A DNA stretch of 32,173 nucleotides from Acidobacteriaceae bacterium (GTDB taxonomy: Bacteria; Acidobacteriota; Terriglobia; Terriglobales; Acidobacteriaceae): assembly GCA_025352065.1 (NCBI GenBank), contig JANXUC010000015.1:1-32173 (forward strand). The letters are read 5' to 3'. Positions within the stretch are counted from its first letter, which is position 1; the number at the start of each line of letters is the position of its first letter. Shown piece after piece: positions 1 through 32,173 of the stretch. The position numbers and the translations under genes are program-made. Under the pieces are notes generated by a model. That model searched no databases. It was not told where the DNA came from and saw nothing but the letters and a program-made list of their open reading frames with translations.

Positions 1-180
1 CGCGTCCAGGAGGCGCATCGTGCGCGTTGCCGGGCGACAGCGCGAAAATTATAGCCGTTCCAGCATTCGCGGAAACCATATGAATCTTGGTGTTCCATCC
101 GCCTCGCGATTTGCCGATGGCCTGCGGTCCGTTTTTTTTAAAGCGCCGGTGCCGAGGCGACCCGGCGATTTGCCACCCTC
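1..180 (-). mobile_element. IS5-family (IS427-like) transposase fragment
   Basis: Read on the minus strand, this stretch encodes the middle of an IS5-family DDE transposase: GPQAIGKSRGGWNTKIHMV, then a segment ending SPGNAHDAP, leaving the window at base 1. The part before it (GTGALKK) lies in another frame, joined across a run of eight A. IS427-group elements are known to split their transposase over two frames. The 5' part of the transposase, the terminal inverted repeat and any target duplication are missing at the right end, where a different gene begins, so this looks like a decayed or truncated copy. The exact right boundary, somewhere around 165-200, cannot be set without a homologue. 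Confidence 0.75.
132..139 (-). other. A8 slippery run, likely -1 frameshift site of the transposase
   Basis: Eight consecutive A on the minus strand lie exactly where the transposase similarity changes frame: GTGALKK is upstream in one frame and KKNGPQAIG downstream in the -1 frame. Programmed -1 slippage at such runs is known for split IS transposases. In a decayed copy it could equally be an indel. Confidence 0.5.
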
Positions 181-189
181 GAAAGAGCA

Positions 190-1365
190 ATGGCTTCCTT
201 TCTGATTAGCCCTGGCTGGGAGCCTATGGCGCCTATGTTGCGCTACGGGGTGTTCTCAAGCCGCTGGCCGTTGGGAGATCAGAATCTTTGGACTATCGTG
301 AACCGCAATGAATATCAGTTGGATGGGGATCAGATGGACGTTCCAGCTCCCCAGGCTAGCCGCTATTTCGACATTTATCACGGTGTCGAACTCAAACCCC
401 AGTCACGCGGTTTCGGGCGTTGGGTGCTTAGCTTTACTCTTGAGGCCAAGGGGTACGGAGCTATTCTTGCGACGCACGGTGAACCTGACGTTCAGCTACA
501 GAATCTCCTGACAAAAATGCAACAGATGACGAGCGCCCCTCTGGCAAGTTATTCCCACGAGTGGAAAGCCTTGCCTCAGCAAATCGTTCCGATCCCATCA
601 ACGAAGGCTACGTTGACAGCGCCCAACGGCATGATGAAGCTTCCCGAAGCTGACTTCGCATTTCAAGTCGCAGGGATAGAAATAGAAGGTCTAAATGAGG
701 TGGGCGTAGATGTTCAATATCCATGGGAGGAGTCGCCGCGCCGCTTCCACGAACATGCGGTGCATCTGAGTGCGTTTTACATTGATAAGTATCCAGTTAC
801 CAATGCCCAATTCAAGATTTTTCTGGATACAGCAAACTATTACCCGCAAGACGTCATTAACTTCCTTCGCGATTGGAAGGATGGAAGTTACCCGCCTGGA
901 TCCGACAACAGACCTGTAACCTGGGTTTCCATAGAGGATGCGCGTGCGTATGCGAGTTGGGCGGGAAAGCGCTTGCCGCATGAGTGGGAGTGGCAGTATG
1001 CGGCTCAAAGTACAGACCGGCGACTGTATCCTTGGGGCAACGAATGGGATGCGAGTGCCGTCCCAGTTCTCGATAAGTCTCGTACTCCGCGGATGCCGGA
1101 CCCAGTGGACGCGCATCCGAAAGGAGCAAGTCCATTTGGCGTAATGGACATGGTTGGAAACGTGTGGCAATGGACGGAGGAATTTGTAGATGAGCACACA
1201 CGCACAGCCATATTGCGCGATGGTAATTACTATCAGCCACAGGGCGCGATCTGGTACTTTCCGGAAGCCTACAAACTTACCGAACACGGAAAGCTATTGA
1301 TGATGTCTCCTGGCATGGATCGCTCGGCGACAGTTGGATTTCGCTGCGTAGTCGATGCGAAATAA
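190..1365 (+). CDS. FGE/SUMF1-fold protein, probably 5'-truncated
   Basis: Residues about 175-388 form a formylglycine-generating-enzyme-type (FGE-sulfatase, C-type-lectin) domain: FYIDKYPVTNAQF, RPVTWVSIEDARAYASWAGK, RLPHEWEWQYAA, YPWGNEWD, MVGNVWQWTEEF and a final VGFRC. The catalytic cysteine pair of true FGE is absent; the only cysteine I see near the end is that of GFRC. The protein is therefore unlikely to make formylglycine and may be a binding or iron-enzyme relative. The first 160 residues (ending near GYGAILATHG) look like the tail of another beta-rich domain, not an N-terminus. The in-frame stop at 139-141 lies inside transposase-like DNA, the Shine-Dalgarno is poor, and no promoter is visible. 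I infer that the 5' part was removed by the adjacent IS element. Whether the remnant is expressed is unknown. Confidence 0.7.
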   Translation: MASFLISPGWEPMAPMLRYGVFSSRWPLGDQNLWTIVNRNEYQLDGDQMDVPAPQASRYFDIYHGVELKPQSRGFGRWVLSFTLEAKGYGAILATHGEPDVQLQNLLTKMQQMTSAPLASYSHEWKALPQQIVPIPSTKATLTAPNGMMKLPEADFAFQVAGIEIEGLNEVGVDVQYPWEESPRRFHEHAVHLSAFYIDKYPVTNAQFKIFLDTANYYPQDVINFLRDWKDGSYPPGSDNRPVTWVSIEDARAYASWAGKRLPHEWEWQYAAQSTDRRLYPWGNEWDASAVPVLDKSRTPRMPDPVDAHPKGASPFGVMDMVGNVWQWTEEFVDEHTRTAILRDGNYYQPQGAIWYFPEAYKLTEHGKLLMMSPGMDRSATVGFRCVVDAK

Positions 1366-1407
1366 CTTATCAATGACTTTGGTTGACTCCCTTGCGATTC
1401 GCTTAAA

Positions 1408-2238
1408 TTACCGAAAGCGGGCGCTATCTCGTACCTGTCGGGCGATATTCTCGAGAAAGTCATCCAGAGATTGCTCTGGAGGGCGGTGAATGCCTGTCTT
1501 TGCAATGATGTGGGCAGCGATGCGGTTGGCTGCCGCATCCCGAACTCCGAATTCCAGGGTCATCCTTCGCTGCAAATAGGTTTCGATTAGCACAACTTCT
1601 TCGGGAGTAATCTTTGAGAGTTGAGGATCGGCGGAAACCACCTGGGAGCCTGACGACCAATCCGGGCGAAGTGCATCGGCGCGTCTGTCATGCACGACGA
1701 TACTGCCAGCCAGGTGATCGCCCAGGCGCTGGTTCTGGCGGCTGATCATCATACTGACCAAGCCGACACCATACATACCAGGCAGGAAGTCGATCCCGCG
1801 AAGCAGGTTCCGACCGATGATTTCATAAATATTGACGGCGCGCCCAGAGTCTTTGATGACACGAATTCCGGCGAGCCGCTTTCCCGGAGTCTGCCCTTTC
1901 CAGATGATTTCGAAAAAGGCAAAATAGCCCCAGTAGACGCAAAAGAAGAAGATGATCAAAAGGGCAGGTATCCAAGAAACCGGAAGCCACCCGATCCAGG
2001 GAGCCAAAGCCGCCAGGTAATCGGCATATTTGGTGATTCCAGCCATGGCAAAAATCCCCGCAACATAAAGAACAATTTGCAGTAGAGTATCAATGGTAAG
2101 AGCCAGGAAGCGGCTGCCGATTCCAGCCAAAGGGAACTCCAAGGCGATCTGCTCGGGTGTATCGACGCGAATGTGGTCGTCTAAGTGGCTGTAGGTATAG
2201 GCGTCGGTTGGGTCAGAGAAGGGCAATGTGATCTCCAC
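1408..2238 (-). CDS. RDD family membrane protein
   Basis: This is an RDD-domain integral membrane protein of unknown biochemical role. The family signature is clear: GIGSRFLALTIDTLLQ with Arg43 and Asp50, a hydrophobic segment at about 85-110, then KGQTPGKRLAGIRVIKDSG, RNLLRGIDFLPGMYG and QRLGDHLAGSIVV. A soluble tail of about 90 residues follows. RDD proteins commonly sit beside SpoIIM, DUF58 and MoxR genes, as here, which suggests a shared membrane-associated function. The longest start is a GTG at 2238 without a good Shine-Dalgarno, and it overlaps the start of the divergent SpoIIM gene. A TTG at 2226 has GGAG six bases upstream and would remove the overlap, so it is a realistic alternative giving a protein four residues shorter. 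Confidence 0.85.
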   Translation of the reverse strand: MEITLPFSDPTDAYTYSHLDDHIRVDTPEQIALEFPLAGIGSRFLALTIDTLLQIVLYVAGIFAMAGITKYADYLAALAPWIGWLPVSWIPALLIIFFFCVYWGYFAFFEIIWKGQTPGKRLAGIRVIKDSGRAVNIYEIIGRNLLRGIDFLPGMYGVGLVSMMISRQNQRLGDHLAGSIVVHDRRADALRPDWSSGSQVVSADPQLSKITPEEVVLIETYLQRRMTLEFGVRDAAANRIAAHIIAKTGIHRPPEQSLDDFLENIARQVRDSARFR

Positions 2239-3199
2239 TCATTGGCTAGAAAAGCGCAAACCTTACTGGACTCGGCTGGAGCAGTTGCTGGATCAAAGTG
2301 CCCGCGACGGTCTTCGCCGGTTGGGCAGGAGCGAACTGCGGGAGCTGGGCCTTCTGTACCGGCAGATCGCCGCCGATCTAGCTGCGCTGCGCGAGGACCG
2401 AGGCTCAGTTCATTTCGCCCGCTATCTGAATCAGCTTCTGGCCCGCGCCCACAATATCATTTATTCAGCTCGCAAGACGAGTCCTCGCGCCATTCTAGAG
2501 TTTTTCGCGGTCACGTACCCGCGTGTTTTTCGAAAAAATTGGGGCTTCGTACGAATCGCCTTGCTTATCTTTGCGATTTCAGGCGTCGTGGGTGCCGCTC
2601 TTACTTTGCAGGACCCGGATTTCAAACTGAAGATCATCGGCCCACAGATGGTGCAGACGATTGAGAAGCGCGAGATGTGGACTCATTCTATCGTCGGAAT
2701 GAAGCCGCAAGCCTCCAGCGCTATTATGACGAACAACATTGGCGTTGGGTTCATGGCCTTCGCCATGGGCATCACCGGTGGTTTGGGCACAATTTATATG
2801 ATGGTGTTCAATGGGTTGCTGATTGGAGTAATTGGCATGGCCTGCCACCTTTCTGGAATGAGCCTGAAGCTTTGGGAGTTTGTGGCGCCACATGGTGTTC
2901 TCGAACTACCTGCTATTTTCCTAGCTGGAGGTGCTGGATTCCGGGTTGCGGCTGGACTACTTTTCCCAGGCTACCTTCCGCGACGGGAATCTCTGGTTCG
3001 GGCCGGAACCGAGGGCGTCCAACTGTTGCTGGGCACGGTTCCGATTCTCGTGATTGCGGGCACTATTGAGGCTTTCGTTTCTCCAACCAGTTTGGCCACT
3101 GGACTAAAGTTCACTATGGCGGCCGCGCTCTTCGCCTTGCTCAATGTCTACCTGTTCGGCGTTGGCAGGGCTAAAGCTAAAGCTGGTTCTTCTGCTTGA
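2228..3199 (+). CDS. SpoIIM (stage II sporulation protein M) family membrane protein
   Basis: This is a 323-residue polytopic membrane protein of the SpoIIM/DUF95 family. A basic, helical cytosolic N-terminus (about 1-100) is followed by membrane segments starting at IALLIFAISGVVGAALTL. The family-typical stretch NNIGVGFMAFAMGITGGLGT comes next, then GVLELPAIFLAGGAGFRVA and a last hydrophobic helix near 295-315. In sporulating Firmicutes SpoIIM helps septal peptidoglycan remodelling. Homologues beside RDD and MoxR/DUF58 genes in non-sporulating bacteria have no settled role. The GTG start has AGAAGGG just upstream. The 3' end overlaps the convergent DUF58 gene by 23 bp. Confidence 0.85.
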   Translation: MISTHWLEKRKPYWTRLEQLLDQSARDGLRRLGRSELRELGLLYRQIAADLAALREDRGSVHFARYLNQLLARAHNIIYSARKTSPRAILEFFAVTYPRVFRKNWGFVRIALLIFAISGVVGAALTLQDPDFKLKIIGPQMVQTIEKREMWTHSIVGMKPQASSAIMTNNIGVGFMAFAMGITGGLGTIYMMVFNGLLIGVIGMACHLSGMSLKLWEFVAPHGVLELPAIFLAGGAGFRVAAGLLFPGYLPRRESLVRAGTEGVQLLLGTVPILVIAGTIEAFVSPTSLATGLKFTMAAALFALLNVYLFGVGRAKAKAGSSA

Positions 3200-4556
3200 T
3201 CTCCAAATAAGAGTTGACCAGCAGGGGAGCTAATTCGCCCGATTCCGCCTCCACAGCCAAAGCTCCGCGTTCGCGCAGGCGGGCTAGTAGCAGTTCACGA
3301 CGATGGATAACTTCCTGCGCAGCAGCGACTTGGTACATTTCGGCCACGCTTTTTGGACGGTGCGAGGCAGCAATTCGCAGATCGGGCTGTCCAATGACGA
3401 CGAACAAGACCAGATGCCGAGGCAGCAGCTTCGAAGCGGCCTCAATTACTTCTGGAGTCATAGCGGTTTCCGCCAGGTCGGTAATCCAAACCACTAAACT
3501 GCGGCGTTTTTGATCGCGCATCAACTGGCTGGCGGCCTGTATGTGGTCTGCCTCTCCAGCATCTTCGTGGATCACGGCCAACGTTTCCAGAAATTGCCGT
3601 AGATGCGTGCTGCCCCGCGTAGGCGGAATTCTATGCCGGGTCTTGCGAGCATACGCCAGCAAACCGACCCGGTCACCTGTGTAGAGCGCGACTTGACCCA
3701 GAGCCAGCGCAGCATTGACCGCATGATCCAATTTACTAAGCGCCGCCACGCGGGTTCTCATCAAGCGGCCAGTGTCCAGCACAATCCAGACAGTCTGGCT
3801 CTTTTCTAACTCGTAGAGGCGGGTTACGAGCTTTCCGCGGCGCGCCGTCGCAGTCCAGCAAATATCGCCAAAGTCATCGCCGTCTTGATACTCGCGCAAA
3901 CTTTCGAAGGTTCGACCCGCGCCGCGAATCCGGCTGAAGCGGCGTTCTAGCGCGGTTTGGCGGCTGCGAACTAGATACATCGCCTGCCGCTTGGCCTCGT
4001 GCAGGTTGGGATAGATGGTTAACTCTTGCGGCAATTCCGCTACCGCCCAGCGCTCAGCGATACGAAAGATCCCTCCATAGCGCAGGTACACTTTAAATGC
4101 CGTTGTGGAGCCGCGCCGTCGCGGTTGCACGGTGTACCCTGTTTCCGACTCGCTGCGCGGACCGACTTTCATCTCTAGTTTCGGAGGTTCAACTCGCAAC
4201 GAAGAAGGGATGGCATCCAATATGTGAATGTGGAGAACAGACTTGGAATCATTGATCGTCGTGATTGTCGCTTGGGTGTTGACCGAAAGCGCAAGTGGAG
4301 CCGTCCAACTGCGCCGGATCCGAATCTCGCGGGGCTTCGGCAAAGTCAGCAGATCAACCGCCCAAGCAGCCAACAGCAGTAAATCCCACCCGATCATCGC
4401 GTAGCCGAAACGACGGTCGTGAAATGTGAGAGGCAGCCATGCCATTCCGGCGATCAGGAACAGAAAAAATCTGTATCCAAAGGAAAACGCCAACCGCTTC
4501 GAGGGTCGTGCATTGCCCCCAACGGAAACCGGAATCATCGCCGACCATTCACTCAT
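3177..4556 (-). CDS. DUF58 (von Willebrand-like) protein, MoxR partner
   Basis: Two N-terminal membrane segments (about 25-45 and 52-70) are followed by a beta-rich region and then the DUF58 core at 216-250: FESLREYQDGDDFGDICW, TATARRGKLVTRLYELEK. This leads into a vWA-like strand VWIVLDTGRLM around residues 257-266. The usual MIDAS DxSxS is degenerate (DTGR), so metal binding is doubtful. DUF58 proteins are usual partners of MoxR ATPases, and this gene starts nine bases after the MoxR stop, so they are almost certainly co-transcribed. The ATG at 4556 lacks a clear Shine-Dalgarno, which fits translational coupling. Likely role (inference): client or adaptor for MoxR-assisted folding or assembly at the membrane. 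Confidence 0.85.
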   Translation of the reverse strand: MSEWSAMIPVSVGGNARPSKRLAFSFGYRFFLFLIAGMAWLPLTFHDRRFGYAMIGWDLLLLAAWAVDLLTLPKPREIRIRRSWTAPLALSVNTQATITTINDSKSVLHIHILDAIPSSLRVEPPKLEMKVGPRSESETGYTVQPRRRGSTTAFKVYLRYGGIFRIAERWAVAELPQELTIYPNLHEAKRQAMYLVRSRQTALERRFSRIRGAGRTFESLREYQDGDDFGDICWTATARRGKLVTRLYELEKSQTVWIVLDTGRLMRTRVAALSKLDHAVNAALALGQVALYTGDRVGLLAYARKTRHRIPPTRGSTHLRQFLETLAVIHEDAGEADHIQAASQLMRDQKRRSLVVWITDLAETAMTPEVIEAASKLLPRHLVLFVVIGQPDLRIAASHRPKSVAEMYQVAAAQEVIHRRELLLARLRERGALAVEAESGELAPLLVNSYLEIKQKNQL

Positions 4557-4565
4557 AAGAGGAAC

Positions 4566-5513
4566 TCATTTCGGCAATTCCACTGTGCGGACGATATCCT
4601 GGATGACCTGGTCGGCTGTGACACCTTCGAGGTCCGCTTCTGGCTTCAGAACGACTCGATGGCGAAACACCGGCAGAATGGCTTGTTTGATATCGTCGGG
4701 AATCAGGTAGTCACGGCCGTCTAACGCAGCCGTCGCCTTCGAAAACGCTAACAGGTTTACCGCCGCTCTTGGGCTTGCGCCCAAAGATAAGGCGGGCCAA
4801 TCGCGAGTACGCCGCGCGATCTCCACGATGTAGGCAAAAAGCGTTTCCTGTACTTTGACTGCGCGGACTTCCGCCTGAGCCTGTTGCAATAATCCCGCCT
4901 CTGCCGGAGAAATTTCAATTCTTTCAAGATGGTCGGCGTCGAAACCATTTTGTACGTTAAGTAGCAACTGAATCTCTTCTTTTACGGCTGGATACGGAAC
5001 GCGAATCTTGACCAGAAAACGATCAAGTTGCGCCTCCAGCAGGGGATAGGTCCCCTCAAAGTCTATCGGGTTTTGCGTGGCAAAAACCGTGAAGTTCGGC
5101 GAAAGCGCGTGACGTTCTCCGTCAATCGTGACTTGTCTTTCCTGCATACATTCCAGCAGCGCGGCTTGCGTGCGCGGAGGCATACGATTTACCTCGTCAA
5201 CGAGCAGCAGGCTAGTAAAGACAGGCCCCTGGTGCAGTTGGAAGGTGCTGGTCGACATGTTCAGAATTTTAGTCCCAACAATGTCCGCTGGCATCAAGTC
5301 GGAGGTACACTGCACACGTTGAAAATCCACACCCAAAATGCGTGACAGAGTTTTCACCGCCAATGTTTTAGCGATCCCGGGGACGCCTTCTAAGAGCGCA
5401 TGGCCCCGCGAGAGAAGCGCGATAAGGCACTGCGTCTTCAACTCCTCCTGGCCGACTACAACCTTTCCCATTTCCTGCCGCACATGCTGTGTCAGCCTCA
5501 CGACTGCTTCCAT
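4566..5513 (-). CDS. MoxR family AAA+ ATPase
   Basis: This is a 315-residue MoxR-type AAA+ ATPase. Walker A is GVPGIAKT (43-50), Walker B is LLLVDE (102-107), the sensor-1 region is FATQNPIDFEGTYPLLEAQ with Asn148, and the arginine-rich part DRFLVKIRVPYP follows. The C-terminal lid includes LGASPRAAVNLLAFSKA. MoxR ATPases act as chaperones that help assemble or activate vWA-protein partners. I chose the ATG at 5513 because GGGAG lies about eight bases upstream and the family N-terminus (VVRLTQHVRQEMGKVVVGQ) begins there; the frame stays open upstream to 5591 but shows no family similarity. It follows the DUF4350 gene after about 80 bp. Confidence 0.92.
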   Translation of the reverse strand: MEAVVRLTQHVRQEMGKVVVGQEELKTQCLIALLSRGHALLEGVPGIAKTLAVKTLSRILGVDFQRVQCTSDLMPADIVGTKILNMSTSTFQLHQGPVFTSLLLVDEVNRMPPRTQAALLECMQERQVTIDGERHALSPNFTVFATQNPIDFEGTYPLLEAQLDRFLVKIRVPYPAVKEEIQLLLNVQNGFDADHLERIEISPAEAGLLQQAQAEVRAVKVQETLFAYIVEIARRTRDWPALSLGASPRAAVNLLAFSKATAALDGRDYLIPDDIKQAILPVFRHRVVLKPEADLEGVTADQVIQDIVRTVELPK

Positions 5514-5592
5514 CGTTCTTCTCCCTATTGGCGCATCGAATGTTGTTCCAATCGAAACCATTGCCGAAAATCGAACCGTCGTTCCAATCAAG

Positions 5593-6759
5593 CTATCGTC
5601 GTGATCGGGTCAGCTTCAAGCGTGTTGCAAAATCAAAAAGCTTCTGTACCAAATGGAGTGCTGCCGGTCCGCGAATGCTGGGATCATGCCGGTACGATCC
5701 GCACTCGGACAGAGTGTTGGCGAAGTCTCGCTCGTCCATGCCAAAACGCTCATGTGCTAGGCGCGCCAGGTCTTCCGCGCCGGCGTTTGCAGGCATCCCC
5801 AAGCGCCGAGTGAGTAAATAGCGGAATCGTTGATAAGAGATATCCAACGCCACGTTTCCGGCATTCGCGTGCTCATACAGAGAACCCAGAGTGCGCACAA
5901 ACTCCAGGGGCGATAGTCGAGTTTCGGTTTCAGGAATCCAGACCGGTCCGCTTCTTCGTGAGTAAGCGAATAGAATGGCAGCCGCGAAAACTGCGAATTG
6001 CAACAGTATCCAGCCAATGAGCCGACTGCTCTTTGCGGTACCTTGGGAGCGCTGGTATCCGTGCACGTATTCGTCCCATAGAACTTCGTTCTGATCGGGG
6101 CTGCCAACTGCGGCTAGCAGGAATTCCATATCGCCTGGCTCTTTGATTCCCGCATTGGTGAGAGGCGTAGATGCCGCCAGCCAGAGCACCTCGCCTTGGC
6201 CAACCGCGTACTCGACGACGACAGGCTTTTCGGTTGTTCCATAAAGACCTACTGCGCCGGCTTCGGGTTTCCAGTGAGATCTTCCGGACATGGTGATCTC
6301 AGGCGCAACCCGTGTTATAGGAGAGGGCGTGAGTGCGGACCTGCGTTTGCTAGCGGTCCCGCCGGTGGGTTCGGTGGCGATTTCATTGAGCGGCAGATAG
6401 TAACCGGAGTCGCGTCCGGCGGCGATTACGCGTCCTCCACTTTTCAGAAACGCTTCTAACTTTGCCTTCTCGTCCTGCGCGGTCAAACTACTGGGCTCCG
6501 CAAGGATGAGGATCTTTCCTTTCCCGTCCGGGAGGTCGCTCAGGGGTCGTTCCCACGTTTTTGTCTTGTAGCCCGATTCCTGGAGAAGAAGGAACGCCGC
6601 TTTGCAGCCATTCGAGGCCGTTGAGTAAGTGCTGGGAATGTCCGCGTCCTCGCCGCTACTAGCGCGAGCCAGCAGAAGCGCAGTTCCAACCAAGATAAGC
6701 AAGACGCCAAGTGCGCCGAGCAAAATTCTACGGTCGCTAGGCACTAATTGGAGGGACAT
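5593..6759 (-). CDS. DUF4350 domain membrane protein
   Basis: An N-terminal membrane helix (about 11-32) is followed by the DUF4350 domain: STYSTASNGCKAAFLLLQES, KILILAEPSSLTAQDEKAKL and FLKSGGRVIAAG, similar to GATase1-like folds that lack the catalytic residues. A second helix (LIGWILLQFAVFAAAILFAY) precedes a cytosolic helical tail containing LRPLEFV-like and RFGMDERDF segments. DUF4350 genes typically lie between DUF4129 and MoxR genes, exactly as here. The start at 6759 has GGAG eight bases upstream and overlaps the end of the DUF4129 gene by 16 bp, pointing to translational coupling. Biochemical function unknown. Confidence 0.85.
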   Translation of the reverse strand: MSLQLVPSDRRILLGALGVLLILVGTALLLARASSGEDADIPSTYSTASNGCKAAFLLLQESGYKTKTWERPLSDLPDGKGKILILAEPSSLTAQDEKAKLEAFLKSGGRVIAAGRDSGYYLPLNEIATEPTGGTASKRRSALTPSPITRVAPEITMSGRSHWKPEAGAVGLYGTTEKPVVVEYAVGQGEVLWLAASTPLTNAGIKEPGDMEFLLAAVGSPDQNEVLWDEYVHGYQRSQGTAKSSRLIGWILLQFAVFAAAILFAYSRRSGPVWIPETETRLSPLEFVRTLGSLYEHANAGNVALDISYQRFRYLLTRRLGMPANAGAEDLARLAHERFGMDERDFANTLSECGSYRHDPSIRGPAALHLVQKLFDFATRLKLTRSRR

Positions 6760-7709
6760 CCGAGCCTCTCCAATTCCGCCAGGGTCTGCTGGAACCCTTC
6801 GGCATCCGCCAGCTGCATGCCATACCAAACGGCCTCAAGACGCAGCGTAAGGGCACGCAGGGCCGGTTGTTGATCGCTTGCGGCAGGGAGCAATCGAAGA
6901 TACTCGCGCGGTGTGCGTGCAACGTCTGGACGCCAGGCTCCTTGAAGTTCCAGGAACGAAATACCTCCCCAGTATGCTAAGTGGATCGCATCACGCCAAT
7001 CGCCTCGTGCGGCTGCAGCTCGAGCTTCCGTCATCCAGACTGGCGAAGCTTTTGCGCTCACGGGCGCTCCCCGAAACTGGATCGCTTCCAGTCGGGCATC
7101 TTCTCGCAATGAGCGGTACATCCAGAACGCAAGTGCCACCATTGCGAAGGCGACCAAGCCATACACGATAATGTTTCCGAGAACGGGAAATGCCGAAGAT
7201 GAAAACGCCTTTCCAAGTAGCCTGATCAGCAATTCGTTAATTTGTTGCCTCAGCCTGTCCCAGCGGGTTGGGCCATGAATATTTCGAAATTCACTGCGCG
7301 CCAGAATGTTGTTCAGTAGAACATGCCGCGAAAGCGAATCACGTCTTGCTGTTTCATACTCCGCCGCCTGTCTGCGTAGAGTTTCAAGGTGCCGTAGCAC
7401 AGGTTCCAGGGAAGGGCCTTGCGGCTCTTTCTGCCAGGCTTCGAGGCCAACGCGAATGCTTTCAGTGGGCACTTCAAAACTCCGCCCATCTGCCGCGACA
7501 TGCCATGCCGAAGGTAAGCGGCTCAGGATCTCGCCAGCTTTTCGTGGCTGCTCTTGTCGGAGTCCCTGCACCGCTGCGAGGGATTCATCCAGCGTATGGG
7601 AATACTGCGGCAGAGTAAGCGGGCCCGACGCAGCGTCTGGCTCAGCGGCACCAGATTTTGCAGCTGGACATAGTGCCAGGAAAAGGGCTATGGCGAGAAA
7701 ACGTCGCAT
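6744..7709 (-). CDS. DUF4129 domain protein with signal peptide
   Basis: A typical signal peptide (MRRFLAIALFLALCPAAKSGA) leads to an extracytoplasmic helical region, one membrane segment (VLGNIIVYGLVAFAMVALAF) and the cytosolic DUF4129 domain. The latter reads AAAARGDWRDAIHLAYWGG, FLELQGAWRPDVARTPREYL, and a region ending in AVWYGMQLADAEG. DUF4129 is often fused to transglutaminase-like proteins or found next to MoxR/DUF58 operons; its activity is unknown. It starts six bases after the stop of the upstream membrane-protein gene, and only a weak AGG precedes the ATG. Confidence 0.82.
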   Translation of the reverse strand: MRRFLAIALFLALCPAAKSGAAEPDAASGPLTLPQYSHTLDESLAAVQGLRQEQPRKAGEILSRLPSAWHVAADGRSFEVPTESIRVGLEAWQKEPQGPSLEPVLRHLETLRRQAAEYETARRDSLSRHVLLNNILARSEFRNIHGPTRWDRLRQQINELLIRLLGKAFSSSAFPVLGNIIVYGLVAFAMVALAFWMYRSLREDARLEAIQFRGAPVSAKASPVWMTEARAAAARGDWRDAIHLAYWGGISFLELQGAWRPDVARTPREYLRLLPAASDQQPALRALTLRLEAVWYGMQLADAEGFQQTLAELERLGCPSN

Positions 7710-7715
7710 CGCAAC

Positions 7716-8549
7716 CTATATACCAGGCACCGGCAAAGTGCCGCCCGGGGCTGCATCCAGGGTGGCCATCATGTGCTGGAGGTCGAAGGCTTCCTTGCGG
7801 ACGCGTTCGTCGTAGTAGAAGAGTGAAAGCCCAATCGTCATCAACGGCGCCGCGATACATTGGCTTAGAAAACTGGCGATTGGCGCACCAATTTCTATCC
7901 AGAGAGGCTGTCCGACCGCACCGTGCGCGCTCCGCGCCGCGATCGCTACAAGCACTACCATGGGGATCGCCCACAGTAGCGTTGCCGCATACAGGATCGC
8001 AACGAAGACTAAGCAGATGACAAAGCCCCGCCCACGATGACCCTTCGTCAGAGCAGCACTCCTGGCGAATGAAGCCGAGAATCCCGTGTTCTCAATGACG
8101 GCCACCTGGATTGTGAGGACCCACATCAGTGCAAAAATGATGCCAGGAATGATAAGAAGCACAAAACCAAGAGCCACACCAAGAAACTGGCCGATCACAA
8201 TGGCCCACAGATAGAGAATCTTGCTCTTAATGGCCGCGAATGATTCGCCGATTGAAACTTGTTGGCCAAGATGCAATCTGGAGACCGCTGTGACAGTTGC
8301 GCCCTGCGATGCGGCACTTATTCCAAAAATGACCGCGTACATGGCCACGATCCACAAAATGTTCTGCGTGGACAATCCCGGTGGAATTACTTTTTGCGAT
8401 CGCAACACAATGCCGGCAAATTGAAACGCCAGGAGCAAGATATGCGGCAGGGCAATGATTCCAGCGAACAGCAGGAAATTCTTGCGGTACAGGAAGAAGG
8501 TGCGGTCTAGCAGTTCCCCCAACGTCATGGGGCGCAGATCAGCGGGCAT
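7716..8549 (-). CDS. Polytopic membrane protein, GDPD-membrane-domain-like
   Basis: This 277-residue protein has about six hydrophobic segments (for example FLLFAGIIALPHILLLAF, LGVALGFVLLIIPGIIFAL and GFVICLVFVAILYAATLL). The conserved-looking start LRPMTLGELLDRTFFLYRKN is typical of proteins annotated as glycerophosphodiester-phosphodiesterase membrane-domain or DUF975-like. No catalytic phosphodiesterase domain is present. The ATG at 8549 has a strong GAGGAG five bases upstream, better than the open frame extending to 8600. It appears to be the first gene of the five-gene minus-strand operon with the DUF4129, DUF4350, MoxR and DUF58 genes. Function unknown. Confidence 0.72.
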   Translation of the reverse strand: MPADLRPMTLGELLDRTFFLYRKNFLLFAGIIALPHILLLAFQFAGIVLRSQKVIPPGLSTQNILWIVAMYAVIFGISAASQGATVTAVSRLHLGQQVSIGESFAAIKSKILYLWAIVIGQFLGVALGFVLLIIPGIIFALMWVLTIQVAVIENTGFSASFARSAALTKGHRGRGFVICLVFVAILYAATLLWAIPMVVLVAIAARSAHGAVGQPLWIEIGAPIASFLSQCIAAPLMTIGLSLFYYDERVRKEAFDLQHMMATLDAAPGGTLPVPGI

Positions 8550-8638
8550 GGCGAACTCCTCAGCAGAGCAGGTTGGCCGCTTATCGTACCACACGAACAT
8601 GTCAGGAAAACAGCGGAAATACGCGCAGTGACGAGGGA

Positions 8639-9738
8639 TCAGCGTTCGCCTTTTGCCAGTGCTTCTGCTACATATTCTCCCGCAGATATTCGAATTCTGC
8701 GGGTCGGCCCGGCTGAGTCGAAAATATCTACCCGAAGAACATTTTGGTGGTCATCCAACTCATAGTGGAAGAGATAGGTTCGGCCATCGCCCAGCGTTTG
8801 CGATTTCACCCGGCCCCCGGAATCGTACTCCAAAGTAGAGACCACCTTGCCGTCTTGCACTATGCGGTTCATTCGTCCTGCCCAGTCGTAGCCGTACTCT
8901 GTTAAGCGTCGGTCGGCATCCTTGACTCGATCCAAGCGACCTGTTGCATTGTAGGAATAAACAAACTGGTCACCGTTTTTCTGGTTAGCCTCGATTACCC
9001 GATTACTGGAATCGTATTTAAAAGCCAACTCGTCGCCAGTGGAGGAATGAGCGAGTAAGAGGTTTCCCGCCGCGTCCCGGCCAAGGGACAGCACGCTCTT
9101 ATCGAAGGCTTCGATGGAGATCAGCGCCCCCAACTCGGGACGGCTTGCACCGTTCGGATTCGGAAACCGATAGGTTAGTCCGCGGTTCTGAAGTTTCCAT
9201 CCGGGCCATGCCCAATTGATGGTTGAACCTGAATAGGCGGTATGGCTCGCGTCGTTGTTGGTGTAGCGTGCGTCAAGATAGCCCCAACCCCAGTTGGATC
9301 GCCGAAAATGCGAGCGCCCGCCATTGTCCAAAATCAAATCCATCCAGGTGAAAGGCCACTTGTTGCCACCAGAAAAATGTTGAGACTATGATTCCCGCCA
9401 ATTCCAAAAGCGCGAGAAGTTAAATCCTGGGTTCGAATGACACGGGTTAAATCCAGCGGGATGGTGCCTGGGATCAGGAAATCCGTCCGCTGGTCGAGCA
9501 ATAAACCATAACGCAGATCAATCTGGACGGTTTCGAGACCGAGTTCCTTATAGAAACCGCTGCAGCCGGAAACGGCTCCAAAGCCCGGACGCTCGCGCTC
9601 GGCGGCGAAGTAGTGCCGCACAATGAAACATGGATCGTCTTTCTCAACATGCAGCGGCGCACGGACCTTTGCGTCGCTTTCGAGATAGTCGTCGCCGATG
9701 CCGTCCAAATCCGACGCCTCTTCGACGTTTTCGTACAA
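8639..9738 (-). pseudogene. RHS/YD-repeat protein remnant, frameshifted
   Basis: Two frames together encode one RHS-type protein. The upstream frame (to 9334) holds ELGLETVQIDLRYGLLLDQR, DFLIPGTIPLDLTRVIRTQD and SRAFGIGGNHSLN. The downstream frame continues NKWPFTWMDLILDNGGRSHF and then carries YD repeats (YDSSNRVIEANQKNGDQFVY, EYGYDWAGRMNRIVQDG, LEYDSGGRVKSQTLGDGRTY). One missing base near 9365-9369 (in GTGGCAAC) breaks the frame inside a conserved segment. The product stops at 8639 after only three or four repeats, far shorter than full RHS proteins, and has no core or toxin domain. RHS proteins are surface or secreted repeat proteins, often polymorphic toxins. This is a decayed fragment unless the indel is a sequencing error. 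Confidence 0.7.
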
Positions 9739-10153
9739 AACGCTGTCGTAGCTGGCGCTTGGCTCGCTTGGGAATGGCTAATCGATCATTCGTCCCCGCC
9801 TGCAGGACGAATAGTTTTTTCGTTTCGTGGCAGGATGCGATGTTTGCCCATCGGATTTCCGTGCTGCCAGCACGAGAGGTGCGTACTAAATTGCTTTCCT
9901 CGATCTTCAGCTCGATCGGCTCTCGATCCTCCGTGTTCGAGCTATACGAGGACCCAGCTCTGAGCCTCCACAGGAGAGTATGCTCCAGCAGGAGAGCTCC
10001 AGCGGTGAGGAATAAAACATCTCCCCACTCCGCATAGCCAGAAAGCCGGACGTAGAGTCCAAGAACTGCCGCTACTACCGAAAGAGCGAAGAGATTTCTC
10101 AAAAACAGGCGACTTCGAGCCATTCGAAGTCGGTACAGCCTGTGTGATTCCAC
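9644..10153 (-). CDS. YcxB-like membrane protein with disrupted C-terminus
   Basis: Two membrane helices (LFALSVVAAVLGLYVRL and VLFLTAGALLLEHTLL) are followed by a YcxB-type domain: IELKIEESNLVRTSRAG, STEIRWANIASCHETKKLFV and LAIPKRA. That order (W..I....ETK..F.L....IPKRA) is the family pattern. After IPKRA the reading frame becomes arginine-rich nonsense (KRQLRQRFVRKRRRG) and overlaps the RHS frame by about 95 bp, so the true C-terminus seems lost to a frameshift or fusion. The GTG at 10153 has GGGAAGAG close upstream; the ATG at 10123 is an alternative. Function of YcxB proteins is unknown. It lies 68 bp downstream of the NRPS gene and is probably not part of the pathway. Confidence 0.5.
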   Translation of the reverse strand: MESHRLYRLRMARSRLFLRNLFALSVVAAVLGLYVRLSGYAEWGDVLFLTAGALLLEHTLLWRLRAGSSYSSNTEDREPIELKIEESNLVRTSRAGSTEIRWANIASCHETKKLFVLQAGTNDRLAIPKRAKRQLRQRFVRKRRRGVGFGRHRRRLSRKRRKGPCAAAC

Positions 10154-10221
10154 TTACTCTTCCCGAGATACAACATATTGAACGATCACTTGGGATGTTT
10201 ACAACGGAGCGGCGAAACTCC

Positions 10222-13200
10222 TTAAGCTTCGATGATCTTGCGTCGGACCTTACGCAGTTTGTCCTGGCTGGCTTTTTGGAATTTCTCTTGTTCTTCACTG
10301 CGGTTCCGTTGTTCAGCCTCATCGAGTTTTGCGAACAAATACGCAATCGTGCCCCCGGGATTGCCGGAGATCAGGTCGAGCAGCAATTCGTAGGTGTTTG
10401 CCATCCGGGCGACGGTGCTCGCATCAAACAGATTCGGATTGTAGACCCACAGGGTGGATGGATCCGTTTCGGGAGTATTGATGAACAAGACAAGGTCGAA
10501 GCGCGACGAGCTTCCGACGCCAAGCGGACCCAGTTTTAAGTCTCCAAACCCCGTTGCCAGTTGCGGAGTGTTCTGCATCACAAACAAAATCTGAACCAGC
10601 GGGTTGTGGGTCAAGCTGCGGTCTGGGCGCAGCTCCTCAATGAGCTTGTCAAACGGAATGTCCTGGTGGGCCATGGCCTCGAGCGACCCTTCCCGAACCT
10701 GCTGAAAGAAGTCGATGAAGGTGGCGTCAGGAGTGAAACGTGCTCGCATGGGCAGTAGATTCACAAAGAATCCGATCATCTTTTCGGATTCCATCTGATT
10801 GCGGTTAGCCAAGTCTGTACCGATCACGACGTCGTCTTTTCCGGATAGTCTTCCAAGGAAGAGTTGGAAGGCCGCCAGCAGGGTCATGAAGAAAGTTCCT
10901 CGCTGGGTCCGACTTAGATCCTTTAGGCTCTTGACGAGAATTTCTGGAATTGGCTGCCGATGTATTGCGCCCCAGAATTGTTCCGTCTCTTTACGCGGAC
11001 GGTCCGTAGGAAGTTCGAGCACCGGCGGCGCGCCTTCCAACTGCAGACGCCAGTAGGCCAGTTGCTTGTCCAGCACTTCGCCGGAAAGGAATTCACGTTG
11101 CCACGCTGCGTAGTCCGCATATTGGAAATCGAGGTCGGGCAAGAGCGCCGGCCTGCCTTCTAGGTGCGCTTCGTAAAGAGTAGCCAACTCCTGCGAGAGC
11201 ACACCCAGCGACCAACGGTCGCTGATAATGTGGTGCATGTTCAGGATAAGCGCGTGATCTTCTTCCCCAATTTTGATTAGCGCAGGGCGTAATAGCGGAC
11301 CGGTTAGAAGGTTGAAGGGCTTCTGGATTTCTTCCGTCGCTAAGCGTCGGGCCTCAGCTTCGCGCTCCGCAATCGTTGGGAATGGGCTAGCGTCTAGATG
11401 GGTCCAGTGCAATTCGACCTGCGGTACGACGATTTGCACAGGCTCATCGTTGTGCATTTGGAACTTGGTTCGCAAAGATTCATGGCGGCGAACAACCTCG
11501 TCCAGGCTCTTCTCCAAGGCTCGTGGGTTGAGCTGGCCGGTCATACGTGTGACGTAGGCGATGTTGTAAAGCGGGTTGCCAGGTTCCAGTTGGTCCAGAA
11601 ACCAGAGCCGCTGCTGTGAAAAAGACACTGGCAGAGGCTTGTTGCGTGGCACGCGTCGCATGGGCGGAGCTTCTAAGCCACTTTTCTGTCCGACAGAAGT
11701 GTCTACCCGTTGAGCCAGGCCGGCAATCGTTGGAGCCTCAAAAAGAGTGCGAACGGGTAGGTCGGTGCGGAAGGCTTGTCGCACGCGTGAGATTACTTGT
11801 GTGGCCAACAGCGAGTGGCCCCCTAATTCAAAAAAGTCATCAGTCGGTCCAATTTGCGATAGCTTGAGAACCTCCGCCCAAATCCCTGTAATTATCTCCT
11901 CCGTGGGTGTGCGGGTGCCTCCGTCCGGCTTAGCGGCAGCTCCTATTCCGTAGTCGGGTACTGGCAGCCGTTTGCGGTCTACCTTTCCGTTGGGCGTGAG
12001 TGGCATCGCATCCATTTCTACGAAGGTCGTCGGGATCATATAGTCCGGGAGAGATTTTTTGAGATGGAGGCGAGCTTCAGCCAGCGACAACTGGGAACCT
12101 GGGACGAGTGTCCAGTAAGCCACCAGACGCGGTTGCCCCGGTGTATCTTCGCGTGCCATGACCAAACAATGCTGTACGCTGCAGTGGTGCTGCAGCGCTG
12201 TTTCAATTTCCCCAAGCTCGATGCGGAAGCCACGCAGTTTAACCTGATTGTCGATGCGTCCGATATATTGCAGCTGGCCATCAGCTTGCCATCTCGCAAG
12301 ATCGCCGGTGCGGTAAAGCCGGCGCGTGTCGCCGAAAGAACGGCTCGGTGAGGAGATGCCCGAGGGAGCGCTGGATGAGAATGGATCAGCGACAAACTTC
12401 TCCGCCGTGAGTTCGGGACGGTGGAAATAGCCGCGGGCCAGGCCGAGCCCGCCAATGTAAAGCTCTCCGGGAACGCCAGTCGGCGCGAGTTGCCGATGCG
12501 CGTCGAGCACATAAAACTGAGTGTTTGCGATCGGCCGTCCAATTGGCGCTACGGCGTTCAGATTGCTGGCAACGCGATATACCGAGGACCAAATCGTAGT
12601 TTCCGTCGGTCCGTACATATTCCATAAGGAATCGCAACGTGTGCGCAGCGAATTCGCCAGCTCCGCCGGAAGCGCCTCGCCGCCGCAGAGAATTTTCAGG
12701 TCCGGCCGTCCCGTCCAGCCGCTGTCGACCAGCATGCGCCAGGTAGCGGGCGTCGCTTGCATGACAGTAGCCGCTGACTTTTCGAGCAGCGCGCTGAGTT
12801 GGTGTGCGTCGCCCGCCTGTTCGCGGCTCGCCAGCACCAGGCGGGCACCCGTGATCAGTGGCAGATAAATTTCCAAGCCAGCAATATCGAATGACAGAGT
12901 TGTCACGCCCAGCAGCGTGTCGCGACTTTCCAAGCCTGGTTCGCGCTGCATCGAAAGAAGAAAATTGGTTAACGCCAAATGCTCGATTTCAACACCCTTA
13001 GGTTGGCCTGTCGATCCCGAAGTGTAAAGAAGATACGCAGCATCCTTGGGTGCCGGGTAGGAAGTGAGTGGTTCACTGCCGAGTTTGGCAATTTGCGGCC
13101 ACTCGACGTCAAGACTCAGTACCTGCGTGTTCGATTCCGTAGGGGACACCGGCAAGTTGCTCAATAGACTCGACTGTGTGATCAGCAATGGAACCCGCGC

Positions 13201-16200
13201 ATCTTGGACGATGAACGCGCTGCGGTCCTTGGGGTAGCCCGGATCGAGCGGGAGATAAGCTGCGCCAGCTTTTAGAACAGCGAGCAGAGATACGACCAGA
13301 TCGAGCGAACGGTCGAGGCAGAGCGCAACGTGCGTCTCCCGGCCAGCGCCGCGTTCTTGCAGGTAGCGGGCAAGTTGATTAGACCGCGCATCGAGCTCTG
13401 CAAATGTGAGTTGCTCTGCACCAAACTGAACGGCAATCGCCTGCGGCGTACGAGCGGCTTGCGCCGAGAAAAGATGGGGTAACGTTTGACTGAGCGGGAA
13501 GTCTTCCGCTGTGTCGTTGTGTTCAACTATTATTTGCTGCCGCTCACTCTCAGTCAGCAGCGGAAGTTGCGACAGCTTCAGTTCCGGATTCGCTACAGCA
13601 GCTTGCAACAGGACGCGAAAGTGCTGCAATAAGCGTTCCATCGTGGCCGGATCGAATAGATCCACGCTGTATTCGAGGCGGCTCTCAAGGCCTTTCTGCG
13701 TGTCATGCATTGAGAGATACAAATCGCCTTTGACGGTCTTGAAACCGCTGGGAACGGGCTTCAGGCGAAGCCCTTTAAGCTGCAGTGCTTCTGCCGGTGC
13801 GTTCTGCAGGACGAAGAAAGCCTGGACGAGCGGACTGTGCCGCAGGCTGCGTTCCGGATTCAACTCTTCGACAAGCTTCTCAAACGGCATGTCCTGGTTG
13901 GCGTAGGCGCCCAGCGCAGTTTCTTTGGCCCGCTCAATCATTTCTGCGAAGCTGGGGTCGCCCGACAGGCGCGTGCGCAGGGGCAATGTATTCAGGAAGA
14001 ACCCAATGACTCTTTCAAGATCGGGATGCGTGCGGTTGGCGATTGCGGTGCCGACGACGATATCGTCCTGCCCGCTGTGCCGTGACAGCAGTGCCTGGAA
14101 GCCTGCGAGCAACGTCATGAACAACGTTGCTCCGTGCTTGCGGCCCAACTGGGTGAGTTGGTCGGTAAGGGCAAGGGGCAACGTCAGGTACGCGACTTCT
14201 CCGTGAGAGTTTTCTGTTGCCTGGCGCGGCCGATCCGTAGGCAGCTCAAGCACCGGAGGAATATCTTTCAGTTTCTCTTTCCAGTAGCCAAGTTGCTTTT
14301 CCAGAACAGGTCCGTGTAGACACTCACGCTGCCACTCCGAGTAGTCGGCATATTGCAAAGGCAATGGGGGAAGGTCGGCAGCTTTGCCTTCGATCGTAGC
14401 CTCGTATAGATTCGCAAGTTCCTGAGACAGAACGCCCATGGACCAGCGATCGCTTATGATGTGGTGGACGTTCAGCAGCAAGTAGGAATCCTCGTCGCTA
14501 ACACGCACGAGTATGGAGCGCATGAGGGGAACTTGCGCCAGGTCGAAGGGTCGGTTGGCATCCTCGCCAATCACGCGCATGGCTTCGGCGTCGCGCTCGT
14601 GCTCCGGAAGGTTGGAGACGTCAACTCTCCGGAACGGAACCCGCACCGAATCATGAATGACTTGAACTGGCTGATCAGCGACTGTGTTAAACACGGTTCG
14701 CAAACCTTCGTGGCGGACGGCAATGATATTCAAACTAGCCTCAATGGCATCGGCATTCACGGCGCCAGTGATCTTAAGCGTCCACGGAATGTTGTAAGCC
14801 GGGTTGCCAGGATCGAGTTGATCGAGGAACCAAATCCGTTGCTGCGCGGACGATGCGGGCAAAGATGTTTCGCGGGAAACCCGCCGGATGGGCGGAACGT
14901 CCGAGCCGTGTTTTGCCGCCTGAATTCGCGCAGCCAGTATTTCCAGCTTCGGTGATTCGAACATTGCTTTCAGCGGAAGCTCGACTTCAAAAGCCTGACG
15001 CAAACGCGAGATGACTTGCGCTGCCAGCAAAGAGTGTCCGCCCAGCGTAAAGAAGTCACTCGTTACGCTGACTTGATCTAGATGAAGCACTTCGCTCCAG
15101 ATTGCTGCCACCTTTTCTTCGATGGGGTTGCGCGGAGCGACGTAGTTCTCGCTGGCATCCTTCTTGTATTCCGGCGGGGGCAGAGCCTTGCGGTCAATCT
15201 TTCCATTCGGCGTGAGCGGAAATGATTCAAGCACGACGAATGCCGTGGGCACCATAAAATCGGGCAGGCTTCGCTGTAAATGGAGCACCAAATTGTCTGG
15301 GTTCGGATCTACGCCTTCGTGCGGAACCAAATATGCGACCAACCGCTTAAGTCCAGGCTGGTCTTCACGTGCCAATACCAGGCATTGACGCACACTCGGA
15401 TCTTTCGCAAGCACTGCTTCAATTTCTCCTAGCTCAATGCGGAAGCCGCGTAGCTTAACTTGATGGTCGATGCGGCCAAGATAGTTAATGTTACCGTCCG
15501 GAAGCCAGCGGCATAGGTCGCCGGTTTTGTACATGCGTGAAGGGTTCTGTTTGCTAAACGGGTTTGCGACAAAACGTTCCGCCGTGAGATCGGTGCGGCC
15601 GAAGTAGCCACGCGCCAGCCCTTCTCCCGCAAGGTAGAGCTCGCCCGGGACGCCAACCGGAAGCGGCTGGAGATTCTTGTCGAGAATGTAGCACTGCTCA
15701 TTCGCAATGGGCTTGCCGATTGTTACGCGCCCCCCTTGCGGCACATGAGTCCAGGTGGAATACCCGCTCTCGGTGGGCCCGTACAGGTTGTGAACATTCT
15801 TGACGGTGCCGGTGCGATAGATCTCTTCGACCAGGGAGTCGGGAAGCGCCTCACCGGCCAGCACCACGGTTTGCAGGGCTTCCGGAAGCGCGTTCATGCG
15901 AACGAGTTCCGCAATGGCCGAGGGCACCGTATTGATCAGCGTGACTTCATCTTTCGCTGGCAGGGTTGGCAAGTATAGAGGGTTTTCCGCGAGAATGATC
16001 TTTCCGCCAGCCGCCGCGGTGATGAACATCTCGAACGTCGACATGTCGAAGCCGATAGAAGTGCAGAGGAGCACGCCAGCAAGTTCAGCGAGTGTAAAGA
16101 CCGTCTGTGCCCACTGCACGAAAGTGACGTTGTTGTGATGCTCCAGAGCAACGCCTTTCGGCCTGCCGGTCGAGCCTGAAGTGAACAGCACATACGCAAG

Positions 16201-19200
16201 ATTGTCGGGCGTGACCTGCGTTTGCGGATTCTCGCGTGACTCTTGCGAGATCTTTCCCCAGTCGGAATCAACGCACACGAATTTCGCGCGGTTGTTTTCC
16301 AACTTCGCAGCTAGCGATTGCTGTGTGAGAACAATCGGGGCGTGCGAATCCTCAAGAATCGCAGCCAACCGCTCGTGAGGGTAGCTGGGATCGAGCGGGA
16401 CATAGGCGGCGCCCGATTTCAGCACGCCAAAGATTGCGGGTACGAGGTCTGGCGTTCTTTCCATGAAGACGCCGATCAGGACATCGGGGCCAGCGCCGAG
16501 TTTGATCAGGTGATGCGCGATTTGGTTGGCACGTTCGTTGAGTTCGCCATACGTCGTCCGTTCTTCCCCGCAAATCAGAGCCGTTGCATCGGGAACGCGC
16601 TGAGCACTCTGCTCCAGCAAATTGTGGATGCAAAGCCTTGGAAAATCGGCTGCAGTACTGTTGAAATCAACCACTACTTTCTGCCGTTCGTCTTCTCCCA
16701 GCATCGGTAGTTGCGATAAATGTCGCTCGGGGTACTCGAGGCAGGATTGCAGCAACGTCTGGAAATGTTGAAGAGCACGGGTAATCGTCGCGTCTTCGAA
16801 CAGGTCCGTGGCGTACTCCACGTAGAGCAGATAGCCTTGGGGGACTTCGTTCACAAACCAGGACATGTCGAACATCGAAGTGTCGGTGTAAACCGGAACG
16901 CGCTCCAGCTTCAGACCGGTCAGTTCCATTGCCTGCATCGGTGCATTCTGCAAAGCGAACATAACCTGGAAGACCGGACTATGGCTCAGGCTGCGTTCCG
17001 GCTGGAGTTCCTCGACCAAGCGTTCGAACGGAATATCCTGGTGCGCATAGGCGCGCAGGCAAACTTCTTTAGTGCGCGCCATCAGTTCGCGGAATGTCGG
17101 ATCGCCGGAGACGTCTCCGCGTAACGCAAGCGTGTTGACAAAAAACCCGATCAACGGCTCGATTTCGGCGAAACTTCGATTTGCAATCGGAGAGCCAACA
17201 ATAACGTCTTCCTGTCCGGCGTAGCGCGAAAGCAGCGTTTGGAACGCAGAGAGCAGCGTCATAAACAGGGTCACGCCTTCGCTTTGACTCAACGTCGTTA
17301 GCTTCTCAATAAGTTCGTGCGAGAGAATTACAGACTGTGTGGCGCCGCGAACGGAGAGTACTGCCGGACGCGAATGGTCGGTCGGCAACTCCAGAATTGT
17401 GGGTACCCCGGCGAGCTGTTCTTTCCAATAATCGAGCTGTTTCCGCAGAACTTCGCCTTGCAACCATTCCCGCTGCCAAACAGCAAAATCGCAATACTGT
17501 ATCGCCAGCTCCGGCCACGGCGAAGGCACGCCGTGAACGAACGCCTCGTAGTGCGCAGCCAACTCTTCGGCCAAAACGCCCATAGACCAACGGTCGCTCA
17601 CGATATGGTGCATTGTTAGAAACAGTTGATAGTGGCCGAGTTCCAGCACGATGAGCTGTGCCCTTAGCAACGGTCCAGAGGAAAGATCAAAAGGACGTTG
17701 TGCTTCTTGCTCTGCGAGAGTGCGTGCTTGCGCCTCACGTTGTGGCTCAGAAAGGTAGGTTAGGTCTGTGACGGGTAGTGGGAGTTCCAGTTGGTTCGCG
17801 ATAACCTGAACCGGTTCGCTGCCATCCAAAGCAAAACTCGTTCGCAACGTGGCGTGGCGTTCAACGATCTTGTTGATGGCGCGGTGCAGGGCTGGAACGT
17901 TCAGCTTTCCTCGCATGCGTAACACGCGAGGCATGTTGTAAGACGGGCTGCCAGGCTCGAGCTGGTCCAAGAACCACAGTCTTTGCTGCGCAAAGCTCAG
18001 GGGAAGTTGATCGCGTTTCTCGGATCGCTTGATCTGCGGCGCGAGTAGCTCGCCGCCTGATCGTTGCGCCGCTTCGACGCGTTGCGCGAATTCGGCGACG
18101 GTCGGTGCTTCGAACATAGCCCGCAGCGGAAGTTCGACCCCGAGTGTTCGGCGCACTCGTGCCACGACCTGTGTTGCGAGAACTGAATGCCCCCCGAGCT
18201 CAAAGAAGTTGTCGTGAATGCCGACTCGATCTAGTTTCAGGACCTGAGCCCAAGCGCCAGCGATCATTTCCTCTGTAGGAGTTCTAGGAGCGACGAACTG
18301 CTGCGTGCGAGCGCTTGATCGCCCCGCTTCCATTGCTCGGGAAATACTGGCTATATCGAAAAGCTTGGACGCAACGCGGTTGACGACCTGGTTCGCGATC
18401 TGAGGGGCGCCAGTGGGCTCCGTAGTCTGATCGAAAGCCCAGACATTGTTCAGAAATCGTGGGACCTCTTCTGGATTGCCCGGAAGCGTAAGGCACAGGA
18501 CTTCTGGGCATTCCGTTCGAGTTTCAGCGCATTCTCGTTCGGAGCTGCTCACAAAAACAAAACTGCCCAGACTAAATTGAAGCTCGTCCGCGAGTTCGCG
18601 CAACCCGGTTGGTATTGATTTCACGCCCAAGCGTTGAGTGATAATGTGCTCGGGCCGAAGCGCCATGTTCGGATTCTGCGCGAACACAGCGTTGACATCG
18701 GCTTCGGCACTCTTGCTGCACAGGCAAAGAAGTTTTCCAGTCTCGCTCTGGCGGAGAAAGAACTTCTGCAAGGCCCGTCGCGGCGCATTCACAGGGATCG
18801 AGTCCGGCGGTCGGCTAGCGCAGGTGTCCTGCCAAAGCGTGTTGTCGCAATCCAGCACAACGACTTGTTTCGGAGCGGTTCGGAGAGAAAACATCCGTCG
18901 CGCTAGAGTAGTCCCCAGCGCGGTGAAGTATGCGGGCGTATACGGGATATGCCCTAGCTTGTCCGAGTATTCGTCCTCGTAATCTTCGACCGGATAGAGA
19001 CCGAACGCCTCGCCCGACGGAATAACGTGAACACCGGGCAACTCGCTCATGGCGGAGAGAAGCGTTTGCTCCGTTCGCGACAAAAACTCAGCCCAGTTCG
19101 CGTTTGCCGTTAGCTTTCGTTCCGACGGACAGATGCAGAGTAAGAATGGAGAGTGCGCCTTATGTCCGGCTGCCTGCAAAGCACCGATGAATTCGCGGAC

Positions 19201-20943
19201 GCTGGCCTCGATCCTACTTTGAGCTACCTGGATAGTTTGTTTTTCGTCGGAGCCTTGCCAGTCGCCTAGCCGTAACAAAACAATGTTGAAACCATCAGAA
19301 TTGCGGGCAACCATGCTTGCCGGATCAAGCAATTGCTGGAAGACTTGGTTGTAGGGCGCGAACTGGGCCTTAGCGCGTAATCCCAGCTCTTTAATCCAGA
19401 ATGCGAGGGGTGCTTCCAACGGTTCTGCGGTGAACGTCGCAGTAATCGCAATTGTCTGCACCTGTTCTCGTTTAGAAGCGGCAGCCGATTGCTCCATCAA
19501 TTCCGGAAGAAGCGGAATATCCTGAATGCGAGTTTGCGGGGATGTGACAAATCGTTCAAGAATAAGAACATACATCTGCAGCAAGTTCTCAATTGTTCCA
19601 GGATCAAACAAATCTTCGTTGTATTCACAATCGATCGTCAGCTGGCCGTTCGTTTCCTCCGCGACAAAACGCAAGTCGAGGAACGCGACTCCATAGTCCA
19701 TCTGGAGCAACCGGGCTTCCAATTGATCGGAGCGAAAGATCATTTCAGGATAGTTCTGTACCAGCAGCGCCACGTTGTAGAGGGGGTTGGCGCTCAGTGA
19801 CCGCTGCGGCTTGACGGCCTCGACAATTTTTTCGAAAGGGCAAGTTTGATGCGCCAGGCTTTCGAAAACGCTTTGCCTGGTTCTGCGCAGGAATTCAACA
19901 ACAGATTCTTCCGGCGTCACCTGTGAACGCAAAGGGAGGAAGTTCATGAAACAGCCAATCAAGTTTTCAATTTCCGCCTGGTCGCGATTCGCGCTCACAG
20001 TGCCGACAATCTGATCCTGCTGCCCGCTCCATCGCGCAAGCAAAACGTTCAGGCCTGCCAGCAGCGCGGCGAACAGCGTGGTCGCTTCTGCCTGGCAGAA
20101 GGCCTTGAGTTGGATCGTAAGCTCCGCGCTCATACCCTTTGAGCGATGGCTGCCCTGGTAATTCATCGCCTCCGGGCGAGTGCGATCCGTAGGAAGTGCA
20201 ATTGATGAAGGTGCACCTTCCAATTGTTTACGCCAAAATTCCAGTTCTTTTTCAAGTACCGCGCCCTGCATCCATTCTTGCTGCCAAACGGCATAATCGG
20301 CGTAATGGACGGCGAGTTCCCCGAGTGAAGCAGATCCTCCTCGCATCTGCGCGCCGTAGGACTCCCCGAGCTCTCGAAAAAAAATGCCGCCCGTCCAACC
20401 ATCGCTAATGATGTGGTGCATGGTGAGTGCCAGCACGTGTTCATCCGCTGCAAAGCGGAGCAGATGCGCCCGCAATAATGGCCCGTTCACAAGATCAAAT
20501 GGAGTGCGACTAAACTGCAGCACTTTTTTCTCGGTGGTAGCGTGGCGCTGCTCGGGGGGAGTTGAGCTCAAATCCGTAGATGTGAGCTTGAGCTTGGATT
20601 CCGCTGCGATCGCTTGGCGAGGTTGTCCACTCTCATCCGCCGGAAAAGTTGTGCGCAGAATTTGATGCCGTTGAACAATCGCGTTCAACGCCGCTTCCAA
20701 AGCAGCAATGTCGAGTGTTCCCCGCAGTAGCAGCGCTCGCGGGACGTTGTAGAGATAGCTTTCCGGATCAAGTTGCTGGATCAGCCACATCCGCTGTTGC
20801 GCGAAGGACAGCAGAGCGCTGTCGCAATTCATTCGCGGACGGATCGGAGGGGCAATCGCGGGCGCCGGGCGTTTCAGCATCCGCTCCAGCAAAGCCTGCT
20901 TGGCCGGGCTTAAGTTCGCAGCCTTCGTCCGGTCATCCGACAT
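10222..20943 (-). CDS. Nonribosomal peptide synthetase, C-FkbH/HAD-T-C-A-T-C-A-T-C
   Basis: Multimodular NRPS of about 3,570 residues. Domain order (numbered from a GTG two codons before the preferred ATG): C1 45-480 (HHIISDG 178-184); FkbH-like N-domain 500-690 plus HAD domain 695-835 (LDCDNT at 699-704); carrier T1 (ELGGHS, Ser922); C2 980-1420 (HHIVSDR 1114-1120); A1 1450-1925 (FTSGSTGRPKGV); T2 (Ser1973); C3 2025-2465 (HHIISDR 2162-2168); A2 2490-2995 (YTSGSTGQPKGV); T3 (Ser3046); C4 3100-3535 (HHIISDR 3239-3245); charged tail 3540-3575. By alignment to GrsA the A2 pocket reads DILQLGMIWK, almost the glycine code. A1 reads DMFNVALYSK, partly like an alanine code but unassigned. There is no thioesterase, reductase or epimerase. 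C1 at the N-terminus implies a donor loaded elsewhere, plausibly the free ACP. HAD motif IV is altered (VFVSSSERE for VFxDDNPxE). The ATG at 20943 has a GAGAG-rich Shine-Dalgarno. Confidence 0.95.
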   Translation of the reverse strand: MSDDRTKAANLSPAKQALLERMLKRPAPAIAPPIRPRMNCDSALLSFAQQRMWLIQQLDPESYLYNVPRALLLRGTLDIAALEAALNAIVQRHQILRTTFPADESGQPRQAIAAESKLKLTSTDLSSTPPEQRHATTEKKVLQFSRTPFDLVNGPLLRAHLLRFAADEHVLALTMHHIISDGWTGGIFFRELGESYGAQMRGGSASLGELAVHYADYAVWQQEWMQGAVLEKELEFWRKQLEGAPSSIALPTDRTRPEAMNYQGSHRSKGMSAELTIQLKAFCQAEATTLFAALLAGLNVLLARWSGQQDQIVGTVSANRDQAEIENLIGCFMNFLPLRSQVTPEESVVEFLRRTRQSVFESLAHQTCPFEKIVEAVKPQRSLSANPLYNVALLVQNYPEMIFRSDQLEARLLQMDYGVAFLDLRFVAEETNGQLTIDCEYNEDLFDPGTIENLLQMYVLILERFVTSPQTRIQDIPLLPELMEQSAAASKREQVQTIAITATFTAEPLEAPLAFWIKELGLRAKAQFAPYNQVFQQLLDPASMVARNSDGFNIVLLRLGDWQGSDEKQTIQVAQSRIEASVREFIGALQAAGHKAHSPFLLCICPSERKLTANANWAEFLSRTEQTLLSAMSELPGVHVIPSGEAFGLYPVEDYEDEYSDKLGHIPYTPAYFTALGTTLARRMFSLRTAPKQVVVLDCDNTLWQDTCASRPPDSIPVNAPRRALQKFFLRQSETGKLLCLCSKSAEADVNAVFAQNPNMALRPEHIITQRLGVKSIPTGLRELADELQFSLGSFVFVSSSERECAETRTECPEVLCLTLPGNPEEVPRFLNNVWAFDQTTEPTGAPQIANQVVNRVASKLFDIASISRAMEAGRSSARTQQFVAPRTPTEEMIAGAWAQVLKLDRVGIHDNFFELGGHSVLATQVVARVRRTLGVELPLRAMFEAPTVAEFAQRVEAAQRSGGELLAPQIKRSEKRDQLPLSFAQQRLWFLDQLEPGSPSYNMPRVLRMRGKLNVPALHRAINKIVERHATLRTSFALDGSEPVQVIANQLELPLPVTDLTYLSEPQREAQARTLAEQEAQRPFDLSSGPLLRAQLIVLELGHYQLFLTMHHIVSDRWSMGVLAEELAAHYEAFVHGVPSPWPELAIQYCDFAVWQREWLQGEVLRKQLDYWKEQLAGVPTILELPTDHSRPAVLSVRGATQSVILSHELIEKLTTLSQSEGVTLFMTLLSAFQTLLSRYAGQEDVIVGSPIANRSFAEIEPLIGFFVNTLALRGDVSGDPTFRELMARTKEVCLRAYAHQDIPFERLVEELQPERSLSHSPVFQVMFALQNAPMQAMELTGLKLERVPVYTDTSMFDMSWFVNEVPQGYLLYVEYATDLFEDATITRALQHFQTLLQSCLEYPERHLSQLPMLGEDERQKVVVDFNSTAADFPRLCIHNLLEQSAQRVPDATALICGEERTTYGELNERANQIAHHLIKLGAGPDVLIGVFMERTPDLVPAIFGVLKSGAAYVPLDPSYPHERLAAILEDSHAPIVLTQQSLAAKLENNRAKFVCVDSDWGKISQESRENPQTQVTPDNLAYVLFTSGSTGRPKGVALEHHNNVTFVQWAQTVFTLAELAGVLLCTSIGFDMSTFEMFITAAAGGKIILAENPLYLPTLPAKDEVTLINTVPSAIAELVRMNALPEALQTVVLAGEALPDSLVEEIYRTGTVKNVHNLYGPTESGYSTWTHVPQGGRVTIGKPIANEQCYILDKNLQPLPVGVPGELYLAGEGLARGYFGRTDLTAERFVANPFSKQNPSRMYKTGDLCRWLPDGNINYLGRIDHQVKLRGFRIELGEIEAVLAKDPSVRQCLVLAREDQPGLKRLVAYLVPHEGVDPNPDNLVLHLQRSLPDFMVPTAFVVLESFPLTPNGKIDRKALPPPEYKKDASENYVAPRNPIEEKVAAIWSEVLHLDQVSVTSDFFTLGGHSLLAAQVISRLRQAFEVELPLKAMFESPKLEILAARIQAAKHGSDVPPIRRVSRETSLPASSAQQRIWFLDQLDPGNPAYNIPWTLKITGAVNADAIEASLNIIAVRHEGLRTVFNTVADQPVQVIHDSVRVPFRRVDVSNLPEHERDAEAMRVIGEDANRPFDLAQVPLMRSILVRVSDEDSYLLLNVHHIISDRWSMGVLSQELANLYEATIEGKAADLPPLPLQYADYSEWQRECLHGPVLEKQLGYWKEKLKDIPPVLELPTDRPRQATENSHGEVAYLTLPLALTDQLTQLGRKHGATLFMTLLAGFQALLSRHSGQDDIVVGTAIANRTHPDLERVIGFFLNTLPLRTRLSGDPSFAEMIERAKETALGAYANQDMPFEKLVEELNPERSLRHSPLVQAFFVLQNAPAEALQLKGLRLKPVPSGFKTVKGDLYLSMHDTQKGLESRLEYSVDLFDPATMERLLQHFRVLLQAAVANPELKLSQLPLLTESERQQIIVEHNDTAEDFPLSQTLPHLFSAQAARTPQAIAVQFGAEQLTFAELDARSNQLARYLQERGAGRETHVALCLDRSLDLVVSLLAVLKAGAAYLPLDPGYPKDRSAFIVQDARVPLLITQSSLLSNLPVSPTESNTQVLSLDVEWPQIAKLGSEPLTSYPAPKDAAYLLYTSGSTGQPKGVEIEHLALTNFLLSMQREPGLESRDTLLGVTTLSFDIAGLEIYLPLITGARLVLASREQAGDAHQLSALLEKSAATVMQATPATWRMLVDSGWTGRPDLKILCGGEALPAELANSLRTRCDSLWNMYGPTETTIWSSVYRVASNLNAVAPIGRPIANTQFYVLDAHRQLAPTGVPGELYIGGLGLARGYFHRPELTAEKFVADPFSSSAPSGISSPSRSFGDTRRLYRTGDLARWQADGQLQYIGRIDNQVKLRGFRIELGEIETALQHHCSVQHCLVMAREDTPGQPRLVAYWTLVPGSQLSLAEARLHLKKSLPDYMIPTTFVEMDAMPLTPNGKVDRKRLPVPDYGIGAAAKPDGGTRTPTEEIITGIWAEVLKLSQIGPTDDFFELGGHSLLATQVISRVRQAFRTDLPVRTLFEAPTIAGLAQRVDTSVGQKSGLEAPPMRRVPRNKPLPVSFSQQRLWFLDQLEPGNPLYNIAYVTRMTGQLNPRALEKSLDEVVRRHESLRTKFQMHNDEPVQIVVPQVELHWTHLDASPFPTIAEREAEARRLATEEIQKPFNLLTGPLLRPALIKIGEEDHALILNMHHIISDRWSLGVLSQELATLYEAHLEGRPALLPDLDFQYADYAAWQREFLSGEVLDKQLAYWRLQLEGAPPVLELPTDRPRKETEQFWGAIHRQPIPEILVKSLKDLSRTQRGTFFMTLLAAFQLFLGRLSGKDDVVIGTDLANRNQMESEKMIGFFVNLLPMRARFTPDATFIDFFQQVREGSLEAMAHQDIPFDKLIEELRPDRSLTHNPLVQILFVMQNTPQLATGFGDLKLGPLGVGSSSRFDLVLFINTPETDPSTLWVYNPNLFDASTVARMANTYELLLDLISGNPGGTIAYLFAKLDEAEQRNRSEEQEKFQKASQDKLRKVRRKIIEA

Positions 20944-21057
20944 TGTCACTCTCTCTTTTCAGCTCGGACCGCCGCTGTGCAGCCCGCTCAACTCGTAGGC
21001 CTAAGGTCTGAAGAAGTGGACTTTCGTCCTGCGCTCAATGTTGGGGGGATAAATAGA

Positions 21058-21063
21058 ATTATA
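21058..21063 (-). promoter_or_regulatory. Candidate -10 box upstream of the NRPS
   Basis: The 232-bp gap between the RLP and NRPS genes contains a consensus TATAAT on the minus strand, about 115 bp before the NRPS start. No convincing -35 box sits 16-18 bp upstream, so this is a weak promoter call. The gap contains no gene and no clear terminator. It suggests the NRPS may have its own transcription start rather than relying only on read-through from the RLP gene. Confidence 0.3.
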
Positions 21064-21175
21064 GACGACATTTCCAGAGTGCTTCCGGTTGGAAGGTTAC
21101 CTCCGGTCTCCGCAGTTCGGCCGTCTCGGCTTTCCTATAAATAATTACCGAAGTACCGTTCGATAGCCGGAGGAG

Positions 21176-22237
21176 TTATGCTTTGCTGCGAAGCTCTTTC
21201 TTGGTCTCGGCGATTTTCTGGACGACAGCCTGTGCCATGGCTTGCGGCGGCTTGTCGGAGTTGAAAATCAGCCCCCCAAGCACAATGCCGTAGGGGACCT
21301 TCGCAGCTTCGTACGGAGCCATAATGCTGGCCAGGTTCGACATGCTCCCGCCACCAGTCAGCATGGGCAGCGTCTTTGCAATCGGCAGTTCGTCCGTCAG
21401 CACTTTCGCGATTTCCAGCTCTTCTGCTTTCGTAGCGCGGTAGTAGTGCGTCTCCCCAATCGGACTGATAAACGCGTCGCATCCAAACAGGCGATGCAGT
21501 TGGCCATACATTCTGTGGCTGAAGCTGGTTGCGTAGATGCCGTGCATCGACAGGTGACCCAGCATCGGGACTTTGGTGTGCTTCCGAAGCTCGTGCAAGG
21601 CCGGGAACCCCACAATCGTGGGATTCATCAGCACCATGCCAAGTTTCTCCTGCTGCAATACCTTGTGGAACGCACTTATGTCGTCGAGGTTGACGGCGGG
21701 AATATAGCAGCTGTTTCGCGAGGCCAATTCAAGGCGAGTCTGCAGTGACAGATTGGCGAAGTCACCCTGCATCTCATCGTCTTTCGCCGCGTGAAATCCA
21801 CCGGATACCGGTTGACGCATCCGCTGTTCCAAATCTCCGACAGAGCCCTCCAGGTCGAGAGAGGGCTTGATGATCGCGACCAGCAAAGGGGGTTCCGCAG
21901 CGCCGAATCGTTCCAAAACGGATGCGGCTCCGAAGGCAGGTCCATGAAACCAGGTATAAACTTCCGCGGGCAGCGTCAGATCCTCGAAGCGAGCTTTGCC
22001 AAAGGCCCTCATAAAGGGAATTTCGCCAAACAGCATCGCCATGAACTGGCTCACGCTACGATCAAAAATGTTTAAAGGAAAGCGAAGAAGAACTCTGAAC
22101 GTGGAGGCCGACACCTTGTCGACATCAATCTTCGAAGAAGGCAAGTCTTTTAGCCGCTGAAGATCATCGATAAATTTGTGTAACGCCTTTTCGTCGGCGC
22201 CTTCGGCCAGCACGGTGAGTTCAATATTGTTCGCCAT
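21176..22237 (-). CDS. RuBisCO-like protein (form IV-type RLP)
   Basis: The 353-residue sequence follows the RuBisCO large-subunit barrel: FHGPAFG (RuBisCO FQGPPHG), LLVAIIKPSLDL (LLGCTIKPKLGL), AKDDE (TKDDE), MLGHLSMHG (LLHIHRAMHA) and LTGGGSMSN (ASGGIH). Retained residues are Lys124 (=K175), the carbamylation lysine Lys152 (=K201), Asp154 and Glu155 (=D203, E204) and His228 (=H294). Changed are K177 (Ser126), R295 (Leu), H327 and the loop-6 K334, which carboxylation requires. It therefore cannot be a CO2-fixing RuBisCO. Known RLPs enolise, isomerise or decarboxylate sugar-phosphate-like compounds (DK-MTP-1-P enolase, apionate-pathway decarboxylase). It starts four bases after the ligase stop, with AAGG upstream, so it is co-transcribed with carrier-protein genes. 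That setting suggests a biosynthetic, not catabolic, job. Confidence 0.85.
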   Translation of the reverse strand: MANNIELTVLAEGADEKALHKFIDDLQRLKDLPSSKIDVDKVSASTFRVLLRFPLNIFDRSVSQFMAMLFGEIPFMRAFGKARFEDLTLPAEVYTWFHGPAFGAASVLERFGAAEPPLLVAIIKPSLDLEGSVGDLEQRMRQPVSGGFHAAKDDEMQGDFANLSLQTRLELASRNSCYIPAVNLDDISAFHKVLQQEKLGMVLMNPTIVGFPALHELRKHTKVPMLGHLSMHGIYATSFSHRMYGQLHRLFGCDAFISPIGETHYYRATKAEELEIAKVLTDELPIAKTLPMLTGGGSMSNLASIMAPYEAAKVPYGIVLGGLIFNSDKPPQAMAQAVVQKIAETKKELRSKA

Positions 22238-22241
22238 ATGG

Positions 22242-23879
22242 TTAGCCTTGCGACCCCAGCACCCACTTCAGGGTTTCCATGTCCTCGCTGTTCGCCAAAC
22301 GCTTCTCGTAATAATCGCGCAGCAAGCGATGCAGAATTTTTTTCGTCGGGCCCTTAGGAAGCTCGGGCATATCTCCAAGGCGATTGGTAATAACAATCCG
22401 TTTTGGTTGCTTGAAGCGTGCCAGCGACTTCGCACAGTAAGCCAGTAGCTCAGGTTCCGAGCTGGCTGAATTGTCTTTCAATCGGGCGAAAGCACAAATT
22501 TCCTGACCCAAAATTGGATCGTCAACTCCAATCACAGCACATTCCGCCACATTCGCGTGTTGAGCGAGAACGTTCTCGATCTCAGCCGGGTAGATCTTCT
22601 CGCCACCTTTTACGATTAAGTCGTCTTTGCGGCTGCGGAAGTAGTAGTCGCCATTGGAATCGCGCAGGCCGTAGTCGCCCGAGTGGTACCAGCCTCCGCG
22701 GAACTTCATCTCTTGCAGCTCTGGAAGTTTGTGATATCCGATTGCAACATTCGCGCCACGAATGCAGATTTCGCCTTCCGTCCCGTCCGGCACTTCCACA
22801 TCGTTTTCGTCGACCACCTTCATGTCGCTGATCGGAAGCACGGTTCCTACGGAACCAAGTTTTCGCTGGTCGGCGGGAAAACGATTGAAACAGGAGTAAG
22901 AAGTGGCCTCCGTCGATCCAAAGCCTTCAAAAATCGGAATGCCAAATTTGGCCTCGAACTTTTGCGCCAGACTCAGCGGCAAAAGCTGGCCTCCACAAAT
23001 AATTCCCTGTAGACGTCCGGGGCGCCCTTCAAAGCCAAGCGCCAAAATTGCCGCCAGAACCGACGGCATCACACTGGTGTGCGTACATTGGTAGCGGTCG
23101 ACGAGCGCCCAGAAAGATCGCAGGCTCGCCTTGGGATCAATCATGACAACAGATCCTCCGCGATATAGCGTGGTGGTCAACGAAACGACCAGACCATTGT
23201 TGTGGAACAAGGGCAGGATGCACAGGCTCCGCGTGGCTGGGCTGAACTCAAACCATTCCGCCATCCCCATACCATCTATGATGAAGTTCATGTGACTCAG
23301 GATTACGCCTTTGGGGAAGCCGGTTGTTCCGGATGTGTAAATGATCGCTGCAGGCGTGGTAGGCGGTACATCCGGGAGCGCAGCCTCCACCGCGGCGATA
23401 TCCACCTTCGCCATGTCGGCAACATCAGCCAGCGGGTAGAATTTCATCGTGGGCATCTCGGCCTGCAGCGGCGCCAGCTTATGCTTCAACTCAGCATCAT
23501 AAAAAACTGCTTCACTGTCGCTGTTTTCGACGATGAAGCGAATTTCCTGCAGCGCCAGGTCCGGATTGATAGGCACAACGTTGATGCCCTGCGATACCGC
23601 TCCAAAAAAGACTGAGAGAAATTCCGGCGTGTTGCGAAAGATTATGGAAATGGTTCCGAAGTCTCGAGTGCGGGTGCGGAGCCACTCGGCTGCCACAATC
23701 GTTAGATCATAGAACTCGCGGTAGGTATATTTGCGGTCGGTTTCCGGAAAAATCAGAAACTCGCGATCGGGGGCTTCTTCCGTCTTAGCCCGCAACAAAT
23801 GCCGGAAGTTCGTATAGAGCAAATCCACCGGCTTGGTGGAATACTGGTAGGGAAGTAGAGGCCAGGATGTTGTTATCAC
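22242..23879 (-). CDS. Acyl-CoA/acyl-ACP synthetase (ANL superfamily AMP ligase)
   Basis: This is a complete 545-residue adenylate-forming ligase. The P-loop is YTSGTTGFPKGV (181-192), the A5 region is GFGSTEATSYSCFN (319-332), A7/A8 reads YHSGDYGL then RSRKDDLIVKGGEKIYPAEI, and the C-terminal lysine is in LPKGPTKK (Lys513). The enzyme activates a carboxylic acid as the adenylate and passes it to a thiol. The gene overlaps the ACP stop by one base (TAGTG) and has AAAGGAA upstream of its GTG, so the two are translationally coupled. This makes the neighbouring carrier protein a likelier acceptor than free CoA. The substrate is not readable from sequence; the adjoining RLP and RpiB genes suggest a small polyhydroxy or sugar-derived acid (inference). 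Confidence 0.9.
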   Translation of the reverse strand: MITTSWPLLPYQYSTKPVDLLYTNFRHLLRAKTEEAPDREFLIFPETDRKYTYREFYDLTIVAAEWLRTRTRDFGTISIIFRNTPEFLSVFFGAVSQGINVVPINPDLALQEIRFIVENSDSEAVFYDAELKHKLAPLQAEMPTMKFYPLADVADMAKVDIAAVEAALPDVPPTTPAAIIYTSGTTGFPKGVILSHMNFIIDGMGMAEWFEFSPATRSLCILPLFHNNGLVVSLTTTLYRGGSVVMIDPKASLRSFWALVDRYQCTHTSVMPSVLAAILALGFEGRPGRLQGIICGGQLLPLSLAQKFEAKFGIPIFEGFGSTEATSYSCFNRFPADQRKLGSVGTVLPISDMKVVDENDVEVPDGTEGEICIRGANVAIGYHKLPELQEMKFRGGWYHSGDYGLRDSNGDYYFRSRKDDLIVKGGEKIYPAEIENVLAQHANVAECAVIGVDDPILGQEICAFARLKDNSASSEPELLAYCAKSLARFKQPKRIVITNRLGDMPELPKGPTKKILHRLLRDYYEKRLANSEDMETLKWVLGSQG

Positions 23880-24127
23880 TACCGTGTTCCTTTCTCGAGC
23901 GCGCCCAGCAAATAGCGAACCAGCCGCTCGGCAGAGGTGAGTTTAAAGGCCTCGTCGGCGCTAATCTCGATCCCGAACTTTCTCTCCACCGCACTGAGTA
24001 ACTGCACGTGTTTCAGCGAGTCCCATGCGGGAGCCGTGTACATGCTGGTGGTTTCGTCAAATCGCGGAATCCGGAGCACCTGCTCGGCGATGGGGGCGAG
24101 AGCTGAATATATTTCTTGCGAAGTCAT
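23879..24127 (-). CDS. Free acyl/peptidyl carrier protein
   Basis: This 82-residue carrier protein has the phosphopantetheine site in AWDSLKHVQLL (Ser37), followed by ERKFGIEIS and a helical C-terminus. I prefer the ATG at 24127; an upstream in-frame TTG at 24166 would add 13 residues but has no family support. AAGGA lies somewhat far, about 12 bases before the ATG. The stop shares its last base with the GTG of the acyl-AMP ligase gene. It presumably carries the acyl unit made by the ligase and presents it to the first C domain of the NRPS, or to the FkbH-like acyltransferase domain. Confidence 0.88.
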   Translation of the reverse strand: MTSQEIYSALAPIAEQVLRIPRFDETTSMYTAPAWDSLKHVQLLSAVERKFGIEISADEAFKLTSAERLVRYLLGALEKGTR

Positions 24128-24167
24128 GCGGAAAAAGTGTCCTTCATTTCTGAATAGTCGTTCCAAC

Positions 24168-24200
24168 CGAGGTGCTGGATCACAGCGTTCCCCAACCTCG
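24168..24200 (-). promoter_or_regulatory. Stem-loop in the leader before the ACP gene
   Basis: On the minus strand CGAGGT and ACCTCG form an outer stem, GCTG and CAGC an inner stem, with the loop TGATC and a one-sided TGGGGAAC bulge. It lies in the only sizeable gap (118 bp) in the RpiB-ACP part of the operon, about 40 bases before the ACP start. No U-tract follows, so it is not an obvious terminator. It could be an RNA processing or stability element that adjusts ACP level. Confidence 0.35.
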
Positions 24201-24245
24201 AATTCTACATTGGCTCATCCAGCATAAAATCGGGCATAAAGTTAA

Positions 24246-24857
24246 TCACGAACGCCCACGTTTTGATGCTTTTGCTTCCTCAGAGACGATCTGAGTCGGG
24301 TTTTCCTGAGGAGTTTTGCCGAAATCGTTTCCATTCATCGAAAGTGCAGCAATGTCCGGATCATCTGGTGCGGGACGGAAGTTCTGGTTCTCCACCTGCG
24401 TGATGCGGCGCACGCGATCCATCCGGCGGTCGATCGCCTCAAAACGCGTGGCAAAAAACTCGTGGATAATCTCAATGTTTTGGGCGAGATCGGTCTTTGC
24501 CGAAAGGCATAGAACGTTCGCATTGTTGATGACTTTGCAATCTCTGGCATCGACCTCAGTGACGCAGCGCGCCGCGTAAATGCCTCGGTGCTTGTTGGCA
24601 ACAATGGAAACGCCAATCCCAGTGCCACAGATAATTACGCCAATTCCGCCATTCGTCAGCGTTAGGTTGCAAACGCGCGAGCAAATGTCCACGTAGTTGT
24701 CGAGCTTTGGCTCCAGTCCGCTGGTGTCGAGCACATCGCCGAGGCGCACCAACGCGTTCTTAAGCCCTTCGCTTTGCCACTCGGCGTTGCGGTCGGCACC
24801 GTAAACGATGATAGAGCTCGCCGCCGTCGATGAACCGTCAAAAGATGAAGGAAACAT
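24246..24857 (-). CDS. RpiB/LacA/LacB-family sugar-phosphate isomerase
   Basis: Residues 14-155 follow the RpiB fold. GVIICGTGIGVSIVANK matches E. coli RpiB GILICGTGVGISIAANK, with Cys77 as the catalytic base equivalent to Cys66. GIYAARC and NNANVLCLSAKT follow, and an Arg cluster at 144-151 would bind phosphate. Two histidines used for ring opening in RpiB are replaced: His10 by Arg23 and His99 by Ile110. RpiB homologues that isomerise four-carbon sugar phosphates have no ring to open, so an acyclic substrate is plausible here (inference). A 40-residue polar tail with no family counterpart ends the protein. The ATG has AGGA seven bases upstream and lies nine bases after the stop of the FkbH-related gene. 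Confidence 0.85.
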   Translation of the reverse strand: MFPSSFDGSSTAASSIIVYGADRNAEWQSEGLKNALVRLGDVLDTSGLEPKLDNYVDICSRVCNLTLTNGGIGVIICGTGIGVSIVANKHRGIYAARCVTEVDARDCKVINNANVLCLSAKTDLAQNIEIIHEFFATRFEAIDRRMDRVRRITQVENQNFRPAPDDPDIAALSMNGNDFGKTPQENPTQIVSEEAKASKRGRS

Positions 24858-24866
24858 AGCGTTGTC

Positions 24867-26066
24867 CTAGTGCACAGACTCCGTAAATGCTCCCTCGGAG
24901 GCCTTCTGTTCGAATTTTACGGTCCATGCTTCAGGGGCCGCGGCTACAGCTTGCAGCCGAGACTTGGAAGCTGAAACCGGGAGCACATAGGTTGTTCCGG
25001 GCCCGGCATCCGCTAGCGATTGCAGAAATGCGAGCACCTCCTGGTTCCGCTCACTTGGTCGATATTCAAATATTAGGGTCGTCAGCCCATGCTCAGCGGC
25101 GAACTCGGTTAAAGCGGAAACAACTGCGTACTCCACTTGTTTACCCGATACGCTACAGCTCACTGCGAAGGCATGAATCGACAGCACGTTCTTTTCTGCT
25201 TCCGCTCGGAAGGCAACCAGCGCCGTTACGCCGTAATCGGCCAGGCGGTCCGACACGCTGACCAGCAAGCAATTTCCAGATGCCAGATAGGCATCAATAT
25301 TAGCCTCGGTCAGGTCTCGCTGCTCACCCGTCAAAGAAAAAGTAGCCGCATTGCGCAGGAGACGATCAATGTGCGCGCGATCGCCAGCCAGCGCTGGAAC
25401 CAGCCGAACCTCAACTCGTAACCCCTTTAGATACGCGGAGAGTTGAGTCGAACCGTCCTGTGGCGACGACGCGGCGGTTTGCATCCTCGTCGTGGACTTC
25501 GCTAGCTGCTGCCCCAGAAGTTTCCCAAGCGTATCGAAGGCTTCCTGGGTGAACGGGATTTGTCCCAGGCGGTCTGCGCTGCGGTCTTGGAATTCACTTT
25601 GCGAGAGGGATGTCGGCCATGGCAAGGTTGTGATCTGCGTCACGCTGCGAATGCGCGCTACGAGAAGGTTCGTATAGGTCTGGCAAACGGTCTCGAGTTT
25701 GTGTTTCCCGGAAATCCATCCCAGGGATGGGCACGGCAGGAACCAAACCGGTTTCCCATTTTGGGAAAGGGTTGAGATCTGTTGCACAAACTCGTCCGTG
25801 CGGGCCCGTAGGATCTCCCGAATCGCCTGCGGTGGCATTTCTGCTGGCTTCGACTTCAAAGTATCGCGTAACCAGTCTTCCAGGCGCAGCAGCACGAGGG
25901 TCCCGGCAGCTTGCGCGTCAGGCGCCAAGAGCGATTGGCACATCTGGGCGTACATCGCAAAACGCGGGGGGGTAGGGACGCCCGAGTTCTCCAGCGAGTG
26001 CCGGAGTGACGGCTCGACAGGGCTGCAGGTAAAGCTCGACGCGACTTGGATGAATTCGGTATGCAT
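24867..26066 (-). CDS. FkbH-related protein: N-terminal domain plus GNAT, no HAD
   Basis: The 399-residue protein has the outer two parts of an FkbH-type protein. Residues about 35-190 match the SGNH-like N-domain (LVLLRLEDWLRD, VWFLPCPS, DRLGQIPFTQEAFDTLGKLL). Residues about 212-350 match the C-terminal GNAT-like domain (LRVEVRLV, FSLTGEQRD, SDRLADYGVTALV, FAVSCSVSGKQVEYAVVSAL, FEYRPSERNQEV). The HAD phosphatase domain that normally separates them is missing. The NRPS of this locus carries the complementary pair, N-domain plus HAD, without a GNAT. In classical FkbH the whole protein moves a glyceryl group from 1,3-bisphosphoglycerate to a carrier protein. Here a split arrangement acting on the ACP or T1 is likely. 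It is the first gene of the operon; its ATG lacks a clear Shine-Dalgarno. Confidence 0.75.
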   Translation of the reverse strand: MHTEFIQVASSFTCSPVEPSLRHSLENSGVPTPPRFAMYAQMCQSLLAPDAQAAGTLVLLRLEDWLRDTLKSKPAEMPPQAIREILRARTDEFVQQISTLSQNGKPVWFLPCPSLGWISGKHKLETVCQTYTNLLVARIRSVTQITTLPWPTSLSQSEFQDRSADRLGQIPFTQEAFDTLGKLLGQQLAKSTTRMQTAASSPQDGSTQLSAYLKGLRVEVRLVPALAGDRAHIDRLLRNAATFSLTGEQRDLTEANIDAYLASGNCLLVSVSDRLADYGVTALVAFRAEAEKNVLSIHAFAVSCSVSGKQVEYAVVSALTEFAAEHGLTTLIFEYRPSERNQEVLAFLQSLADAGPGTTYVLPVSASKSRLQAVAAAPEAWTVKFEQKASEGAFTESVH

Positions 26067-26449
26067 GTGCGAATGGGTGCACGGATTTAGCCTACTAGCA
26101 AAAGCCGCCTGTTGACATTAGCAATCGATGCACTAGAAACGTCTGGTCCAAACCGAAGTAACCGTTTTTGGATCATGGACTTAGGGGCCTTACGACGCAG
26201 GCGATGGTGAAACAAAGATTAAAGATAGACAGCAAAGTGTGCAATTTGACACATCTTCATGATTTGCCCGGGCTTAACATCACTTTCTGTTTCAGCAGTG
26301 TGGCACTTTTCGGCCGGGGTGATGCTTGGCGGGAGGGATCAACGCCGAACAAATATGCCCATCGCAACCCGGCCCAAGCAGGAAGTTAGGTTGACATCGC
26401 GGTTCGCAGTATGTCGAATTGCGCTGCCATTCAGGCTCCTAAGTGTTGC

Positions 26450-26520
26450 GGTGAAAGTCCGGCGACCGTTAGCGTCCGCAACTGCTAACCACGCAGCTGC
26501 GAAGCAAGGTCTGCCACTGG
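26450..26520 (+). ncRNA. Cobalamin-riboswitch-like structured RNA candidate
   Basis: Three short motifs occur in the order seen in cobalamin riboswitch cores: GGTGAAAGTCC (26450-26460), CCGCAACTG (26476-26484) and GCCACTGG (26513-26520). GTTAGC (26468-26473) can pair with GCTAAC (26484-26489). However, the usual GGGAA elements and the expected P6 pairing are not evident, and the downstream gene (from 26756) is not a B12 gene. It may be a variant, a relic or an unrelated structured RNA. Confidence 0.25.
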
Positions 26521-26633
26521 CACCCGCGACCCCGCTTGAAATTTCCAACTTTTTACTTAGCCCGGGCCTAATCCTGCATTTCGACAGCAAGCTTGCCATG
26601 ACTTCATGGCGATACCTTAACCCCGTCGGCGCA

Positions 26634-26653
26634 ATTGTGATCAGCATCACAAT
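26634..26653. promoter_or_regulatory. CRP/FNR-family operator (perfect palindrome)
   Basis: ATTGTGAT-CAGC-ATCACAAT is a perfect inverted repeat and contains TGTGA-N6-TCACA, the CRP-type consensus. It lies about 112 bp before the start of the cytochrome-porin gene, a sensible place for an activator of a respiratory cluster. The regulator is not in this window. Confidence 0.6.
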
Positions 26654-26742
26654 CGAGGGTGACGGTACACGCAGCCTTACTGCTTCGGCCTAATCCATAC
26701 TTTGGGCTATGGGGAAGGCAGGCTGCTTACCCCGCTACTTCT

Positions 26743-26749
26743 AAAGGAG
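26743..26749 (+). promoter_or_regulatory. Strong ribosome binding site AAAGGAG
   Basis: AAAGGAG lies six bases before the ATG at 26756. It fixes this start over an upstream in-frame start at 26702, and the signal peptide begins exactly there. Confidence 0.85.
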
Positions 26750-26755
26750 TTATAC

Positions 26756-28333
26756 ATGCAATTCAAGCGCTGTGCAGTGGTGCTGTGCATTGTGACCGTG
26801 GCGATGGCAATAGCCCCCCAGTGTCACGCAATTCCAGCTTTTTCACGCCAATACGGCACGTCGTGTACGACCTGTCACGTGAATTTTCCGAAGCTGAACG
26901 ACTTCGGCAAGGCGTTTAAGGATGCGGGATTCAAGTTCCCCAAGGATGACGAGTCCTTCATGAAGATTCCTCCCGTTATGTTAGGAGCCCCGGCCCAGAA
27001 GGAGATGTTCCCCAAGGTGATTTGGCCGGGCACGATTCCTGGCGGGCCCGCGATCGGGCTGCGCATGAACACCTTTTTTCAGGTGACAAGCAAGAACGCC
27101 AACAACTACAACAAGCAACTCGCGCCGGGAACGCCCGGGACCCTTGTCCCACGGACGGATTTTCAACCCGGACTCTTCAGCATCTTTACAGCGGGCAACT
27201 TTGGCGACGGTATCGCTTTTTGGGTTGACGACGACTTCAGCGTGGGCGGCGCTAACAGCAACGGTGGTCTCGGCGACGGGTATCTGAAGTTCGTGAATGT
27301 CGGGCGCATCATGAAGTTGCCCACAGACGCTCTCAGCCTACGAATCGGGCAATTTGAGTTGGATTTGCCCTTCAGCCCAGCGCGCACCTGGAACCTGAGC
27401 GGCTGGGACATTTTCGATCAGGCCAATATCGGGACGCAGAATCCTTTGTTCCCGGCGCAGCAGAATGTGAATAACGGATTTGCGTTCTCCTCTCCGGCGC
27501 AGGGTGTTGAATTCAGTGGCGGACATACCTACGCTGGGTATCACTACTCACTGGCGCTGGTGAACCAGAACACGAGTGGCAGTGCTGCTGCGCCCAACAA
27601 TGTCAGCCCGCAGGTTAACTATGTGTCCGATTCCAACTTTAAGGACATGTATGGACGCTTCTCCTATCGCTTCAACCTGGAAAAGGATGCGGCGAGTCGG
27701 CATGAGGTGCAAGCGGCTGGTCCGAACGGTCCTCGCGACCATACCTCCATCAACCTGGGTTCCTACTTCTTCTACGGTCGCTCTGTACAGCGCTTGAGCG
27801 GCGTGCTGGCGTCGGATGGGACTACGCCGACGGTGATCACGGCGCGCGAACCGTTCTATCGCGCTGGTGGCGATGTTAGCTTCAACTACCGCGCACTCAA
27901 CTTGATCGGAACTTACATGTACGGGCACGACAAGAACCTGCTGCCGTTCGTTGCGCCGGGAGCCTCCGGTGCGACAGGCTTCATCTCAGGATCGCCAGCG
28001 CACTACAGCGGCGGTTTCCTGGAAGCCGACTACATGGTGGAGCCATGGGTTATGGCGATTATGCGCTGGGACGTCGTGAATTCTGCGGCGGACCGGGTCA
28101 ACGGAATTGGAGCCGATGCGGGTGCGCCTCTCGGGAGCTTCCTGTCTCCGTACCATACGACGCGTCACCGCTTCACCCCGGGCGTGCAGTTCCTGATTCA
28201 CGCCAACATCAAGGCATCGTTCGAATACCAGATCCGACCAGAACAGATCGTCTATGTTCCGGGAACGAATACACGCCTGACTAACCCATTCCGCACCAAC
28301 ACAGCTGTTGCTGGCTTAGAGTGGGTGTACTAG
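26756..28333 (+). CDS. Secreted c-type cytochrome / outer-membrane barrel-like protein
   Basis: The 525-residue protein starts with a signal peptide (MQFKRCAVVLCIVTVAMA, cleavage likely after QCHA). It is followed at once by a single heme-binding CTTCH (Cys37, Cys40, His41) in RQYGTSCTTCHVNFPKL. The remaining 450 residues are rich in Gly, Asn and aromatic residues with alternating patterns (for example YHYSLALVNQN, MYGRFSYRFNLEKD, IKASFEYQIRPEQIVYV). They end in VAGLEWVY, a C-terminal aromatic typical of outer-membrane beta-barrels. I infer a barrel carrying a heme near its periplasmic mouth, perhaps passing electrons to or from the outer membrane. It heads the redox cluster; a hairpin follows it. 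Confidence 0.75.
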   Translation: MQFKRCAVVLCIVTVAMAIAPQCHAIPAFSRQYGTSCTTCHVNFPKLNDFGKAFKDAGFKFPKDDESFMKIPPVMLGAPAQKEMFPKVIWPGTIPGGPAIGLRMNTFFQVTSKNANNYNKQLAPGTPGTLVPRTDFQPGLFSIFTAGNFGDGIAFWVDDDFSVGGANSNGGLGDGYLKFVNVGRIMKLPTDALSLRIGQFELDLPFSPARTWNLSGWDIFDQANIGTQNPLFPAQQNVNNGFAFSSPAQGVEFSGGHTYAGYHYSLALVNQNTSGSAAAPNNVSPQVNYVSDSNFKDMYGRFSYRFNLEKDAASRHEVQAAGPNGPRDHTSINLGSYFFYGRSVQRLSGVLASDGTTPTVITAREPFYRAGGDVSFNYRALNLIGTYMYGHDKNLLPFVAPGASGATGFISGSPAHYSGGFLEADYMVEPWVMAIMRWDVVNSAADRVNGIGADAGAPLGSFLSPYHTTRHRFTPGVQFLIHANIKASFEYQIRPEQIVYVPGTNTRLTNPFRTNTAVAGLEWVY

Positions 28334-28368
28334 AGATTTCGAACGAAGGGTAGAGTTCCAGAAATAAA

Positions 28369-28389
28369 GGGGAGGTCTTGAGCCTCCCC
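28369..28389 (+). terminator. GC-rich hairpin after the cytochrome-porin gene
   Basis: GGGGAGG and CCTCCCC form a seven-pair stem with a seven-base loop 35 bp after the stop. The following sequence (CCATTCTTAAG) is only weakly T-rich. It may be a leaky terminator or an mRNA-stabilising element between this gene and the cupredoxin gene. Confidence 0.5.
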
Positions 28390-28411
28390 CATTCTTAAGT
28401 GAGGAAAACAC

Positions 28412-28999
28412 ATGAATCGAACATTTGCATTTTGCTTGGCTCTTGCGTTGGCGTTGTCCACCAGCGCGTTCGCTGGCAGCATCAGCGGTAAAGTCTCGGG
28501 CGTTAGCGGAGAATCCGTTGTTTACGTGGATACAATCTCCGGGAAGACTTTTCCCGCGCCGGCACAGCACCCAGTGGCGGATCAGAAAGGCCTGCTTTTC
28601 CAGCCGCACCTCATGGTCGTGTTGGTTGGGAGCACCGTCGACTTTCTGAACAGCGACAAAGTGGCGCACAACGTTTTCTGGCCGAGCTTTACCAGCGGCG
28701 GCAAAAAAGGACCGGGCCACAATCTGGGTACCTGGCCGCAAGGCGAAAAACGCAGCTTTAAGTTCGACCAGCCAGGAGTTGCTGCGCTGCTGTGCAACGT
28801 TCACCCGGAGATGGCCGGATATATCGTGGTCACGCCCACTCCGTATTTTGCTGTGACCGACAAGAGCGGGGAGTTCAAGATCGAGAACGTTCCCGACGGC
28901 CAATACAATGTAGTTGCCTGGCATGAAGGCGCCAAGAACTCGACCAAGCCTGTGGCGGTTTCGGGCGATGCCAAGGCCGACTTCATTCTGAGCAAGTAG
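28412..28999 (+). CDS. Periplasmic cupredoxin (plastocyanin-like)
   Basis: This 195-residue protein has a signal peptide ending near TSAFA|GS. Type-1 copper ligands are visible: His86 in KVAHNVFW and the cluster Cys128, His131 and Met134 in LLCNVHPEM. After the cupredoxin fold a short carboxypeptidase-regulatory-like stretch follows (SGEFKIENVPDGQYNVVAWH). Such proteins shuttle single electrons in the periplasm. The position between a cytochrome gene and a Rieske/cytochrome b module suggests it is a mobile carrier for that chain. The ATG has GAGG seven bases upstream, and a strong terminator-like hairpin follows the stop. Confidence 0.88.
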   Translation: MNRTFAFCLALALALSTSAFAGSISGKVSGVSGESVVYVDTISGKTFPAPAQHPVADQKGLLFQPHLMVVLVGSTVDFLNSDKVAHNVFWPSFTSGGKKGPGHNLGTWPQGEKRSFKFDQPGVAALLCNVHPEMAGYIVVTPTPYFAVTDKSGEFKIENVPDGQYNVVAWHEGAKNSTKPVAVSGDAKADFILSK

Positions 29000-29018
29000 A
29001 TTCTCGACACACTGGAAT

Positions 29019-29057
29019 GGCGGAGTTGGTAGAACTGGCTCCGCCGTTCTTAATTTT
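29019..29057 (+). terminator. Rho-independent terminator after the cupredoxin gene
   Basis: GGCGGAG (29019-29025) pairs with CTCCGCC (29039-29045) across a 13-base loop, followed by GTTCTTAATTTT. This is the clearest terminator in the window. It implies that the oxidoreductase/Rieske/cytochrome b genes have their own promoter or depend on read-through. Confidence 0.7.
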
Positions 29058-29089
29058 GACTTTCATCCGCACCCGGAGATCGAGATTCT

Positions 29090-31045
29090 ATGCTGAAGCT
29101 CCTCCCCAATAAGAAGGTTGACCAGGACTGGTTGCATACGAACTTTCCCTGCATGATGGCGTGTCCGGCCCACACGAACGCGGGCCGCTACGTGGGCCTG
29201 ATTGCGGAGGGTCGTTTCGAAGAAGCTTACACCTACGCGCGCAGCCCTAATCCCATGGCCAGCATCTGCGGGAGAGTTTGCGCGCATCCTTGTGAAACGG
29301 CCTGCCGACGTGGTGAGATCGATAAGCCCATTTCGATTCGGGGGCTCAAACGTTTTCTGACGGAGAAGTTTGGACCTGAATCCAAGAATCATTTAGACAT
29401 CAACGCTGGACGCAAGATCACCAAGCTGCCTTTCAAGGTCGCAGTCATCGGAGGCGGCCCGGTGGGTCTCTCTGCCGCTCACGACCTCGCTTTGATGGGT
29501 TATTCGGTAACGATTTTTGAGGCTGCGCCGGTCGCCGGAGGGATGCTGTATCTCGGCATTCCCGAATACCGTTTGCCTCGGAACGTGATCGAAGCGCAGG
29601 TTCGCGAAATCCTGGATATTGGCGGCATTGACCTCAAGCTGAATCACGCGGCGGGGCGTGATTTTACCGTGAGTGACCTTCGTCGCCAGGGATTTGATGC
29701 GATCTTGATCGCGGTGGGAGCGCACCGGAGCCGCGACCTTACGATTCCGGGAGTGGATCTGGATGGAGTCCACCGCGGCATCGACTTTTTGCTCAACGTG
29801 AACCTGGGCTACAAGTTCACGATCGGGAAAAACGTGCTGGTGATCGGCGGCGGCAACGTCGCCATGGACGTAGCACGGTCCGCTGCGCGAGAAGTGGTGA
29901 AGCACGCAGTCGATGGGGTCGAAGAATTGGCTCCGACCGAAGGAAGCGTCGCCGCGGTTGCTACCCACGAAATGATGGACATCTCGCTCTCCGCTTTGCG
30001 CATGGGAGCGCACGAGGTTCATGTGGTCTGCCTGGAGAATCGCGAGGAAATGCCAGCTGCGCTGGAAGAAATTGAAGAGGCGGAAACGGAAGGCATCATT
30101 CTTCATCCTGGATTTGGCCCGAAGCGCATTGTTGGCCGGGATGGCAAAGCGGTTGGGCTGGAAGTTCTGAAAACGAAGTCTGTTTTCGATGCGCAAGGCC
30201 GCTTCAATCCATCTTTCTTCGAGAACAGCGAGACCGAAATTCAGTGCGACACGATCATCATGGCGATCGGCCAGACGACGCAGCTGGATTTTCTGAAGCC
30301 GGAAGATGGAATCGAAGTTTCGCAGCGCGGCCTGATTGCCGCCAACAAACACACGCTGATGACTTCCTCGCCGGGAGTCTTCGCTGGCGGCGACTGCGTG
30401 TTTGGTCCGCGCATGATCATCGATAGCGTGGCCGATGGCAAGCGTGCGGCTGTCGGCATTGATGAATATCTGCGCGGCCACAAACATCCGGAACCCGTGA
30501 TTGAGGTTCGACAACTGCCCAGGCCTTCGATGATGCCGCTGGAACTGCTTGATCTGACTCGACAGCACATTCCGATGTTGCCGCTGGAACGGCGTACTGG
30601 CGTTACAGAAGTGGAAATCGGCTATGACGAACAGTCTGCCGTGGCCGAAGCGCAGCGCTGCCTGCATTGCTGGGTTAATACCATTTTTGAAGGCTATGCC
30701 GATGCTGGCACCGTCTGCATTCTCTGCGGCGGCTGCGTCGACGTCTGCCCCGAAAACTGTCTGGAACTTGTTCCGCTGCAGGCCATCGAGTTCGCACCGG
30801 AAACGGTAGCGCACCTCGAAGCCAATGCAAACCTGTACGAAGCGGAATTACTGGATCTTCCGGCTGCGGACCTCAACACCGCCACCGGGTCCGTCATGTT
30901 GAAGGATGAAACGCGCTGCATTCGGTGCGGTCTGTGCGCAGCGCGCTGCCCAGTTGGCACGATCACGATGGAGTCGTACAACCTGCTGCCCGCAGAAGTA
31001 ACAGGCTTGATTTCAGTGGAGGCGATTGACGCCCGCTTGCGGTGA
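29090..31045 (+). CDS. GltD-like FAD/NAD(P) oxidoreductase with ferredoxin domain
   Basis: The 651-residue protein starts with a cysteine-rich Fe-S region of the GltD/DPYD type (CMMACPAHTN, then ICGRVCAHPCETACRRG; Cys 21, 25, 60, 64, 68, 72). A FAD-binding VAVIGGGPVGLSAA (117-130) and a second dinucleotide motif VLVIGGGNVAMDVARSAA (249-266, NAD(P)H) follow. A second FAD contact is SPGVFAGGDCVFGP. The C-terminus adds two 4Fe-4S ferredoxin motifs (CILCGGCVDVCPENC from 543, CIRCGLCAARCPVG from 610). It would move electrons between NAD(P)H and iron-sulfur carriers. Together with the Rieske and cytochrome b genes downstream it may couple NAD(P)H or ferredoxin to a quinone/bc-type complex. The terminator before it suggests it begins a transcription unit. 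Confidence 0.9.
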   Translation: MLKLLPNKKVDQDWLHTNFPCMMACPAHTNAGRYVGLIAEGRFEEAYTYARSPNPMASICGRVCAHPCETACRRGEIDKPISIRGLKRFLTEKFGPESKNHLDINAGRKITKLPFKVAVIGGGPVGLSAAHDLALMGYSVTIFEAAPVAGGMLYLGIPEYRLPRNVIEAQVREILDIGGIDLKLNHAAGRDFTVSDLRRQGFDAILIAVGAHRSRDLTIPGVDLDGVHRGIDFLLNVNLGYKFTIGKNVLVIGGGNVAMDVARSAAREVVKHAVDGVEELAPTEGSVAAVATHEMMDISLSALRMGAHEVHVVCLENREEMPAALEEIEEAETEGIILHPGFGPKRIVGRDGKAVGLEVLKTKSVFDAQGRFNPSFFENSETEIQCDTIIMAIGQTTQLDFLKPEDGIEVSQRGLIAANKHTLMTSSPGVFAGGDCVFGPRMIIDSVADGKRAAVGIDEYLRGHKHPEPVIEVRQLPRPSMMPLELLDLTRQHIPMLPLERRTGVTEVEIGYDEQSAVAEAQRCLHCWVNTIFEGYADAGTVCILCGGCVDVCPENCLELVPLQAIEFAPETVAHLEANANLYEAELLDLPAADLNTATGSVMLKDETRCIRCGLCAARCPVGTITMESYNLLPAEVTGLISVEAIDARLR

Positions 31046-31086
31046 TGTTCGTCTTTCATCCCGTAGCCGGACTTAGGAAAACTTAA

Positions 31087-31581
31087 ATGACTGACGAAAA
31101 AAAATTACCAGAAAAACCGGAAGATGGTGAAGCAATTCACAGGCGTGAATTCTTCGCGCGCCTGGGGCTTGGCTCACTCGGGATCGCTGGGCTGGGAACC
31201 GCTGCCTTTGCGTATCAGTTTCTTTCGCCGAATGTTCTCTACGAGCCGTCGCCTGTCGTGGATATGGGCAAACCGGAGAGCTATTCCGTGGGTAGCGTGA
31301 CACTCAACGCGGATGCGCGAGTATTTGTCGTTCACAGCGAGGAAGGTTTCTTCGCTCTGAACGCGGTCTGTACGCATCTCGGGTGCCTGACTGCCTGGAA
31401 AGAAGAGCAGAAGCAGATTGCTTGTCCGTGCCACGGCAGCAAATTCACCCGCGAAGGCGTGAAGACGGACGGACCCGCTCCGAAGCCGCTGGCTTGGCTG
31501 CGCATGTGGCTGAACGAGGACGGCAGCTTGTTGGTGGACCGCTCCACCGAAATTCCGCCCAAGCAGTTCGTGAGGGTTTAA
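31087..31581 (+). CDS. Rieske iron-sulfur protein
   Basis: This is a 164-residue Rieske 2Fe-2S protein. The cluster-binding boxes are CTHLGC (Cys95, His97, with Cys100 for the disulfide) and CPCHGSKF (Cys113, His116, with Cys115 for the disulfide). The N-terminus has a twin-arginine-like [15 protein letters not shown] followed by a hydrophobic helix, so it is probably Tat-exported and membrane-anchored, as in bc1/b6f complexes. AGGA lies eight bases before the ATG. The stop is two bases before the cytochrome b start, marking a two-gene core of a quinol-oxidising complex. Confidence 0.95.
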
Positions 31582-31583
31582 AC

Positions 31584-32173
31584 ATGGCAAAAACGGTTTC
31601 CAGCTATTGGGATGAATTGCGTGGCACGCGAGTGTGGCGCTCGGTATTTCGGAGCGGCGTCGGCTCCAGCACACTCAAGCGCTCGTTGGCAATTCAGCAA
31701 AATGTCTTCCTGCATCTGCTGCCCACCAAAGTCCGTACTCGAATCATCGACCTCGGAGCCACGTGGTATCTCGGCATTTTGACGCTGGGAACTTTCGGCA
31801 TCCTGGTGGTCACGGGCATTTTGCTGATGCTGTACTATCATCCGTCCGCGCCACAGGCATACGCCGACACCAAAGATTTGCAGTTTGTAGTGTCGTCGGG
31901 GTTCTTCCTTCGGAACCTGCATCGGTGGTCGGCGCATGCCATGGTTTTTCTGGTGTTCGCGCACATGTTTCGAGTGTTTTATCGCGGCGCCTATCGCCCC
32001 CCCCGTGAGTTTAACTGGGTGATTGGGGTCGTCCTCTTGTTGCTCACGCTGCTGTTGAGCTACACCGGATATCTGCTGCCTTGGGATCAACTGGCCTTCT
32101 GGGCGATTACGGTGGGATCGAACATTGCTTCGGCGGTGCCGCTGGTGGGCGACAAGATTCGCTTCCTTATGTT
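31584..32173 (+). CDS. Cytochrome b/b6 N-terminal domain, partial at window edge
   Basis: The frame is open from the ATG at 31584 to the window end (196 residues seen). Three membrane helices are visible ([56 protein letters not shown]). Paired heme ligands are His113 in NLHRWSAHA and His127 in FAHMFR, spaced 14 apart as in cytochrome b6 (the second pair lies in a later helix). [19 protein letters not shown] is the conserved segment near the Qo side. GAGG precedes the ATG. It forms the membrane core of a bc/b6f-type complex with the Rieske protein just upstream. Confidence 0.93.

Follow-up and report, generated by a model that had tools for sequence, protein, structure and literature searches.

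Introduction

An FkbH segment can replace the A domain between the C and T domains of an NRPS and load glycerate, as two reports describe for vioprolide, cystomanamide and corramycin (PMC8949500, PMC10099666). Stand-alone FkbH proteins, which work with a discrete acyl carrier protein (ACP) in the tetronate and methoxymalonate pathways, belong to the same family as the two proteins treated here. In the full-length FkbHs of the relatives studied, an N-domain, a HAD domain and a GNAT domain lie in one chain. In the window (the whole stretch of 32,173 nucleotides that was analysed, from an Acidobacteriaceae bacterium), by contrast, there are two chains, and each of them is incomplete. According to the initial annotation, made from the sequence alone, the FkbH function is split between these two chains. 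The results described here speak less for the division of a single enzyme than for a module that can no longer load itself and is supplied from another source. In a limited literature search, we found no paper on FkbH in the biosynthetic gene clusters of Acidobacteria; this is not a claim that none is in print.

Results

The genes of Table 1 lie in minus-strand order from the gene of the N+GNAT protein through those of the RpiB-type isomerase, the ACP, the AMP ligase and the RuBisCO-like protein (RLP) to the NRPS gene. The intergenic gaps along this order are 9, 79, -1, 4 and 226 bp (the ligase and ACP genes overlap by 1 bp). Thus, an operon is likely. The RLP matches the RuBisCO-like proteins 2qyg (E = 4.1e-19) and 1ykw (E = 5e-17) of the PDB. 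The isomerase gene sits between the N+GNAT and ACP genes.

Table 1. Positions of the genes of the likely operon and of the FkbH segment of the NRPS
Feature	Position	Strand	Domains and evidence
N+GNAT protein, 399 aa	24867..26066	-	N-domain ~26051-25515, FkbH-type GNAT ~25439-25017, without HAD
RpiB/LacAB-type sugar-phosphate isomerase, 203 aa	24246..24857	-	PF02502, 91.3 bits
Discrete acyl carrier protein (ACP), 95 aa, TTG start as listed	23879..24166	-	PF00550, 31.9 bits
AMP-forming acyl-CoA/ACP ligase, 545 aa	22242..23879	-	PF00501, 271.1 bits
RuBisCO-like protein (RLP), 353 aa, KDDE motif	21176..22237	-	NF007095, 66.9 bits (cut-off 409); PDB RLP matches
NRPS, 3575 aa, C-[N + degenerate HAD]-PCP-C-A-PCP-C-A-PCP-C	10222..20949	-	Pfam and C-domain placement
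NRPS FkbH segment, N-domain (499-692) and degenerate HAD (695-841), then PCP1, without GNAT	18427..19455	-	Custom profiles

Pfam detected four Condensation, two AMP-binding and three PP-binding stretches in the window NRPS, in which one module has the order C, FkbH segment, T in place of C-A-T. The NRPS terminates in a C domain (10339-11634), and neither a carrier nor a thioesterase follows. On another contig of the window genome (G000:C11, L183:1-7682), further genes of the cluster family are present, namely a C-A-PCP, an ABC transporter pair and the start of a C-domain protein. The transporter pair is 71% identical to that of genome G436, and the C-domain protein is broken by the contig end.

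The open reading frame at 24867-26066 (minus strand) had been described as an FkbH N-domain followed by GNAT without HAD, and this description was borne out. The FkbH model TIGR01686 (323 positions, HAD then GNAT) covers the protein at profile positions 173-317 only (67 bits, E = 1.6e-18). The C-terminal region therefore matches the GNAT half of the FkbH model, as had been supposed, at a score below the curated whole-domain cut-off of 146.65 bits. HAD models gave no match to the 399-residue protein, and custom profiles placed the N-domain at residues 6-184 and the GNAT at residues 210-350. Pfam, which has no model for either, gave no match to the N+GNAT protein or to the NRPS FkbH segment at E values up to 10. 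A PDB sequence search with the N+GNAT protein gave no usable relative, and a close-relative scan of the genome contigs confirmed none. The AlphaFold2 model of the protein has a pLDDT of 82.3 and a pTM of 0.50, from a shallow alignment of 7 rows. GNAT proteins make up most of its best 50 Foldseek matches in the PDB (best E = 5.3e-6); 3slr ranks 39th, presumably on account of the N-domain. According to this model, the C-terminal half is predicted to have a GNAT fold.

The NRPS had been read as carrying an N-domain and a HAD without GNAT at 18430-19452. The profiles give the same content at 18427-19455; the degeneracy of the HAD had been missed. The segment 18274-19485 is covered by TIGR01686 at profile positions 3-151 (62.8 bits), corresponding to the HAD half, and it scored 26 bits with the HAD-IIIC model TIGR01681, of which the cut-off is 35.75. 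Neither chain alone reaches the TIGR01686 cut-off. The coverage of this model by the two chains is complementary and the N profiles match both, in agreement with the initial annotation. The model of the NRPS N-domain and HAD has a pLDDT of 79.1 and a pTM of 0.73, from a shallow alignment of 5 rows.

Seven HAD positions which we take to be catalytic, with presumed roles for the individual motif residues, are D, D, T, S, K, D and D in 83 of 83 rows with N-domain, HAD and GNAT. Two further rows with HAD and GNAT have DDTSKDD and DDTSKED. In the window NRPS (DDTSISS), the motif I DxDxT and the motif II Ser are kept, the motif III Lys is replaced by Ile and the motif IV Asp-Asp by Ser-Ser. The HAD was detected in four other GNAT-less NRPSs, and these have DDTSASN, DDTTPAR, DDLSISG and DDVSVSA. 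The HAD of the G072 NRPS escapes detection and was positioned by hand in the alignment; motif I is lost there as well. The motif III Lys and the motif IV Asp pair are lost in all six GNAT-less NRPSs. Judging from these residues, the FkbH segment of the window NRPS is probably not catalytically competent, and the HAD of the GNAT-less NRPSs appears to be dead or nearly so.

The HAD identity exceeded that of the N-domain by 13.2 to 22.8 points in the related full FkbHs compared, which comprise all but one (L015) of the 34 full rows from the relevant half of the tree, 33 in number. In the six GNAT-less NRPSs, this difference was +3.8 (window), +6.6, -0.1, +0.5, +3.5 and -16.9. The mean identity of the N-domain was 35.9% in the GNAT-less NRPSs and 37.3% in the full FkbHs. 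The lowered difference together with the ordinary N-domain identity indicates that the HAD is under relaxed constraint, whereas the N-domain is not.

The GNAT was compared using 96 rows (83 full FkbHs, 7 N+GNATs and 6 GNAT-less NRPSs, with two HAD-GNAT rows and one fragment excluded). The 83 full FkbHs are the top search matches, not a random sample, and 18 GNAT columns are kept by at least 95% of them. Using the numbering of the G436 segment, Leu384, Asp440, Gly446, Cys469, Glu477 and Asn506 are kept in 7/7 N+GNATs. Five columns are mixed: Ser468 (6/7), Gly443 (4/7), Arg474 (3/7), Leu404 (2/7) and Asn412 (2/7). The remaining seven, Arg400, Gln403, Asn409, Gln410, Arg417, Leu466 and Arg470, are kept in 0/7, so that the N+GNATs do not have the residue set of a full-FkbH GNAT. 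In the full FkbHs, Arg400, Gln403, Gln410 and Arg470 are each present in 83/83 and Asn409 in 79/83. On these residues, the alterations fit a changed donor or substrate, or a loss of activity, and not an unchanged glyceryl transferase. As the seven residues are absent from every N+GNAT, these proteins could be inactive.

Profile searches of the family genomes, both assumed to cover the identical 398 genomes, detected the HAD-less N+GNAT in seven (the window genome, G072, G529, G467, G487, G474 and G436) and the GNAT-less NRPS in six (the window genome, G474, G529, G467, G072 and G520). Both halves are present in five genomes; the hypergeometric P for this overlap is 1.5e-9 on the assumption of independent genomes, which their relatedness contradicts. 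At most four candidates per genome were scored in the large searches, which makes absences in them weak. When 11 key genomes were searched again with every candidate scored, the same seven N+GNATs and the same six GNAT-less NRPSs were obtained; no N+GNAT was found in G520 (65% complete) and no NRPS FkbH segment in G487 (84% complete). GNAT-bearing versions of the NRPS are present in G436, G651, G386 and G528. In samples of the phylum (396 genomes, E 1e-20) and of the class (399 genomes, E 1e-5), the full-length N+GNAT was limited to the window genome and G072, the remaining matches being pieces of longer proteins.

The two halves are located on one contig in the window and in G072, and on separate contigs in G474, G529 and G467. 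The N+GNAT gene lies next to an NRPS gene in G072, G467 and G487; in the latter two, the genes overlap at the NRPS stop, by 4 bp (G467) and 1 bp (G487). The frames of the NRPS and N+GNAT genes are open; in G072 and G529, the one stop recorded in each N+GNAT falls at the match end, where the listed reading frame ends too. Because the two chains are complementary, both have an N-domain and both occur in five genomes, a functional link between them is likely. The co-occurrence may reflect the shared ancestry of one gene-cluster family.

The loci contain 172 FkbH-like reading frames, of which 99 remained after copies were removed and 95 were used in the N-domain tree. In this tree, the N+GNATs group in a single clade (96/93), separate from the NRPS N-domains, and the GNAT-less NRPSs lie among GNAT-bearing FkbHs. 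The full-length row nearest to the N+GNAT clade is that of G222 (L015; 92/90), on a long branch. The separate clade indicates that the pair did not arise from the cutting of one gene; recent gene fission was also rejected on the ground that both halves keep an N-domain. The two halves lost different domains, each in a lineage of its own. GNAT may have been lost from the NRPSs in one event or in several; a GNAT-bearing row of G651 lies among the tree forks concerned.

In the window genome, TIGR01686 at E 0.01 matched three places: the N+GNAT protein, the NRPS segment and a full-length FkbH (G000:C35:13128-14108, 313.8 bits). On that contig (L036:6406-9988), the full-length FkbH, an ACP-like reading frame and an MBOAT acyltransferase lie in a row, and no NRPS was found beside the FkbH in the 16 kb examined. 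The initial annotation regarded a full-length FkbH in the same locus as evidence against the split. No such gene was found within the window; unsplit versions occur in relatives, and this weighs against the split. A single G072 locus encodes an NRPS whose HAD is dead, an N+GNAT from a divergently transcribed gene (36% identity to the window protein) and an intact FkbH-PCP of 668 residues.

The G436 NRPS has an intact full N-HAD-GNAT, and its N-HAD and C2 are 51% and 66% identical, respectively, to those of the window NRPS. The N+GNAT of G436, on another contig, coexists with this intact FkbH NRPS; the N+GNAT thus does not need a crippled NRPS. In G467, an FkbH-PCP of 689 residues lies on a contig other than that of its N+GNAT. 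The ABC transporter of this contig shares 73% identity with the one next to the G436 NRPS and 65% with the one next to the G474 NRPS. The FkbH-PCP adjoins a B12/radical-SAM protein (G467:C225, L088:9243-12949).

The genes that could supply a precursor differ among the loci. The gene after that of the N+GNAT in G529 (L081:185-1675) encodes a fusion of a RuBisCO-like domain (PF00016, 85.4 bits) with an ACP. This domain is 25% identical to the window RLP, and both keep KDDE; the ACP half is 54% identical to the window ACP. The RLP was rejected as a constant partner, being present in 3 of 11 genomes. At E 1e-8, no homologue of the window RLP was found in G474, G436, G487 or G467, so that the set of precursor genes varies. 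In G072, the RLP lies on a contig of 33.5 kb, the first 18 kb of which gave no NRPS or N+GNAT match. Downstream of the G436 N+GNAT lie the genes of an AMP ligase, a PLP decarboxylase-type protein and a cupin-8 protein. G474 has a gene set of the same type, with the ligase broken across contigs C128 and C8, which we infer to adjoin. These differing precursor genes indicate that the loaded unit probably differs between loci. An AMP ligase gene precedes PCP-C-[N-HAD]-PCP in G529, whereas in G520 two PCPs precede the module and no ligase was found up to the contig end.

Discussion

In the initial annotation, the two chains share the FkbH function. In such a true split, the NRPS HAD and the GNAT in trans would jointly load glycerate from 1,3-bisphosphoglycerate onto PCP1, which would suit the complementarity, the co-occurrence and the motif I DxDxT and motif II Ser of the window HAD. 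The reassembled FkbH would, however, need a HAD that works without Lys and Asp-Asp, as these residues are lost in 6/6 NRPSs and motif I too in G072. Residues of the full-FkbH GNAT, among them Arg400, Gln403, Asn409, Gln410 and Arg470, are lost in 7/7 N+GNATs. In addition, full FkbH-PCPs coexist with the halves in G072 (in the same locus) and G467, and G436 combines an unsplit NRPS FkbH with a separate N+GNAT. These results speak against a shared function. A two-chain, reassembled glyceryl loader is unlikely, and the true split is the least probable of the readings considered here.

We tentatively favour the explanation that a former self-loading C-FkbH-PCP module is now loaded in trans, with the N+GNAT passing on to PCP1 a unit bound to another carrier protein. 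The module C1-[N-HAD]-PCP1 would descend from a self-loading C-FkbH-PCP and would have lost the GNAT and the HAD catalysis, so that the N-domain and the pseudo-HAD scaffold are left as a landing site. The N+GNAT would dock there in trans, perhaps via paired N-domains, and may then move the unit onto PCP1. The putative donor is the stand-alone FkbH-PCP in G072 and G467, and an ACP served by an RLP in the window and G529, with the ligase in addition in the window. Loading in trans is consistent with the complementary TIGR01686 coverage, the co-occurrence in five genomes and the close gene spacing. It is also consistent with the HAD residues, lost in 6/6 GNAT-less NRPSs and kept in 83/83 full FkbHs, with the relaxed HAD beside an ordinary N-domain and with the six GNAT residues kept in 7/7 N+GNATs. 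Candidate carriers are present, namely the window ACP, the RLP-ACP fusion of G529 and the FkbH-PCPs. On the other hand, the N+GNATs lack seven conserved residues and could be inactive, and G436 has an N+GNAT beside an intact, unsplit FkbH NRPS. The precursor genes vary, the halves are on different contigs in G474, G529, G467 and G436, and the co-occurrence may stem from shared ancestry. A more specific form of loading in trans, in which a pseudo-FkbH dock and the N+GNAT transferase handle a unit made on the ACP from sugar-phosphate chemistry by the RpiB-type isomerase and the RLP, is rather unlikely.

The strongest counter-reading is that the N+GNAT loads or modifies a unit on the discrete ACP, which would be the last acceptor for the terminal C domain, and is unrelated to module 1. 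The NRPS ends in a C domain without a later module, the NRPSs of G467 and G487 end in A-PCP-C with the N+GNAT directly after, the ACP, ligase and RLP lie between the N+GNAT and the NRPS in the window, and G436 retains its N+GNAT alongside an intact FkbH NRPS. This reading leaves unexplained why GNAT-less, HAD-dead NRPSs co-occur with the N+GNAT in five genomes, and an ACP of the window type was not found adjoining the N+GNAT in G467 or G487; we regard it as possible, though not probable. A tailoring role, in which the N+GNAT would acylate the released peptide or a free precursor, is doubtful. The predicted GNAT fold and the occurrence with an intact FkbH NRPS in G436 would agree with such a role, but the FkbH N-domain is kept, whereas ordinary tailoring GNATs presumably have none, and in G072, G467 and G487 the N+GNAT and NRPS genes are neighbours. 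More doubtful again is that both proteins are decaying relics of a lost glycerate loading and that the module is skipped. Residues are lost in both halves and the replacements vary among genomes, as would be expected for relics; against this, the frames are open, the NRPS N-domain is ordinarily conserved and six GNAT columns are kept in 7/7 N+GNATs.

In these loci, an NRPS loading module has lost its own catalysis and one domain, while the genomes concerned retain a domain of the missing type in a trans protein. This is a tractable case of a change from cis to trans loading in assembly lines, and it indicates that an FkbH annotation alone is an unsafe basis for predicting glycerate. RLPs are placed beside carrier proteins here, once in the same chain; to our knowledge, no function has been described for RuBisCO-like proteins in such a position. 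If the more specific form of loading in trans is true, with a unit made by the isomerase and the RLP, the loading logic would be new and the RuBisCO fold would act on substrates bound to a carrier.

In systems of the vicenistatin VinK type, a starter unit on a discrete ACP is combined with a trans-acyltransferase of a different fold. The proposal for the window shares their logic of assembling the unit on its own carrier before passing it on, as a functional analogy only. The best structural match of the NRPS N-domain and HAD model is the N-terminal part of BF1531 of Bacteroides fragilis (PDB 3slr; Foldseek E = 3.8e-16, TMq 0.68). According to its PDB title, that part has a phosphatase domain, whereas motifs III and IV are gone from the window HAD. 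The G467 pair of FkbH-PCP and B12/radical-SAM protein recalls the glycerate C-methylation proposed for corramycin (PMC10099666). The G529 order of an AMP ligase gene and PCP-C-[N-HAD]-PCP resembles the FAAL-ACP-C-HAD-T of glycerate-loading lines. The window module is similar to the C-FkbH-T modules of vioprolide, cystomanamide and corramycin in that the FkbH segment lies between C and T. It may differ from them in that the chain has no GNAT, and it differs in that the HAD is without the motif III and IV residues and a separate N+GNAT protein is present.
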